From contig JAFSTC010000058.1 in the NCBI GenBank assembly GCA_017450705.1, positions 1 to 64,000 on the forward strand: a stretch of 64,000 bases of DNA, given 5' to 3'. This stretch comes from Lentisphaeria bacterium (GTDB lineage Bacteria; Verrucomicrobiota; Lentisphaeria; Victivallales; Victivallaceae). A program made the position numbers and the translations under genes. Below, in pieces: positions 1-64,000 of the stretch. A model generated the notes under the pieces. The model was not told the DNA's origin. It searched no databases and saw only the letters and a program-made list of their open reading frames with translations. Numbering within the stretch: the first letter of the stretch is position 1; every line of letters begins with the position of its first letter.

Positions 1-1
1 G

Positions 2-286
2 GGCACCTACAAAAAAGAGCGTCTGGAAGCGGGCAAGAAGTTCTTCTCCGTGGCCTCCGGCGGCGGCACGGGCCGCACGCTGCACCCGGACAACATGGCC
101 GCCGGTCCCGCCAGCTACGGCATGACCGACACCATGGGCAGGATGCACTCCGACGCCCAGTTCGCCGGATCCTCCTCCGTCCCCGCCCACGTGGAGATGA
201 TGGGCCTGATCGGCATGGGCAACAACCCGATGGTCGGCGCCTCCGTCGACGTGGCCGTCGCCGTCGCCCAGGCCATGACCAAATAA
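2..286 (+). CDS. C-terminal fragment of an unidentified protein
   Basis: The frame is open from the window edge and ends at TAA 284-286, giving about 94 residues; the start lies outside the window. The tail is rich in Gly, Ala and Met and contains ASYGMTDTMGRMHSDAQFAG, then GMGNNPMVGASVDVAVAVAQ. I do not recognise the family. It is followed directly by a strong UUCG-loop terminator, so it is the last gene of its transcription unit. The Gly/Ala-rich, helix-prone end could suit a shell-like or metabolic enzyme subunit, but nothing visible settles that. An internal GTG at 50 is not a credible start because the frame continues upstream. Confidence 0.6.
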   Translation, partial: GTYKKERLEAGKKFFSVASGGGTGRTLHPDNMAAGPASYGMTDTMGRMHSDAQFAGSSSVPAHVEMMGLIGMGNNPMVGASVDVAVAVAQAMTK

Positions 287-308
287 CTCCGCCTGACAGG
301 AAAAATCA

Positions 309-343
309 GGGGAAGGCGCTTTCGAGCGCCCTCCCCTTTTTTT
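309..343 (+). terminator. Rho-independent terminator with UUCG loop
   Basis: A 12-bp stem with one mismatch (arms 309-320 and 325-336) closes on a TTCG tetraloop and is followed by seven T residues at 337-343. It lies 23 bases after the stop of the truncated gene at the window start. Confidence 0.9.
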
Positions 344-721
344 ATGTAACCGGGAAAGATGTAACGCAAGCCGCTGTTTGAACGCGAACCGCCCAGCCGG
401 GGAAGAGACAACCGCTTCGCGGTTTTCCCTCCCCGGCCCCCTCCTTTTATTCCTTCCCGGGGCGAGCGCGGGCCGCGGGGTAATTCCCTTCTGAAGTTGC
501 GCGCCTGCGCTCAGCCGGGCTATGCCCGGCTGAGCTCGCGGCTTAATGCTCGACCTACGTTCATCTGCGCTCAAATACTTGAGCGCATCCGGCTGCCCTC
601 CGGTTGCCGGTCCATTCACATTCGGTCTGCGCGCTCGCGGGCGCCCCGCTCGCGTCCCGTGGGCAAAGTGTACCGTTGAGACATTCTTCTCCCACCTACC
701 ATTGTGGAGAGGAAAAATGCG
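344..721. other. Non-coding stretch with three strong hairpins
   Basis: This 378-base gap separates the first terminator from the 3' end of the AraC gene. No open frame in it resembles a protein. It holds three hairpins: 397-436 (CCGGGGA/TCCCCGG outer arms with an inner AACCGC-TTC-GCGGTT stem), 509-535 (a perfect 12-bp stem with TAT loop) and 566-587 (a perfect 9-bp stem with ATAC loop). None is followed by a T-tract, so they do not look like ordinary terminators. They could be an interspersed palindromic repeat or part of a structured RNA; the sequence alone does not decide. Confidence 0.5.
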
Positions 722-1615
722 TTACTTGCGGATCGAGTTCATCTTCCGGTACTGCATCGGCGTGGTCCCGCAGTACTGATGAAAATATTTGATCATGTAG
801 TTGCTGTCGGAAAAACCGGATTTCTCGGCGATCTCCGAGACGGGAAGGTCGGTGGAGCACAGAAAGGCCTTGACCTTTTCCAGCCTCAGCCGGAGGACGT
901 ACTTGAGCGGCGACAGACCGACCGCGGCCCTGAATTTCCGGCTGAAAAGCGAGGTGCTCATCCCGGCGCGCCGGGCGGTCTCCGGCACGGAAAAGGGCTG
1001 TTCCGGACGGGACTCCATCTGACCGATGCACCGGGTGATGCACTCGTCGGGCGTTCCGCGCATCCTGTGCCATTTGTCCGGCGTATGGGTCCCGATGCGG
1101 ATCAGATATTGGCAGAAAAGGCTTTTCGCCTCCAGTTCATGGTAATCGTTCCCGGTCATCTTGTCGAGAGACGTCATCAGCTGCAGCAGCAGTTTCTCCA
1201 CCTGATTGTACTCTTCGGGCAGCAGATGAAGCTTTTCCCTTCTGAGCGGGGAACTCTGCCCGAAGATCTTGTTCCATGAAGGAAGCGTCTCCAGCAGCGC
1301 CCGGTCCTCGTCGATGAAGGCCGGATCCAGCGCGAGATTGAAAAGCTGAAGATTGCGGTTGTCGCTGAAACTGTGGACCTCCCCCGGCATGATGACGAAA
1401 AAATCGCCCCGGATGAGACCGTAGGACATCGCCTCGTCCGTCTCGCCGTCGAAGATCATGTGATTGGTGCTGCCACCGCGGACAAGAACGATCTCGATGA
1501 AGTCGTGGCAGTGTTTTTCGCACAGCCGCCCCTGCTCCTTGCTGAAGAGCGTGATGCCGTAATTTTTGTATTTCGACAGTTTTTTCAGCGAGTAGATCTT
1601 CTGTATCTGCGGCAT
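722..1615 (-). CDS. AraC-family transcriptional regulator
   Basis: The protein has about 297 residues. The N-terminal third looks like a cupin-type sensing domain (HCHDFIEIVLVRGG, then a GDFFVIMPGEVHSF turn). The last 100 residues form the AraC double helix-turn-helix, with ARRAGMSTSLFSRKFRAAVG and the second-helix signature ending SGFSDSNYMIKYFH. I chose ATG at 1615 because GGAAGGA sits 8-12 bases upstream; an in-frame ATG at 1642 would add nine residues but has only a weak GGGA. The gene is divergent from the WbsX-like gene at 1810, so a local role controlling that operon is likely. The inducer cannot be read from the sequence. Confidence 0.88.
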   Translation of the reverse strand: MPQIQKIYSLKKLSKYKNYGITLFSKEQGRLCEKHCHDFIEIVLVRGGSTNHMIFDGETDEAMSYGLIRGDFFVIMPGEVHSFSDNRNLQLFNLALDPAFIDEDRALLETLPSWNKIFGQSSPLRREKLHLLPEEYNQVEKLLLQLMTSLDKMTGNDYHELEAKSLFCQYLIRIGTHTPDKWHRMRGTPDECITRCIGQMESRPEQPFSVPETARRAGMSTSLFSRKFRAAVGLSPLKYVLRLRLEKVKAFLCSTDLPVSEIAEKSGFSDSNYMIKYFHQYCGTTPMQYRKMNSIRK

Positions 1616-1756
1616 ATCCAGTTTCCTTCCGGTACGGGACATACATTATCCCGAAAAACCGAAAATTCCAATAATTTTTCGGGCTTCTTCTTGAAAAAAA
1701 GCCGGAATATCAAGTTTTTTTGCCGTTTTATCAAGGCAGGGGGCCCCGAAATCGGC

Positions 1757-1762
1757 TATAAT
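1757..1762 (+). promoter_or_regulatory. Consensus -10 box lacking a good -35
   Basis: TATAAT lies in the divergent gap upstream of the WbsX-like gene, about 48 bases before its start codon. The hexamer 17 bases upstream (AGGCAG) is nothing like TTGACA. A perfect -10 with no -35 is typical of activator-dependent promoters, and an AraC gene sits next to it. The dependence is inference. Confidence 0.4.
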
Positions 1763-1809
1763 ATGGAGCGTAAGACAAAGCAGGCGCGAAAACCGCGCGG
1801 GAGGGATAA

Positions 1810-2955
1810 ATGCCATACGACATCCAATGTGCCGCGTACTACTTTCCCGGCTTCCATCCGGAGCGGCGCAACGACTCCGTCCACGGTCCCGGCTGGACGG
1901 AATGGGAACTCATGAAATGCGCCCGGCCGCGCTTTGCCGGACACGATCAGCCCAAAATACCGCTCCACGGCTGGGGCGACGAGTCCGATCCCGGGGAAAT
2001 GGCCGTCAAGATAGACGAGGCTTCCGCTCACGGCATCGACGCCTTCGTATTCGACTGGTACTGGTACGACGGTCCCTATCTGCAGGGGGCGCTGGACCGG
2101 GGATTTCTCCGCGCGCCCAACCGCGGAAAGATGAAGTTCGCGCTGATGTGGGCCAACCACAACTGGCGGAACTTCCACCCCGGCGGCCGGGACGCGGACT
2201 ACCCCGTGCTCTTTCAAAGTCTGGTGACTGAAAAGGGCGCGGCAGCCGTGTGGGATCATATCCTCGAACACTACATGTCCCATCCGCAATACTGGCGCGT
2301 GGAGGGGAAACTCTATTTCGCCATCTACTCGGTGAACCGTTTCATCCTTCAGCTCGGCGGACCGGAAAAAGCCCGCAAGGTGCTCGACCTCTTCCGGGAG
2401 AAAACCGCCCGGGCGGGTTTGGGGGAACTCCACATCAACGGCATCTGGTTCGACATGCTGGAAAAAGACGCCGAACTTCTCGAATGTCCTCAGGAGGAAT
2501 GGGTCTCCCGCCTCGGCATCGACAGTTACACGAGTTACAATAGTACGGGAGCCACGGAAACGTGGAAGCGGACAAAGGAAACATTCCCGCGCATCGACTA
2601 CGCGGAGACCTGCAGCCAGTACTTCGAGATCGCCGAGCGGGCCATCCGAAAACTGCCCGCCCCCTATTATCCCGTCATGACGGTCGGCTGGGACTCGACG
2701 CCGAGGACGATCCAGTCCGACACGTACCTTCCGGGGGCGTATCCGTGGTTCGCCGTCATGGAGCCCGATCCCGAAACCTTCGAAAAAGCCCTCGCAAAAC
2801 TGCGGGATCTCGTTTCCGGACACACGCCCGCGCATCGGGAGAAGATCCTTTTCATCAATGCGTGGAACGAATGGTCGGAGGGCAGTTATCTTGAGCCGGA
2901 CACGCTCCGGAAATACGCGTTTTTGGATGCCGTCAAACGGGTCTTGGACCGATAG
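1810..2955 (+). CDS. WbsX / GH99-like domain protein
   Basis: The 381-residue protein matches the WbsX family, often annotated as glycosyltransferase WbsX or glycoside hydrolase family 99-like. Signatures are the N-terminal [22 protein letters not shown], the [10 protein letters not shown] strand, the [11 protein letters not shown] segment and the C-terminal [15 protein letters not shown], whose Glu residues are the likely catalytic or binding positions. There is no signal peptide, so it should act in the cytoplasm or at the inner face of the membrane. The Shine-Dalgarno GGGAGG is six bases before ATG. A pseudopilin gene follows 19 bases later and a giant secreted LamG protein after that, suggesting one operon controlled by the divergent AraC gene. 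Whether it makes or cleaves glycans is not decidable here. Confidence 0.8.
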
Positions 2956-2974
2956 CAACAGGAAAGGACATGTC

Positions 2975-3799
2975 ATGAACGAAACGATCCGGGAACAAAA
3001 AACCGAGTGCCGCACCGGAAAGGGAAACGCCGCCCGCTTCACTTTGATCGAGCTGCTGGTCGTGATCGCCATCATCGCGATCCTCGCCGCCATGCTGATG
3101 CCGGCGCTGAGTCAGGCCCGGAGCAAAGCCCGGGAGAGCAGCTGCCGGAATAATCTCAAACAGGTCGGAACGGCGCTGGAACTGTACTGCGGGGACTTCG
3201 ACGACATGTATCCGCTGTGCTCCAATGCCCAGATGAAAGCCGACGGCAACTATGCGGCGTTCACCAAGTGGCAGGAGGATCTCTGGGCGTGGCAGCTGGT
3301 CTGGAAACGCAAATACATCCCCAATCCCCGGCTGCTTTTCTGCGAAGAAGCGCTCGAAGCCTCGGGACGGCGCTGGTCCAGCTGGGCGGTCAACGGCGTC
3401 ATAACCAACCCTTCGGACCCGACGCCTTACGCTCAGGCGATCAGTTACGGCTACAATGCGGCGCTGGGCGGATACGACACCGGCGGCTCCTACTCCGCCA
3501 ACGGCATGGGGACCCAGTACAAAAAACCGGCGCGGAAATCGGAACTTCAGGAGCCTTCGGAGATGGTCGCCGCCGCGGAGGGCAAATTTTCCGCCTCGGC
3601 CCCGTGTTATCACGGCAGCACGGAAACATTGATCCCCGTCCACAACGGCTGGGGCGTGATCCTCTGGGCGGACGGCAGAGTCGGGACGGCCTACAACCCC
3701 GCTCAGACGCTGCGGAACAACTCCTCCAATTACTTCAGGAAAACGCGTTATCATTTCGTCCGTTCCCGCAGACGGCTCATCGCCCGTTACCCCAACTGA
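2975..3799 (+). CDS. Prepilin-type (type II secretion-like) pseudopilin
   Basis: The 274-residue protein has a 21-residue charged leader, then [20 protein letters not shown], the class III prepilin peptidase site and hydrophobic N-helix, with Glu at position +5 of the mature form. [13 protein letters not shown] follows the helix, as is usual in these minor pilin-like proteins. Near the C-terminus [12 protein letters not shown] fits the processing-associated H-X9-DG motif. The start ATG at 2975 is preceded by AGGAAAGGA; upstream in-frame starts would lie inside the WbsX-like gene. It sits between two carbohydrate-active genes. The prepilin peptidase and assembly ATPase are not in this window, so its export route is inferred from the family. 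Confidence 0.9.
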
Positions 3800-3808
3800 C
3801 GGAAAGTC

Positions 3809-6800
3809 ATGAGAAAGTTTTTATTCCTCCTTTTTTTCATCGTCCCGGGGGCGCTTGCCGCCGCAGAAGGTCTGCCCGAGCCGGGGCAGATCTTCCACCC
3901 GCGTGAAGATCTGCTCGCCGTCGCCGGTTTCGAAACGGAAAAAGCAAGCAAAGAAGAACTGGCAAAATATGCCCGCTTCGGCTTCGCCCTTTCCGAGGGA
4001 CGGAAGCTGAAACACTGGAAGCTCCGCCTCTCCGGGAATCCGAAAAACACGGCGGGCTCCCTTGCCTGCGGCGAAAAGTTCTGCAGCATGGTCCAAAAGG
4101 GAAATCTGTGGGGCAGCGCCTTCCTCGCCCTCGACGCCGCCATCCCCGCACAGGCTCTGCGGCAGAAGGAACATACCCTCGGCATCTGGGCGAAGGGCAG
4201 CGGGACTCTCTCGCTGGAACTGGAGGAATACCGCGGCGGCAAAAAGGCCGCCTCCCGGAAATTCCGCTATCTCGTCACGGAAACCCCGCAGTTCCTGCGG
4301 ACAAAGCCCCTGTCCCTCAAGGATCCGAAAACCGACTCTCTCAAGCTCAACATCGCCGTTTACGGAGACATCGAATTCGGCAAACCTGAGCTCTCCCCGG
4401 TCACGCCCGTCGATCCCGCCGCGGAGATGGTCTTTTACGTTCCCTTCGACGGAGGCTCGGCGGAGGCGCTGTTTTCGAGGGGGCCGACCGGCGTTTTCGG
4501 GACCGCCGAACCCGGACCGGCTGTTCCGGGGGTCGCGGGAGAAGCCTTCCGCATCGACGGGAAACGGCGCATGACGCCGCTTGGGATACTCCGTCTGCCC
4601 ATGGGACTGCAGTACAGCCACCCCGGCCGGGCGCTCACGAGGGAGAGCGGAACGCTGGAGTTCTGGTTCCGTCCGCTGCCGGAGATGCTGACGAAAAAGA
4701 GATGGGAGCCTTTCCCGCTTTTTTCGATCGGGACCCGCACGTGGATGTGGCCCGACAGCGAAGACTTTTCCCTGTGTCTTGCCAAAAGCGGCGGCAAACT
4801 GCGTTTCGAGTACAGGGAGCACGTCCGCCTGCGGCGGTGGCCCGATGGCGCGCCGGTCAAGACGGCGGGAAGCCCCTGCGCAGAGAAGAAAAGCAGTCAC
4901 ATCATCGCCGACAAAAAGGGCTTCATCGGCCGCTGGCACCATCTGGCCTTTACCTGGGCGCCGGAGCGCCGCCGCGTGTTTCTCGACGGTCAGCCCGTCA
5001 TGACGGTGGAAGCGAAAAAGGATCCCTGCGTCTCCGCGCCGGATCCCTCGCTGTACCTGGGATGCGCGGCACTGAACCAGCCATTCACGGCCTCCGGCGA
5101 TTTCGATGAACTCAAAATCTATAAAAACGTCCGGTACAGGGGAGCCTTTTCGCCCCGGGTCGAACCGCCCCGCTTCGAGCGGTTTCCGCGAGAGGGGAAA
5201 AGCGCCGTTCCGGAGGGAACGGACGCCGCCGCTTTCGACTGGGGCGACGGCGACGGAAAATACCGGCTCGAAATAAAATTGCGGGACGGGGCTCCGCTGA
5301 TCTATTCCTCGCGCGGCGCGGCCAATACCGTGCTCGCGGAGAGCACTCCCGGGTGCCCCGTCCTGACGCCCACTGCGGTCGAACGCGCCTCCGACCGCCG
5401 GAAGATGAAGTTCCAAACCCGCGACGTTCGAATGGACTGCCGCGTCCGGAGAGATCCCGGGAAGATGCGGATCACCGTCACGCTGAACAAGGGGGACGCG
5501 CCGGAGCGGGTCTGGCTGGAGCAGGAGATCACGCTCCGCAATCTCTCCCGGGCGTGGCACACCGCCTGCGACGGCTTCACATCCCGCCCCCTGCTGAAAC
5601 CTTTCCGGGGCTTCTCATACGACGATCTGCAGACGGCTCTTCCCCTCGTCGGCGCGTGGAACGATCACACGGGCGTCGCGCTGGCCCTGACGCCGGGCAA
5701 TCTCGTCTCGCGGCTTTCGCGGGGCATGGAGTCCCCAGATTCCCTGACGCTGAAACTGCGGACCGTGCTGGACGCGGGTGACACGGTGACATGGGATTTC
5801 GAAGTCTTTCCCTTTGCCGCCCGGTACGGGATCACCGCCCTGATCGACCGCTATCACGCAAACCATCCGGAATATTTCGCCTTTTCGGGCGTCGATCCGC
5901 GCATCTGCGCCAACGCGGCGCAGACCAACGTCTGGAATTCGGCTGTTTTCCGCAAGCGGAGCAGGACCTTTTCCCTTTCCGAGATCAACCGCCGCATCCG
6001 GGGGAGATGGTGCTGGTACTACTGGACGGGAGCCGCCACGGGGAACTGGAGCGTCGACCCGGAACTTCTGAAAGAGTTCCCCCCGCTCAACGAACCGCGG
6101 GTGGGAGACGCGTTCTATCACGAAGCCTTCCGGAAAAATCTCCGGCGGGAACTCCGCAATCTTCAGGACATGGGCGTCACGCCGTCACTTTACATTTCGA
6201 GCTGGGCCGAGAAGCGTCTGGTCCCGGCCTACCGGGATTCCCTGGTCGAACCGGAGGAGACCCCCAACGGCGTCGCCTCGTGGAAAAACTACTGGACACA
6301 GGGCGTCACCGACTTCATCATGTTCCCGAGCGGCGTCCGTTACGGCGCCTTTCTGCGGCGTCAGGCAGGCCGCATGCTCCGGCAGTACCCGGGCACGTGC
6401 AGTTTTTCCCACGATCTTTTCGGCGGGGATCATTATTTCCGCAAGGAAACGACTCTCGGCGGGATGCGGGCTTTCGACGAACGGGGCGTTTACACCCACA
6501 ATCTGCCGGCCATGGGCAAGTTCGTCGACGATCTCAAAAAAATGAGATCGGCCAGCCCCTTCAAAACGGCGCTCGTCAGCAACGGCCACGCGCAGACGGG
6601 CAGTTTCAACACCTTTTTCCGGGCCGACAACAACATCCATGAGCGGCCCCTCACCTGGACGCTTCAGGACTGGGGCAATCTTGCCGCCCACGCAAGGATG
6701 ATGGGCGAAAAACCGACGACCTTCTTCAACATGCCGTCGCACTTGGGAAACTATATCTCAGCAGAAACGGACGACATCGAACTCGTCCGCTACGCCATGA

Positions 6801-7933
6801 TCTTCGAACAGCACAGTCAGCTCCTCTTCGGGATGCTGTTCAACATCAACCAGAACTGGTCGATCCTCGGCGTCGCGGAGAGCATCCCCATGATCGATCA
6901 GCTGCTGTACGTCCACGCGCTCGGCCACAGGCAGACGCCGGGATTTTCCGGGAACAGGTCTCTGGCGCGTGTCCGCTACGGCTCCCCCCGGTCGGGGGCT
7001 CTGGTGCTGATCAACTTTTCTCCTGAAAACCGCTCTTCGGCGATCCGGCCCGACACGGCATATCTGGGAAGCGTCCCCCTCCTGTGCGCGGAAGAGAGGA
7101 CTCTGGAAGTCCGGGAGTCCGCCGTGAACGACATTCCCGTCGCGCCCCTCTCGTGGCGGATCGTCGAGATGGCGGCCGCGGCGCAGACGGCGGAGGATCT
7201 GAGTTACGACGCCCGCATGACGAAATGCCGCGCGGGCAGAAAAATGACTTTCGACTTCAAAAAAGACGCGGGAGCGTTGCGGCTCGTCATTGGTCTGCGG
7301 GCCCACGAGCGCTTCATTTCCGTCACGCTCAACGGGAAAGAACTGCCGGTACGCCGGGAGGGAAAAGACATTCTGGTCGAAACGCCCGCACTCGCGGCGG
7401 GGGACAGACTGGAGATCGCGACGGCGGACTCCCGCTGGCTGATGCCCGTGGAAAAACTCGGGAAAATATCTTTTCTGAGCGGCAGGATCATCGCTCCGCC
7501 GGAACTTGAGAACTGCGGGAAGAGGATCGTCGAGTTCTTCCGTTTCTGGGGCGTCAATCAGACCCCTGAGCGGAAATTCGATCTGCAGACGGCCGCAAGT
7601 CCCGCGAAAGACGGCCTGGTCGAACTGAAAAAGTCGTCCCGTACCGGCATCTCCTTCGAAGACGGGCGGATCGTCATTTCCGCCCCGGACGACCGCGCCG
7701 TCATGGATCTGACCGAGGAGTTCCTCGCCGCATTGGAAAAGCATTACCCCTATGTCGGGCTCTTCGGCAATCAGATGCCGGTCTACGACTGGGACTACGC
7801 GCCGATGTCGGCCCAGCGGAAGCTGATAAAACGCGCGGGCCTGACGCGCAAGCGGCAGTCGGCCGGGGACGCGGCAAAGACCTTCGACCGGTGGCTGAAA
7901 AAGAACGGGATCCGGACCGGTCAGGGCTTCTAA
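3809..7933 (+). CDS. Giant secreted LamG-domain protein, putative glycosidase
   Basis: The 1374-residue protein begins with a clear signal peptide (RKFLFLLFFIVPGALAAAEG). Residues around 210-450 look like a LamG / concanavalin A-like domain (FYVPFDGG, LEFWFRPLP, HHLAFTWAPERRRVFLDGQP, FDELKIYKN). The centre, about residues 640-1080, has a TIM-barrel feel, with PSLYISSWAEKR, CSFSHDLFGGDHYF and a DYWG-less WNSAVF segment, followed by beta-rich C-terminal modules. It resembles large uncharacterised glycoside-hydrolase-like proteins of Lentisphaerae and Planctomycetes. I cannot assign a CAZy family or catalytic pair. It is the last gene of the WbsX-pseudopilin operon; nine bases separate it from the pseudopilin stop. 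A secreted polysaccharide-degrading role is inference. Confidence 0.7.
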   Translation: MRKFLFLLFFIVPGALAAAEGLPEPGQIFHPREDLLAVAGFETEKASKEELAKYARFGFALSEGRKLKHWKLRLSGNPKNTAGSLACGEKFCSMVQKGNLWGSAFLALDAAIPAQALRQKEHTLGIWAKGSGTLSLELEEYRGGKKAASRKFRYLVTETPQFLRTKPLSLKDPKTDSLKLNIAVYGDIEFGKPELSPVTPVDPAAEMVFYVPFDGGSAEALFSRGPTGVFGTAEPGPAVPGVAGEAFRIDGKRRMTPLGILRLPMGLQYSHPGRALTRESGTLEFWFRPLPEMLTKKRWEPFPLFSIGTRTWMWPDSEDFSLCLAKSGGKLRFEYREHVRLRRWPDGAPVKTAGSPCAEKKSSHIIADKKGFIGRWHHLAFTWAPERRRVFLDGQPVMTVEAKKDPCVSAPDPSLYLGCAALNQPFTASGDFDELKIYKNVRYRGAFSPRVEPPRFERFPREGKSAVPEGTDAAAFDWGDGDGKYRLEIKLRDGAPLIYSSRGAANTVLAESTPGCPVLTPTAVERASDRRKMKFQTRDVRMDCRVRRDPGKMRITVTLNKGDAPERVWLEQEITLRNLSRAWHTACDGFTSRPLLKPFRGFSYDDLQTALPLVGAWNDHTGVALALTPGNLVSRLSRGMESPDSLTLKLRTVLDAGDTVTWDFEVFPFAARYGITALIDRYHANHPEYFAFSGVDPRICANAAQTNVWNSAVFRKRSRTFSLSEINRRIRGRWCWYYWTGAATGNWSVDPELLKEFPPLNEPRVGDAFYHEAFRKNLRRELRNLQDMGVTPSLYISSWAEKRLVPAYRDSLVEPEETPNGVASWKNYWTQGVTDFIMFPSGVRYGAFLRRQAGRMLRQYPGTCSFSHDLFGGDHYFRKETTLGGMRAFDERGVYTHNLPAMGKFVDDLKKMRSASPFKTALVSNGHAQTGSFNTFFRADNNIHERPLTWTLQDWGNLAAHARMMGEKPTTFFNMPSHLGNYISAETDDIELVRYAMIFEQHSQLLFGMLFNINQNWSILGVAESIPMIDQLLYVHALGHRQTPGFSGNRSLARVRYGSPRSGALVLINFSPENRSSAIRPDTAYLGSVPLLCAEERTLEVRESAVNDIPVAPLSWRIVEMAAAAQTAEDLSYDARMTKCRAGRKMTFDFKKDAGALRLVIGLRAHERFISVTLNGKELPVRREGKDILVETPALAAGDRLEIATADSRWLMPVEKLGKISFLSGRIIAPPELENCGKRIVEFFRFWGVNQTPERKFDLQTAASPAKDGLVELKKSSRTGISFEDGRIVISAPDDRAVMDLTEEFLAALEKHYPYVGLFGNQMPVYDWDYAPMSAQRKLIKRAGLTRKRQSAGDAAKTFDRWLKKNGIRTGQGF

Positions 7934-7984
7934 CTTCCGCATGTCTCCCCCAAATATCCCGCTTTTCTTGAAAAGGGAGAGGGC

Positions 7985-8039
7985 CCGGGAGAGGGGAAAA
8001 CTTCTTTTCACGCGGAAAAGAAGTTTTCCCCTCTCCCGG
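7985..8039. terminator. 24-bp perfect hairpin between convergent genes
   Basis: Arms 7985-8008 and 8016-8039 are perfect reverse complements around a 7-base loop. It lies between the giant LamG gene (+) and the PocR-AraC gene (-), where a bidirectional terminator is expected. Each arm ends in a run of four T or A at the loop side rather than a trailing T-tract, so it may instead be a mobile palindromic repeat serving as terminator. Confidence 0.6.
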
Positions 8040-8063
8040 AACTATCTTCCCCTTGCAAAAAAC

Positions 8064-8960
8064 TCACGGCTTGGCGCGGCAGGTGCGGGGGGAGCGGCCG
8101 GTTTCGGCTTTGAAGGCGCGGTTGAACTGGGAGATGGAGCCGAAGCCCGCGGCGCAGGCGATCTCGGCGACGGGGAGGGTCGTTTCGGCCAGCATGTTCC
8201 GGGCGCGGATGATGCGGCACATCGTGAGGTAGCGGTGAAAGGGCACGTGGACTTCGCGGCTGAAGAGGTGGGCCAGGTAGTCGGGGCTCAGGTAAAATCT
8301 CCGGGCGGTCTCCTCGATGGTCAGGGGGGACGTGCAGTTGGCTTCCACGTATTTCCTGATCTCCTCGATGCGGTCGGGCGCGTCGATCTTCTCCATGAGG
8401 ATGAGGTTTTCCCGGATGCCGGTCAGGTGGCGGCCGATGATCTCGAGGTATCCCGTCACGCCCTCGGCCTGAAGCCGGGTAAGCGTGATGGAGTCCCGGT
8501 AGAAGCGCCAGAGCGTCTCCGGGTCGAGGCCGTACTGCCGGGCGAGAGAAGTCACTTTCTTCCGGGAGAAGAGGGGCTTGCCGTCCAGATGGAACTGGCC
8601 GGAGGTCATGGCGCCGATGTATTCGCCGCGGCTGTCGAAGAGAGGCACGAGGATCTCGTACAGGCCAGCCCAGCAGGCGTAGCACATGGGCGTCCGCCGT
8701 TTTGCGGCCTCTTCGGCGTGCTCCATGTCGCACCGGCCGCAGGCGGCGCGGCCCTCGGGGGTCCCGCGCAGGGCGGCGCAGCAGGGGTTGAAGTTGGCCC
8801 CGCGGGAGATGCGCAGCGTTTCGCCATCGGCGGAAATGAAGTCGATCACCAGCCCCAGCAGCTGGAAGATGATCCGGGAATACTCCTGAAGCTGTTTCTC
8901 GCTTCCCAGCCGAGAAAAGGCCTGAGCCGTGATGGTGTTGTGCCGGTGAATACTGGCCAT
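8064..8960 (-). CDS. AraC-family regulator with PocR sensory domain
   Basis: The 298-residue protein carries an N-terminal PocR-type ligand domain with its Cys-rich core (NPCCAALRGTPEGRAACGRC, then CYACWAGLYEILVP and a GAMTSGQFHLDG strand). The C-terminal 100 residues are an AraC HTH pair (ARRFYLSPDYLAHLFSREVH and CAAGFGSISQFNRAFKAETG). The start has a textbook GGAAGGAGG five bases upstream. It is divergent from the five-gene M24/PTE/lyase operon starting at 9155 and is its likely regulator. PocR domains are known to sense small hydroxylated compounds (1,2-propanediol in Salmonella); rhamnose breakdown makes propanediol, so that link to the neighbouring lyase is attractive but unproven. Confidence 0.9.
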   Translation of the reverse strand: MASIHRHNTITAQAFSRLGSEKQLQEYSRIIFQLLGLVIDFISADGETLRISRGANFNPCCAALRGTPEGRAACGRCDMEHAEEAAKRRTPMCYACWAGLYEILVPLFDSRGEYIGAMTSGQFHLDGKPLFSRKKVTSLARQYGLDPETLWRFYRDSITLTRLQAEGVTGYLEIIGRHLTGIRENLILMEKIDAPDRIEEIRKYVEANCTSPLTIEETARRFYLSPDYLAHLFSREVHVPFHRYLTMCRIIRARNMLAETTLPVAEIACAAGFGSISQFNRAFKAETGRSPRTCRAKP

Positions 8961-9079
8961 GCCGCCTCCTTCCGGTGACCGGTGATCCGTCTCCGGTCAA
9001 AAGATAGACGGCCCCCGACATTTTTTCAAGGCAAATCCCGAAAAAAACATGAAACGCGGACAAAAGGACAGAAAACACG

Positions 9080-9108
9080 TTGTTTTTCCGCCAAAGAGAG
9101 GCTACATT
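9080..9108 (+). promoter_or_regulatory. Sigma70-type promoter of the M24/lyase operon
   Basis: TTGTTT (9080-9085), a 17-base spacer and TACATT (9103-9108) lie 46 bases before the chosen ATG at 9155. The position inside the divergent gap argues against the longer reading of the downstream gene from a TTG at 9080. Confidence 0.5.
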
Positions 9109-9154
9109 ATTTCCCGGAAACAACAAAAGCCGCAAGAGGCGGCGGGAGGAAAAA

Positions 9155-10321
9155 ATGATCGGCATACCGGCAAGCGAATTTCGGGCAAGGATCGTCCGCA
9201 TCCAGGCGGAGATGGAAAAAGCGAAACTGGACGCGGTGGCCGTCTACGGCGACGAGTACCGCAAGGAAAATCTGCGCTACGTCTGCAACTTCTGGCCGAT
9301 CTTCGAGCGGGCCGTGTGCATCATTCCCCGGACCGGAGATCCCCTGCTGGCGGGTGCGCCCGAAGGAGAAAAGTACGCGCTGGAGATGTCCGTCTGGAAG
9401 GATTACTTCAACGTCAAGGAGTTCGCCTGCGTGTCGGTCCCCGAGGAGATCGACTACCCGCTGGCCAAGTTCACCACGTTCAAGGAACTTTTCGGGGCCG
9501 CGCTCAAAGGCGGGAAACGCCTCGGGCTCGTGGGCTGTTTCGACATCCCCGCCCACATCATGGACCGGATCAGAAAGGCCGTGGAGGGCGTGGAGATCGT
9601 CGACGCCGGGCATATCCTCAACGCCCTGCGGTTGGTGAAGTCCCCAAATGAGATCGCCTGTCTCAAGGAGGCCGGGCGTCAGGCCTGCGAAGGCTACAAG
9701 AAACTGCTGGAATACGCCGTGGACGGCAATCCCGAGACCATGGCCGCCGGAGCCGCCGAGGGGGCGGCGCGGATGGCCGGCGCGGAGGGCATCAACTTCA
9801 CCGTCTTCGGCTCCGGGATCCGGACAGAGACCGTCATCGGAAGAGCCACGAACAAAATCATGCGGAACGGCGAAATGCTCATGGCCGCCATGGCCGTGCA
9901 GTATCAGGGCTACGTCTCCACGGTGGAGTACCCCTTCGTGATCGGCAAGGCCTCCGACGCGCAGAAAAAGTTCCTCAACGTCCTCTTCGAGGCCGCCAAC
10001 GTGCAGCAGGACTACCTCAAGGCCGGGACCGTCTCGGGCGAAATGGTGCGGGCAGTAAAGAGCGTGTTCGCCAAGCACAACATGACGGAGTTCGACCTCT
10101 ACCCGCCCATGCACGGCATCGGTCTGGCGGAGGCGGAGTCCCCCTACCCCGACGAGAACACGGGCTACCGCTTCGAAAGCGGCATGTGCGTCAACAGCGA
10201 CATCAGCATCTGGGGACACCCGGCGGGCTCCAACCGCATCGAGGAGGGCTTCGTCATCACGGAGAAAGGCGCCGAGACCATCACGCCCTTCATCCGCGAA
10301 CTGGTCACCAAGGGTCTCTGA
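9155..10321 (+). CDS. M24-fold (aminopeptidase P/creatinase-like) protein, metal site degraded
   Basis: The 388-residue protein has the creatinase N-terminal domain and the pita-bread M24 domain (VKSPNEIACLKEAGRQACEG at the junction). Compared with aminopeptidase P, the two Asp ligands are Ala and Thr (MAAMAVQYQGYVSTVEYPF), the third acidic ligand is Asn (CVNSD), while His (MHGIGL) and the last Glu (RIEEGFVITEKG) remain. Three of five metal ligands are therefore missing, so it is unlikely to be a metallopeptidase; it could be creatinase-like or non-catalytic. ATG at 9155 follows GGCGGGAGGA. It heads an operon with a phosphotriesterase-family gene 19 bases downstream and sits opposite the PocR-AraC gene. 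Confidence 0.8.
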   Translation: MIGIPASEFRARIVRIQAEMEKAKLDAVAVYGDEYRKENLRYVCNFWPIFERAVCIIPRTGDPLLAGAPEGEKYALEMSVWKDYFNVKEFACVSVPEEIDYPLAKFTTFKELFGAALKGGKRLGLVGCFDIPAHIMDRIRKAVEGVEIVDAGHILNALRLVKSPNEIACLKEAGRQACEGYKKLLEYAVDGNPETMAAGAAEGAARMAGAEGINFTVFGSGIRTETVIGRATNKIMRNGEMLMAAMAVQYQGYVSTVEYPFVIGKASDAQKKFLNVLFEAANVQQDYLKAGTVSGEMVRAVKSVFAKHNMTEFDLYPPMHGIGLAEAESPYPDENTGYRFESGMCVNSDISIWGHPAGSNRIEEGFVITEKGAETITPFIRELVTKGL

Positions 10322-10340
10322 CGCGGAAGAGACGCGAAAT

Positions 10341-11360
10341 ATGGCGCAGTTCATGACCGTCCGCGGACCGGTTGACGCCGGTTCCTGCGGCATGGTGCTC
10401 TCTCACGAGCACATGTTCATCGACCTTGCCAATCAGGCAGCGCCGGGGTGCCGCAAGGGCCCCGTCACGGCCGCCGACCGGCCCGCCCTCATGCGCGATC
10501 CCTACTGCATGGAGGACGATCTCCGCGTGGACCGGTACGACTGGGCGCTGGAGGAACTGCGGACCCTCGCGAAGCTCGGCTGCGATACCGTGGCCGACTG
10601 CACGCTCAGGGAGATCGGACGGGATCCGCTGCGGCTGAAACGCCTGTCGGAGGAGAGCGGCGTCAACATCGTCATGGGCTGCGGCTGGTACACCGGCGAC
10701 ACCCATCCCGCCGAAGTCGCCGCCCTGACGGAGGAGGAACTGGCCGAACGGCTGCTTGCGGAGATCCGGGAGGGCGTCGACGGGACGGGCATCCGGCCGG
10801 GGATCATCGGCGAGATCGGCACAAGCCGGGAGCTCCTCCCCGGGGAACGCAAGGCGCTCTCCGCCGCCGCGCTGGCCCAGAGGGAAACGGATCTCGCCGT
10901 CCAGGTCCACGTCTACCCGTGGTGCGCCAACGGTCTGGAGGCGACGGACATCCTCTTTCATTACGGCGTCCGGCCGGACCGGATCGTGATCTGCCACTCG
11001 GACGTGACCCCCGACCGGGCATACATCGCGGAGCTCCTCCGCCGGGGCGTCTATGTCCAGCTGGACAACTTCGGCAAGGAGTTCACCCCGGAGCCGGGCG
11101 GTTTCGCCGCGGGCCGGTTCATCACCGACCGGGAACGGGCCGAACTGGCCGCGTGGATCATCGGTTCGGGATACGAAGATCAGCTGCTCCTCACCAACGA
11201 CATCTGCCTCAAGTGCATGCTAAAATCCTGCGGCGGAAAAGGATATGCCCACATCTTCGAGACGGTCCTGCCCCTGCTGATGGAGCTGGGCGTGCCGGAG
11301 AAGCTGCTCATGGAAAAGATCATGCGCGCCAATCCGCTGGCCATGCTCTGCGGCCGCTGA
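10341..11360 (+). CDS. Phosphotriesterase-family metal-dependent hydrolase
   Basis: This 339-residue amidohydrolase-superfamily protein keeps the binuclear metal ligands of the phosphotriesterase family: HEH at residues 22-24, an acidic bridge in GEIGTS, His in VQVHVYP, His in ICHSD and Asp in TNDICLK. Family members are often lactonases or carboxylesterases rather than phosphotriesterases, so a sugar-lactone or ester hydrolase fits the pectin-type context better. It has no signal peptide and should be cytoplasmic. It lies 19 bases after the M24 gene and 15 bases before the PL26-like gene, clearly in one operon. The physiological substrate is unknown. Confidence 0.85.
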   Translation: MAQFMTVRGPVDAGSCGMVLSHEHMFIDLANQAAPGCRKGPVTAADRPALMRDPYCMEDDLRVDRYDWALEELRTLAKLGCDTVADCTLREIGRDPLRLKRLSEESGVNIVMGCGWYTGDTHPAEVAALTEEELAERLLAEIREGVDGTGIRPGIIGEIGTSRELLPGERKALSAAALAQRETDLAVQVHVYPWCANGLEATDILFHYGVRPDRIVICHSDVTPDRAYIAELLRRGVYVQLDNFGKEFTPEPGGFAAGRFITDRERAELAAWIIGSGYEDQLLLTNDICLKCMLKSCGGKGYAHIFETVLPLLMELGVPEKLLMEKIMRANPLAMLCGR

Positions 11361-11375
11361 AGAGGAGACGTCCTC

Positions 11376-14300
11376 ATGACCGCCCGACGCAAAATTTCCC
11401 TGTGTCTTCTCTTTTCCTGTCTCCTCGCCCCGCTCTGCGCGGAGACGAAGGAAACGGACAAACGGCAGTTCTGGCACAAGGGGCCGCATTTGACGCTTCC
11501 CCACAGGAACGACCGGGGATACGGCGCCGCCGCGGTCATGAAAGTCGCTGCGTTCAAAATTCCCCATCCCCGCAAGGCCCCCGTGGCGGCATTCCTGCCG
11601 GACGGGAAAACGGACCGCCCGGGACAAAAGGAAACACGCCGGATCCCCCTTTGTCTCAAGGAGGAGGCGGGCGTCGCGCGGAACGCCTGGATCCGCACGG
11701 GGCTGCCCCTGCCCCGGGGCGCGGTCTTCCAAACGCGAAATCTCCGGATCACCGACGCCCGGGGTAAGGAGATCCCCGCGCAGAAGGCCGTGACGGGTTT
11801 CTGGCCCGACGGCTCCCTCAAATGGGTCCTCGTCCAGTTCTCCGCACCCATGGAGGCCCGCGGAGAAGCGGAATACTTCGCGGAGTTCGGCGAAAACGTC
11901 GTTGCCGCGCCCGTCCAAGGGCTCGCGTGGCATGAGGACGCGGAAAGGTTCACCGTCGATACCGGAAAAATCACTGCGGTCATCAGCAAAAAGAAGTTCA
12001 ATCTCATCGAGTCGGTTTTCCGGAACGGGAAACGGCTCGGCGGGTTCTCGCCCGAGGGAGTCCGCCTCGGCGACCCGGTGACGGGGCGGGATTTCACCAT
12101 TTCCGCCGGACCGCCCGAAAGTTTCGCCGTAAGCGAAGCGGGACCTCTGCGCCTCACCCTGCGGGTGGCGGGCAAGTACCGGAACGGGAACAAGACCCTC
12201 ATGGATTACGTGGCGCGCCTCACCTTCCTCGCAGGGAGCGCGACGGCCGACATCGAATTCACCCACATCGACACGGCGCTGGAAAGGGAGTTCACCGACG
12301 TAAGCTGCCTCGACATCGTTTTCACGCCCGCCTCGCCCGTCACGCGCCTGGCCGTTCCCGTGGAGGGAGGCAAAAAGGAGCTCCCGGCAAAACGCATCTT
12401 TCAGGAGACCGATGAGTATTACTCCGTGGACGGGAACGGGCGGATTTCGGGCCGCTTCGGAGGCGTCGCCCTGTGCGGCGGGGAAACGCCCTTCTCCGCC
12501 GGGATCGCCGACGCGTGGAAACGCTATCCCAAGGCGTTTTCGCTCAGGGAGGGAAGTCTCGTCTTCGAACTTCTGCCCCGGCAGCCCCACAAAGATTTCA
12601 ACCGCGATCTGCCCTACTACCTCGTCTATCCCTTCTGCGACGGCATGTACCGCATGAAGTGGGGCATGAGCTTCACCGAAAGGATCCGTCTGGACTTTTC
12701 CGATGCGGCCACCCTCGAGGCCGAACTCAACATGCCCGTGGTCGCCGTGCTGCCCGCGAAATGGTACGACGCGTCGGGCGTCTTCCCCGGACTGGTCGAG
12801 CCGGGATTCGACGCCATCGACAAAAAGATCATCGGCAGTTTCGGCATGCGGCTGGAACAGATGAAGTCCCAGCGGGAATACGGTTTCTTCAACTGGGGCG
12901 ACAGTTTCGGCGAAAAGGGGGAAAACTGGACCAACAACGAATACGACCTGGCCCACGGCCTCTTCATGACGTTCCTCCGCACGGGGGACCGCAGGCTTTT
13001 CCGCCACGCGCTGGCGGCGGCCCGGCATCAGGCCGACGTGGACATCTGCCACGCCTACCCCGACCCCTATTACGTCGGCGGCAACCTGAACCACGGCGCG
13101 GGCCACACCGGCCGCTACAAGGTCTGGAGTTTCCGCTACGGCTACTACCAGAGCGCCGCCAACGGTCACACCTGGACATGGGGCATGGTCAACGCGTGGA
13201 ACCTCGCGGGAGACGCCGTCGTCATGGACGCCGCCCTGCTCTCGGGCGACCATATCGCGCTGGCCATGACGCCCAACTTCAAAATGGGTCCCAATCCCCA
13301 GGCCCCCCGGGAGTGCTCCTGGGCGATCAAGGCCGTGGGCAAGATGTACGAGGCGACCCTCGACCCGGTCTACCTTGCCGCCATGAAGGAACTGGCTTTC
13401 AAAAACGTCAAACGGGCGGAGGAGTCCCCCGGCGGCGTGTGGAGTTTCCGAAATCCCCGCCTCGTCAATGAACGCGGAGAAAAGTCCCTGGGGAACACGA
13501 TCTTCATCACCGCCGTGGGCCTCAAGGGACTGTGCGAGTATTATCAGGTTTCCCGGGACGACGCTCTGAAGCCCGCGATCCGGCGCATCGCAGACCGAAT
13601 CGCCTTGGCCTTCGAGCCGTGGGAGGGGTGCGGCTTCACCTACGATCTCCGCCAGGACGGCAGGAGACTGAACTACCCCGTGGTGTACATGAACCTCACC
13701 ATCGCCCCCGCGCTGGCGGAGGCGGCGGTGATCCTCGACGACCCGAAACTCTACGACATCGCCCGGCGGGGCGCCGCGGCGGGACTGCTCCGCGCCCCGG
13801 GCTTCACGGGCAAGTTCCTCGGCGAGTACCAGACGTTCCTCACCGATTTCCTCGCCGCCCACAGAAAGTTCCCCGCGAAATACAAGCTGGATTTCAAGGA
13901 TCTCTCCATGCTCCGGCTGACGGTGCGCGGGGAACAGGTGTGGAACCGGCGCGCGCCCGATCCAGGGGTCTATCTTCTGCGGCTGCGCAGGGACGGCGAT
14001 GTTGCCGTGACGATGAACCGCTGGCTGTGGCCAAGTCCGCTCCGCATAAAGAAGCCCGACGCCGGCGTCACCTTTTCCCGGGGAGTCCCTCAGCGCGACG
14101 CGCAGGGAAACATCGCATCTCACGGCGGGGAAGTCATCGGGACTTTCTCTTTCGACAGCAGCAAGGGCGGTTTCACGAAGGAATTCAAGCTCTCGGGCAA
14201 AAAAGGCGACACCTTCATCATCTCCGTGAGGGACAACAACAACGGCGGCTGGTGCATCGTCCCGTCGCCCGCTCACGTCTCCGCGGGGGTCGTGGGGCAA

Positions 14301-14627
14301 GTCCCCTTCAAACTGACCCGCTGCGGACTGAACCGGGTGTACTTCGAAGTCCCGGCGGAGACGAACGTCTCCTTCAGCTACTACGGGACCCACTGCGGCG
14401 CGTTCGGCTACTGGCTCTTCGACGAAAACGGCAAACTCATCAGGGCGGGAAGCACCTGGCAGCCGGAACTTTCCCTGCGCAAAACACCTGCACGCAAGTT
14501 CATGGTGCGGCTGCCCCGCAAAAATCACCGCCGGGTCTGCTCGCTGGTCTTCTACGCCGAATTCGACGCACGGCTGAAGTTCAACAACGTCAAATTCATC
14601 AGCGGCAGCAGGGACTTTTTCGAGTGA
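11376..14627 (+). CDS. Secreted exo-rhamnogalacturonan-lyase-like protein (PL26/PcRGLX type)
   Basis: The 1083-residue protein starts with a signal peptide (KISLCLLFSCLLAPLCAET). The first domain carries the PcRGLX-like pattern: RTGLPLPRGAVF, a LRITDARGKEIPAQ strand and GFWPDGSLKWVLVQF. A central (alpha/alpha)-toroid-like region of aromatic helices follows (NYGF-type FNWGDSFGEKGENWTNNEYD, AYPDPYYVGGNLNHGAGHTG), then a beta-rich C-terminus. These features resemble exo-rhamnogalacturonan lyases of family PL26, which release unsaturated galacturonosyl-rhamnose from pectin side regions. The start follows GAGGAG. It is the largest product of the PocR-linked operon. Assignment rests on motif memory; a mannosidase- or heparinase-like toroid enzyme is an alternative. 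Confidence 0.6.
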   Translation: MTARRKISLCLLFSCLLAPLCAETKETDKRQFWHKGPHLTLPHRNDRGYGAAAVMKVAAFKIPHPRKAPVAAFLPDGKTDRPGQKETRRIPLCLKEEAGVARNAWIRTGLPLPRGAVFQTRNLRITDARGKEIPAQKAVTGFWPDGSLKWVLVQFSAPMEARGEAEYFAEFGENVVAAPVQGLAWHEDAERFTVDTGKITAVISKKKFNLIESVFRNGKRLGGFSPEGVRLGDPVTGRDFTISAGPPESFAVSEAGPLRLTLRVAGKYRNGNKTLMDYVARLTFLAGSATADIEFTHIDTALEREFTDVSCLDIVFTPASPVTRLAVPVEGGKKELPAKRIFQETDEYYSVDGNGRISGRFGGVALCGGETPFSAGIADAWKRYPKAFSLREGSLVFELLPRQPHKDFNRDLPYYLVYPFCDGMYRMKWGMSFTERIRLDFSDAATLEAELNMPVVAVLPAKWYDASGVFPGLVEPGFDAIDKKIIGSFGMRLEQMKSQREYGFFNWGDSFGEKGENWTNNEYDLAHGLFMTFLRTGDRRLFRHALAAARHQADVDICHAYPDPYYVGGNLNHGAGHTGRYKVWSFRYGYYQSAANGHTWTWGMVNAWNLAGDAVVMDAALLSGDHIALAMTPNFKMGPNPQAPRECSWAIKAVGKMYEATLDPVYLAAMKELAFKNVKRAEESPGGVWSFRNPRLVNERGEKSLGNTIFITAVGLKGLCEYYQVSRDDALKPAIRRIADRIALAFEPWEGCGFTYDLRQDGRRLNYPVVYMNLTIAPALAEAAVILDDPKLYDIARRGAAAGLLRAPGFTGKFLGEYQTFLTDFLAAHRKFPAKYKLDFKDLSMLRLTVRGEQVWNRRAPDPGVYLLRLRRDGDVAVTMNRWLWPSPLRIKKPDAGVTFSRGVPQRDAQGNIASHGGEVIGTFSFDSSKGGFTKEFKLSGKKGDTFIISVRDNNNGGWCIVPSPAHVSAGVVGQVPFKLTRCGLNRVYFEVPAETNVSFSYYGTHCGAFGYWLFDENGKLIRAGSTWQPELSLRKTPARKFMVRLPRKNHRRVCSLVFYAEFDARLKFNNVKFISGSRDFFE

Positions 14628-14684
14628 TCCGTTCCGGGGAAATGACCGGGACCTGACAAAAAATTTGAGAGGGGAGTTTGAAAA

Positions 14685-15500
14685 ATGGCTTGTTTTCGCG
14701 ACGATTTCTGGATCTGGGGACACGACGCGGGCGCTTATGATTCGGAGAAGATCCGGAAACTCTGGAATCTGCATGCGAAAAGTGCCGTGCCGCCGTGGGA
14801 GGGCGCTAAATCGCTGGGCATTCCCAACTGCTGCCGCGTGGTGTTCGACGGCAAGCCGCGGCCGCCCTTCGACGAAGCGTCGGCGGAACTTGCCGGTTTC
14901 CGTCAGGTGGTGTGGTCGGTCATCGGCGACACGTCCAGCCTGTGCAACAACGGCGGCGCGGACGACTTGGACGAAGTTCTGCGGCAGGCGGAAAAATTCC
15001 CCAACGTCACGGGGGGGATCCTCGACGATCTCTTCTGCGCCGAAACGAAAAGCGCCCGGGTGACGCCCGAACGGATGCACGAAATGGCGGCGAAACTCCA
15101 CGCAGCAAAGAAACCCATGAAGCTGTGGATCGTCTGTTATCCCGCCCTCTTCGGTTTCGACTGTTCCGCCCATCTCGATGCCGCCGACGTCATCACCTTC
15201 TGGCAGTGGACCGGGGAAGACCTCGCCCACGCCGAAGAAAATCTCGACCGCATCATCGCCATGACGCCGGGCAAAACGCATTACGCCGGATGCTATCTCT
15301 ACAACTTCGGCGACGCGTGTCCCCTTTCGGACGAAGAAATGCTCTCGCAGCTGGAACTCTACCGCCGGCTGTGGTGCGAAGGCCGGATCAGGGGCGTCAT
15401 CGTCTGCACCAACGCCGTCATGGGCATGGGCCTCGACGCGGAAAACATCCTGCGGGACTATCTGGCAAAATACGGCGACACCGAAAGGCGGGACGCCTGA
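14685..15500 (+). CDS. Conserved protein of unknown function, possible TIM barrel
   Basis: This 271-residue protein lacks a signal peptide. It begins with ACFRDDFWIWGHDAG and contains a VTGGILDDLFCAETKSARV segment, MKLWIVCYPALFGFD, an ITFWQWTGEDL strand and a YLYNFGDACPLSDEEM stretch. The alternation of strand-like and amphipathic segments and the acidic residues at strand ends suggest a TIM barrel of the glycosidase-like kind, but no named family is recognised. It is preceded by GAGAGGGGAG and lies in the operon between the PL26-like gene and the beta-propeller gene, so it should take part in the same degradation route. No function is claimed. Confidence 0.7.
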   Translation: MACFRDDFWIWGHDAGAYDSEKIRKLWNLHAKSAVPPWEGAKSLGIPNCCRVVFDGKPRPPFDEASAELAGFRQVVWSVIGDTSSLCNNGGADDLDEVLRQAEKFPNVTGGILDDLFCAETKSARVTPERMHEMAAKLHAAKKPMKLWIVCYPALFGFDCSAHLDAADVITFWQWTGEDLAHAEENLDRIIAMTPGKTHYAGCYLYNFGDACPLSDEEMLSQLELYRRLWCEGRIRGVIVCTNAVMGMGLDAENILRDYLAKYGDTERRDA

Positions 15501-15520
15501 AACCCATCGGAGCAAAAATC

Positions 15521-16795
15521 ATGGACGATCTCGACGGCAGATTTCCCCGTTACACGGACTTTTCCCCGGCGGTCCCCGTCTGGTGCCTCACGCCCGGCGT
15601 GAAGAATGCGATCCACCGCTTCTTCGACACCACGCCCCTGAGCCCCTCGGGGCGGTATCTGGCCGTCTTCCAGCTGCCGGAAAAGGACGAAATGCCCCGG
15701 CCCGGCGACCGGTGCGGCATCTTCATCGTCGATCTGCTGACGGGCGAAACGGAAAAAGTCTGGGAGACCGCGGGATGGGAGTACCAGCTGGGCGCCAACG
15801 TCAACTGGGGAGAGTCCGATCATCAGCTGATCTTCAACGACGTGGACACCTCCCGCTGGGAACCCCATGCGGTAGTGCTGGATCCCCTCACGGGCACGTG
15901 GCGGAAACTCGAAGGGACCGTGTACCACGCGTCGCCCGACGGCAAATCCATCGTGTCGGCCGATCTGCGCGCCATGCGCCGGACCCAGGGCGGTTACGGC
16001 GTCATCCTGCCCGATGAAAAAGTGCCTTATCACAAGGGGCCGTCTGCCGAGGACGGCGTATGGCTCACCGAGGTCGCCACGGGGGAAAAACGCCTTCTGA
16101 TCTCCATCCGCGAGGCGGCGGAACGCACCCTCTCCTCCGAGCGGCTGGCCGAATACAACGCCAAAGAGGTCTACGGCTTCCATACAAAATGGAGCCCCGA
16201 CGGGTCGCGGATCATGTTCTCCTTGCGCTTCTTCCCCGACGAGGGAGGAAAGAGGTTCTATGCCATGTACCATTACGGCGCGAAACTGCGGTACGATGTC
16301 TTCTCCATCAAACCCGACGGGAGCGATTTGCACCTGGCCATCCCGGCGGAGCAGTGGGACAAGGGAGGACACCACACCACGTGGAAGCCCGACGGCAGCG
16401 GGTTCACCATGAACCTGCGGCTGGACGGCAAAAACATGCGCATCTGTCAATGCGGATACGACGGGTCCGGCCTGGCCGCCGTCGGCGACTTCACCGGCAG
16501 CGGACACCCCTCCTTCCGTCCGGGAGGCCGCTGGGGCATCACCGACAGCTACCGCTTCGAACCCCTGGCCTTCGACGACGGCCGGACCGTGCCGCTGCGG
16601 CTCTTCGATCTGAAAAACATGACCGAACGGCTTCTGGTCCGCATGGACGTCAAGACGCCCGGCGACAGCTACATCGACTTCCGGCTCGATCCCCACCCCG
16701 TGTGGGCCGACGACTTCAGGTACATGATCTTCAACGGCATGTTCAACGGGACCCGCGCCGTCTTCTGCGCCCGGCTCGACGAAATCTGCTCCTGA
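15521..16795 (+). CDS. TolB-like beta-propeller protein, possibly oligogalacturonate-lyase-related (PL22)
   Basis: The protein of about 424 residues is made of WD40/TolB-type blades: PLSPSGRYLAVFQL, HTKWSPDGSRIMFSLRF, HHTTWKPDGSGFTMNLRLDG and GHPSFRPGGRWGITDSY. His residues at blade entrances (FHTKW, GHHTTW, SGHPSF) recall the metal-binding His cluster of PL22 oligogalacturonate lyases, and such an enzyme would suit the rhamnogalacturonan context. It has no signal peptide, consistent with cytoplasmic action on short oligomers. ATG at 15521 starts 20 bases after the previous stop. A propeller with a purely binding role is the main alternative. Confidence 0.6.
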   Translation: MDDLDGRFPRYTDFSPAVPVWCLTPGVKNAIHRFFDTTPLSPSGRYLAVFQLPEKDEMPRPGDRCGIFIVDLLTGETEKVWETAGWEYQLGANVNWGESDHQLIFNDVDTSRWEPHAVVLDPLTGTWRKLEGTVYHASPDGKSIVSADLRAMRRTQGGYGVILPDEKVPYHKGPSAEDGVWLTEVATGEKRLLISIREAAERTLSSERLAEYNAKEVYGFHTKWSPDGSRIMFSLRFFPDEGGKRFYAMYHYGAKLRYDVFSIKPDGSDLHLAIPAEQWDKGGHHTTWKPDGSGFTMNLRLDGKNMRICQCGYDGSGLAAVGDFTGSGHPSFRPGGRWGITDSYRFEPLAFDDGRTVPLRLFDLKNMTERLLVRMDVKTPGDSYIDFRLDPHPVWADDFRYMIFNGMFNGTRAVFCARLDEICS

Positions 16796-16805
16796 GGTCA
16801 CCGCC

Positions 16806-16823
16806 GCCCGGCCGGGCAAATTT
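16806..16823 (+). terminator. Weak GC palindrome after the lyase operon
   Basis: A 12-base perfect palindrome, GCCCGGCCGGGC at 16806-16817, followed by AAATTTTG. The stem is short and the T-run is only four, so termination efficiency is doubtful. Confidence 0.3.
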
Positions 16824-16845
16824 TGCAAAAAAAAGTCCCGGAGAC

Positions 16846-16874
16846 TTGCAAAAACACCGTTTTCATGTTATTGT
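16846..16874 (+). promoter_or_regulatory. Probable mreB promoter
   Basis: TTGCAA (16846-16851), 17 bases, TATTGT (16869-16874), 52 bases before mreB. A perfect 10-base palindrome TTGTATACAA at 16883-16892 overlaps the expected transcription start and could be an operator. Confidence 0.4.
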
Positions 16875-16926
16875 ATGAACGGTTGTATACAAAGTTTCAA
16901 CATAAAAAAGTCGATCGGGCAAAAAA

Positions 16927-17952
16927 ATGGGATTCATCGATCTTTCCAAACTGTTTTCGACCTACATCGGCATCGACCTCGGAACGGCGAACACGCTGGT
17001 CTACGTGAAGGACCGGGGCGTCGTGCTCGCCGAGCCCTCCGTCGTCGCCGTGAAAACCAGTACGCAGAAGATCATTGCGGTCGGCGGCGAGGCGAAGGAC
17101 ATGCTCGGCAGGACGCCGGGGAACATCAAGGCCATCCGTCCCATGAAGGACGGCGTCATCGCCAATTTCGAGATCTCGGAAGCCATGCTGCGCTACTTCA
17201 TCAAGAAGGCCATCCAGACGGTCCCGTGGTACCGTCAGCTGCTGCACCCCAAGGTGCTGATCGCAGTCCCGACAGGCATCACCGAGGTAGAGCACCGGGC
17301 GGTGGAGGACAGCGCCAAGCGCTCCGGCGCGGGTGAAGTGGTCCTCGTGGACGAGCCCATGGCCGCCGCCATCGGCGTTGGACTGCCCGTCTCTGAGCCC
17401 TCCGGCAACATGATCGTCGACATCGGCGGCGGGACCACCGAAGTTGCGGTCATCTCCCTGGCCGGGATCGTCGGCTCCAAGAGCGAACGCACGGGCGGCG
17501 ACGACTTCGACAACGCCATCATGCAGCATCTGCGCAAGATCCACGGGCTGCTCATCGGCGAACTCTCCGCGGAGCAGATCAAGATCAAGATCGGCAGCGC
17601 CTACCCCGTCAAGGACGACGAGACCATGGACGTGAAGGGGCTGGACATCACGAACAAGATCCCCAAAACGGTCCGCATCTCGGCGTCCGAGATCCGGCTG
17701 GCCCTCCAGGAGCCGGTGTGGAAGATCGTGGAGGCCGTCAAGGCCACCCTCGACCAGTGTCCGCCGGATCTGGCCGCCGACCTCATCGACCGCGGCATCA
17801 TGCTCGCGGGCGGCGGCGCCATGCTGGCGGGACTGGACAAGCTCCTCTCCGAAGAGACCGAGCTCCCCGTCTTCATCGCCGAAAATCCCCTGGATGCGGT
17901 GGTGAACGGAACGGGCGTCATGCTCGAAGGCGATAACATCTGGCTTCTGTAA
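16927..17952 (+). CDS. mreB: Rod shape-determining protein MreB
   Basis: The 341-residue actin-like protein has phosphate-1 motif GIDLGTANTLVY near residue 16, GEVVLVDEPMAAAIG, phosphate-2 motif DIGGGTTEVAVI and the adenosine motif MLAGGGAMLAGLD. It polymerises beneath the inner membrane and guides cell-wall synthesis. The N-terminal MGFIDLSKLF could be a short membrane-associating helix. The normal partners mreC and mreD do not follow; instead a DUF2156 gene starts eight bases downstream. It is preceded by its own promoter and probably forms a two-gene unit ended by the hairpin at 18872. The length matches the family. Confidence 0.97.
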   Translation: MGFIDLSKLFSTYIGIDLGTANTLVYVKDRGVVLAEPSVVAVKTSTQKIIAVGGEAKDMLGRTPGNIKAIRPMKDGVIANFEISEAMLRYFIKKAIQTVPWYRQLLHPKVLIAVPTGITEVEHRAVEDSAKRSGAGEVVLVDEPMAAAIGVGLPVSEPSGNMIVDIGGGTTEVAVISLAGIVGSKSERTGGDDFDNAIMQHLRKIHGLLIGELSAEQIKIKIGSAYPVKDDETMDVKGLDITNKIPKTVRISASEIRLALQEPVWKIVEAVKATLDQCPPDLAADLIDRGIMLAGGGAMLAGLDKLLSEETELPVFIAENPLDAVVNGTGVMLEGDNIWLL

Positions 17953-17959
17953 GGACGAT

Positions 17960-18862
17960 ATGAAGATCAATCTTTCCAAACTCCGTCCGGTGGAACTCGC
18001 GGACCGGAGCCTTTTCGACAGCCGGCTTGCCGTCATGGCAAGCCAGAGCTGCGAGTGCAGTTTCCCCAACATTTTCATGTATCAGGAGCCCTACGGCATC
18101 GAATTCGTCGAGATCGCCAAACGGCTGGTGGTGTACGAACGGGTCTCGCGGACGATCCACTACCCCATCGGCGAATGGACCGATCCGGCCACGCTCCGGA
18201 AGATCAGCGACGCCTTCGTCGAGGCCGGTCTGACCGACGGCGGGATCTACGATGTGCCCGAGGAATTCCTCGACCGCCACGCCGACTGCGACAAGTTCTT
18301 CGAGATCGAGTACGATGAGGGCGCCATCGACTACCTTTTCTCCATCGACAAGATCGCCACGTTCACCGGACCGAAACTGCGCAAGAAGCACAATCTCGTC
18401 AAGCAGTTCCAGGCCAACTGGCCCTATGCCGAGGTCCGCGCCGTCACAAAGGAGGACATCCCCGTGGCGGCAAAGCTGGCGACGGAGCTCAACTCCCGCA
18501 TGGTCCAGTGCCAGTTCCTCGACGAGGAGGCGCAGGCTTTGGCCCGGGCGTGGGAGAACTTCGACGCCCTCTCTCTGGGGGGGATCATCCTCTTCGCCGA
18601 ACCGGGATATCCCGCGGGCATCTCCGTCTTCAGTTTTCTGCCCTCCGACACGGTGGACATCCATTTCGAGAAAGCGGACCACTCCGTCAAGGGCGCGTCC
18701 CAGACGCTCACGTGGCAGCTGGCCATCGCCCTGCGGGGCAAGGCGAAGTTCATGAATAGAGAACAGGACATGAACGAGGAGAATCTCCGCCACGCCAAGC
18801 GCTCCCTCGATCCCGAGCGGTTTTTCAAGAGATACTTTTTGAGAAATCTCCCCAACGCGTAG
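17960..18862 (+). CDS. DUF2156 (GNAT-fold, lysyltransferase C-domain-like) protein
   Basis: The 300-residue protein matches the DUF2156 family, whose fold is the GNAT-type acyltransferase domain also found at the C-terminus of phosphatidylglycerol lysyltransferase MprF. Typical parts are CSFPNIFMYQEPYGIEFVEI near the N-terminus, the KLRKKHNLVKQFQANWP basic segment and the terminal region with FMNREQDMNEENLRHAKRSL. There are no transmembrane helices, so it is cytoplasmic. The Shine-Dalgarno TAAGGA is six bases before ATG. It is probably co-transcribed with mreB, which hints at an envelope-related job, but the donor and acceptor are unknown. Confidence 0.85.
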   Translation: MKINLSKLRPVELADRSLFDSRLAVMASQSCECSFPNIFMYQEPYGIEFVEIAKRLVVYERVSRTIHYPIGEWTDPATLRKISDAFVEAGLTDGGIYDVPEEFLDRHADCDKFFEIEYDEGAIDYLFSIDKIATFTGPKLRKKHNLVKQFQANWPYAEVRAVTKEDIPVAAKLATELNSRMVQCQFLDEEAQALARAWENFDALSLGGIILFAEPGYPAGISVFSFLPSDTVDIHFEKADHSVKGASQTLTWQLAIALRGKAKFMNREQDMNEENLRHAKRSLDPERFFKRYFLRNLPNA

Positions 18863-18871
18863 CGTAAATCT

Positions 18872-18905
18872 TCCGCCCCGCGGACGCGCGGGCGGATGTT
18901 TTTTT
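18872..18905 (+). terminator. Terminator after the mreB-DUF2156 unit
   Basis: TCCGCCC/GGGCGGA arms (18872-18878, 18890-18896) with a further three pairs inside, followed by TGTTTTTTT ending at 18905. Confidence 0.75.
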
Positions 18906-18939
18906 CCAACGGCATATATTTTTTCACAGGAGACCGATC

Positions 18940-19596
18940 ATGGATTTTCAGAGTGCCTGCCGCGATGTGACGGCAAAACTTGCGCAGATCAAAATCGTCC
19001 CCGTCCTCGTCCTCAACGACGTGGATTCCGGACTCAAAATGTGCGAACTGCTGGCCGAGTGCGGCCTGCCCGCCGCGGAGATCACCTTCCGCACCCAGGC
19101 GGCGGAGTCCGTCATCGCGGCGGCGGCGAAGCGTTTTCCCGAGCTCTATCTCGGCGCGGGGACCATCCTCAACGTGAACGACCTCAAACGGGCCTTTTCC
19201 GCCGGAGCGAAATTCGCCGTCGCCCCCGGCTTCAATCCCACGGTCGTCCGCTGCGCCGTGGAGAACGGTTTCGCCTTCGCCCCCGGCATCTGCACGCCGT
19301 CGGAGATCGAACAGGCCTATGAACTGGGATGCTCCTTCCTCAAATACTTCCCGGCGGAGGCCGCGGGCGGCGTCCCCATGCTCAAATCGCTGATCGCCCC
19401 CTACAAGCACCTGGGCGTCCGCTTCATGCCCACGGGCGGCGTCTCCACGGCCAATGTGGAGAGCTATCTTGCATTGAAAGAGGTCGTCGCCGTCGGCGGC
19501 ACCTGGCTGGGAAAAGCCGACGCCATCGCTTCCGGCGACTGGCAGGGCATCCGCAAGACCGTTTCCGACGCCGTCGTCCTCAAAAGCAAATTCTGA
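18940..19596 (+). CDS. eda: KDPG / 4-hydroxy-2-oxoglutarate aldolase
   Basis: The 218-residue class I aldolase cleaves 2-dehydro-3-deoxy-6-phosphogluconate to pyruvate and glyceraldehyde 3-phosphate. The Schiff-base Lys is in CSFLKYFPAEA, the catalytic Glu in EITFRT, and the phosphate-binding loop in MPTGGVSTANVESYL. Length and motifs are typical. CAGGAG precedes the ATG. A PfkB sugar kinase begins 17 bases after the stop, and together the pair forms the lower part of a 2-keto-3-deoxygluconate pathway. This could receive products of the pectin-type lyases encoded upstream. Confidence 0.93.
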   Translation: MDFQSACRDVTAKLAQIKIVPVLVLNDVDSGLKMCELLAECGLPAAEITFRTQAAESVIAAAAKRFPELYLGAGTILNVNDLKRAFSAGAKFAVAPGFNPTVVRCAVENGFAFAPGICTPSEIEQAYELGCSFLKYFPAEAAGGVPMLKSLIAPYKHLGVRFMPTGGVSTANVESYLALKEVVAVGGTWLGKADAIASGDWQGIRKTVSDAVVLKSKF

Positions 19597-19612
19597 CGGG
19601 GGGGGGAGGATC

Positions 19613-20707
19613 ATGCTCGAGTATCTTGACGCAAAAGCGTGCGCCTATGACATCCTCAGCCTCGGCGAGATCATGCTCAGGCTGGATCCCGGGAACGGCA
19701 GGATCCACACGACCCGCCGCTTCGACGTCTGGGAGGGGGGCGGCGAGTACAACGTCGCCCGGGGACTGCGCCGCTGCTTCGGTCTGCGCGCCGCCGTGGT
19801 CACAGCCTTCGCCGACAACCCGGTGGGCCGCCTCGTCGAGGACTTCATCCTGCAGGGCGGCGTGGATACGCGCTTCATCAGATGGGTCCCCTTCGACGGC
19901 ATCGGCCGCACGGTGCGCAACGGGCTCAACTTCGTGGAACGGGGCTTCGGCTGCCGCGGAGCCAAAAGCTGCAGCGACCGGGGGAACACCGCCGTTTCGC
20001 AGCTCAAGGTCGGCGATATCGACTGGGATGAGATCTTCGGCAAGTACAAGGTCCGGCATTTCCACACCGGCGGCATCTTTGCCGCGCTGTCCGACACCAC
20101 CAGCGCCGTGGCCGTCGAGGCGCTCAAAAAGGCCAAGCAGTACGGCACGGTCACGAGCTACGACCTCAATTACCGTCCGAGCCTCTGGAAGAGCATCGGC
20201 GGCGTGGAGCGCGCCCGGGAGGTCAATAGAGAGATCGTCAAATACGTGGACGTCATGATCGGCAACGAAGAGGACTTCACCGCCTGCCTCGGCTTCGAAG
20301 TCTCCGGCGTCGACGCCAACTTGAGCAAACTGGACACCGCAAGTTTCAAGGCGATGATCAAAGAGGCTGTGAGCGCCTATCCCAATTTCCAGGTCGTGGC
20401 CACCACGCTCCGGGCGGTCAAGTCCGCCTCGGTCAACGACTGGGGCGCCGTGGCGTACTGCGACGGCAGATTCGCCGAAGCGGTCCACCGGCCGGCTCTC
20501 GAGATCTTCGACCGGGTGGGCGGCGGCGACAGTTTCGCCTCGGGCCTCATCTACGGGCTGCTGGCCGGGGAGGACATCGACTTTGCCGTCAACTGCGGCG
20601 CTGCCCACGGCGCGCTGGCCATGACCACGCCGGGAGACACCTCCATGGCCGTGAAGGAAGAGATCTTCAAGCTCATGAAGGGCGGCGGCGCCCGGGTCGA
20701 CAGATGA
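19613..20707 (+). CDS. kdgK: PfkB-family sugar kinase, probable 2-keto-3-deoxygluconate kinase
   Basis: The 364-residue ribokinase-fold protein has the N-terminal ILSLGEIMLRLDP, the sugar-contacting GGGEYNVARGL loop and the C-terminal catalytic DRVGGGDSFASGLIYGL with Asp as base. In the middle a VTSYDLNYRPSLWKS segment and a IGNEEDFTACLGF segment match KDG-kinase-like members. Its position directly after KDPG aldolase argues that it phosphorylates 2-keto-3-deoxygluconate, though other aldonate or ketose substrates are possible. It is somewhat longer than E. coli KdgK because of inserts around residues 105-135 and 235-260. GGGGGGAGG sits just upstream. Confidence 0.82.
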   Translation: MLEYLDAKACAYDILSLGEIMLRLDPGNGRIHTTRRFDVWEGGGEYNVARGLRRCFGLRAAVVTAFADNPVGRLVEDFILQGGVDTRFIRWVPFDGIGRTVRNGLNFVERGFGCRGAKSCSDRGNTAVSQLKVGDIDWDEIFGKYKVRHFHTGGIFAALSDTTSAVAVEALKKAKQYGTVTSYDLNYRPSLWKSIGGVERAREVNREIVKYVDVMIGNEEDFTACLGFEVSGVDANLSKLDTASFKAMIKEAVSAYPNFQVVATTLRAVKSASVNDWGAVAYCDGRFAEAVHRPALEIFDRVGGGDSFASGLIYGLLAGEDIDFAVNCGAAHGALAMTTPGDTSMAVKEEIFKLMKGGGARVDR

Positions 20708-20777
20708 CCCTTCCGCCGCAAGACAAACGCTTCCGGAGCCCCGTCTCACGGAGCGCCGGCCGCATTTCGGGGAAGAG

Positions 20778-23105
20778 ATGATGACGCCGCAGGAAGCGCT
20801 CCGCCGGTACTTCGGCTTCGACCGTTTTCTGGATTTTCAGGAGGAGATCATCGATCTGATCCTCTCCGGGAGCGACGTGGGCGTCATCATGCCCACCGGC
20901 GCGGGCAAATCCCTCTGCTATCAGCTGCCGGCCCTGATCAAAGCGGGCTACACCATCGTGGCCTCGCCGCTCATCGCCCTCATGAAGGACCAGGTGGACG
21001 CCCTGACCGAAAGGGGGATCCCCGCGGCCTTCGTCAACAGCACGGTGAGCTTCCCGGATCAGCTCGAGATCATCCGCGCGACACAGGCCGGGGAGATCAA
21101 GCTGCTCTACGTGGCCCCCGAGCGGTTCCAGACCGATTTCTTCCGCCGCTTCCTCACCGAATGTCCGCCGGAAATGCTGGTCGTGGACGAAGCCCACTGC
21201 ATCAGTCAGTGGGGGCACGATTTCCGTCCCGCCTACCGCAAAATCGGCGCGGCGGCAGACGAATTCAGGATCCGTCAGGTCTGTGCCTTCACGGCGACGG
21301 CCACCGCGGTGGTCCGGGAGGATATCAGGAAACAGCTCCACCGCCCGGAGATGAAGATGCTGATCAAGGGTTTCCGCCGGAGCAACCTGAGTTTCCGCGT
21401 GGAGGAGTGCCATACCGACGCGGAAAAGATCGAGGCCCTCGGCCGCTATCTGGAAAAGCGGGAGCCCACGATCATCTATGCCGCCACGCGTCAGGCGGTG
21501 GAGGACATTTCGAACGAACTGGACGTCATCCCCTACCACGCGGGCATGAGCGACGCCGAACGCAGCCGGGCGCAGGAGCGCTTCATGGTCGAACCGGCGC
21601 CCGTGCTGGCCGCCACCAACGCCTTCGGCATGGGCATCGACCGGCCCGACGTGCGGAAAGTGATCCATTATCAGCTGCCCGGCTCCCTCGAAGCCTACTA
21701 TCAGGAGGCCGGACGCGCCGGACGCGACGGGAAGGACGCCCAGTGCATTTTGCTCTTCAGCTATGCGGACAGATACATCCAGAAGTTCCTCATCGAACTT
21801 GGCAATCCGCCGCCGGAACTGATCCGGGGCCTCTACGCCCGGCTGCGCCGCATGGCCGAAGAACGCGACTCGCGGGAGATCGAAACGACTCTGACCTCCC
21901 TCGAAGCCGGTCTCTCGGCGAAGTCCGGGCAGATCTCGGCGGCGCTGAGCGTTCTGGAGAGGAACGGTCTCGTCCGGCGCTCCTCGCGCCGCAGTTCGGG
22001 GCGCCTGCGTTTTCTGCAGTCCCCCGGGGAACTGCGCCTGGTGCACCAGCTGGAAAACACCCAGCGTTCGCTCTTCATCAGCCGCTGCGCCGCGCGCTAC
22101 GGCGAGGCCCTGAAGCGGGAGGAGGTCTACGCGCTGGACGAACTCTCAGCCGTGTGCGGTCTCACCATCGAGCAGGTGAGGCGCGTCCTCGCCGCGCTGA
22201 ACGGGAACGTCCTCTCGTGGACCCCCGAGTTTTCCGGCCGGGCCATCGAACTTTTGAAGCCGGAGGAAAAAACGGTCGATATCGACGAAGAGGCCCTGGC
22301 GGAGAAGCTGGAGTACGAAATGTCCCGTCTGGAGGAAGTCATCAATTACGCCTCGGGGAAGACATGCCGGCAGAGGACCCTCGTCGCTTATTTCGGCGAG
22401 GACGTCTCCCGCTGGAGCTGCGGCAAATGCGACGTCTGCCTGCGGGAGAAGAAGCGTACGGCCGATCTCCATGAGGCCGCTGCGGAAGAGCTGGAATACC
22501 TGCTGCCCGTCCTGCGGGGCGCCGACTGCTTCGACGGAAGACTCGGGGCCTCGAAACTGGCGAAGATCCTCGCGGGCTCCCGGGACGAAAGCATCGACCG
22601 CTTCAGGAATTCCCCCGTGACCGGTCAGCTGCGGGACCTGAAGGAGCGGGAGATCCTCGACCGCATCCAGATGCTGGAGCGGGACGGCTATCTCGACCGC
22701 ATCGACCGGAACGGCTATCCCTGTCTGGCCCTCTCGGGAGCGGGCAAGGCGGTGCTCCGGAGAACGGCGTCTCTCCTCGTCGACACGGTCCTCCCGACGC
22801 CCGGAACGGCGGGAAAGAGCCGGGCACGCAAAGGAGGGAAAGCCCCCTCCCCCGCGCCCGCCGCGCCGAAGGATCTGCGCGGCATGATGTACGAACTGCG
22901 CCGCAGGATCGCCGAAGAGCGGCACGTGCCGCAGTACGTCATTTTCAGCAACGACGTGCTGGAACAGCTGGTCCAGGTGCGTCCGAAGTCGCCGGAGGAG
23001 GCGATGGAGAAGATCAAAGGCATCGGTCCGGCCAAGGCGGCGACCTTTTTGCCCCCCTTCCTCTTCCTGATCGAAAACGTGCCGGAGCCCCCCGAGAGCC
23101 GTTAG
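20778..23105 (+). CDS. recQ: RecQ-family ATP-dependent DNA helicase
   Basis: The 775-residue protein has Walker A TGAGKS (residues 40-45), the DEAH box VVDEAHCISQWGHDFRP, motif III FTATAT and motif VI QEAGRAGRDG. The RQC zinc site is complete (TCRQRT, then CGKCDVC). A winged-helix region follows. The extreme C-terminus (residues about 690-770) is an HRDC domain ending with GIGPAKAATFLPPFL. It unwinds branched DNA in recombination and repair. It is longer than E. coli RecQ by about 165 residues, with additional sequence between RQC and HRDC. It may be transcribed from the eda-kdgK unit, although the 70-base gap leaves room for a promoter. Confidence 0.95.
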   Translation: MMTPQEALRRYFGFDRFLDFQEEIIDLILSGSDVGVIMPTGAGKSLCYQLPALIKAGYTIVASPLIALMKDQVDALTERGIPAAFVNSTVSFPDQLEIIRATQAGEIKLLYVAPERFQTDFFRRFLTECPPEMLVVDEAHCISQWGHDFRPAYRKIGAAADEFRIRQVCAFTATATAVVREDIRKQLHRPEMKMLIKGFRRSNLSFRVEECHTDAEKIEALGRYLEKREPTIIYAATRQAVEDISNELDVIPYHAGMSDAERSRAQERFMVEPAPVLAATNAFGMGIDRPDVRKVIHYQLPGSLEAYYQEAGRAGRDGKDAQCILLFSYADRYIQKFLIELGNPPPELIRGLYARLRRMAEERDSREIETTLTSLEAGLSAKSGQISAALSVLERNGLVRRSSRRSSGRLRFLQSPGELRLVHQLENTQRSLFISRCAARYGEALKREEVYALDELSAVCGLTIEQVRRVLAALNGNVLSWTPEFSGRAIELLKPEEKTVDIDEEALAEKLEYEMSRLEEVINYASGKTCRQRTLVAYFGEDVSRWSCGKCDVCLREKKRTADLHEAAAEELEYLLPVLRGADCFDGRLGASKLAKILAGSRDESIDRFRNSPVTGQLRDLKEREILDRIQMLERDGYLDRIDRNGYPCLALSGAGKAVLRRTASLLVDTVLPTPGTAGKSRARKGGKAPSPAPAAPKDLRGMMYELRRRIAEERHVPQYVIFSNDVLEQLVQVRPKSPEEAMEKIKGIGPAKAATFLPPFLFLIENVPEPPESR

Positions 23106-23135
23106 AAAACGGCGCCGCCCAAAGCGGCAGCCGTT
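23106..23135 (-). terminator. Terminator of the phosphofructokinase gene
   Basis: AACGGC-GCCGC pairs with GCGGC-A-GCCGTT across a CCAAA loop (23108-23135). Read on the minus strand it is followed by a short T-run (23106-23109). It lies between the convergent recQ and pfk genes and could act both ways. Confidence 0.5.
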
Positions 23136-23147
23136 GAAAGAGCCGTC

Positions 23148-24434
23148 TTAAAAGATGGTCATATCCCGGATCGTGCTCCACAGCTGGCTCGTGAGATCCA
23201 GTTTCTTGCGCGCGCTGGTGGCCAGGGCGATGGGCACGTGGGTGAGTTCGCCGTTCCAGTCGCCGATCATCATGTCGGTGCGGCCGGAGAAGGCCGCGTG
23301 GGCGGCGCCGTTGGCCAGCATGGCGCAGAACACGGATTCCTCGCCCTCGGCCTTGACGCTCCGGATGGTGTACCCGGGATCGAAGTATTTCAGCGTGACG
23401 GGCACATTGTGCTCGGCGCAGTAGGCCGTGATTTTTTCCTTGAGCAGAAGCCCGATGTCGTTGTGGAGCTTGTTGCCGGAGGCGTCGCGGCGGTCGGACT
23501 CCTTGCCGAAAAGGTCCTGCCCGGCGCCCTCGGCCGCGAGGATCACCGCGTGGTGCTTGGCTTCGAGGCGTTTGACCAGATGGGGAAGAAGCGCGTTCTC
23601 TTCATCGCCTTCCAGCGTGAAGGGGCGCTCGGGAACGAGGCAGTAGTTGACGAAGGGATTGGCCAGCGTGGTGTACGCGGCGATGAATCCGGAATCCCGG
23701 CCCATGACCTTGATGAGCCCGACGCCGTTGTACGCCCCCTTGGCCTCGGTGTGCGCACAGGTCACGACGGGGCCGGCTGCCCGGACGGCGGTGGCGAAAC
23801 CGAAGGATTTGTCGATGTAGCTGATGTCGTTGTCGATGGTCTTGGGAATGGCGATGACGCTGATGGCAAGTTTCCGGCGCAGGATCTCCTGCGCGATGGC
23901 GTGGGCCCCGCGGCTGGTCCCGTCGCCGCCGATACAGAAGAGCAGATTGATGTTCATCCGCGAGAGCGTATCGACGATGACGCCGGTATCCTCCTGCCCC
24001 CGGGAGGAACCGAGGATGGTCCCCCCCTCCTCGTGGATGTCGTCCACCAGTTCCGGCGTCAGCAGAACGGGCGAGAGCCCGTGGGCGGGATTCAGCCCCT
24101 TGTATCCGTAGCGGATCCCGTAGACCACGGGGACGCCGTAGCGGTTGATGAGGGCCAGCGTGAGAAACTTGATGACCTCGTTCAGCCCGGGACAGAGCCC
24201 GCCCGCGGTGAGGACGGCGGCCTTGCTCCACGCCGGATCGTGAAAGATCTTTTCCCGGGCTCCGGCCTTCTCGAAGGCGGGAATGGCCTTGCCCTCCCGG
24301 ACGTACCGGGCGATGACTTCGGCGTCGGTCTCGTAGCAGACGGTAGCGTCGTCGGGAACGAAGACGTGATTTTTGAGGGGGGACGGCAGGACGGCCTTGC
24401 CGAGACGGGTTATTTTGAAATCATCGGGACACAT
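23148..24434 (-). CDS. pfkA: 6-phosphofructokinase, probably ATP-dependent group with GGDGT/PKTIDND
   Basis: The 428-residue protein contains AVLTAGGLCPGLNEVIKF (phosphate loop), CIGGDGTSRGAHAIA and IPKTIDNDI. In this superfamily Gly in GGDG favours ATP, while GGDD marks pyrophosphate users; the Lys in PKTIDND is normally a pyrophosphate-enzyme residue. The combination is that of the plant/trypanosome-like ATP enzymes, so ATP is the better guess. It catalyses fructose 6-phosphate phosphorylation in glycolysis. ATG at 24434 is chosen for its GGAG seven bases upstream; ATG at 24446 is possible. Longer readings would run past the promoter at 24475-24503. Confidence 0.88.
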   Translation of the reverse strand: MCPDDFKITRLGKAVLPSPLKNHVFVPDDATVCYETDAEVIARYVREGKAIPAFEKAGAREKIFHDPAWSKAAVLTAGGLCPGLNEVIKFLTLALINRYGVPVVYGIRYGYKGLNPAHGLSPVLLTPELVDDIHEEGGTILGSSRGQEDTGVIVDTLSRMNINLLFCIGGDGTSRGAHAIAQEILRRKLAISVIAIPKTIDNDISYIDKSFGFATAVRAAGPVVTCAHTEAKGAYNGVGLIKVMGRDSGFIAAYTTLANPFVNYCLVPERPFTLEGDEENALLPHLVKRLEAKHHAVILAAEGAGQDLFGKESDRRDASGNKLHNDIGLLLKEKITAYCAEHNVPVTLKYFDPGYTIRSVKAEGEESVFCAMLANGAAHAAFSGRTDMMIGDWNGELTHVPIALATSARKKLDLTSQLWSTIRDMTIF

Positions 24435-24474
24435 TTTCGACTCCATTTGTTTTGACGGTGTGCAGTCTGAAAAT

Positions 24475-24503
24475 AATTTAAGTCCGAAACGGCCGATTTT
24501 CAA
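24475..24503 (-). promoter_or_regulatory. Promoter of the phosphofructokinase gene
   Basis: On the minus strand TTGAAA (24503-24498), 17 bases, TAAATT (24480-24475). Transcription should begin near 24468, consistent with starts at 24446 or 24434. Confidence 0.5.
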
Positions 24504-24553
24504 GACAGGATCGCGCTTTTGCGCAAAGATTTCCGGGATATCGCCTTTTTTTC

Positions 24554-24582
24554 TTGACAAAACACGGGAACCGTGGTATCTT
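24554..24582 (+). promoter_or_regulatory. Promoter of the PHP-domain gene with spacer palindrome
   Basis: TTGACA (24554-24559) matches the -35 consensus exactly, followed by 17 bases and TATCTT (24577-24582). The spacer contains CACGG-GAA-CCGTG (24563-24575), a possible operator, and the 5' leader holds a perfect 16-base palindrome at 24605-24620. Confidence 0.6.
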
Positions 24583-24645
24583 TCCCAATCCGCGGGGAGA
24601 CTTCTTCTCCCCGGGGAGAAAAACAGGGAAAGTTGAGGCCTTTTC

Positions 24646-25536
24646 ATGAAACTCGATCAGGATTTTCACATCCACACGCACTGCTCCTGCGATTCGGCGG
24701 ACGCCCGGATCCCCCATATCGTCGAAGCGGCGAAGAAGCTCGGATACAAACATTTCGGCATTTCGGACCATCTGCACACCCGGTTCAACCTGCCCGACAT
24801 CGAGATCGCCCGGCAGGAATTCCTCGCCTACGGTCCCGTCGAGGGATTCCACTTCGGCATCGAGATCACCTGCGCCACGGCGTGGGAGTGCGAAAAGATC
24901 GCAAAGCGCGATTACGCTTCGTGCTTCACCTGCGAAGTCCACGGGAAGAAGTTCCAGACCATGACACCCATCGACGGCGTGATGTACGGCGGTCCCGCGG
25001 GCGGCCCCCTGCAGGTGGACATCACCGAAGAGGAGATCCGGCGTCTGGGCATCGAATACCTCATCGGCGGCGTCCACAAACCCAACTACACCGATCAGAA
25101 CCCCAAGGACATGATCGACGACTTTTTCAACCAGTCCTGTTTTCTCATCCGGCACAGATCCATCGACATTCTGGCCCATCCGTGGGAGATGCTGGCCTTC
25201 TGGGCCGGGTGGTCCATCGTCACCAAAGACCCCAAGGACGTGCGCTACGACGCCTTTTCCATGATCCCCCGGGAATACTGGGACGAAATGGCGAAACTCC
25301 TCACGGAAAACGGCAAACTGGCCGAGATCAATCTCAGTTTCAAGATGCCCGAAGAGATCTTTCATCTGCACATGAGTTCCCTCGCCGGCTGGCGCGAAAA
25401 GGGGGTCAAGTTCACCTTCGGCAGCGATCTGCACCGGGCGCCCTACTCCGAGGAAAAACTCCGCCGGACCGAAAAGGTGCTGACCGAATACGGCTTCACC
25501 GAGGCCGATTTCGCCCTCCCGAAATTCAGGAAATGA
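24646..25536 (+). CDS. PHP-domain phosphoesterase
   Basis: The 296-residue protein starts with the PHP metal signature DFHIHTHCSCD, then GISDHLHTRF, FGIEITCA, a GVHKPNYT loop, DILAHPWEM and FTFGSDLHRA. These are the His/Asp metal ligands of the PHP family, whose members include histidinol phosphatase HisK and related phosphoesterases. It is cytoplasmic. No histidine-biosynthesis gene is near, so the substrate is open. It stands alone between the divergent pfk gene and the convergent lipoprotein gene, with its own near-consensus promoter. The SD is weak (AGGCC or GGGAAAG further upstream). Confidence 0.85.
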   Translation: MKLDQDFHIHTHCSCDSADARIPHIVEAAKKLGYKHFGISDHLHTRFNLPDIEIARQEFLAYGPVEGFHFGIEITCATAWECEKIAKRDYASCFTCEVHGKKFQTMTPIDGVMYGGPAGGPLQVDITEEEIRRLGIEYLIGGVHKPNYTDQNPKDMIDDFFNQSCFLIRHRSIDILAHPWEMLAFWAGWSIVTKDPKDVRYDAFSMIPREYWDEMAKLLTENGKLAEINLSFKMPEEIFHLHMSSLAGWREKGVKFTFGSDLHRAPYSEEKLRRTEKVLTEYGFTEADFALPKFRK

Positions 25537-25562
25537 AAAAGCGCCGCCCGTCACGGCGGCGC
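25536..25562 (-). terminator. Terminator of the AraC-lipoprotein operon
   Basis: GCGCCGCC/GGCGGCGC stem (25541-25548, 25555-25562) with a six-base loop; read on the minus strand it is followed by TTTTT. It abuts the stop of the PHP gene on the other strand. Confidence 0.7.
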
Positions 25563-25579
25563 AGGGAATACGTCTTCTT

Positions 25580-26758
25580 TCAGAGGAAGGCCTTTACGAT
25601 CGGAAAAAAGTCCGCGTCGGCGGGCAGTTTCCTGACGCGGGGGTGATCCGGCAGACTGAGGGCGCCGTTGCCGGAGGCGAGGACGATCCCCCCCTCGTCC
25701 AGAAAGCGCGTCAGGCGGGCAGCCGTGAAATCCCGGCCGAAAAGATTTTTGTAGACCATTTCGTTCCCATGGGGGAAAATCAGCACGTCGAGATGCCGCA
25801 GCGCCTCGGTTTTGAGGGCCATGCGGTCGATGAAGCGCACATCCAGATCGGGCCTTTTGTCCAGCGCCAGCATGGCCTCGATGCAGTACTTGCCGACGAT
25901 CCCGGGGGAGAAGTAGCCGACCCGGAGGGGACGGAAATTCTTTTTGGGATAGACGGGCGTCGGCTTGACGCCGGTCACGGCGTAGACGCACCCCAGGGCG
26001 ATGGCATGGGTCGACTCGCAGGACTCCGGGTGGAAGCTGGTGGCGATGACTTTGCCCTTGCCGAACTGCCCGCGGATGACGGCGGGGGCGTCGTAGAAAT
26101 CGCCGCCCTGATTGTTGGCCCGGCGGATCGTGCTCTTGTAGACGCCCAGCACTTCTCCCCAACCCTCCCCCGACTGCGGACCGGGCTTGGAGATGGGCCC
26201 GTGGGAGTAACGCACCTGATAACGCCCGGGACGGATACCCATGAGTTTCGCGCCCTTTTCGGAGATCTCCGCCTGAAGCATCGCCGAATCGCCGCCGGCG
26301 CCGAGACGGTACACGAAGGGCAGCAGCCGAAGCCGGTCGGGTTTGTTGAGGGTGCAGTGGAATCCGGCGCAGGCCCCCACGTAAGCACCGCCCGCGGCGA
26401 CGAATTCGCGCACCTTTTCCATGCCCTCCGGGGTCATGGTCTCGCACTGCAGACGGCTGCTGCCGCCGGGAATGACCAACAGATCGAAGCGGCTCAATGC
26501 GCCGCCCTTGATGTCTTTGGCGTCGATGGGAGCAAACTCCAGCTGCGGGGAATAGGCCAGGAGCTGCGTCCAGAAGAGCACGCCGCTGCTGCGGCTGCCG
26601 TTATCCACGTAGAGGGCGGCCCGGATCCTGCGCCCGGGGGCCTGCGGCACGCTTTCCCGATCCGCTGTCTGCGGCTGCGAAACGGCGCATCCGGCGACCG
26701 GAAGGACCAGGGCGGCAAGGGCCAGCAGGCCGATCATCATTCTCTGCCACGATCTCAT
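25580..26758 (-). CDS. Lipoprotein with BPL_N (class I GATase-like) domain
   Basis: The 392-residue protein has a lipoprotein signal ending in the lipobox LPVAGC, so it is probably anchored in a membrane facing the periplasm. The first half is a GATase-like domain with LLVIPGGSSRLQ, the nucleophile elbow GACAGFH and a SFHPE His-Glu pair, as in the N-terminal amidase-like domain of biotin-protein ligase (BPL_N). The second half repeats the fold in degenerate form, with IFPHGNEM and SGNGAL where the Cys would be. It follows the AraC gene after 56 bases, with AAGGAAAA just before ATG. The substrate is unknown. Confidence 0.78.
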   Translation of the reverse strand: MRSWQRMMIGLLALAALVLPVAGCAVSQPQTADRESVPQAPGRRIRAALYVDNGSRSSGVLFWTQLLAYSPQLEFAPIDAKDIKGGALSRFDLLVIPGGSSRLQCETMTPEGMEKVREFVAAGGAYVGACAGFHCTLNKPDRLRLLPFVYRLGAGGDSAMLQAEISEKGAKLMGIRPGRYQVRYSHGPISKPGPQSGEGWGEVLGVYKSTIRRANNQGGDFYDAPAVIRGQFGKGKVIATSFHPESCESTHAIALGCVYAVTGVKPTPVYPKKNFRPLRVGYFSPGIVGKYCIEAMLALDKRPDLDVRFIDRMALKTEALRHLDVLIFPHGNEMVYKNLFGRDFTAARLTRFLDEGGIVLASGNGALSLPDHPRVRKLPADADFFPIVKAFL

Positions 26759-26814
26759 TTTTCCTTATTTCTCCTGCGTTGTGTTTTTCGCCGCAGGTGC
26801 GGCGGGGTGAAATT

Positions 26815-27702
26815 TTACTCCTGATAGCGCTGCTGATAGAGTTTGCGGTAGGCCTGAGGCGACTTGCCGCAGTCGGCGCGGAAAACGCTGCAAAGGTAAC
26901 TGGGTGTGTTGAAGCCCGTGAGCAGGGCGATCTGCGAAAGGGGCATGAGGGTCTCGATCAAAAGTTCGCTGACCCGGTCCAGCCTTGCCCGCTTGAGACA
27001 GGCGGAGGGGGTCATGCCGGTCTGCCGGAAAAAGAGTTCGCGAAACCGGACCTCGTGAAGCCCCGCCGCCGCGGCGATGTCCGAAACGCCGATGTCGCCC
27101 GCAAGATTGCGGTGGATGAATTCCATCGCCGCCCGGACCCGGGCGTCGCAGGGCCGGCTCCGATCCCGGACCAGCAGATCTTGAGCGGCCCAGTCCATCA
27201 TGAGATCGAAGACCTGAGCCGTGACCGACTTGCCCGCGGCCTCGCGGCTGACGCTTTTCAGCGCGACGGACCGTTCGAAGGCGCGGAAAAATCCTTCGGG
27301 GCCTCCGATGCGGAAAAAAGGCGTCCGGAGCGCCGTGAAGGGAGACGCCCCGGGATAGGTCCGCAGTTTCAGGTGGATGACGCAGACCGCCCCCCGTTCG
27401 CAGTCGGGCGCAAAAGACATGGCATGCCGGGTGTTTTCGGGCGCGGCGAAGCCCTCGCCTCCGCGCAAAACACGGGACGCATCGCCCGCGGTGCAGCGGA
27501 ACGCCCCCTCCCGCACGATCCAGAGAAGCGTGTCGTCGATCCGGCGGGGGGCGACCTCCCATGGCCTCTCCATGCGCCACATCGAGAAATTGAGCAGCGT
27601 CATGCGGATCTCCTGCTGGATGCGGAGAAAATCGTTCAGTGTTTTCTCCGGAAACAGGTCCTTCAGGTCGTCCTTGTACTCGTTTCCGTAAATCGTTCCC
27701 AT
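26815..27702 (-). CDS. AraC-family transcriptional regulator
   Basis: The 295-residue protein has a cupin-like N-terminal domain (LLWIVREGAFRC, GGEGFAAPENTRHAMSF) and the AraC HTH pair at the end (AAAAGLHEVRFRELFFRQTG and TGFNTPSYLCSVFRADCG, then SPQAYRKLYQ). GGGAG lies seven bases before the start. It is transcribed away from the sialidase operon at 27881 and ahead of the BPL_N lipoprotein gene, so it may control either or both. The effector cannot be deduced. Confidence 0.88.
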   Translation of the reverse strand: MGTIYGNEYKDDLKDLFPEKTLNDFLRIQQEIRMTLLNFSMWRMERPWEVAPRRIDDTLLWIVREGAFRCTAGDASRVLRGGEGFAAPENTRHAMSFAPDCERGAVCVIHLKLRTYPGASPFTALRTPFFRIGGPEGFFRAFERSVALKSVSREAAGKSVTAQVFDLMMDWAAQDLLVRDRSRPCDARVRAAMEFIHRNLAGDIGVSDIAAAAGLHEVRFRELFFRQTGMTPSACLKRARLDRVSELLIETLMPLSQIALLTGFNTPSYLCSVFRADCGKSPQAYRKLYQQRYQE

Positions 27703-27820
27703 GGCTGTCTCCCGCTAAAAGATACACGCCCCGGCGGCGGAAAGCAAGTCTTCCCGGCAAAAAAAGGGCCGTTTTTTTGGAAATCGTCGAAATTTGATAT
27801 AAATTGACTGTTTATTGATA

Positions 27821-27849
27821 TTGTTTTTCAACAAATTTCGGGGTATACT
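27821..27849 (+). promoter_or_regulatory. Promoter of the sialidase-pseudopilin operon
   Basis: TTGTTT (27821-27826), 17 bases, TATACT (27844-27849), 32 bases before the ATG at 27881. The preceding 60 bases are unusually AT-rich for this genome, as expected for a regulated promoter next to an AraC gene. Confidence 0.55.
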
Positions 27850-27880
27850 TTCCACGGTGTCAAATTGGAGCTGAAGGAAC

Positions 27881-29029
27881 ATGCCGACCCAAGAACCGTT
27901 CATCATCGATACGGCCCCGGGCGAAGCGTATTTTGAGCGCTTCCGCTTCTGGCAGGGGTGTCCCACGATTTTGCGGACGCCCGGCGGGCGGCTTTTCGCC
28001 GGGTGGTATTCCGGCGGCGTGGGCGAGCCGGATCCGGAAAATTACAATCTTCTCGTGCGCAGCGAAGACGGCGGCATGACGTGGCGTTCGCCCGAACTGG
28101 TGATCTCCGGCAGGCCCGAAGAAAACTACATCGCCATCGACATCCAGCTGTGGCTGGATCCCCGGGGCCGCATGTGGCTGTTTTTCGCCAAGATCTCCTG
28201 CGCGCCGGGAGCACAGCCCACCGACCCCGATCACTGGACCACCTGGGCCATGGTGTGCGCCGATCCCGACGCGGAAAAACTCACATGGAGCCGCCCCCGC
28301 TTCCTCGTGACGGGATTTCTGCGGACACAGCCCGCGGTGCTTTCCAACGGCGACTGGGTGATGTGCGCCTACGACCGCAGTTCCCAATACCTCTGCTATG
28401 CCCGGAGCCGCGACGGGGGGGAGACGTGGAAGCAATGCCGGGCGGCGGAACGCCTCTCCGACACCTTCGACGAAACCATGATCCTCGAAAGACGGGACTG
28501 CTCGCTTCTCATGTTCGCCCGGGACAAGGTGCCCCTTCTTGTCCGGACGACGTGCGGCGGTCTCGAGGGCAAGAACTGGGAAAAGGCGTCATACACCTCC
28601 CTTCTGAGCGGCTGTTCGCGGTTTTTCCTGCGGCGGCTCCGTTCGGGAAGGGTCCTGCTCATCCGCAACGACGCCGCCGCCGCGCGAACGAATCTCGTGG
28701 CCGAACTTTCGGAGGACGACGGGGAGACGTGGAAATACAGCCTTCTTCTGGATGCGGGGGATCCTCCCTTCCGTTCGGTCTCCTACCCCGACGCCGTGGA
28801 GACGCCCGACGGCGAAATCCTCGTGATCTACGATTCCGGGCGCAGGACCTTCAAGGAGATCCGCATGGCGCGGATCACCGAAGAAGACATCATGGCGGGA
28901 AAGCTCGTCGATTACTCGTCATACCTTGCCCGGATCATCAGCAAAGCGCCGGGGAAGCCTTACGACGAAGCGCTTTTCGAGAAGAAGAACGCCGCGTGGC
29001 AGAAATGGAAACAGACGATCGGCACCTGA
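27881..29029 (+). CDS. Sialidase-family (BNR/Asp-box) protein
   Basis: The 382-residue protein is a six-bladed-propeller sialidase-fold enzyme with Asp boxes SEDGGMTW, SRDGGETW and SEDDGETW. Near the N-terminus GCPTILRTPGGRLFAGWYSG is the common first-blade pattern of this family. It lacks a signal peptide and a recognisable arginine triad cannot be confirmed, so the sugar released need not be sialic acid; many relatives act on other glycans. It heads an operon with a pseudopilin (37 bases later), a DUF4838 protein and a GH42-like giant. AAGGAA precedes ATG. Confidence 0.78.
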   Translation: MPTQEPFIIDTAPGEAYFERFRFWQGCPTILRTPGGRLFAGWYSGGVGEPDPENYNLLVRSEDGGMTWRSPELVISGRPEENYIAIDIQLWLDPRGRMWLFFAKISCAPGAQPTDPDHWTTWAMVCADPDAEKLTWSRPRFLVTGFLRTQPAVLSNGDWVMCAYDRSSQYLCYARSRDGGETWKQCRAAERLSDTFDETMILERRDCSLLMFARDKVPLLVRTTCGGLEGKNWEKASYTSLLSGCSRFFLRRLRSGRVLLIRNDAAAARTNLVAELSEDDGETWKYSLLLDAGDPPFRSVSYPDAVETPDGEILVIYDSGRRTFKEIRMARITEEDIMAGKLVDYSSYLARIISKAPGKPYDEALFEKKNAAWQKWKQTIGT

Positions 29030-29065
29030 CCGTTCACACGTAATGAAAAAAAGAAAGGACAAAGT

Positions 29066-29836
29066 ATGAAAAAAACACACGCAAACGAAAAGTTCACGCT
29101 GATCGAGCTCCTGGTCGTGATCGCCATCATCGCGATTTTGGCCGCCATGCTCATGCCCGCGCTCCAGCAGGCTCGTCTGACGGCGGCCCGGGCATCGTGC
29201 CAGAGCAACGAGAAATCCATGGGGATGCATTTTTCGATGTACGAGGGCCATTACGGCCGTCTGCCCATGTCCCACTGGCAGATCAACACCTCGGACAACG
29301 CCTACAACTGGGCGTGGTACTCCTTCCTCTTCGGCGTTCGCAGAGCGGGCGTTCCGGAAAAATGGAGCAATCTGCGCAAGGACTGGCCCATCATGGTCTG
29401 TCCCGGCGATCCCCGGGGATTCGTGACCTGGTGTCTTCAAAGCTACTGGGGCTGCCGGACGACCATGGGCCGCCTGAAAGCCGACGGCACCTGGCAGGAC
29501 CTGGGCAACGGCAACAAGCAGCAGAATACGATCCAGGGCGTCCTCGCCCGCAGCTGCCGTCCGCCCTCGGGCACGCTCCTCGTCACCGACGGCGCATACG
29601 ACAAGAACGCCAGGTGCGACAACCCCACGGCCACCTACTGCGATTCCAACAGCGAATACACGGCGACCAACAGCGGCTTCATCCACGGTCTGGACAAGGA
29701 CATCAACACGAACCACAGGACCGGCGCCAATCACCTTTTCGCGGACGGTCACGTCCAGTTCCTGGACTACAAGTCGACCTCCAATTACCGGGTGAAATAC
29801 TGGTCCAATCACCCCGACTACAAAGGCAAATACTGA
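29066..29836 (+). CDS. Prepilin-type pseudopilin with H-X9-DG motif
   Basis: The 256-residue protein has a short leader (KKTHANEK) and [20 protein letters not shown], then [19 protein letters not shown]. The end carries [16 protein letters not shown], an exact H-X9-DG motif. It is closely related in its first 80 residues to the tandem pair at 39326 and 40133. Like them it precedes a DUF4838 gene directly, with only ten bases between. AGAAAGGAC is the ribosome site. It should be processed by a prepilin peptidase and inserted or assembled by a type II/IV-like machinery encoded elsewhere. Confidence 0.92.
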
Positions 29837-29846
29837 CGGTGCCACG

Positions 29847-32291
29847 ATGAAGAAAATTCTCGTCTCGGCGTTGCTGTTCGGAGGGATCTCCCTGCTCTGG
29901 GGACTGGACCTCGCTTCCGGAGGGAAAGCCTGTGTCCGCATCGTGGTCGATCCCGGCGCGGAGCGTCTCGAAAAGATGGCCGCCGCGGACCTGAAAATTT
30001 TTCTCGAAGAGATGACGGGGGCCAAGTTCGAAATCATCCCCGAGGACCGGGCCGACAAGTCCGGCCCCCGCGCCATCTATCTCGGAGGAACGAAGTTCGC
30101 CGCGGAAAACGGTTTCCCCCGATCCTCGCTGAAAGATGAGGAGTGGGTCCTCAAAACCGTCGGGAATGACCTCATCGTTACGGGGGCCCCGCCCGTCGGG
30201 ACCTTCTACGGCGTCTGGGATCTGCTCAACAGACTGGGCGTCTACGTCCTGGCTCCGGAGGCCAACGTCGTCCCGAAGAAAAAGGACGTCTCCATCGGGA
30301 CTCTGGACGTCCGCCGGCAACCGGCCTTCATGGGGAGGATGCTCTTCACCGACGTCCCGGTCGAGCAGACCATGGCCGGCATTTCGGAGGAGGTGAAGGA
30401 CATTTTCAATTTGTTCACCCTCAGGACCGGCGTCAACCACTGGGAGACCCACCGGCTGACCCCGCTCTACATCGGCCGCTACTACCGGTCGCCGAAGCGC
30501 CTTTCCAGACTGCTCTGCCACACGCTCTGCAAGTACGTCGACCCGAAAAAATATTTCAAGGACCATCCGGAATACTTTGCCATGAACGAAAAGGGCGAGC
30601 GTTTCTGCCCACCGTTCCCCTACATCAGGGAGGGGTCCCTCTGTATGTCCAACCCCGCCGTGGCGCAGATCACGCTGGACTCCCTGCGGGAGATGATCCG
30701 CGAGGACCGCGCGGGGAAAAAGGAGGGCGACTGGCCCATCCGCTACGACCTCTCCATTTTGGACAATATGCCCTATGTCTGCAAATGCCCGGAGTGCACG
30801 AAAATCAGCCGGGAGGAGGAGTCCGAATGCGGCCTTTTCCTGCGCTACGTCAACTTCGTCGCCGACGCCATTGCGAAGGAATATCCGGATGTCCTGATTA
30901 AGATCTCAGCCTACTCGGCTGTCCGCAAGGTGCCGAAGATCACCCGTCCGGCGAAAAACATCATCGTCTCCGTTTCGGATGAATTTCCCCAGTCCGACGC
31001 CTTCCGCCCGCTGACGCACCCCATAAACAGCCACCGTCTCAAGGCCCTGACGGACTGGGCCGCCGTCAGCGCGCATATTGCCGTCGGCGACTACTGGAAC
31101 ATGGGCCGCAGATACTTCAATCCGCCCCGGACGGAAGTGGTGCTGGACGCCGTCAAGCCCGATCTCGAACTCTTCAAAAAGCTGGGGGGCATGGGACTTT
31201 TCATCGAGTACGAACGGGACATCGTCGTGCCTCAGCCCTTCTACGATCTGCACGTTTTCGTCGGGACGCAGCTCATGATGGATCTCGACCGCGACGTGGA
31301 GAAACTCGTCGATATTTTTCTGGAAGGCTATTACGGGAAGGAGGCGGCGCCCGCCCTGCGGGAATATCTGGACGAACTCCGCCGGGGGGTCAAAACACAT
31401 CCCGGCCGCCAGACCGTCCTCTCCCCCGGACGCTGGCACTTCTACAACGCGAAATTCGCGCTCAGGAATTACCTCAAACTCAAGAAAGCGGCTTCTCTGT
31501 ATCCCGAAGGCAGTCCCTTCCGCCGCAGGATCGAGGAAAACATGATCTCGCTCATCTGGTGCTCTCTTCTCAGCCGCCGCGAGTTCCGCGCCGAATTCAA
31601 AAAAGCCGGCATCGACATCGACAGCCTGATCCCGGAATGCAAGCGCTTCGTCGACGCCTACATCCATCGCTGGGGCGCGAAAAAACCGGTCCGGGCGCTG
31701 AAGAATTTCCGCGACCGCTTCGGCATGATCGAAAGCAATCTGCCCAGGCCGGCAAAATTCAAGAATGTGCCGGAGGAGAACATCCGCATCGCGGGGACCA
31801 TGTTCGCCAGCCCCTACACGCACATGGGAGCCGCGGTCGTGGACGATCCCGACTCCATCACCGGCAAGGCGATGCGCTCCTTCGGGCCGTCGGAGGAGTA
31901 CCACCGCATCGACAAGATCCGGCTCAAGCCCGGGTTCCGGCTCTCGCCCCGCAAGTACTGTCTGGGCAACAGCGCAGGGAAAAAGGATTCCATCTCGCTG
32001 ACGCTGAAGGACGAAGACATCGCCAAAGATGAAAAGTACCACTGGTACCGGCTGCCCGGCAAACTCGACCTCAGCGAAAAGGTCTGGTTCTGGGGACAGT
32101 GCTGGGCGATCCAGTTCAAAATGAGTTCCTTCTACGTCCTCTCCGACGGCGTGGCGGACAACAATGTCTGGAACTGCTGGTTCTCGGCAAAATTCACCGG
32201 TCCCGCCTACGTGCCCGGCTCGAAAAAAAAGAACGCCGTTTACGTGGACATGATCGTCCTGACCCGTCCGGGAACCGGAGGGATCGAATAA
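29847..32291 (+). CDS. Secreted DUF4838 protein, putative glycosidase (copy 1)
   Basis: The 814-residue protein begins with a signal peptide (KKILVSALLFGGISLLWGLDL). The N-terminal domain shows the GH20/GH67-type b-domain pattern: LEKMAAADLKIFLEEMTGAKFEI, then KTVGNDLIVTG and VGTFYGVWDLLNRLGVYVL. The central part is a DUF4838 TIM-barrel-like region with CMSNPAV, KCPECTKISREEESECG, a cluster CKC..C typical of this family, and IKISAYSAVRKVPK. Family members are suspected glycoside hydrolases. The whole length is alignable with the paralogue at 40953. It is in the sialidase operon, and the next gene starts 21 bases downstream. Confidence 0.82.
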   Translation: MKKILVSALLFGGISLLWGLDLASGGKACVRIVVDPGAERLEKMAAADLKIFLEEMTGAKFEIIPEDRADKSGPRAIYLGGTKFAAENGFPRSSLKDEEWVLKTVGNDLIVTGAPPVGTFYGVWDLLNRLGVYVLAPEANVVPKKKDVSIGTLDVRRQPAFMGRMLFTDVPVEQTMAGISEEVKDIFNLFTLRTGVNHWETHRLTPLYIGRYYRSPKRLSRLLCHTLCKYVDPKKYFKDHPEYFAMNEKGERFCPPFPYIREGSLCMSNPAVAQITLDSLREMIREDRAGKKEGDWPIRYDLSILDNMPYVCKCPECTKISREEESECGLFLRYVNFVADAIAKEYPDVLIKISAYSAVRKVPKITRPAKNIIVSVSDEFPQSDAFRPLTHPINSHRLKALTDWAAVSAHIAVGDYWNMGRRYFNPPRTEVVLDAVKPDLELFKKLGGMGLFIEYERDIVVPQPFYDLHVFVGTQLMMDLDRDVEKLVDIFLEGYYGKEAAPALREYLDELRRGVKTHPGRQTVLSPGRWHFYNAKFALRNYLKLKKAASLYPEGSPFRRRIEENMISLIWCSLLSRREFRAEFKKAGIDIDSLIPECKRFVDAYIHRWGAKKPVRALKNFRDRFGMIESNLPRPAKFKNVPEENIRIAGTMFASPYTHMGAAVVDDPDSITGKAMRSFGPSEEYHRIDKIRLKPGFRLSPRKYCLGNSAGKKDSISLTLKDEDIAKDEKYHWYRLPGKLDLSEKVWFWGQCWAIQFKMSSFYVLSDGVADNNVWNCWFSAKFTGPAYVPGSKKKNAVYVDMIVLTRPGTGGIE

Positions 32292-32312
32292 AAAAAGAGG
32301 GAGAAAACGGTA

Positions 32313-35300
32313 ATGCGGCTCGTGACGATCCTTTTCGCGATGGCGATCCTTTCCGGTCTTGCGGCTCCCGCGGCCGACTTTTTCAGCTGCGGTTTCGCGG
32401 AGATGACGGCCCGGAACGGCTCCCGGAGCGTGACGCCGTATTGTTACGGCGCTCCCGCTTCCCACGCCGCCGCAACGGGCGGACGCGGCGCGCTCTTCGC
32501 CATGGAAAAACTGGAGGATTTCAGGAAGATCACGGGAAAATCCCCCGACGCCCCCCTCCCCGCCGTCGTCTACCGGAACTTGAAGGATTTTCCCGAAACC
32601 GGGTTCTGCGAGCTGGAAGTCACCCCCTTCTTCAATCAAACCTGCGCCTACAGAAAACCCAAAAAAGGTAACGAAAAGTTCATCCATTACGGCATTTTCT
32701 CGCTGAACGGTCCGGAAAAATCCTCCCTCGCCCTGTACATCGCCAACGGCAAACTCTCGGCGCGCTTCATCTTTTCCGGCGGCGGCCGGGCGGTGCTGAA
32801 CTACCCCGTCCGTTTCTGGAAAAAGGGCCGAAGCAAAAAAATAACCGTCGTCTGGGGGAAGAACGAGCAAAAACTCTATGTGGACGGGAAACTCGCTCAG
32901 GCGGCGGCCGCCCCCGGCGAACTGGGGCGCTTCACCTCTCTCGAACTGGGCGGGCACGGTCCCGACTTGAGTCTCCAGGGCGTGATCCGCAGCATCAGGA
33001 TCGCATCAGGGCTCCCCGCCGTGACGGATGCAAGGTCGGCTGATCCTGAGATCGCACTTGACGCAAAACTTCTCCGCGACTGGACCGTAAAAGAGGGTCC
33101 CCTCGAAGCCGCGCCGCGGGACAAGGGCATCGTGTTCACCTATGGCGGGGGCCGGGAGAGACCTGTGACGGCCGTCCTTGCCAAACCGGCCGCCGTCGAG
33201 CCCGGGACATTCGTCCGGCTGGACCTCAAACTTTTCAAGCACCGCTGGTCCTTCGGATCGAAAATGCAGATTTTCGTCGAATTCACCGACAAATCGGGCC
33301 GGACATGCGAGCGGCTCGTCATCGACAGGAGCAACGTCGACGACGCCTACCGCCCCATGGACTTCGAGGAACTGGCTTCTCCCATCGGGATCGGCCTCGA
33401 TCTGGACTACTTCAACTACTTCCGCGTCCCGGCGGGATGCACGGGACTGCGCCTCGCCGCCGAGTTCTCCGGCAATCCCTGCGAAGCGGAGATCAAAAGT
33501 CTGCGTCTCTTCGAAACGGACCCCGCCTTCGAGCCGTGGTTCAGCCAGCCTGAAAAGGGGGAACAGCTGGCCTTCGACCGCTCCCCCGCCGTCTCCGACG
33601 CCCGGGCGCGGGAGATTTTGAAGGCGCGGAAAAAAGCCGTTTCTTCCCTCGTCCGGAACAAGGACCGCGTGGAGTGGTGCATCGACGGCAAAAAAGTCCC
33701 GCCCGCGATCTTCCACAACACCACGAGCGACACCCATCTTCTGGCGTCGGAATTTTATCCGGCGGGGTACCGGCTCTTCACCTCGGCGGTCATTCTGGGC
33801 CGCTCGGTCTACCGCCGCCCCTACACCCAGACGTGGCGGGAGGACGGGTCTTTCGACCTCAAAGCCATGGAGGAGGCCGTGCTGCGGGTCATCCGCGAGG
33901 CCCCCGATGCACATGTCGTCCTCAATCTGCTGGTGATCCCCAACGCCCTGTGGCTCAAGGAGAACCGCTCCGAACTGCGGACCCTGCCCGACGGGACGCC
34001 GGGCCTCATCCGGGGGTGGCACTATCTTGCGGCGGGCTCCCGGGAGTTCCCCACGGCCGTCGGAGAGAGCTGGAGCCCCTCCTTCCACTCCCGGAAATAC
34101 CGGAAGGACATCGCCGAAGTGCTGGAAAAGCTCATGCGCGAGTTCGAAAAGACGCCCGCCGCCAACGCCGTGGTCGGCGTCTACATCACGGGGGGCGACG
34201 ACATCCAGTTCCGGGCGCCCCGGGAACCGGACTTTTCGCCCGCGGCCCGGCCCGCGTTCCGCGCCTTCCTGCTGGAAAAGTACGGAAGCAGTGCCGCTAT
34301 CGCCAAAGCGTGGCGCAAAGAAAAGTTCTCGTGGGACGATGTCGTCATCCCCTCGAAGGAACGGTTGACCGCGCCGGGGAAGGCTTGTTTTTCGGGCGTC
34401 GGCCCCTGTCTTGAAAGCGACTACCTTGAATTCGTCTCCTCGGAGTGCGCCGAACTCAAAACCGCTATCCGCGCCGGGGTGAAGCGGGGCGCGCCCCGGT
34501 TGCTGACGGGGGGCTACGACAACGCCATGAGCCTCGCCGGTTCGACGCTGTTCGGCGGCGGCCGCATGGCCATGGAAAAGATCATATCCGACCCCGCCTG
34601 CGACTTTCTCATCTCCCTGCCGCCCTATGGACGCCAGCGGGACGAATGTACGATCCCCATGGGCCTCAAGGCCTACACCGGCTCCATGCGGCTCCATAAG
34701 AAACTGATCGTAAGCGAAATGGATATCCGCAACCCCGCCCAGCCCCCGCTGGTGTGGTGGAATCGGAGCCGCAACTGGCAGGCCGTCCACAACAGCTGGA
34801 CCTTCCGGCAGTTCCTGAACCTCAACGCGGGCTACGCCGCGGCCTGGGGCGGCATGTTCCACGTCTACCCTCTCGGCGGAAAAGTCTGGTACAGCACGCC
34901 GGAAGCCGTTGACGCCTGGCGCAAGGCGCTGGCCGTGGCCGCCGCCGCGCCGGGGGAAACGCCGGGAAGCGACTCCATCGCCTGGGTCAACGACGACCGG
35001 TACTGCGACTTTTTCCCGATCTCTCCCGAGGGGCACTATCTTGCCGGCGGCTGGAACCGCAACATCTGCGCGGCGCTGTGGTCAAGTCAGGTGCGCTTCG
35101 ACGCCTATCTGCCGAAAGACCTCTTCCACCCCGATTTCAAAGCTCCGCGGATCCTTCTTTTGGGCAATGCCATGACGCTTCCGCCCGAAACGATCTCCCG
35201 GATCCGGAAGCGTTTCCTGCGCGAGGGAAGGACCCTCATCTGGTCCGGCATGCCGGGGAGTCTTTCGGGCGCGCCGCTTGCCGACATCTCCCGGGCGGTC

Positions 35301-35831
35301 GGTTTCGACCTTTCGCGGCCCCCCGAAATAGCGGACAAAAGCGTCTTCGTCAGCCCGGAGGGGAAAAATCCCCTCCTTGCGGGCGTTTCGGGCTTCCTCT
35401 TTGCGCCGCCGCTTCACGGGGAGGTGCTTCCCTTCGCCAACGCCGCCGCGGCGGCGGGGCCGGGCGTCGAGGTGCTGGGGTATTTTCAAGGCACGCGCCA
35501 TCCCGGCATGGTCATGCGCAAAACGAAAGCGGGGACCGAGATCTTCATCGGTCAGCAGGGTGCCGTCACGTCGCGCCTGCTGCGGAACATCGCAAAGGCC
35601 GCGGGCATCCATCCCGTCACGGAGGGGGAGGACCTCATGATCCGCGGCGGCGGCCTGATCGTCCTCGGCGCTTCTGCGGGAAACGGCGTCCGCCGGGTGT
35701 TCTTCCCCGCGGGAGTCGAAAACCTGACGTGTCTCACGGGGCAGAAGATCTTGAAGCGCGGGAGCGGCTTCGTCGACGTCGATCTGAAATACGGGGAATG
35801 CGCCGTTTTCAGGTACGGGAAAGGGAAATGA
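32313..35831 (+). CDS. Secreted giant GH42-like protein with LamG-type N-terminus
   Basis: The 1172-residue protein has a signal peptide (RLVTILFAMAILSGLAAPAADF). Residues about 50-230 look like a LamG-type jelly roll (LELGGHGPDLSLQGVIRSIR). From about residue 470 a TIM barrel resembles GH42/GH-A beta-galactosidases: FRAFLLEKYGSSAAIAKAWR is the usual F-WL-Y-LN-W helix and IVSEMDI a candidate nucleophile Glu strand. The acid/base position reads GGDD instead of the normal Asn-Glu, so catalysis is uncertain. A Rossmann-like domain follows (RILLLGNAMTLPPETISRI), as in GH42 domain B. It ends the sialidase operon. GAGGGAG precedes ATG. Confidence 0.68.
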   Translation: MRLVTILFAMAILSGLAAPAADFFSCGFAEMTARNGSRSVTPYCYGAPASHAAATGGRGALFAMEKLEDFRKITGKSPDAPLPAVVYRNLKDFPETGFCELEVTPFFNQTCAYRKPKKGNEKFIHYGIFSLNGPEKSSLALYIANGKLSARFIFSGGGRAVLNYPVRFWKKGRSKKITVVWGKNEQKLYVDGKLAQAAAAPGELGRFTSLELGGHGPDLSLQGVIRSIRIASGLPAVTDARSADPEIALDAKLLRDWTVKEGPLEAAPRDKGIVFTYGGGRERPVTAVLAKPAAVEPGTFVRLDLKLFKHRWSFGSKMQIFVEFTDKSGRTCERLVIDRSNVDDAYRPMDFEELASPIGIGLDLDYFNYFRVPAGCTGLRLAAEFSGNPCEAEIKSLRLFETDPAFEPWFSQPEKGEQLAFDRSPAVSDARAREILKARKKAVSSLVRNKDRVEWCIDGKKVPPAIFHNTTSDTHLLASEFYPAGYRLFTSAVILGRSVYRRPYTQTWREDGSFDLKAMEEAVLRVIREAPDAHVVLNLLVIPNALWLKENRSELRTLPDGTPGLIRGWHYLAAGSREFPTAVGESWSPSFHSRKYRKDIAEVLEKLMREFEKTPAANAVVGVYITGGDDIQFRAPREPDFSPAARPAFRAFLLEKYGSSAAIAKAWRKEKFSWDDVVIPSKERLTAPGKACFSGVGPCLESDYLEFVSSECAELKTAIRAGVKRGAPRLLTGGYDNAMSLAGSTLFGGGRMAMEKIISDPACDFLISLPPYGRQRDECTIPMGLKAYTGSMRLHKKLIVSEMDIRNPAQPPLVWWNRSRNWQAVHNSWTFRQFLNLNAGYAAAWGGMFHVYPLGGKVWYSTPEAVDAWRKALAVAAAAPGETPGSDSIAWVNDDRYCDFFPISPEGHYLAGGWNRNICAALWSSQVRFDAYLPKDLFHPDFKAPRILLLGNAMTLPPETISRIRKRFLREGRTLIWSGMPGSLSGAPLADISRAVGFDLSRPPEIADKSVFVSPEGKNPLLAGVSGFLFAPPLHGEVLPFANAAAAAGPGVEVLGYFQGTRHPGMVMRKTKAGTEIFIGQQGAVTSRLLRNIAKAAGIHPVTEGEDLMIRGGGLIVLGASAGNGVRRVFFPAGVENLTCLTGQKILKRGSGFVDVDLKYGECAVFRYGKGK

Positions 35832-35982
35832 CAGACCGGGGAAAATCCTTTCCCGATCCCGATCGGAACCGTCCCCGCGCGGAGAAACGGGGCCGAAAGG
35901 AAAAACATGCGAAACGGCGGAGCCGACAAGACGTTCGCACGCAACCGATTATCCTCCCGGAGAAAAAAGCGCCGCATTTCCT

Positions 35983-36011
35983 TTGCTATTTTGCGCTGTC
36001 AGGTGTATTTT
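35983..36011 (+). promoter_or_regulatory. Promoter of the metallophosphoesterase gene
   Basis: TTGCTA (35983-35988), 17 bases, TATTTT (36006-36011), 66 bases before ATG 36078. No clear terminator separates it from the preceding GH42-like gene; the rest of this 246-base gap shows nothing recognisable. Confidence 0.45.
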
Positions 36012-36077
36012 AATTCCGGGAAAAAGCGGCGGCGTCAGGCGTCCGGCTGCTGAAAAGAGGTACCGGAGGGAAAAATC

Positions 36078-37877
36078 ATGCGAAAAGTTCTGTTTCAGCT
36101 GTTTCTGCTGCTCCTGATCCTGGCGGGAGCGGGCTGCGCGGCGAAGTCCGGCGGAGCGGCCGCGCCCGGATTCGTTCTGAAGAAGGATTCCTTTTGGGTG
36201 GTCTTCGACAGAAACCTCACCCCGGAGGACGCGCGCAAGGCCTCGGCCTCGGGACGGCTGGAGGGCCAAAAGATCGCCTTCCGCCTGCCGGAAGAGCAGA
36301 CCATCGACCTGAAGTACCTGTGCAAAGAGTTCATTCCCGTCAAGGGGGCGGCGGTCGTTTCCTTCGTCGTCACCGCCTCTTCCGACGGCTTCTGCCGCCT
36401 GGGCGTCGGTGCGGACAACTGGTACACGTGCTGTTTCGACGGCAGAATCATTTCCACCACGGAACCCAAAGGAATAGCGCCGGGAACGCCGACTTATCTC
36501 AACAAGGGGGCGAAAGTCCGGCTCAAAAAAGGCGACAACCGGTTTTTCGTCCACACCCGCCCCGGCCGGGCGACCTGGATCTTTTCCTGCGGCCTGCTGC
36601 CCGATCTCGACAACTGGCCCCGGGATCCCGCCGACCGGCTCACGCTTTTCCGAAACGCCTTCCCGCAAAAAGACGCCATGCTGGGACCTTTCGTAAGTTG
36701 CGTCTCCACCGACAGGGCCGTCGTCAGCTTCGAGTATTCGCGGGGCATCGCCGCGGCGCTGCATTACAGGGAAGCCGGATCGGCGGAAGCGGAAAAGATC
36801 CTCGACCTCCCTCCCGTTTACGGCAGGATCCCCCAGAAAAAAATTTACCGGTTCGAACTCGATGGCCTTTTGCCCGGCCGGAAGTATGAATTCAAGATCT
36901 TCGACCGGGAAAAATTTTCGGGGCCCGTCGCGTCGGGACATTTTTCCACCCTGCCCGCCGCGGGCTGTTCCCACGTTCTGACCGCCATAAGCGACACGCA
37001 GACACTGGCTTTCGACAGGAAAAGAGTGATCCGCGATTTCGCGCGCAGGGGCGTGTTTTCCGACACCGATCTTCTGGTCTCGCTGGGAGACGTGAGCAGC
37101 AAGTTCCATGATTTCAACCAGGTCTATTTCGAAACTTTTCTCCTCCCCTTCCGGCAGGCCGGGGTCACGGCGCCTTTTTACCCCGTGCGGGGCAATCACG
37201 AGTACCAGGGACGGGAAACGGATAAATACGCGGCCTTTTTCGGGCGCCCCTACTACGCCTTCCGTTACGGGGACGTGCTCTACATCGTGCTTGACACCGG
37301 CGAGGACAAGGACACGGTCCCCGAAGAGGACCATTACACGCTTCTCACCGATACCGCACAGTATTTCCGGGAGCAGAAAGCGTGGCTCGAAAAACTGGTC
37401 GAAAGCGACATGTGCAAGACGGCGAAAAAGCGCATCGTGCTGGCCCACGCCACGCCTTTCGAATGGCAGTCGGATTACTATTACGGCAACATCCGGTACT
37501 TCGCCTCGGTCTTTTTCGGGAAAAAGCCCAGGTGCGCCATCGACCTCTGGCTCTGCGGAGACGTCCATTCGCCCTTCCGTTTCGACCCGGTGACGCGGGA
37601 GCTTGCCGGAGCAAAGCGTGTTCCCACGGAGAAACATCCCTGCCGCCTGACGGAAAACGACGAAAAGAACATCCATTTCCCCGTCTACGTCAATGACGGC
37701 CCCTACGGCGCGGGCCAGAATTTCAGCGTGACCCGCGTGGCGGTCCGGCCCGACCGGCTGGAACTGCTCTGCATGGGAGAGGACGGCACGGTCATGGACG
37801 AGATCGTCATCCGCAGGGGGCGGCCCTTCGAAGTCAAAAAAAGCATTTACAAAAAATACACGCCTTACAAAAACTGA
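36078..37877 (+). CDS. Metallophosphoesterase lipoprotein
   Basis: The 599-residue protein has a lipoprotein signal with lipobox LAGAGC. The first 300 residues are beta-rich and end in a fibronectin-like YRFELDGLLPGRKYEFKIFD segment, an arrangement seen in purple-acid-phosphatase-like enzymes. The calcineurin-like core follows with AISDTQ, LGDVSS, PVRGNHEY, VLAHATPF and LCGDVHSPF, giving the five metallophosphatase motifs. It should be a periplasm- or surface-exposed phosphoesterase held by a lipid anchor. It has its own promoter and sits between two glycosidase loci. The substrate, whether phosphate esters or phosphorylated glycans, is unknown. Confidence 0.85.
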   Translation: MRKVLFQLFLLLLILAGAGCAAKSGGAAAPGFVLKKDSFWVVFDRNLTPEDARKASASGRLEGQKIAFRLPEEQTIDLKYLCKEFIPVKGAAVVSFVVTASSDGFCRLGVGADNWYTCCFDGRIISTTEPKGIAPGTPTYLNKGAKVRLKKGDNRFFVHTRPGRATWIFSCGLLPDLDNWPRDPADRLTLFRNAFPQKDAMLGPFVSCVSTDRAVVSFEYSRGIAAALHYREAGSAEAEKILDLPPVYGRIPQKKIYRFELDGLLPGRKYEFKIFDREKFSGPVASGHFSTLPAAGCSHVLTAISDTQTLAFDRKRVIRDFARRGVFSDTDLLVSLGDVSSKFHDFNQVYFETFLLPFRQAGVTAPFYPVRGNHEYQGRETDKYAAFFGRPYYAFRYGDVLYIVLDTGEDKDTVPEEDHYTLLTDTAQYFREQKAWLEKLVESDMCKTAKKRIVLAHATPFEWQSDYYYGNIRYFASVFFGKKPRCAIDLWLCGDVHSPFRFDPVTRELAGAKRVPTEKHPCRLTENDEKNIHFPVYVNDGPYGAGQNFSVTRVAVRPDRLELLCMGEDGTVMDEIVIRRGRPFEVKKSIYKKYTPYKN

Positions 37878-37990
37878 CGGCGGAGCCTCCTCAAGGCGTG
37901 CGGGAATTTTGCGGAGGCAGGCGGGTCCGGAAGGCCCCGCCCGCAGAAAAACGAAAAACATGCGAAAAACGAATATTTGCAATATATTTT

Positions 37991-38008
37991 CATGCAACCC
38001 GTTGCATG
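37991..38008. promoter_or_regulatory. LacI-type palindromic operator
   Basis: CATGCAAC-CC-GTTGCATG is a perfect 8-base inverted repeat with a 2-base centre. Such even-spaced TGCAAC/GTTGCA palindromes are typical LacI-family operators, and a LacI-type gene starts 107 bases downstream, so autoregulation is likely. It lies about 30 bases upstream of the -35 box. Confidence 0.55.
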
Positions 38009-38036
38009 CTTCGTCGAAAAAAATTACGCATGTATT

Positions 38037-38065
38037 TTGCAATTATTCTTCCCTCAGTGTATCTT
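38037..38065 (+). promoter_or_regulatory. Promoter of the LacI-type regulator
   Basis: TTGCAA (38037-38042), 17 bases, TATCTT (38060-38065), 49 bases before the GTG start. It rules out longer readings of the regulator that begin at 37977. Confidence 0.5.
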
Positions 38066-38114
38066 ATTCCCGGTGAGGGGCGGCAGGGGGCCGCAAAACG
38101 GAGGGTTTCGAGCA

Positions 38115-39314
38115 GTGGGCAAGAAGATAACATCGACCGATATCGCACGTTTCGCCAACGTGCACCAGTCGACGGTGTCCCGTGCGCTCAATCCGGAGAT
38201 GGCCTGGCAGGTCAGTCCGGAGAAGCGTGAGGAGATCCGCGCCCTGTGCCGGAAATACGGCATCATGCCCTCCCGGGCCGCCCGGCGGCGGGGACGGACG
38301 GGCCGCATCGCCCTCATTCTGGGGAACATGGCCCGGGACCTCTGCGACATCGGGCGGAGCATGCGGATCCAGCGGATGTGCGACATTTTTCAAAACAACG
38401 GCTACACCCTGGATCTCATCCGGCTGGACTGGCGGTCAGGCCGGCAGGTCTCGGTCATGCGCCGTATTCTGAGTTCCTGGCAGGCAGATGTCTACATCGT
38501 GCCCGGAATTCTGCTCAACTGCCAGTCTCTCGATCTGCTAAGGGAAACCAGTTCCCGGCTCATCGTCACCCTCGGCGAGGACATGGATCAGATCCCCTAC
38601 CCGGACCATCGCTGGCTCTCTTATTTTTCGGTCGACAGCTCCGACGCATGTGAGGAGGCCTTCGCCGCCATTCCCCCGGAACACCGGTGCAGAATGCTCT
38701 ATTTCGGGCGCAGGAATTTCGCTTCGGAATGCAAGATCAAGAGGCTCCGCGCAGTTATTGCCCGGAACGGGGGAGATCCCGAAGCGCTGGAAAGTCTGTT
38801 CTTCGCCGCGGGGGGGAGCCTCACGCCCGTCGAGGTCCAGCGGCGCGCGGCCCGGACCGTGCGGGAGAACGCCGGCCGGCTGAACAGGTTTTCCTCATTC
38901 TGGTGCGGAGGCGACTCCGCCGTCTTCCTCTACGACGAACTGCGGCGCGCGGGCCGGACGCCGGGACGGGATTTCACCGTCGTCGCCCACGGCGTCCGCG
39001 GGCGGCTCCTCGAACCGCCGGAGCCGGGCATCAACCTCATCTGCAGCGACGTGGATCAAACCGCGGAGAAGCTCTGCGAGTATGCGCTGCATCTCGTCGA
39101 TGCCCCCTCCCCCGGTCGTCTGGTGCAGAAGCTTGCCTTTCATCCCGCGCGGTACGATCTTTTGAAAGAGCCTCCCGCCGGGGACGGCCCCGAAAGCGGA
39201 AAAGCCGGGACAGGCCCCGGAAATCCCCTCCCGGGTGAGGCGTGCATCAGGGGAAAAGCGAAAAAAACAAGTTGCAGGCAAAAGCCGAACGCTTCGAAAA
39301 CAAAACATATTTAA
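38115..39314 (+). CDS. LacI-family transcriptional regulator
   Basis: The protein of about 399 residues has an N-terminal LacI HTH ([20 protein letters not shown], residues 6-25) followed by the hinge region and a periplasmic-binding-protein-like domain ([64 protein letters not shown]). The GTG start at 38115 has GGAGG ten bases upstream and lies after the promoter. The C-terminal 45 residues are Lys/Pro-rich and atypical. It is followed after 11 bases by two pseudopilins, a DUF4838 protein and a glycosidase, which it probably controls together with itself. Confidence 0.88.
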
Positions 39315-39325
39315 TGGAGGTGCGT

Positions 39326-40120
39326 ATGAGCTTTCCCGAAAAACTGCCGGAAGCGGCCGCCGGAAACACCGTCGAAAGTCTGCCGCAGGGGCGTCCCGCC
39401 CCCTTCACGCTGATAGAGCTCCTCGTCGTCATCGCGATCATCGCCATTCTCGCCGCGATGCTGATGCCCGCGCTGCAGCAGGCACGGCAGACGGCGGCCA
39501 GGGCGTCCTGTCAGAGCAACGAGAAATCCATGGGGGCGATGTTCAGCATATACGAGAGCCAGAACGGCCGTCTTCCGCCTTCGCAGTGGAACTTGGACAC
39601 CACGGAGACGACCAAGAACTGGGGCTGGTATCACTTTCTGTACAGAAAGAAAAATATGGACGGCGGCAGCAATCTGTGGAGTTCCCGCCGCAGCGACTGG
39701 ACGGCCATGCACTGTCCCGGCGCAAAGCCCAACCTCAACCCCGCAAGACCGGAAGCCAACTACTGGGCCGTCCGCCAGAGCCTGGGGCTCCTCAAGGCGG
39801 ACGGAACATGGAAGTACAGCGGCGCGGCGACCCGCCCCCTGATGGGCATGCTGATCCGCAGCGTGAGGCCCATGTCCAAGACGCTCCTCGTCACGGACTT
39901 TTACTATAAGAGCACGTTCGCCGACAATGCCGTGGAAAATTTCTCGTGCAGGACCGAACCGTGGAAGTCCGGCGAATCCAACTTCAAGGATTGCGGCGAC
40001 AAGGATATCAACGCCAACCATGTGACGGGGGCGAACCACCTCTTTGCCGACGGCCATGTGGAGCTGCTGAACAACAAGGTGATCCCCAAATACGTGAGAA
40101 ACTACTGGTCGAATTATTGA
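39326..40120 (+). CDS. Prepilin-type pseudopilin, tandem copy A
   Basis: The 264-residue protein has a leader of about 30 residues and [20 protein letters not shown], then [19 protein letters not shown]. The C-terminus has [16 protein letters not shown], an exact H-X9-DG. ATG at 39326 is chosen because GGAGG lies five bases upstream; an in-frame ATG at 39314 overlaps the ribosome site itself. It is a close duplicate of the next gene: both share the GAATGGAGGTGCGTATGAG-like start region, the LPQG segment in the leader, [15 protein letters not shown] and [20 protein letters not shown]. It belongs to the LacI-linked operon. Confidence 0.92.
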
Positions 40121-40132
40121 ATGGAGGTGCGT

Positions 40133-40936
40133 ATGAGTTTTACCGAAAAACCGTCGGGTGGGACAGCCGGAAACGCCGTTGGAAGTCTGCCGCAGGGGCA
40201 TTCCGTCCCGGTGCGGCTCTTCACGTTGATCGAGTTACTGGTGGTGATCGCCATCATCGCCATATTGGCCGCCATGCTCATGCCCGCGCTGCAGCAGGCG
40301 CGCATGTCGGCGGCGAAGGCCTCGTGCCAGAGCAACGAAAAGACCATGGGGACGATGTTCGGCATGTACGAAGGCCAGAACGGCCGTCTTCCGCCCTCGA
40401 CCTGGAACAGGAACAGTGAAGATACTTTTCAGAACTGGGGCTGGTATCACTATCTGTTCCGGAAGAAAAATATGGACGGCGGCAGCAATCTGTGGAGTTC
40501 CCGCCGCACCGACTGGACGATCATGCGCTGTCCCGGCGCCAAGCCCAACCTCGCCAACAACAGAGCCGAACGCAACTACTGGGCCGTCCGGCAGAGCATG
40601 GGGCTCCTCAAGGCGGACGGGACGTGGAAGTACAGCGGCGCGGCGACGCGTCCTCTGATGGGCATGCTGATCCGCAGTGTGAGACCCATGTCCAAAACGC
40701 TCCTCGTCACTGACTGGTATCATACGAGTTCGTACTGTGACAACGCCACGGAAAATTACTCGTGCAGGACCGAACCGTGCAAGGCCGGCGACTCCGGCTA
40801 CAAGGAGTGCGGCAACAAGGATGTCAACGGCAACCACCAGACGGGGGCGAACCACCTCTTCGCGGACGGTCATGTGGAGTTTCTGAACTACAAGGTGATC
40901 CCCAAATACGTGAGAAACTACTGGTCGAACTACTGA
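40133..40936 (+). CDS. Prepilin-type pseudopilin, tandem copy B
   Basis: The 267-residue protein duplicates the preceding gene. It keeps GGAGG before ATG, a leader of about 34 residues including [44 protein letters not shown] and the H-X9-DG motif [16 protein letters not shown]. Divergence is greatest in the leader and around residues 85-95 and 215-235. Copy A's stop is immediately followed by the duplicated ATGGAGG start region. It lies 16 bases before the DUF4838 copy 2 gene. A pair of slightly different pseudopilins suggests either heteromeric assembly or recent expansion. Confidence 0.92.
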
Positions 40937-40952
40937 AAGGAACACGGCGATC

Positions 40953-43427
40953 ATGAAAAAAAGCATTTTTGCGGCGCTGCTCTCTTTGTGCGCCGCTGTC
41001 CTGTCCGCGGGCGGTTCGCATGACGCGGCGGGCTTCACCTTTGCCCGCGGCGGAAGGGCTTGTGCCCGGATCGTCGTGAATCCCCGGGCCGGACAGCTGG
41101 AAAAAATGGCCGCGGACGACCTGAAAAAATTTCTAGAGGAAGCCACGGGAGCCAAATTCGAAGTCGTCTCCGAAGACGCGGCGGAAAGGTCCGCAACGAA
41201 CACCATCTATCTGGGAGCCACGAAGTTCGCCGAAAAGAACGGATTTCGGCAATCGTCTCTCAAGGACGAGGAGTGGGTTCTCAAAACCGTCGGGAATGAC
41301 CTCATCGTCACGGGCGGCGTTCCCGTCGGGACCTTTTACGGCGTCTGGGCCCTGCTCAACAAACTGGGCATCTACGTGCTGACGGCGGAGCAGAACGCCG
41401 TGCCGAAACTCCCCGACTGCAAGATCGGTCCCCTCGACGTGCGGCGGACGCCGGAATTCGTAGGGCGCATGATCTTCATGTACGACCAGACCATCCAGTC
41501 GCGGGACCGGGTCCCGGAGTCGATGAAGGAAAAGCTCAGGCTCTTCAATCTGCGCGTGGGCATCAATCAGCAGGAGACCCGGCGGATCGTGCCGTACTAC
41601 ATCGGCAGATTTTACAAACTGGCCGCGCGGCTTGCGCCGCTTGGGTCGCATTCGCTCTGCAAATTCGTCGAACCGGCCAAACTCTTCAAAACTCACCCGG
41701 AATATTTCGCGATGAACGAAAAGGGGCAGCGCTTCAGTCCGCCGCCCCCGTATCTCAAAGCGGGCAGCGTCTGCATGTCCAATCCGGAAGTGGCAAAGGT
41801 CACGCTGGAGTCTCTTCGCGCGATGATCAAAAAGGACCGTGCGGAGAAAAAGCCGGAGGACTGGGCGTACATCTACCCCATCACGACGCTGGACAACATG
41901 AAGTACATCTGCAAGTGCCCGAACTGCACCGCGATCAGCCGCGAGGAGGAATCCGAAGCGGGTCTCTACCTGCGGTACATCAACACCGTCGCCGAGGCCA
42001 TCGCCAGGGAATATCCGGATGTCCTGATCAAGATCTCCGCCTACTCGGCGGCCCGCAAGGCGCCCAAGCTCGCCCGTCCCGCGAAAAACGTCCTCGTGAG
42101 TTTCCCCGACAACTTCACCAAGTCCGACCCCTTCCGCCCGCTGACGCACCCCATCAACGCCGATCAGCTCCGCGAGTTCGAGTCCTGGAAGAAGATCAGT
42201 CCCCGCTTCATGATGAGCGATTACTGGAACATCGGCATGAAATATTTCGTCCCGCCGCGGGTCGAAGTCATGCTGGACGCCATCAAGCCCGATTTCGACT
42301 TCTTCAAGAAAAACGGGATCATGGCCGTTTTCATCGAGAACGAACGGGAGTTCGTCACGCCCCAGCCCTTCTACGATCTGCAGGTGTTCCTGGGGACCCA
42401 TCTCCTGATGGATCTGGACCGGGACGTGGAAAAGCTGATCGACATCTTCCTGAAGTACTATTACGGCGAAAAAGCGGCCCCGATCATGCGCGCATTTCTG
42501 GATGAGATCCGCGAGGGCGTCCGGAAGCAGCCCAACCGGCAGACCACGCTGAGCGTCCGCCGCTGGCGCTACTGGACCGGCAAATTCGCCGTCCGCAATT
42601 ACCTCAAACTCAAGGAGGCCGCGGCCATGTATCCCGAAGGCAGTCCTTACCGCGAGCGGATCGAGGAAAACATGATCTCCCTCATCTGGCTTTCGCTGCT
42701 CCACCGCCGGGAGTTCGCTCCCGAGTTCAAGCGCGCGGGCATCGACCAGAAGGCGCTGACCGCCGAGTGCAAGCGCTTCGTCGAGAGATTCATCTACCGC
42801 TGGGGCGCAAAAAGGCCGCGGAAGACCCTTGCCTCGTATCAGCACAGGTGGGAAACGATCGAACTTGACCGTCCCCGTCCGGCAAAATTCAAAGACGTTC
42901 CCGAGGAGGACATCCGCATCGCGGGGGCCGAGTTCGCCAGTCCCGCAGGCATCATGAAGGCAGCCGTCGTCGACGATCCGGAATCCGTGGCCGGCAAGGC
43001 CATGCGGTGCTTCGGCCCCACGGAGGAATATCACCATGAGGGAGAGGTCACGCTGCAGAACGGCCTCAAAATGTCGCCGCGCAAATTCTGCCTGAGCGCC
43101 ACAAGCGGCGTCGACAAGAAAAGCATCTCCATGATCTTCAAGGACAGCGACATTCCCCGCGACGAAAAGTACCACTGGTACAAGCTGCCGGGCGCGCTCG
43201 ACATCGCCGAAACGACCTGGTTCTGGGCCATGTGCTGGGGGATCCAGTTCAGACTGAGCTCCTTCTACGTCCTCGGCGACGGCGTGGCCGACAACAACCG
43301 CTGGGAGTGCTGGTTCTCCGCCAAGTTCACCGGGCCCGCCTACGCGCCGGGCTCCAAAAAGGAGAACGCCGTCTGGGTGGATCTGGTGGTCCTGACCCGC
43401 GAAAACGCGAAGGTCGCAAAACAGTAG
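40953..43427 (+). CDS. Secreted DUF4838 protein, putative glycosidase (copy 2)
   Basis: The 824-residue protein starts with a signal peptide (KSIFAALLSLCAAVLSAGGS). It shares with the copy at 29847 the KMAADDLKKFLEEATGAKFE helix, KTVGNDLIVTG, VGTFYGVWALLNKLGIYVL, KFVEPAKLFKTHPEYFAMNE, KCPNCTAISREEESEAG and EGSPYRERIEENMISLIW. Both end with a carbohydrate-binding-like beta module (SSFYVLGDGVADNN, CWFSAKFTGPAY). The GH20/67-like N-terminal domain plus DUF4838 core suggests an extracellular or periplasmic glycosidase. It lies between the tandem pseudopilins and the trehalase-fold gene. Confidence 0.82.
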   Translation: MKKSIFAALLSLCAAVLSAGGSHDAAGFTFARGGRACARIVVNPRAGQLEKMAADDLKKFLEEATGAKFEVVSEDAAERSATNTIYLGATKFAEKNGFRQSSLKDEEWVLKTVGNDLIVTGGVPVGTFYGVWALLNKLGIYVLTAEQNAVPKLPDCKIGPLDVRRTPEFVGRMIFMYDQTIQSRDRVPESMKEKLRLFNLRVGINQQETRRIVPYYIGRFYKLAARLAPLGSHSLCKFVEPAKLFKTHPEYFAMNEKGQRFSPPPPYLKAGSVCMSNPEVAKVTLESLRAMIKKDRAEKKPEDWAYIYPITTLDNMKYICKCPNCTAISREEESEAGLYLRYINTVAEAIAREYPDVLIKISAYSAARKAPKLARPAKNVLVSFPDNFTKSDPFRPLTHPINADQLREFESWKKISPRFMMSDYWNIGMKYFVPPRVEVMLDAIKPDFDFFKKNGIMAVFIENEREFVTPQPFYDLQVFLGTHLLMDLDRDVEKLIDIFLKYYYGEKAAPIMRAFLDEIREGVRKQPNRQTTLSVRRWRYWTGKFAVRNYLKLKEAAAMYPEGSPYRERIEENMISLIWLSLLHRREFAPEFKRAGIDQKALTAECKRFVERFIYRWGAKRPRKTLASYQHRWETIELDRPRPAKFKDVPEEDIRIAGAEFASPAGIMKAAVVDDPESVAGKAMRCFGPTEEYHHEGEVTLQNGLKMSPRKFCLSATSGVDKKSISMIFKDSDIPRDEKYHWYKLPGALDIAETTWFWAMCWGIQFRLSSFYVLGDGVADNNRWECWFSAKFTGPAYAPGSKKENAVWVDLVVLTRENAKVAKQ

Positions 43428-43431
43428 CATC

Positions 43432-44682
43432 ATGGCCGGGATCGTCCGTTACGACTTGCCCGATTACCTGAGCCGCCCCGGCGTGGCTCCGGCGGGGCCG
43501 ATCGTCATCGCAAGCCGCCCTCCCGAGGAGGCGCAGAAAATCGTCGACGCCTTCATCGAAAAGAACTGGCGCGCCATCGCCCGGGAGCCCGTGGGCGAAC
43601 TCAAGTACCCCTACCTCGTCCCGGGGGCCGTCTATCAGGACCTCTGGGACTGGGACGCCTTCTTCACGGCTTGCATCATCCCCCCCGGGGGGCTGCCCTA
43701 TGCCGCGGGCAGCTGCAAAAATCTCATCGACGCTCCGCTCAGGGAGGGAAGGCCTTCGAAAAAGGCCTCGGTTGACGGGAACTACGAGTACTTCCTCCAC
43801 CCCTACCCCCTGCGGGCGCAGTTCGCCGCCGTCATGCTCAAACGCGGCGCGCTCTCCTCCGACTGGCTCGCCTCACGCCGGGAGGTCCTCGAAAGATCTC
43901 TGCGCTGGTACGAGGAAAAATGCCGGGACGACGAAGGCTTCTTCCTCTGGCAGACCTACTCCGGCATCGACAACGATCCCTCGGTCTACGGCCGGCAGCC
44001 CGGGACCATCGCCGGGACCGATCTCGCCTGCTTCATGTACCGGGAGTACCGGGCCATGTCGCTCCTCGCCCCCACGCTCGGTGCGGAAGACATTTACGCC
44101 GAAAAAGCGGAATTCCAGAAAAAGTTGATCCAAACCCGCTATTTCGACGAGCGGGACCGCCGCTTCTACGCCATAGACCGCAATATCGACCGGAAGGTCC
44201 CCGGGCATCAGCAGGTCAGCTGGGATACCCGGATGCGCTTCGACAGCAGCAGCAATCTCTACCCCCTCTGGGCCGGGACCGCCGCACCGGAACAGGCGGC
44301 CTGCCTGCGGGATATGATCATGGACGAAAAGCAGTTCCTCTCCGTCGCCGGAGTCCGTTCCCACAGCAGGGCCGATTCCCGGATCTACAACAATGAACCC
44401 ATGGGCGGTCCCTCCAACTGGCAGGGGCCCGTGTGGGGTCTCTCGACGGTGCTCAACGTCTACGGACTCGTCCGTTACGGATACCGCGACGAAGCGGAAG
44501 AGGTCGCCCGGCGCATCCTCAACACGTTTGCCTCCGACATCGAACAGAACGGCACGCTCCACGAGTACTACCACGGCGACACCGGTCAGCCGGTGCTCAA
44601 GCCCGGATTCCTCAACTGGAATCTCCTGACTTTCCGCCTGTGGCGGAACATCGGAGAGGGTGTCGATCCCACGGCGTTCTGA
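43432..44682 (+). CDS. (alpha/alpha)6-barrel glycosidase, GH37/GH63 trehalase-like
   Basis: The 416-residue protein has the toroid signatures of the trehalase/glucosidase clan: YQDLWDWDAFFTA near residue 70, GNYEYFLHPYPLRA, YSGIDNDPSVYG near residue 180, SNWQGPVWGLSTVLNVYGL near 325 and HEYYHGDTGQP near 380. The Asp in IDNDPS and the late Glu (LHEYYH) are at the usual catalytic positions. It lacks a signal peptide, so it probably cleaves oligosaccharides after uptake. It begins four bases after the DUF4838 stop and ends the LacI-linked operon, followed by a terminator. The linkage cleaved is not determined. Confidence 0.82.
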   Translation: MAGIVRYDLPDYLSRPGVAPAGPIVIASRPPEEAQKIVDAFIEKNWRAIAREPVGELKYPYLVPGAVYQDLWDWDAFFTACIIPPGGLPYAAGSCKNLIDAPLREGRPSKKASVDGNYEYFLHPYPLRAQFAAVMLKRGALSSDWLASRREVLERSLRWYEEKCRDDEGFFLWQTYSGIDNDPSVYGRQPGTIAGTDLACFMYREYRAMSLLAPTLGAEDIYAEKAEFQKKLIQTRYFDERDRRFYAIDRNIDRKVPGHQQVSWDTRMRFDSSSNLYPLWAGTAAPEQAACLRDMIMDEKQFLSVAGVRSHSRADSRIYNNEPMGGPSNWQGPVWGLSTVLNVYGLVRYGYRDEAEEVARRILNTFASDIEQNGTLHEYYHGDTGQPVLKPGFLNWNLLTFRLWRNIGEGVDPTAF

Positions 44683-44688
44683 ACCGGT

Positions 44689-44723
44689 CCCTTCCCTGCC
44701 CCGCGCATGGAAGGGCTTTTTTT
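44689..44723 (+). terminator. Terminator of the LacI-linked locus
   Basis: CCCTTCC/GGAAGGG arms (44689-44695, 44709-44715) followed by C and seven T (44717-44723). It separates the accessory block from the housekeeping operon that starts with hom. Confidence 0.75.
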
Positions 44724-44754
44724 GCCGCTTTTTCCCGGTTTTTCGTGCAAAGCC

Positions 44755-44783
44755 TTTTATTTTCGGGAAGATGATGCTATATT
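44755..44783 (+). promoter_or_regulatory. Possible hom operon promoter
   Basis: TTTTAT (44755-44760), 17 bases, TATATT (44778-44783). The -35 is poor; the AT-rich patch between the terminator and hom is the only candidate site. Confidence 0.25.
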
Positions 44784-44838
44784 ATACGGATAGGATTATT
44801 GTAAAATTCGTCCGTCAGAGAAATTTCAGGAGGCTGTC

Positions 44839-46134
44839 ATGTCCAGGGAATACAATGTCACGATCATCGGGTTCGGAACCGTCGGCGCGGGCGTCGCGGA
44901 TATACTGCTCAACAACAGCGAGGTCATCACGCGCCGCAGCGGCGTTGTGCTCAAGCTGAAACACATCGCCGATCTGGACATCAAGTCCGACCGGGGCGTC
45001 AAAGTCCCCAAGGGCATCCTCACCACCGACACGGCGGGAGCCATCGCCGATTCCGACATCGTCGTCGAGCTGGTCGGCGGGACCACCATCGCCAAAAAGT
45101 TCATCCTCGACGCCCTCGCGGCGGGCAAGTCCGTCGTCACCGCCAACAAAGCCCTGCTGGCCCTCCACGGCGAGGAACTCTTCAGCGCGGCCGAGAAGGC
45201 CGATGCGGACCTCTGCTACGAAGCCAGCGTCGCCGGGGGGATCCCCATCATCAAGGCCCTGCGCGAGGGACTGGCCGCCAACAGGATCCGCCGCATCTAC
45301 GGCATCATGAACGGGACCTGCAACTACATCATCACCCGCATGGAACGGGAGAACGCCGATTTTTCCACAGTCCTCGCCGACGCCCAGAAGCTGGGCTACG
45401 CCGAGGCCAATCCCTCCCTTGACATCGACGGCTTCGACACCGCCCACAAGACCGCCATTTTGAGCGCGCTGGCCTTCGGCCGCTGGTTCGGCCTCGACCC
45501 CGTCCACGTGGAGGGCATCCGGGACCTCGACAGCCGAGACATCGCCTACGCCAACGAAATGGGCTACCGCATCAAACTTCTCGGCGTCATCAAAAACGAC
45601 GACGGCAAAGTCCAGATGCGTGTGCATCCCACGCTGATCCCCAAGGATTCGCTCCTTGCGAACATCTCCGACGTCTTCAACGGCGTCATGGTCGAAGGCG
45701 ACCGCGTGGGACAGACCCTCTTCTACGGCCGGGGCGCGGGACGCAGCGCCACGGCCAGCGCCGTCACCGCCGACATCATCGACGCGGCGCTCAATCTCAA
45801 GCACGGCTGCAAGGGCCGGATCCCGGCCTTCCGTCCCGGCGCGCAGTTCGACAGCGTCCTGCCCATGAAGGACATCACGTCGAGATATTATTTGCGTCTC
45901 GAGGTCAAGGACTGCCCCGGCGTCATCGCCTCCATCACCCAGATCCTCGCGGACCGCTCCATCAGCATCTCCAGTCTGATCCAGCACGAAACGAAGCCGG
46001 AGGCGGGCGCCGTCTCGCTGGTCATCCTGACCCACCCCGCTCCGGAGAACGAAATGAACGCCGCTCTGGCCGAGATCGGGGTGCTCTCCATCAACCAGTC
46101 TCCGGTCAAACTGCTGCGCATAGAGGACCTTTGA
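44839..46134 (+). CDS. hom: Homoserine dehydrogenase
   Basis: The 431-residue protein has the NAD(P)-binding GFGTVGAGVADI at residues 11-22, the YEASVAGGIPII and MNGTCNYI catalytic-domain motifs, and a C-terminal ACT domain (DCPGVIASITQILADRSIS, from about residue 355) for feedback by threonine. It reduces aspartate semialdehyde to homoserine in threonine and methionine synthesis. CAGGAGG precedes ATG. It heads a seven-gene operon; the aspartokinase gene, the first enzyme of the pathway, starts 19 bases later. The length is standard for ACT-bearing enzymes. Confidence 0.97.
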   Translation: MSREYNVTIIGFGTVGAGVADILLNNSEVITRRSGVVLKLKHIADLDIKSDRGVKVPKGILTTDTAGAIADSDIVVELVGGTTIAKKFILDALAAGKSVVTANKALLALHGEELFSAAEKADADLCYEASVAGGIPIIKALREGLAANRIRRIYGIMNGTCNYIITRMERENADFSTVLADAQKLGYAEANPSLDIDGFDTAHKTAILSALAFGRWFGLDPVHVEGIRDLDSRDIAYANEMGYRIKLLGVIKNDDGKVQMRVHPTLIPKDSLLANISDVFNGVMVEGDRVGQTLFYGRGAGRSATASAVTADIIDAALNLKHGCKGRIPAFRPGAQFDSVLPMKDITSRYYLRLEVKDCPGVIASITQILADRSISISSLIQHETKPEAGAVSLVILTHPAPENEMNAALAEIGVLSINQSPVKLLRIEDL

Positions 46135-46153
46135 AGTCCGGGAGGATCCGCAA

Positions 46154-47566
46154 ATGGGTGAACATACCGTTGAAAAGATCGGCGGCACCAGCATGAGCCG
46201 CTTCGGCGAGCTGATGGACAACGTCATCATCGGGAAACGCAAGGCGTCCGAACTCTACAACCGCATCTTCGTGGTCTCCGCCTACGGCGGCATCACCAAT
46301 CTGCTGCTGGAGAACAAAAAGACCGGCGCGCCCGGCATCTACGGCAGTTTCGCCGCGGGCGACTATGCCTCCGGTCTGAAAAAACTCGAGGAGACCCGCG
46401 AGGAGATGCTCGCCATCAACCGGAACTTCGCCGCTCTGGGACTGGATACGGACAAGGCCGACAGTTTCGTCAACGAGCGCATGGACGGGGCAAGATCCTG
46501 TCTCGTCCACCTGGCGCAGCTGGGCAGTTTCGGCCATTTCCAGAAGGAAAACTACCTGCCCGCCGCCCGGGAGATGCTCTCCTCCATCGGCGAGGCCCAC
46601 AGCGCCTTCAACTCGGTGAACATCCTCCACAAGCACGGCGTCAAAGCCGTCTTCGTCGACCTCTCCGGCTGGCGGGACCACGACACCGGCACCATGGAGG
46701 AGAACATCGAAAAACACATGGCCGGTCTGGACTTCTCCCAGTGCATGCCCATCGTCACCGGCTACGCCAAGTGTGCCGAGGGCGTCATGGCCCGTTTCGA
46801 CCGGGGCTACAGCGAGATCACCTTCAGCAAACTCGCCGTGGTGACGGGCGCGCGGGAGGGCGTCATCCACAAGGAGTACCACCTCTCCACCGGCGACCCG
46901 AAACTCATCGGCGCGGACAAAGTCCGCATCATCGGGCACACCAACTTCGACATCGCCGACCAGCTGTCGGACATGGCCATGGAGGCCATCCATCCCAAGG
47001 CGTCCAAGGCCATGGAGCTACACAACATCCCTATCCGCGTCAAGAACGCCTTCGATCCCGAGAACCCCGGCACGCTCATCAGCAGAGACTACGTCTCCCC
47101 CGAGCCCCGGGTGGACATGATCTGCGGACGGCAGGACCTCGTCGCCATCGAGGTCTTCGATCCGGAGATGGTGGGCGTCAGCGGCTACGACTACAATCTC
47201 ATGAAAAGTTTCGCCGCCCACAAGGTGAGCTACATCGCCAAAAACACCAACGCCAACACCATCACCCACTACGTCTCGGTGCGTCAGGAGGGCCTCGAGG
47301 ACTGCATCCGCGAGATCCGCGAGAACTTCCCCTCCGCCAAGGTCGGCACCAGCGAAGTGGCCATCGTGTCGGTGCTGGGCTCCAACATGAAACTGCCGGG
47401 ATTCCTCTCCCGGGCGGCGGGAGCCCTGGCCAAGTCGGGCATCAACGTCCTGGCGCTGGATCAGTGCATGCGTCAGGTCAACATGCAGTTCGTCATCGAA
47501 CGCAAACACTTTTCCAACGCACAGATCGCCCTGCATCGGGAGTTCGTGGAAAGGGCCGACGCCTGA
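46154..47566 (+). CDS. lysC: Aspartate kinase, ectoine-type (Ask_Ect-like)
   Basis: The 470-residue protein begins HTVEKIGGTSMSRF, the kinase signature, followed by IFVVSAYGGITNLLLENKK and KTGAPGIYGSFA. That N-terminal arrangement resembles the Ask_Ect branch of aspartokinases, first seen in ectoine clusters, more than common LysC. TGAREGVIHKEYHLSTGDP is the regulatory-catalytic junction, and the C-terminus holds tandem ACT domains (VSVLGSNMKLPGFLSRAAGAL). No ectoine genes are present, so a general biosynthetic role feeding hom is likely. GGGAGGA precedes ATG. It is followed by proS after 48 bases. Confidence 0.9.
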   Translation: MGEHTVEKIGGTSMSRFGELMDNVIIGKRKASELYNRIFVVSAYGGITNLLLENKKTGAPGIYGSFAAGDYASGLKKLEETREEMLAINRNFAALGLDTDKADSFVNERMDGARSCLVHLAQLGSFGHFQKENYLPAAREMLSSIGEAHSAFNSVNILHKHGVKAVFVDLSGWRDHDTGTMEENIEKHMAGLDFSQCMPIVTGYAKCAEGVMARFDRGYSEITFSKLAVVTGAREGVIHKEYHLSTGDPKLIGADKVRIIGHTNFDIADQLSDMAMEAIHPKASKAMELHNIPIRVKNAFDPENPGTLISRDYVSPEPRVDMICGRQDLVAIEVFDPEMVGVSGYDYNLMKSFAAHKVSYIAKNTNANTITHYVSVRQEGLEDCIREIRENFPSAKVGTSEVAIVSVLGSNMKLPGFLSRAAGALAKSGINVLALDQCMRQVNMQFVIERKHFSNAQIALHREFVERADA

Positions 47567-47614
47567 CCGCCGCGTTTTTTGAGAATTTCCACAACGAAGA
47601 AAGTGATCGTCACT

Positions 47615-49354
47615 ATGATGAAAATGAGCCAACTGGTCGGACGCCGCCTGAAGGAAGTCCCGAAGGATGCGAAAACCGAAAGTCACAAGTTTCTGATCCG
47701 GGGCGGCTACATCCGCCCGGTCTCCGCGGGGATCTACGATCTGCTGCCCGCGGGCAAGCGCATCGTGGCCAAGATCGAGCGCATCATCCGCGAGGAGATG
47801 GACCGCATCGACGGTCAGGAGATCCTCATGCCCGTCGTCCTGCCCGCCGATCTCTGGCAGGAGTCCGGACGCTACGACGCCGTGGGCGCCGAGCTGCTGC
47901 GCTTCACCGACCGCAACGGCAAGCCCATGCTGCTGGCCATGACCCACGAGGAGTGTGTCACGGCGCTGGTCCGCACCGAGGTCAACAGCTACAAGCAGCT
48001 GCCGGTGATGCTCTACCAGATCCAGACCAAGTACCGGGACGAGGCCCGTCCCCGGGCGGGGCTCATCCGGACGCGGGAGTTCACCATGAAGGACGCCTAC
48101 AGCTTCCACACCGATCAGGCGGATCTGGAAAAATACTATGCCCGCGCTCACGAGGCCTACGAACGCATCTTCAAACGCATCGGCCTCGACAACGTGCTGA
48201 GCATCGAATCCAACTCCGGCATGATGGGCGGAAAGGTCTCCCACGAATTCATGGCCATCTGCGACTGCGGCGAGGACACGATCTTCGTCTCCCCCGACCG
48301 CAGCTACCGGGCCAACCGCGAGATCGCCACCGCCGCGTGGACCTTCGAAAAATCCGCCCCCCTGCCTCTCGAAAAGGTGGCGACGCCGGGGTGCAAGACC
48401 ATCGAGGAAGTGGCCGGCTTCCTCGGCGTCAAGCCCGAAAACACCGGCAAGGCGGTCTTCTATTGCGACGCGGCCACGGGCGAGCTGATCTTCGCCCTCA
48501 TCCGGGGCGATTTCGAGGTCAACGAGAGCAAACTTGCCAATCTGCTCAAGGTGAACGAACTCAAGTTCGCCGACGACGCCTCCATCCTCGCGGCGGGAGC
48601 CGTTCCCGGTTACGCCAGCCCTCTGGGTGTGGACGGCAAAAAGGTCAGGATCGTCCTCGACCGCTCCGCGGCGGAGAGCTCCAATCTCGTCGTCGGCGCC
48701 AACGAGGAGGGGTTCCATTTCAAGAACTTCAACGCCGAACGGGACATGGCCGAAAGCGGCTATACCGTGGCGGACATCGCCACCGTGCGCCCCGGCGACC
48801 CCTGCCCCAAAACCGGCAAACCGCTGGAAATGCTGCGGGGCATCGAAGTCGGCAACATCTTCCAGCTGGGGACGAAGTACTCGGCTTCCATGAACTGCTG
48901 CTATCTCGACCGGGACGGCAAGAGCGCGCCCATGGTCATGGGCTGTTACGGCATCGGCGTCGGCCGGGCCATGGCCTCCGTGGCGGAGTATTCCCGCGAC
49001 GAGTACGGGCCCATCTGGCCGCTCTCCATCGCCCCGTGGCAGGTGGAGATCTGCGCCCTCAACCCCAACAAGCCCGGGGTGAGCGAGACGTCGGAAACCA
49101 TCGCCCGCGAGCTGGAGTCGAAGGGCGTGGAAGTGCTGCTGGACGACCGGGGGGAAAAAGCCGGCTCCATGTTCAGCGACGCCGATCTCCTGGGCGTTCC
49201 CCTGCGGATCGTCGTCTCCCCCAAGACCCTCGAGGCCGGGCAGGTCGAGTTCCGCCGCCGCGGCAGCCGCGACGCGGAGCTCCTCGCCGTCGGAACCGCC
49301 GCGCAGACCGTCGCGGACGCCGTCAAAACCGGACTGGCAAAGTACAACATCTGA
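47615..49354 (+). CDS. proS: Prolyl-tRNA synthetase (bacterial type)
   Basis: The protein of about 579 residues has the class II motifs: KYRDEARPRAGLIRTREFTM (motif 2), GCYGIGVGRAMASV (motif 3), and the C-terminal anticodon-binding domain (VEICALNPNK through LAKYNI). Between motifs 2 and 3 lies the bacterial editing insertion (about residues 230-380; GKAVFYCDAATGELIFALIRGD, then KFADDASILAAGAVPGY). ATG at 47615 aligns with bacterial ProS N-termini; no strong ribosome site is visible, only GAAGAAAG. A TTG at 47579 would add 12 residues. It is in the hom operon, between aspartokinase and nifU-like genes. Confidence 0.96.
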   Translation: MMKMSQLVGRRLKEVPKDAKTESHKFLIRGGYIRPVSAGIYDLLPAGKRIVAKIERIIREEMDRIDGQEILMPVVLPADLWQESGRYDAVGAELLRFTDRNGKPMLLAMTHEECVTALVRTEVNSYKQLPVMLYQIQTKYRDEARPRAGLIRTREFTMKDAYSFHTDQADLEKYYARAHEAYERIFKRIGLDNVLSIESNSGMMGGKVSHEFMAICDCGEDTIFVSPDRSYRANREIATAAWTFEKSAPLPLEKVATPGCKTIEEVAGFLGVKPENTGKAVFYCDAATGELIFALIRGDFEVNESKLANLLKVNELKFADDASILAAGAVPGYASPLGVDGKKVRIVLDRSAAESSNLVVGANEEGFHFKNFNAERDMAESGYTVADIATVRPGDPCPKTGKPLEMLRGIEVGNIFQLGTKYSASMNCCYLDRDGKSAPMVMGCYGIGVGRAMASVAEYSRDEYGPIWPLSIAPWQVEICALNPNKPGVSETSETIARELESKGVEVLLDDRGEKAGSMFSDADLLGVPLRIVVSPKTLEAGQVEFRRRGSRDAELLAVGTAAQTVADAVKTGLAKYNI

Positions 49355-49369
49355 TCCAGCGAGGATATC

Positions 49370-49960
49370 ATGTGGAAATACACCGATCAAGTCATGGACC
49401 ACTTCATGCACCCCCGCAACGTGGGCGAAGTGGAAAATCCCGACGGCGTGGGTGAAGTGGGCAATGCCGCCTGCGGCGACGCCCTGAAACTCACCTTCAA
49501 ACTGGGACCCGACGGCCGCATCGCCGACGTCAAGTTCCTCACCTTCGGCTGCGCCAGCGCCATCGCCTCCAGTTCCGTCCTGACGGAGATCGTCAAGGGC
49601 ATGACCCTGGAGGAGGCCGAAAAGGTCACGAACAAAGATATCGTCGACCGGCTCGGCGATCTGCCCGAAGCGAAAAAACACTGTTCCGTCATGGGCATGG
49701 AGGCCCTTCAGGCCGCCATCGCGCAGTACCGCGGCGAGGAGAGTCCTTTCGCCCGCGACAAGGAGCACGAGGGAAAACTCATCTGCCGCTGCTTCGGCGT
49801 CACCGACGTCAAAATCCTCAAGGTGGCCCGGGAAAACGATCTCCACAAAGCCGAGGAGGTCACCAACTACTGCAAGGCCGGCGGGGCCTGCGGCGCGTGT
49901 CTCGGCGACATCCAGCGCATCCTCGACGACATGTGGAAGATGAGGGCGGCTCAGAAATGA
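49370..49960 (+). CDS. NifU-like Fe-S scaffold with BFD-type [2Fe-2S] domain
   Basis: The 196-residue protein consists of an IscU/NifU N-domain (HPRNVGEVENPDGVGEVG, Cys ligands in AACGDALK, FGCASAI and KHCSVMG) and a BFD-like [2Fe-2S] domain (CRCFGV, then CKAGGACGACL). The C-terminal Nfu domain of full NifU is absent. It assembles iron-sulfur clusters; a cysteine desulfurase partner is not in this window. AGGATATC precedes ATG. Its TGA overlaps the ATG of prfB (ATGA), so translation is coupled. No nitrogenase genes are near, so general cluster assembly is expected. Confidence 0.92.
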   Translation: MWKYTDQVMDHFMHPRNVGEVENPDGVGEVGNAACGDALKLTFKLGPDGRIADVKFLTFGCASAIASSSVLTEIVKGMTLEEAEKVTNKDIVDRLGDLPEAKKHCSVMGMEALQAAIAQYRGEESPFARDKEHEGKLICRCFGVTDVKILKVARENDLHKAEEVTNYCKAGGACGACLGDIQRILDDMWKMRAAQK

Positions 49961-51054
49961 TGACTGTCGACGAACTCCAGAACGCGGGGAAGGACCTGTC
50001 CCAGCGCCTGACGCATCTGCGGGACTTTCTCAAGATCGACGAGAAGACCAGGGAGCTGACCGGCCTCGAAGAAAAAATGGCCGCGCCGGACTTCTGGAAC
50101 GACAAGGAATCCGCCCAGGCCACCATCGGCAAGCTGACCTCCTGCCGCAATATCATAGAGCCCTTCAAAAAGCAGGAAAAAGCCCTCGAAGACTACAGCG
50201 CCATGCTGGAGCTGGCCGCCGAGGACGAGGATTTCCTCGCCGAGGCCGACAAGGCCGCCTCCGAGCTCCGGAAGGAGATGGACAAACTCGAGATCGTGAG
50301 CTTCCTCTCGGGCCGTCTTGACCGCAACAACTTCTATTTTTCGATCCATGCGGGCGCGGGCGGAACGGAGTCCTGCGACTGGGCGAACATGCTGCTGCGC
50401 ATGTACCGGATGTTCTTCGAGCGCCGGGGCTGGAAGGACGAGGTCGTCGATCTCCAGCCCGGCGAGGAAGCCGGGATCAAGAGCGCCACGCTCCACGTCA
50501 CGGGGGATTTCAGCTACGGCTACTTCAAAGGCGAGAGCGGCGTCCACCGTCTGGTGCGCATCTCCCCCTTCGACAGCAACGCCCGGCGCCACACCAGCTT
50601 CTGCTCCGTGGAGGTCTTCCCCGAACTGGACGACGACATCGACATCGAGATCTCCGAAGCCGATCTGCGCATCGACACCTACCGTTCCAGCGGCGCGGGC
50701 GGCCAGCACGTCAACACCACCGACAGCGCCGTGCGCATCACCCATTTGCCCACCGGCATCGTGGTCTGCTGTCAGAACGAACGTTCCCAGCACAAGAACC
50801 GGGCCACGGCCATGAAAATGCTCAAAGCCCGCCTGTACGAACGGGAGATGGCCAAGCGCAAAGACGCCGCCGATGCCGCCCGGGGCGAACAGCTTGACAA
50901 CGGCTGGGGAAGTCAGATCCGCAGTTACGTCCTCCAGCCCTACCAGATGGTCAAGGATCTGCGCACGGGCCTCGAGACCAGCGACACCGGCGGTGTCCTC
51001 GACGGCCGGATCGACGCCTTCATAGAAGCCTATCTCAAGCAGAAGAAAGACTGA
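49957..51054 (+). CDS. prfB: Peptide chain release factor 2
   Basis: The 365-residue protein recognises UGA/UAA: the RF2 tripeptide SPF occurs in [13 protein letters not shown] near residue 204 and the GGQ loop in [17 protein letters not shown] near 247. The early region [12 protein letters not shown] reads straight through with no in-frame TGA, so this gene lacks the programmed +1 frameshift that autoregulates RF2 in most bacteria. The ATGATG start overlaps the nifU-like stop. Length matches the family. It is followed by mnmG 14 bases later. Confidence 0.96.
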
Positions 51055-51068
51055 GAGGGGCCCTCGCC

Positions 51069-52903
<1,835 letters not shown>

Positions 52904-52907
<4 letters not shown>

Positions 52908-53827
52908 ACATTTCCCATTCCGCATGGAAGAAACTCAAGAGCAGCACCGCCGCCATGGTTTCGCTGGCTGTGATCCTGCTTTATCTCTTCGCCGCGGCGG
53001 GCTTCGAGATCCACGGTCTGCTGTGCCGCGCCGACGGCAGGACGCCCGTGTACGCCCGGACCTCGCACGAACACTACGCGCCGCCCTCCGCCCGGCACCT
53101 TCTCGGGACCGATTATCAGGGGCGGGACGTTCTGCTCCGCAGTCTTGCGGCCAGCGCCACGGCCGTCAAGGTCGGCACGATCTCCGGGCTCATCTCGGTC
53201 GTCATCGGCGTCGCCCTGGGCTGCGCCGCGGGATTCCGGGGCGGCCGGACCGACGACGCCGTGGTGTGGCTCTACAGCACCATCGCCTCCATGCCGACGC
53301 TCCTTTTCATCCTCGCTTTCTCGCTCCTCGTCGCCCGGGGCTTCCTCTCCCCCGCCCTCATGGGGATCGTCGGCGCGGCGGCGAAGATCGTCAACGTCGA
53401 ACCGGGCATGCTGGCGGTGTACGTGGCCGTCGGCCTCACCGGCTGGGTCACCCTCTGCCGCGTCGTCCGCGGAGAGACCATGAAGCTCAAGCGCCGGGCC
53501 TTCGTCGAAGCCGCAAAAGTGGCCGGCGTCCCCGACACCGTCATCATCTTCCGGCACATCCTGCCCAACGTCCTCCATTTGGCCATCATCTACTTCACGC
53601 TCAGCTTCGCCGGAGCGGTCATGCTGGAGGTCATCGTGAGCTATCTGGGGTTCGGCGTCCAGAGCGCCCCCAGCTGGGGAGTCATGATCTCCGACGGTCA
53701 GGAGCGGCTCTGGCGCGGCGTCTGGTGGGAGCTGGCCGGCGCCTCGGGCGCCATGTTTTTCCTCGTCCTCGCCCTCAACCTTCTCGGCGACGCCCTCCGC
53801 GACGCCCTCGATCCCTATGCGGCCTGA
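52904..53827 (+). CDS. ABC transporter permease, DppC/OppC type (orphan)
   Basis: The 307-residue membrane protein has an N-terminal helix (AAMVSLAVILLYLFAAAGF), the GTDYQGRDVLLRSL motif of oligopeptide permeases, about five further helices, and the EAA loop FVEAAKVAGVPDTVIIFRHILPN that docks to the ATPase. It ends ALRDALDPYA, typical of DppC. A companion DppB, binding protein or ATPase would be expected beside it, but none is in the neighbouring genes. It overlaps mnmG by four bases and ends the hom operon. No strong terminator follows; the gap to 53910 holds only AT-rich sequence. Confidence 0.9.
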
Positions 53828-53910
53828 GGGGGTACCGGCGGGCCGGCGGCCAACAAAATTTCGTATTTTGAAATTTCCAAAACATTTTCAAAATTTTTTC
53901 GGGAATGCTC

Positions 53911-53939
53911 TTGCAGGCGGGGGGGCATTTGGATATAAT
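53911..53939 (+). promoter_or_regulatory. Strong promoter of the stand-alone pseudopilin gene
   Basis: TTGCAG (53911-53916), a 17-base spacer with a run of seven G, and a perfect TATAAT (53934-53939). Transcription should start near 53946, giving a leader of about 75 bases. It is the best -10/-35 pair in the window. Confidence 0.75.
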
Positions 53940-54020
53940 ATCCACAGTCAATGATGAGACTGCTATGCGGAAACGACGTCCGTGTAAGTTTTCATCAACA
54001 ACAATTCGAAAGGAAAAAAA

Positions 54021-54716
54021 ATGAAGAAAAGTCGTGGATTCACTCTTATCGAGCTCCTCGTCGTCATCGCGATCATCGCGATCCTGGCCGGAATGCTTCT
54101 GCCCGCTCTGCAGCAGGCTCGTGAGCGCGCTCGCCGCATCAACTGCGCCAGCAACCTGAAGCAGGTCGGCACCGCCCTGAAGCTCTACTCCAGCAGCTTC
54201 AACGACAAGCTCCCCGGCGGCCCCGCTCTCCAGGGCGGACAGCAGAACACCGCTACCTCCAAACTGACCGACGCCAACGGCTGGAAAGGTCTTGAGATCC
54301 TCCGTTCCAATGACTTCCTGACCGACTACGCGGTCTTCATCTGCCCCTCCAGCACCACCAGTGCCGGCACCGGCACCACCCCGCTGACCTACGGCGATTC
54401 CTCCACCCCGGCCGCTGCCAACGCCAGCTATGCTTTCGTCGGCGGCATGATCGAGGGCGACAGCAACATCTACGGCCGTGCTGATTCCTGCATCTCCGCC
54501 GACCTGACCGGCGCCGCCGGCATCGGCAGCAACAACGACAACCCGAACCACACCGGCTACGGCAACATCCTGTTCCAGGGCGGCCATGTCACCGGTTTCA
54601 CCGGCAACGGCTGGTTCAGCGTCGACAACGCCGGCTATCCGATGGCCAAGAGTGCTGATGCGGCCAATTGGGTCACCCCCAACCAGCTCCGCAAGGCCAC
54701 TGGCGTCAAGCTCTAA
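54021..54716 (+). CDS. Prepilin-type pseudopilin, stand-alone and probably highly expressed
   Basis: The 231-residue protein has a five-residue leader (KKSRG) before [20 protein letters not shown], then [20 protein letters not shown]. The C-terminal motif is [12 protein letters not shown], where Gly replaces the Asp of H-X9-DG. The mature part is Gly/Ala/Ser/Thr-rich with few charged residues. It is the only pseudopilin here not beside a glycosidase; it has its own consensus promoter, AAAGGA ribosome site and strong terminator. Codon choice (GCT, CGT, ATC, AAC) looks more biased than in the neighbours. A major pilin-like subunit is plausible. Confidence 0.92.
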
Positions 54717-54737
54717 TTCTCAACCGAGAATTACTCC

Positions 54738-54771
54738 AAAACGCAGAGCTCCAAAGCTCTGCGTTTTTTTT
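54738..54771 (+). terminator. Strong terminator of the pseudopilin gene
   Basis: ACGCAGAGCT/AGCTCTGCGT perfect stem (54741-54750, 54755-54764) with CCAA loop, extended by A-T pairs and followed by a T-run to 54771. Confidence 0.92.
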
Positions 54772-54823
54772 GTCTTTTTTCCGGGGGGAGCAGGCCGGGA
54801 CGGGCGTATGACGGGTCTGCCCC

Positions 54824-54893
54824 GTCGGACCTGTCGGACATGTCGGACCAGTCGGACATGTCGGACCAGTCGGACATGTCGGACATGTCGGAC
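54824..54893. repeat. 9-bp tandem repeat, about 7.8 copies
   Basis: Seven full units of GTCGGAC plus two variable bases (CT, AT, CA, AT, CA, AT, AT) and an eighth GTCGGAC core. It lies in the non-coding gap between two facing terminators. The alternating AT/CA bases suggest an 18-bp higher-order unit. Confidence 0.9.
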
Positions 54894-54933
54894 GACCCCG
54901 CAGACAAAGGGCTCGGTGCAGGGCCGCGTCGAT

Positions 54934-54966
54934 AAAAAAAGCCCGCGGGCCGACGGGCCCGCGGGC
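54934..54966 (-). terminator. Terminator of thyX
   Basis: GCCCGCGGGCC/GGCCCGCGGGC perfect 11-bp stem (54941-54951, 54956-54966) with a four-base loop, followed on the minus strand by seven T. Confidence 0.9.
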
Positions 54967-54986
54967 GCAAGAAGCAACGAGGGGGC

Positions 54987-55682
54987 TTACCAGACCTGGC
55001 CCTTTTTCTCGAAGTAGGCGGCGACGTGGGGGATGATGGGCTTGATCAGCTTTTTGATCGCCCGGGCGTACTCCTGGATCTCTGCCTGGGCATGATCGCT
55101 GTCGCGCAGTTCGAGGAAGTGGAGAAGATTGGAGAGATCGACGGTCCCCCAGAAGGTGACCATCATATTCTGGGGCAGGACGCCCCGGGCCTGTTCGCGG
55201 CAGACGCCGGAGGCCAGCAGCTTCTCGTAAAGTTCGAAGGATCTTTTGTTGTGTTCGGCAATGGCTTCGCGCAGTTCAGCCGGATTGAAGTCGGGGTCCG
55301 CGAATGAGGCCTGCCGGTTGTTCTCGGACTGGCGGCGCAGTTCGGCCGGCGTGTAGAACTCCATGTCGATCTCGGTGTAGCGCCGGGAGATCTCGTTGTA
55401 GCTCCAGGTGCGGTGCCGGTGCCACTGACCGCGGATGAAAAGCGGGCAGTGGATGCTGAAGGTGAACACGAGATGCTCCAGCGGACTGGTGTGCCGGTTG
55501 TCGATCAGGTATTCGAGAAGACCGATGTCGCGCTGGTCCATCTCCTTTTTGATCTTGCCGAAAGACACCCGGGCGGCGTTGACGATGGTCGTCTCGGTAC
55601 CGAGGTGGTCGATCAGTCCGACCCAGCCCTGACCATTGAGGACTTTCACATGGTTTTCCGGCGGCACATTCAGGTGTTCCAT
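54987..55682 (-). CDS. thyX: FAD-dependent thymidylate synthase ThyX
   Basis: The 231-residue protein carries the ThyX signature RHRTWSYNEISRRY and further family segments NAARVSFGK, DNRHTSPLEHLVFTF, CREQARGVLPQNMMV and FLELRDSDHAQAEI. It makes dTMP from dUMP with methylene-tetrahydrofolate and reduced FAD. ATG at 55682 has AAAAGGAG ten bases upstream; longer readings overlap the fmdB-type gene and add low-complexity Arg/Ser sequence. It is a single gene with a strong terminator. No thyA is seen in the window. Confidence 0.95.
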   Translation of the reverse strand: MEHLNVPPENHVKVLNGQGWVGLIDHLGTETTIVNAARVSFGKIKKEMDQRDIGLLEYLIDNRHTSPLEHLVFTFSIHCPLFIRGQWHRHRTWSYNEISRRYTEIDMEFYTPAELRRQSENNRQASFADPDFNPAELREAIAEHNKRSFELYEKLLASGVCREQARGVLPQNMMVTFWGTVDLSNLLHFLELRDSDHAQAEIQEYARAIKKLIKPIIPHVAAYFEKKGQVW

Positions 55683-55792
55683 AGCAATCGGTCTCCTTTT
55701 CCTGCAGCTGATGGTTTTGACGGAGAATATACCACGCCGAGAGCGTTTTGTCCAGAGAAAAAAGCGCGGCGCGGAGAAATTTCGGAAAAAAC

Positions 55793-56023
55793 TCAGTGAT
55801 GATGATGTCCGCAGCAGCCGGGGCATCCGCATCCGCCCGCGGAGGGACAGTCGGCCTGGGCGGGACACCCGTGAGCGGACTTCGTCACGGCGGCAAAGTG
55901 ATTGAGAGCTTTTTCAAGCTCCTTCGACCCGCACACGGGGCATTTGGCCTCCGCGTCCCAGCGGGGCAGAAGCAATTCGAAGTTCGCGGCGCATTTTTTG
56001 CACGTATACCGGAAGATGGGCAT
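55793..56023 (-). CDS. FmdB-type zinc-ribbon protein with Cys/His-rich tail
   Basis: The 76-residue protein starts MPIFRYTCKKCAANFELLL and continues CPVCGSKELEK, the two-CXXC zinc ribbon of the FmdB/CxxC_CxxC_SSSS family. The tail is unusual: CPAQADC, CGCPGCCGHHHH, six Cys and four terminal His in about 25 residues. This resembles a metal-storage or metal-sensing extension. An AGGAG lies a few bases before the start (55..56030 region, minus strand). It is upstream of thyX on the same strand with a 110-base gap. Function is unknown. Confidence 0.82.
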   Translation of the reverse strand: MPIFRYTCKKCAANFELLLPRWDAEAKCPVCGSKELEKALNHFAAVTKSAHGCPAQADCPSAGGCGCPGCCGHHHH

Positions 56024-56209
56024 AAAAAACTCCTGTTTTCGGTTATCTTTCCCAAAGCCGGGAAAATATACCCCGCGATCGGCAAAAAATCAAAAGCAAT
56101 ATCGCCTTTCCTCCGAAAAAAAAGTGGATTTATTTGCGAAATCGTGTTATTTTATAGGTAAAGGCATTTACGGCCGGCGGACGCCGGTCCTCAACGGAAG
56201 GGATCATTT

Positions 56210-57319
56210 ATGAGCAGGAATTACAGGATCGCGGTCATACCGGGCGACGGTACCGGACCGGAAGTCGTTGCGGAAGCGGTAAAAGTCCTCGACGCCGCGG
56301 GGAAAAAGTACGGGTTCTCCGCGGAAAAGACCTTTTTCGACTGGAGCGCACAGCATTATCTGGCCACGGGCGAGATCCTTCCCGCCGACGCGGCGGATCA
56401 GCTCCGCAAGTTCGACGCCGTCCTGCTGGGTGCCATCGGCGATCCCCGGGTCAAGCCCGGACTTCTTGAGAAGGGCATCCTTCTGCGCCTGAGATTCGAG
56501 CTCGACCAGTACATCAACCTGCGGCCCGTCAAACTCTATCCCGGCGTCGAAACGCCTCTGGCCAACAAGGGCCCCGCGGACATCAATTACGTGGTCGTTC
56601 GCGAGAACACCGGCGGCATCTACACCGGCATCGGCGGCTCCGCCCAGACCGGAACGAAGGACGAAGTGGCGACCCAGTCCATGGTCTACACCTACAAGCA
56701 GGTGGAGCGCTGCCTGCGCTTCGCCTTCGAGACCGCCCGCAAACGCCACGGCAAGGGGAACCCCTGGAGCGGTCTCTCCGCCGAGGACATCGCCGCGGGC
56801 AAGACGGCCCAGCTCACGCTGTGCGGCAAGACCAACGTGCTGACCCACGTCTTCGGTCTGTGGGAGCGCGTCTTCAAGGAGCTGGCCCCCGAGTATCCCG
56901 AAGTGAAGACCGCCTACAGCCACGTGGATGCCATCACCATGTGGATGGTCAAGAATCCCGAGTGGTTCGACGTCATCGTGACATGCAACATCTTCGGCGA
57001 TATCATCACAGATCTGGGCGCCATGACCCAGGGCGGCATGGGCATCGCCTCGGGCGGCAACATCAATCCCCAGGGAGTGAGCATGTTCGAACCCATCGGC
57101 GGCTCCGCGCCCAAGTACACGGGACAGGGCGTCATCAATCCTCTGGCCGCCATCGGCGCCGCCGGAATGATGCTTGACTTCCTCGGCGAAAAGGAGGCCG
57201 CTTCCGCCATCGACCGCAGCATGGCCTTCGTCACCGGCAACAAGATGAAGTCCATGGCCGCCGGAAAAATGGGGTACTCGACCCGGGAGGTCGGCGATCT
57301 CGTCGTCGAAAATCTCTGA
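56210..57319 (+). CDS. leuB: 3-isopropylmalate dehydrogenase
   Basis: The 369-residue protein has VIPGDGTGPEVV (residues 9-20), GAIGDPRVKPG, LRPVKLYPG and the family active-site tyrosine in VVRENTGGIYTG, then DAITMWMVKNP, NIFGDIITDLG and PIGGSAPKYTGQ. It oxidises 3-isopropylmalate in leucine synthesis. A 15-residue insertion around WSGLSAEDIAAGKTAQ is not standard. No other leu genes are near. The related tartrate/isocitrate enzymes are alternatives, but LRPVKLYPG fits this family. GGAAGGG precedes ATG. It heads a nine-gene operon; the next gene begins five bases later. Confidence 0.88.
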   Translation: MSRNYRIAVIPGDGTGPEVVAEAVKVLDAAGKKYGFSAEKTFFDWSAQHYLATGEILPADAADQLRKFDAVLLGAIGDPRVKPGLLEKGILLRLRFELDQYINLRPVKLYPGVETPLANKGPADINYVVVRENTGGIYTGIGGSAQTGTKDEVATQSMVYTYKQVERCLRFAFETARKRHGKGNPWSGLSAEDIAAGKTAQLTLCGKTNVLTHVFGLWERVFKELAPEYPEVKTAYSHVDAITMWMVKNPEWFDVIVTCNIFGDIITDLGAMTQGGMGIASGGNINPQGVSMFEPIGGSAPKYTGQGVINPLAAIGAAGMMLDFLGEKEAASAIDRSMAFVTGNKMKSMAAGKMGYSTREVGDLVVENL

Positions 57320-57324
57320 TCCGA

Positions 57325-58080
57325 ATGGACGGAACTTACACAAAATTCGAAGCGCCCGGTCTGTCGGGCGTCGTTGCGGGAACGGGATCGGACGGGGCGT
57401 TTGATCCCGTTCCTCTGCTTGAGATGCCGGACGACGGCTCCGCCGTGCGCAAGTGCGGCAACACCGTTCAGGCGTGGATCGCAGGCCCCCGGTTCGTCAA
57501 GCGCATCCGCCACCGAAACATCTGCAAGGCCTTCCGTCACCTTTTCGAGCCTCCGCGGCCCATGATCGCCCTGCGGGCGGCGAAACGCCTGGCGGAGCTC
57601 GGCATCCCGACGCCCCAGGTGCTGGCGGCGCTGCGCCGGTCCCGGCACGGTCTGCCGCAGTACGACTATCTCGTCACGGAAGCTCTCCCCGCTTCCGCCG
57701 TCTTCGCCGACAAGCTTCCCCTCACGGAAGCGCTGGCGGAAAAATTGACTGCGCTTCTGGCCAGACTGCACGGCGCGGGGATCGAGCACGGAGATGCGAG
57801 TTTGAGGAACTTCTACCGCGACGAAACGGGAACATTCGGCGTGATCGATCTGGATGCCTGCCGGGTCGGTCCAGCCCCCCTCCCCCGGAGACGCCGCATC
57901 CGGGAACTGGCCCGGCTGGCCAGCTCCTTTGCAAAACTCGCCGCCGAACGCGGGATGGAGGATCCCCCGCCGGACATCGCGGGATTCTTCGCCGAACGCT
58001 ACGCCCGGCTCACCGGGATCGAAGCCGATCCCCGCGTCTACCGGAGGCGCTTTTCCCACCTTGCCGAACGAAAGAGGTAA
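57325..58080 (+). CDS. WaaP/Kdo-kinase-like protein kinase-fold protein
   Basis: The 251-residue protein has a kinase-like core with a catalytic-loop equivalent HGDASLRNF (about residue 155) and the metal-binding IDLDACR shortly after, plus ALRAAKRLAELGIPTPQVLAA for the helix and hinge. This pattern matches lipopolysaccharide core kinases of the WaaP/KdkA type. A glycine-rich loop is weakly conserved. It should phosphorylate a sugar of the outer-membrane lipopolysaccharide core from the cytoplasm. It sits between leuB and rnc with five-base gaps on both sides. Confidence 0.72.
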   Translation: MDGTYTKFEAPGLSGVVAGTGSDGAFDPVPLLEMPDDGSAVRKCGNTVQAWIAGPRFVKRIRHRNICKAFRHLFEPPRPMIALRAAKRLAELGIPTPQVLAALRRSRHGLPQYDYLVTEALPASAVFADKLPLTEALAEKLTALLARLHGAGIEHGDASLRNFYRDETGTFGVIDLDACRVGPAPLPRRRRIRELARLASSFAKLAAERGMEDPPPDIAGFFAERYARLTGIEADPRVYRRRFSHLAERKR

Positions 58081-58085
58081 GCAAT

Positions 58086-58781
58086 ATGTTCGATCTCAAA
58101 AAAATAGAAGACCTTCTCCGGGAGGGGAAAGGCCCCGGCCTGCTTCAGGAGGCTTTCACCCACCGCAGTTACGCCGTGGAGCACGCCCTGGCCTACGACA
58201 ACCAGCGTCTGGAGTTCCTCGGAGACGCGGTCATCGAGACGATCCTGAGCGAACACCTTTTCACCCTTTATCCGGAGTCCCCCGAAGGGGCTCTCACGCA
58301 GATGCGTTCCGCTCTGGTCTGCGAATCGGCGCTGGCCCGGCTGGCCCGGCGTCTGGAACTGGGACCTCATCTTCGCATCGGCAACGGCGAAGCGGAGATC
58401 GGCGGCGCGTTCCGGGAGTCCACGCTGGCGGATCTCTTCGAGGCTGTCATCGGCGCGCTCTTTCTCGGTGCGGGGTTCGACGTCTGCCGGGAGCTTCTTC
58501 TGGAGCTCTTCACCGGGGAATTCCCCTGTCCTCAAAAACTCCTGATCGAACTCAATCCCAAAGGCAAATTGCAGGAGCTTTCGCAGCATTACTGGAACCG
58601 GACCCCCTCCTACCGGGTGCTCTTCAAAACGGGTCCTCAGCACGATCCGGAGTACGCCGTCGAAGTGACGCTCCGGCAGTGGGCCGCCTACGGCAGCGGC
58701 AAAAACCGCAAGACCGCCGAGGGCGAAGCCGCAAGAAGTCTTTACGAACACCTTGAAAAATCGGGGGTGAAGATGTTATGA
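58086..58781 (+). CDS. rnc: Ribonuclease III
   Basis: The 231-residue protein has the signature NQRLEFLGDAVIE (about residues 39-51), then QMRSALVCESAL and DLFEAVIGALFL with the second acidic cluster. The C-terminal 75 residues form the double-stranded RNA-binding domain (LNPKGKLQELSQHYW through GEAARSLYEHL). It processes rRNA and other duplex RNA. AAAGAGGTAA precedes ATG. Its end overlaps the ADH gene by four bases (ATGA), implying translational coupling. Confidence 0.95.
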   Translation: MFDLKKIEDLLREGKGPGLLQEAFTHRSYAVEHALAYDNQRLEFLGDAVIETILSEHLFTLYPESPEGALTQMRSALVCESALARLARRLELGPHLRIGNGEAEIGGAFRESTLADLFEAVIGALFLGAGFDVCRELLLELFTGEFPCPQKLLIELNPKGKLQELSQHYWNRTPSYRVLFKTGPQHDPEYAVEVTLRQWAAYGSGKNRKTAEGEAARSLYEHLEKSGVKML

Positions 58782-59878
58782 AATTCGAAATGGATCTTCC
58801 CGCAGACATCGCCTTCGGCCGGGGCGTCCGGCGCCGCCTCGGCGGTCTGCTGCCCGCGGGACCGGTGCTCTTCGTGTGCGGCAGACACGCCGCGCGGCGC
58901 ATCGAAGAGGAGACCGCCGAACTCGCCCGGGAAAGAAAGGTTTTCATCGCGCCCGCCTTCAGCGGGGAACCGACCCTGGGCGAAGTCGACGAGCTGCTGA
59001 CCTTTTCCCGCGAGAAAAAAATCTCCTCCGTCGTCGGCTGGGGCGGCGGCAGCGCCATGGACGGCGCCAAGGCCGTGGCGGCGCTTCTGCATGAGACCGG
59101 TTCCGTCGCGGATCATTTTTACGGCCGCCGCACGGCGGAACAAAAAAAAGTCTTCCTCGCCGAAGTGCCCACCACCGCCGGAACGGGCGCGGAAGTGACG
59201 GCCAACGCGGTCCTGACGGACCCCGCCACGGGAGTCAAGCAGTCCTTGCGCACCCCCGGCATGGCCGCAGACGCGGCATTGGCCGATCCGGAACTGGTGG
59301 AGGAGTGTCCCGCCTCCGTCATGGCCGCCAGCGGCTTCGACGCGCTGACCCAGTCCATCGAGGGCTTCATCTCCCGCAAGGCCACGGCGCTCACCCGCGC
59401 GCTGGCCCGTTCGGCGGCGCGGAATGTCTTCTTCCATCTGGAGGCGGCCTGCGCCCGCGATCCCGCCGCGGTGGACGCCGTGACGCTGGGCAGTCTCAAC
59501 GCCGGGATCGCCCTGTCGAAATCGGGCCTCGGCGCGGTGCACGGCATCGGACACCCCGCGGGCAGTCTGCTCAAAGTCCCCCACGGGGTCTGCTGCGCCG
59601 TGCTGCTGGTGGAGGTGCTGAAGTTCAACTGCGGGACCGTCCGGGAAGACCTGGACGAACTGGCTTCGGCTCTGGGAGAAAAGGACGCCTGCGGTCTCAT
59701 CGACAGGATCGCCTGTCTGCGGGAGAGACTGGGCCTGCCGGAAAATTTCCGCAAGTACGGACTGGAAGAGAAGCACTTCGACTTCATCATCGCCAACTGC
59801 CGTTCGGGCAGCATGAAGAGCAATCCCCGGGACATGTCCGACGGGGAAGTCGCAGCCTTGCTGGAGAAACTGTCATGA
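58778..59878 (+). CDS. Iron-containing alcohol dehydrogenase
   Basis: The 366-residue protein has a NAD(P)-binding GWGGGSAMDGAK (about residue 89), VPTTAGTGAEVT and the metal site formed by DP-type Asp (DAALADP), FDALTQSIEGF, GAVHGIGHPAG and PHGVCCA. The first His of the canonical DALTH is Gln here, as in a subgroup of Fe-ADH proteins. It should oxidise or reduce an alcohol/aldehyde pair; the substrate is unknown. Start and stop both overlap neighbours by four bases, so rnc, adh and the following kinase are translationally linked. Confidence 0.88.
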   Translation: MKFEMDLPADIAFGRGVRRRLGGLLPAGPVLFVCGRHAARRIEEETAELARERKVFIAPAFSGEPTLGEVDELLTFSREKKISSVVGWGGGSAMDGAKAVAALLHETGSVADHFYGRRTAEQKKVFLAEVPTTAGTGAEVTANAVLTDPATGVKQSLRTPGMAADAALADPELVEECPASVMAASGFDALTQSIEGFISRKATALTRALARSAARNVFFHLEAACARDPAAVDAVTLGSLNAGIALSKSGLGAVHGIGHPAGSLLKVPHGVCCAVLLVEVLKFNCGTVREDLDELASALGEKDACGLIDRIACLRERLGLPENFRKYGLEEKHFDFIIANCRSGSMKSNPRDMSDGEVAALLEKLS

Positions 59879-60804
59879 AAATCATCGCTGCGGCCGGATT
59901 CAATCCGGCAAGACAGAAGGTCATCGCCTTCAAAAGCATCACGAGGGGGGGCGTCAACCGGGCCGTCTCCATGGAGGAATTCGCTTCCGGCAAGGGCATC
60001 AACTTCTGCCGGGCGGCGGCGTGTTCGGGACGGGCGAAAACACGCCTCATCCAGTTCTGCGGCGGCGTCAACGGGGATTTCGTCGAAGCCGGTCTCAGGA
60101 AGGAGGGCATGGACTTCATCTCCGTGCGGACCCAAGCCCCCACCCGCTGCTGCGACACATGCATCGACCTTGCCGACGGCAGTACCACGGAATTGATCGA
60201 GCCCTCCCATCCCGCCGACGCGGAGGAGACGGCAAAATTCGTCGAAGCCTTTTCGGAAACGCTGAAACAGGCCTCCGCCGCGGCGCTGTGCGGTACGCTC
60301 CCCACGGGGACGGATAAAACCCTCTACGCGAAACTCGCCCGTCTCGCGGCGGCGGCGGGCGTGCCCCTGCTGGTGGACGCCTGGCGCGACGTGGACGACA
60401 TCTTTTCCTCGGGGGCCGAGATCATGCTCAAGATCAACCGCGAGGAGCTGGCCGCGCTGACGCAGAAACCGGGCGTCGAAGCGGGCCTCAAGTTCATAGC
60501 GGAGCGCTGGGGGATCCGCAAGGCGGCGATCACCGACGGTCCCGGACGGGCCTACGCCTCCGACGGGAAGCGCGTCGCCTGTTACGATTTGCCGAAACTC
60601 GAGCAAGTGGTCAACCCCATCGGCTGCGGCGACACGGCCAGCGCCGTGTGGTGTTCCGAAATGCTGGCGGGGGAGGATGTTTTCACGGCCTTCCGGCGCG
60701 CCCTGGGCGCGGCCAGCGCCAACTGTCTCACGAGTCTGTGCGGCAGTTTCGACCCCGCATCCGCCGCCCGTCTGGCGGAGGAGACACGAATCAACCGGTT
60801 ATGA
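59875..60804 (+). CDS. PfkB-family carbohydrate kinase (1-phosphofructokinase/tagatose-6-phosphate kinase-like)
   Basis: The 309-residue protein has the N-terminal substrate loop FASGKGINFCRAA (GKGxN signature of LacC/FruK members), DSYD-type CIDLADGSTTELIEPSHP, LCGTLPTGTDK, and the catalytic VNPIGCGDTASAVWCSE. This GKGIN plus GCGD arrangement is typical of the 1-phosphofructokinase/tagatose-6-phosphate kinase branch. It should phosphorylate a sugar phosphate or a furanose. The ATG overlaps the ADH stop. A glyoxalase-like gene follows after 11 bases. Confidence 0.85.
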   Translation: MKIIAAAGFNPARQKVIAFKSITRGGVNRAVSMEEFASGKGINFCRAAACSGRAKTRLIQFCGGVNGDFVEAGLRKEGMDFISVRTQAPTRCCDTCIDLADGSTTELIEPSHPADAEETAKFVEAFSETLKQASAAALCGTLPTGTDKTLYAKLARLAAAAGVPLLVDAWRDVDDIFSSGAEIMLKINREELAALTQKPGVEAGLKFIAERWGIRKAAITDGPGRAYASDGKRVACYDLPKLEQVVNPIGCGDTASAVWCSEMLAGEDVFTAFRRALGAASANCLTSLCGSFDPASAARLAEETRINRL

Positions 60805-60815
60805 GGAGAGAAAAA

Positions 60816-61187
60816 ATGAAATTCAGGATGGTCCACAACAATTTCAACGTGCGCGATCTGGAAAAAAGCCTCAAGTTCTACGCCGACGCCTTCGACATGA
60901 AGGAGGTCCGCCGGATCGACGCCAAAGACGGGAGCTTCATCATCGTCTATCTGGAGGACGGGAACAGCGCTCACCAGCTGGAGCTCACCTGGATGCGCGA
61001 CATGGACCGCCCCTACGATCTGGGCGACAACGAGTTCCACCTGGCCTTCCGCGTGGACGATTTCGCAGGGGCCCACGCCCGTCACGAGCAGATGGGGTGC
61101 ATCTGCTGCGAAAACAAGGCTATGGGCATCTACTTCGTGACCGACCCCGACGGCTACTGGCTGGAGGTGCTGCCCGAGAAGCGGTGA
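60816..61187 (+). CDS. gloA: Glyoxalase I-like VOC protein
   Basis: The 123-residue protein has two VOC half-repeats. Candidate metal ligands are His in MVHNNFNV, Glu in LELTW, His in EFHLAF and Glu in WLEVLPE, in the correct order for glyoxalase I (lactoylglutathione lyase). This is the short, nickel-type length. It detoxifies methylglyoxal, which would suit a block with sugar-phosphate kinases. GAGGAG precedes ATG. Longer open reading would overlap the kinase gene. It is in the leuB operon. Confidence 0.88.
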   Translation: MKFRMVHNNFNVRDLEKSLKFYADAFDMKEVRRIDAKDGSFIIVYLEDGNSAHQLELTWMRDMDRPYDLGDNEFHLAFRVDDFAGAHARHEQMGCICCENKAMGIYFVTDPDGYWLEVLPEKR

Positions 61188-61212
61188 ACGGAAAAAACGG
61201 AGGAGCGCTGAA

Positions 61213-62547
61213 ATGATAACGGAAAAAGAAAATTCCCCCGGTTACAAAACGGATCTTGCGACGCTGACGATCCAGGAGGCGGGCACGGCCCGGGAAAAAC
61301 AGCTGGACGAAACGCATTATGTCCTCGGACGGGGAAGCGATTGCGGGATCCTGCTCGCCGACGACAACGTCTCGCGGCACCACGCGAAACTCGAATTCGA
61401 CGGTTCCGCCTGGATCATAACCGATCTCGACAGCACCGACGGCACCTTCGTCAACGGCACGCCCGTATCGACCCTCGCCCTGAAACACATGGACGTCATC
61501 CAGCTGGGAAGCGCCGTCCTCATCATCAGCGCCCCCCATCGCCCGGGAGAGGCCAAAGCGTGGAATGACGAGGAGACGCCGGGGAACGCCGGCTTCGATT
61601 TCGAATCCCTGCAGCGGATCATCCGCCGGTTGGAGGAGAACATTTCAAAAGTCTTCAAGGGGAAACCCGAGATCGTCCGCAACCTGATCGTCTGTCTGAT
61701 GGCGGACGGCCATCTGCTCCTCGAAGACGTCCCCGGCGTGGGAAAAAGCCTTCTGGCGCAGACGCTGGCCAAAAGCGTCCAGGGACGGTACAAGCGGATC
61801 CAGTTCACCCCCGACATGCTGCCGTCGGACATCACCGGCATGAACATCTACGACGACGTCAAAAAGGACTTCCGTTTTCTACCCGGCCCCATCTTCGGCA
61901 ACGTCATCCTTGCGGACGAGATCAACCGCACCACGCCCCGGACCCAATCCAGTCTGCTGGAATGCATGTCCGAATCCGCCGTCACCATCGACGGCAGGCG
62001 GCACGTTCTTCCCAAACCCTTCTTCGTCATCGCCACGCAGAATCCGGGGGACTATCAGGGCACTTATCCCCTGCCGGAACCCCAGCTCGACCGCTTTCTC
62101 ATGCGTCTGAGCATCGGCTATCCCTCCCCCGAAACCGAAAAGGAGATCCTCGACAGCCAGATGACGGGGAGCGTGCTGAGCCGTATTTCCTACGTGGTCC
62201 GCAGCAACGACGTACTGCGCTGTCAGGCGCTGGTGCGCCAGGTGACGGTCTCCGACGCCATCAAGGAGTACATCATCGCCATCGCCGACGCCACGCGGCG
62301 CCACGAGGCGCTGGTCAACGGGATCAGTCCCCGGGCGACGCTGGCCCTGATGCGCGCCTGTCAGAGCCTTGCCGCCTACAGCGGCCGAAATTACGTCACC
62401 CCGCAGGATGTGCACAGCATGCTCGGCCCCGTGTTCGGTCACCGTCTCAGCCTGAGACTGAAAGCCCGGGCCCAGATGCAGAGCGTGGAAAAACTTCTGG
62501 GAAAGATCGCAGGATCCATCAAACTCAAAAACGAGGACAGGCTCTGA
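61213..62547 (+). CDS. FHA-MoxR fusion AAA+ ATPase
   Basis: The 444-residue protein begins with an FHA domain (YVLGRGSDCGILLADDNVSR, RHHAKLEF, DLDSTDGTFVNG; about residues 35-105) and continues into a MoxR-type AAA+ ATPase (Walker A DVPGVGKS near 172, Walker B VILADEINR near 232, sensor-1 FFVIATQNPGDYQGTYPLPE, sensor-2 region ISPRATLALMRA). MoxR proteins act with DUF58/vWA proteins as chaperones or assembly factors. The FHA part would bind phosphothreonine and link the ATPase to a kinase signal. GAGGAG precedes ATG. The DUF58 gene starts inside its stop codon (TGATG). Confidence 0.93.
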   Translation: MITEKENSPGYKTDLATLTIQEAGTAREKQLDETHYVLGRGSDCGILLADDNVSRHHAKLEFDGSAWIITDLDSTDGTFVNGTPVSTLALKHMDVIQLGSAVLIISAPHRPGEAKAWNDEETPGNAGFDFESLQRIIRRLEENISKVFKGKPEIVRNLIVCLMADGHLLLEDVPGVGKSLLAQTLAKSVQGRYKRIQFTPDMLPSDITGMNIYDDVKKDFRFLPGPIFGNVILADEINRTTPRTQSSLLECMSESAVTIDGRRHVLPKPFFVIATQNPGDYQGTYPLPEPQLDRFLMRLSIGYPSPETEKEILDSQMTGSVLSRISYVVRSNDVLRCQALVRQVTVSDAIKEYIIAIADATRRHEALVNGISPRATLALMRACQSLAAYSGRNYVTPQDVHSMLGPVFGHRLSLRLKARAQMQSVEKLLGKIAGSIKLKNEDRL

Positions 62548-63797
62548 TGGGAGTCATCGCGCTCCCCACGCGTCGGGGACTGCTTCTTCTCCTCACGGCC
62601 GCCGCGGCGACGGCAGTGGCCTGGGTTAACTCGGGGCTGATCACCGCCATGACGGCGGCTCTGCTCTGCGCCGTGGTCCTGTCGGGCTTCCTCATGGCGC
62701 AGCTCTTCTCCTTTGCCGGACTGCGTCCCGAGCGCTCCTTCGCCGGGGACGGGAGCTGCGGGGAGCCGCTGTACGTCAATATCGCCGTCCGGAACACGCT
62801 GCCGCTCTTCCGGCAAAGCTGCGTTCTGCTCGAAAACTATCCATTCTGCCTGTCGGAGCAGAGCGCCTTCGTCATCCCGCCCCTGGCGCCCGGGGAGACC
62901 TTTTCCGCAACGTGTCATGTCAAGGCCGAGAAAAGGGGCGTGTTCTGCCTCGAAAAGATCTGGCTCGCCTCGGGGGATCCCCTGGGGCTCTTCCGCAAAA
63001 AAAAGCGTTTCCGTCTGCCGGCGCAGGTGGAGATCCATCCCCGGATCATGCCGCTTGCCTCCCTTGCCGCCGCCGACAAAAGCGGCGGACTCGCCGACGC
63101 CGAAGGCAGGAAACAGGGCCGCGCCGGCAGCGGAGCGGAGTTTTTCGGCGTCCGCCCCTACCGCATCGGCGACGAAGTGCGGCACATCCACTGGAAGGCC
63201 ACCGCCGCCAAGGGGCGGCTGATGGTCAAGGAGTTCGAAGCCTCGGCGGTGGATCAGGTCGTGATCCTGCTGGATACGGACAAAAGGTTCGCAAGTGCCG
63301 AGCCCGGCAGCAACAATTTCGAATTTCTCATCTCCTGCGCCTCCTCCATAACGGAACATCTGGCCAAAAGATACTGCCACCTTCGGTTTGCCGCCGCGGA
63401 CGGGAACGGCGATCTGCACCACCTGACGGGAGACGCTTCGTCCGTGAAAAAGAAGATCGGGCAGGTCCTGCTGAATCTGCAGACATCGGAACTGGATTAC
63501 GCTCTCGTCCTGGAGGCCGTTGCGGAGACCGTCCCGCCCCGCAGCATCGTCTACTTTCTGAGCATGTCCGCAAAGGCGGTGCCGGACTTCATCGGCATCC
63601 TCGAGGAACAGGACTGCACCTGTTTCTGGATCTATGCGCCGCCGGAGAACTTCCCCGTCACCGAACCGGACAAACCCCGGATCGTCGACAGAAAAAAGGC
63701 AAGAGCCGCCCTGCCCGGGCACTGCATGCCCGATATCGCCGATTTCACCACGGGGCCGGAAATTCTGGAAAGCGGGAGTCGTCATGAAAAACTCTGA
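62547..63797 (+). CDS. DUF58 (vWA-like) membrane protein
   Basis: The protein of about 416 residues has two N-terminal membrane helices (residues about 10-33 and 36-55), then a beta-rich domain (LYVNIAVRNTLPLFR) and the DUF58 signature EFFGVRPYRIGDEVRHIHWK near residue 198, followed by a vWA-like VVILLDTD segment. It is the normal partner of MoxR ATPases. The start ATG overlaps the preceding stop in TGATG. The next gene starts 13 bases before its stop. Together these three form the MoxR/DUF58/transglutaminase-type module. Confidence 0.9.
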   Translation: MGVIALPTRRGLLLLLTAAAATAVAWVNSGLITAMTAALLCAVVLSGFLMAQLFSFAGLRPERSFAGDGSCGEPLYVNIAVRNTLPLFRQSCVLLENYPFCLSEQSAFVIPPLAPGETFSATCHVKAEKRGVFCLEKIWLASGDPLGLFRKKKRFRLPAQVEIHPRIMPLASLAAADKSGGLADAEGRKQGRAGSGAEFFGVRPYRIGDEVRHIHWKATAAKGRLMVKEFEASAVDQVVILLDTDKRFASAEPGSNNFEFLISCASSITEHLAKRYCHLRFAAADGNGDLHHLTGDASSVKKKIGQVLLNLQTSELDYALVLEAVAETVPPRSIVYFLSMSAKAVPDFIGILEEQDCTCFWIYAPPENFPVTEPDKPRIVDRKKARAALPGHCMPDIADFTTGPEILESGSRHEKL

Positions 63798-64000
63798 CCG
63801 GAAAGATCTCCTCCGCCTTCCGGAAAAAATCGGACAGTTTTTTTCCGCGTCCGGGGAGAAAGAAAAACACGACCGGATCTCGGACACCTCGCACATGCTG
63901 AAAAAAGCGCAGGGGAACTCCTGTCACTTCCTTTTCGTGCTGCTTTTCGGTCTGGCCGTCGCGTCCGCGCTGTGGCAGCACGGTTCGCCCCTGTTCACGC
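63784..64000 (+). CDS. Membrane protein fragment, probable transglutaminase-module partner
   Basis: The gene starts with ATG at 63784 and runs off the window; 72 residues are visible. The first 46 are charged and cytoplasmic-like (DLLRLPEKIGQFFSASGEKE), then a hydrophobic helix begins (HFLFVLLFGLAVASALW). In MoxR-DUF58 operons the third gene is commonly a TgpA-like DUF3488/transglutaminase membrane protein, so this is the best guess, made from position rather than sequence. Confidence 0.6.
   Translation, partial: MKNSDRKDLLRLPEKIGQFFSASGEKEKHDRISDTSHMLKKAQGNSCHFLFVLLFGLAVASALWQHGSPLFT

Follow-up and report, generated by a model that had tools for sequence, protein, structure and literature searches.

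A hairpin-forming repeat of Lentisphaeria and its in-frame copies in the pilin leaders of related genomes

A perfect palindrome in the DNA of a Lentisphaeria bacterium is the core of an interspersed repeat of about 100 nt and not a chance palindrome, and in relatives of this bacterium the same repeat is found in frame in the leaders of pilin genes, directly upstream of the prepilin motif. The window analysed here is a stretch of 64,000 nucleotides (contig JAFSTC010000058.1, positions 1 to 64,000); its genome is labelled G000. The explanation that we consider probable, taken as a whole, is that the palindrome of the window represents one copy of an interspersed repeat that is non-autonomous and forms hairpins, and that this repeat has become a leader cassette in the pilin motif, one that would be tolerated through removal by a peptidase and would spread by recombination.

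The palindrome of the window and its repeat family

On the plus strand, the left arm of the palindrome (7985–8009) is the exact reverse complement of the right arm (8015–8039), with the 5-nt loop ACGCG (8010–8014, assigned to neither strand) between them. The earlier note on this DNA had described the palindrome as perfect, which it is, with arms of 24 bp, which are in fact 25 bp long. The whole copy of the repeat covers 7952–8051, both ends being approximate, on the plus strand, the orientation in which it is read in the pilin leaders of relatives. It includes a small 5′ hairpin with a CTTTTCTTGAAAAG core (7959–7983, plus strand), which is part of the minimum free energy fold and is conserved in other copies. 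Folded as RNA, 7959–8048 reaches −56.9 kcal/mol; 200 shuffles average −29.8 (sd 3.5), and none is as good as the real sequence (z −7.8). Rfam returns 19 matches for the window repeat, all of them to microRNA hairpin models and all below the gathering scores. The basic peptides to which the note had drawn attention are present: the plus frame through 7959 reads PLFLKRERARERGKLLFTRKRSFPLSRN.

Copies of the repeat are numerous in G000, where a search for further copies had been proposed. A 95-base query gives at least 78 match rows (40 of 85 first-look candidates scored), and the arm pattern, at up to three mismatches, occurs 68 + 69 times compared with 7 + 5 for the reversed control; it is because of these matches and this excess that we do not attribute the palindrome to chance. 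The window copy (7959–8051) aligns to copy L002 and 26 other own-genome copies (alignment A1), and the sequence to the left of 7959 also resembles that of other copies. Among the 27 own-genome copies aligned, 12 of the 26 consensus pairs show compensatory change, and in 21 of the 27 two or more plus frames stay open across an 84-nt core, so the repeat is by itself permissive to translation. By DNA search, with at most 11 candidates scored per genome, the repeat is found in 22 of the 34 genomes of the genus and, at the family level, in 28 of 78 genomes and 5 of 19 genera. These are draft genomes in which the repeat is often close to contig ends, so the counts are probably lower bounds. On G000 contigs C7, C10, C30, C35, C46 and C98, arm copies lie within about 150 bases of the contig starts; the repeat therefore probably breaks assemblies and is undercounted.

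In the window, the repeat is flanked upstream by a plus-strand gene for a 1374-aa protein with a Laminin_G_3 domain (3809–7933), which ends before it, and downstream by a convergent minus-strand gene encoding a PocR sensory domain and an AraC-type helix-turn-helix (8064–8960); the start codons of both are our choice. The palindrome lies between the two genes and is part of neither. The context of 26 G000 copies was taken from a codon-usage gene call: 25 are intergenic (11 convergent, 12 tandem and 2 divergent) and 1 is ambiguous. This call replaced an ORF-based count, set aside as ambiguous in a GC-rich genome, that had put 15 of the 26 'inside' an ORF. The convergent position in the window, and the preponderance of convergent over divergent copies, would suit an ordinary 3′-end hairpin—a two-way transcription stop or a stabiliser of mRNA—with the pilin copies a separate accident. 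However, the window copy has no T-run: a search of 7850–8150 for a terminator-like site with a T-run found none, in agreement with the note's remark that no T-tract follows the stem. The settings in which the repeat occurs in relatives, described below, also speak against such a hairpin, and we regard this reading as improbable.

The size of the repeat, its palindromic form and its rarity between divergent genes are likewise reminiscent of REP/REPIN-type repeats moved by a Y1 (RAYT) transposase, and REP/BIME and REPIN elements resemble it in forming many intergenic palindromes per genome. Y1_Tnp matches are found in 11 of the 34 genus genomes (10 of them over the cut-off), including one each in the copy-rich G038 and G039. 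Yet the copy-rich G000, G033, G045, G052 and G053, all incomplete assemblies, give no Y1_Tnp match. The GTAG/CGTC tag at the foot of REP hairpins (PMC3733652) is present in none of the 14 copies with a stem perfect over at least 18 bp; in the other 13 the computed foot was placed within the stem or at a hairpin elsewhere, and the single tag among all 27 copies lies at a different hairpin. Lacking the tag and a consistently linked Y1 gene, and having coding copies in relatives, the repeat differs from REP/BIME and REPIN elements, and we consider movement of this type very improbable.

In-frame copies at the prepilin motif

The earlier note had stated, without verification, that basic peptides like those encoded here precede FTLIELLVV in some pseudopilins of the phylum, and had suggested that the palindrome might be a mobile repeat that also inserts into pilin leaders. 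With translated queries this link is real in relatives, in which the repeat stands in frame directly upstream of the pilin motif, but it does not extend to the window's own genome: pilin leaders containing the palindrome exist in relatives and are absent among the G000 leaders read (0 of 137). These 137 come from 150 pilin motifs scored in G000, and no element was seen in the leaders at 20 loci and of five pilins of the window (one gene counted twice, one strand read). The G000 matches listed from translated searches have the element without a pilin; with two of the three matches of one search and one of the two of another outside those listed, these searches alone are insufficient for G000. 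The pseudopilin repertoire of G000 is very large, with at least 150 matches to the pilin N-terminal motif (150 of 170 candidates scored). Upstream of one of its pilins (L414) an oppositely oriented copy of the repeat lies within 450 bases, outside the leader, and neighbouring pilin genes of the window, at 39404 and 40220, share an unusual leader (MEVRMSF.EK...) that is free of the repeat.

Of the other 33 genus genomes, at least 16 contain pilin genes in which the repeat immediately precedes the prepilin motif as an in-frame fusion; so does G166, a genome from another family. A protein query joining the translation of the element to the pilin motif gives full-length matches in many congeners, and at E ≤ 1e-12 matches 19 of 197 genomes of the class: 17 congeners, G166 and G000. 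For 15 of the 17 matching congeners the matches listed span element and motif over their full or nearly full length; G041, the sixteenth congener, has such matches in a separate translated search, and the only in-leader match of G054 has a TAA inside. G166, an assembly with 6% contamination, has two matches, and its in-leader copies (L337 and L338) are similar to those of the genus; they represent either recent transfer or contamination.

Seven genomes (G033, G036, G038, G039, G050, G052 and G053) have both in-leader copies and non-pilin copies, the latter defined by no pilin motif within 1.5 kb; one locus, L067, was set aside since the element is not visible in the stretch displayed. The same left hairpin, palindrome and left flank recur in intergenic and pilin settings. 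It is this identity across the two settings, and their coexistence in seven genomes, that weighs against the 3′-end hairpin with accidental pilin copies.

A near-complete census of pilins was made for G032 only, leaders being nearly complete for G000 as well. The element stands directly upstream of the last motif in 32 of the 81 G032 pilin genes (an earlier count of 33 of 82 motif occurrences included one gene twice), and another module is present somewhere in the leader in 13 of the 81. Among the 33 motif occurrences that are filled, 21 have an uninterrupted reading frame beginning at a start codon ahead of the first FTLIELLV, 10 extend past the end of the fetched stretch, and 2 are broken by a stop, which counts against our explanation. 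When the pilin cassette itself was used as the query, 28 of the 30 G032 loci fetched (from 40 scored places) continue into an in-frame motif and the other 2 are on short or contig-end stretches; several of the 30 are two matches in one gene (L230/L250, L235/L245, L236/L252). At L256 a stop follows 16 codons past the motif. In two G032 pilins (L225/L229 and L226/L244) the repeat is frame-shifted with a TGA upstream; there, a 12-residue leader (VKKSFPLSPAHS) could begin at a GTG in the loop of the palindrome.

A filled gene consists of the start, a short leader, FTLIELLV, the insert and a restored prepilin motif. The insert splits the mature pilin motif at about codons 7/8 (FTLIELL / VVIAII) and ends in its own re-coded FTLIELL, so that the motif is present twice; by sequence, the start codon and leader of the recipient are kept upstream. 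The 3′ half of the insert is the repeat plus its left flank (CAAAATACCCCGC in some loci). The palindrome is used in two frames in pilin leaders, GERENFFSREKKF and GERGKTSFPVKRSF, and there are three types of module: in the first the palindrome is read as GERENFFSREKKFSLSPAHS, in the second it is read in another frame as GERGKTSFPVKRSFSPLPKSA, and the third is a different module of short hairpins that ends in HTAEPCFIRSA. They occur singly or stacked, longer variants exist too, and L230 has three stacked inserts with FTLIELLV after each. L115 and L117 have no upstream FTLIELLV, and the duplication is thus absent in some filled genes. A second in-frame leader module (HHTCKASASCLPQANASCSNAALHTAEPCFIRSA and variants) is found at L299, L300, L302, L303, L304 and L306; its short hairpins are split by GCTTCA, and the last of them includes the FTLIE codons.

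Empty orthologs, junctions and proposed spread

Among ortholog candidates chosen by similarity of the mature part (63–87%), four pilins filled in G032 are empty in sister species (L107/L208, L103/L207, L102/L211 and L104/L216); other relatives that lack the insert are L209 and L210 (for L107) and L217 and L218 (for L103). Upstream sequence is similar in all four pairs and downstream sequence in three; the L107 pair has no downstream similarity over the roughly 200 bases compared. In two ortholog pairs, L115/L214 and L120/L215, both members are filled. The other module is present in L212, which is related to L102, and the weaker relatives L223 and L224 are themselves filled; L213 starts too late to be judged. 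Empty and filled orthologs with similar flanks, together with near-identity of copies across species, lend indirect support to the word 'mobile' in the earlier proposal.

The junctions are informative about where the insert ends. Between G032 loci, the left FTLIELL differs by a pairwise mean of 0.274 and 0.265 (two types) and the right FTLIELL by 0.136 and 0.167, while the value is 0.239 for FTLIELL in G032 pilins without insert; for the 42 nt after the right motif it is 0.243 and 0.201 in filled genes and 0.215 in those without insert. The right copy is less diverse than the left copy, the uninserted motif and the next 42 nt, so the right FTLIE(LL) comes with the insert, and these comparisons place the switch from insert to recipient sequence near the second leucine. 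Left and right copies of one locus differ at 4.74 of 21 positions versus 5.28 for random pairs (p 0.029), a likeness that lies mainly in codons 6–7 (p 0.011; 23 pairs).

A simple target-site duplication was rejected, as left and right FTLIELL differ at about 4.7 of 21 bases, little below the 5.3 of random pairs, and no MITE-type duplication is evident by eye in the few flanks displayed, where the ends of the element are uncertain. The junctions fit recombination across the FTLIELL codons better than a duplication made by a transposase, the evidence for recombination-driven spread being one test, the likeness of left and right copies in 23 pairs. One 86-nt in-pilin form is 96.5–100% identical across nine species, a value that describes this form only and is based on one copy per species, picked by the form's ends; the mature pilin DNA of seven ortholog pairs is 69–85% identical. 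The identity of the 86-nt form covers silent positions, so selection on the peptide is by itself an insufficient explanation, and the simplest reading of the comparison would be recent movement of this form between species.

In sister species, a version of the repeat makes up the 3′ half of an in-frame leader cassette between FTLIELL and VVIAII. In our explanation, two features would make the insert tolerable: the repeat frequently leaves at least two plus frames open, and cleavage by prepilin peptidase ahead of the final FTLIEL would yield an unaltered mature pilin. Recombination across the FTLIELL codons that pilin genes have in common would carry the cassette from one to another of the dozens of pilin genes, and from species to species. 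Counting against this explanation are the 137 G000 leaders free of the element, the missing link to a transposase, the stop at L256, the two ortholog pairs with both members filled and the poor fit of the two motif copies to a simple target-site duplication. Six genomes have one prepilin peptidase domain each, and in both filled proteins examined (2 of 2) the match to TIGR02532, above cut-off, begins right after the insert, at residues 53 and 83. The residue before the F is often S, A or H and not G in filled leaders, which are 62–204 residues long, their translation and cleavage being predictions.

Known systems and other palindromes at the same codons

In-frame palindromic repeats are reported from Rickettsia and among some enterobacterial repeats, in various genes (PMC10969869, PMC2229807). 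Rickettsia palindromic elements, hairpin repeats of about 100–150 bp that lie both between genes and in frame within protein genes (same sources), are the closest known system. The likeness is by description, and the phyla differ. Here, too, a hairpin repeat of similar size is dispersed in many copies, and in relatives it is inserted in frame in conserved protein genes that have orthologs free of it, though none of the 137 G000 leaders has it. Whereas the Rickettsia elements are reported from many unrelated genes, every in-frame copy read here lies at a single motif of a single gene family; moreover, the insert brings with it a re-coded version of the motif that it interrupts, prepilin peptidase would remove the peptide it encodes, and its palindrome is read in two frames. 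The YPAL/RU-2 repeat of Yersinia forms part of an export signal peptide in the YPO1552 fusion, the one such locus singled out in PMC2229807, whereas dozens of copies per genome lie here at the pilin cleavage motif.

Inteins are also in-frame inserts in conserved motifs that are removed after translation. In contrast to them, the present insert would involve no self-splicing: the host peptidase would remove it, and no ligation would be needed, because the insert is in the leader. A literature search, with most subscription journals outside its coverage, yielded no description that we recognised of palindromic repeats in Lentisphaerota pilins. What appears to be new is the concentration on one motif, the re-coding of that motif and the likely removal by prepilin peptidase.

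With dozens of copies per genome at one motif and empty sites in sister species, insertion, choice of frame and tolerance become statistically tractable. If the explanation is true, it hints at a broader principle: in leader peptides that a host peptidase cuts away, mobile DNA finds a haven for in-frame insertion. It would likewise account for very long, odd pilin leaders that could otherwise be taken for real signal sequences or wrong gene starts.

Palindromes other than the repeat also occur at the motif. Counting perfect palindromes with arms of at least 8 whose right arm runs into the FTL codons, we find one in 23 of 48 element-free G032 pilins (0.15 expected from shuffles) and in 8 of 19 pilins at loci of named Lentisphaeria (0.04 expected), compared with none of 63 pilins from other phyla. 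Of the nine element-free congener pilins fetched, six have such a palindrome (L207–L210, L212 and L216) and three do not (L211, L217 and L218). Either a shared mechanism or selection for a hairpin may lie behind these palindromes. On the latter reading, the leader structure is selected, as opposed to being a selfish insert: the pilin mRNA (or DNA) benefits from a hairpin close to its start, for example one that slows translation or sets pilin levels, and the repeat was recruited as the supplier of that hairpin. The covariation of the repeat arms described above agrees with this, as does the finding that, at one and the same position, the related pilins L107, L208 and L209 carry palindromes that differ in sequence. 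However, about 25 of the 81 G032 pilins have neither the repeat nor another palindrome, only 1 of 137 own-genome pilins has such a palindrome (L377), repeat copies also lie away from pilins, and serial stacks of inserts such as that of L230 look accumulative, not tuned. We consider a selected leader structure unlikely, albeit the strongest competitor of a cassette tolerated in a removable leader.

A bolder form of the cassette explanation, possible in our view but doubtful, would have a selfish element specialised to a single post-translational safe haven, which enters the pilin motif, re-codes it and has its peptide removed by the host's prepilin peptidase, along with a hairpin-recognising machinery in gut Lentisphaeria that adds palindromes at pilin motifs. 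On this view, which draws on the many further palindromes at these codons, the machinery would recognise hairpin shape and not sequence. Palindromes at the FTL codons are found, among others, at L207 (1090), L208 (1054), L209 (1021), L216 (982), L307, L310 and L320. The sole own-genome case, L377 (C49:12154-12726), is a perfect palindrome with an arm of 16 at the motif. Their sequence differs between most loci, and they are often chained to a second palindrome (TTCAC ... GTGAA ... TTCAC; +,-,+).
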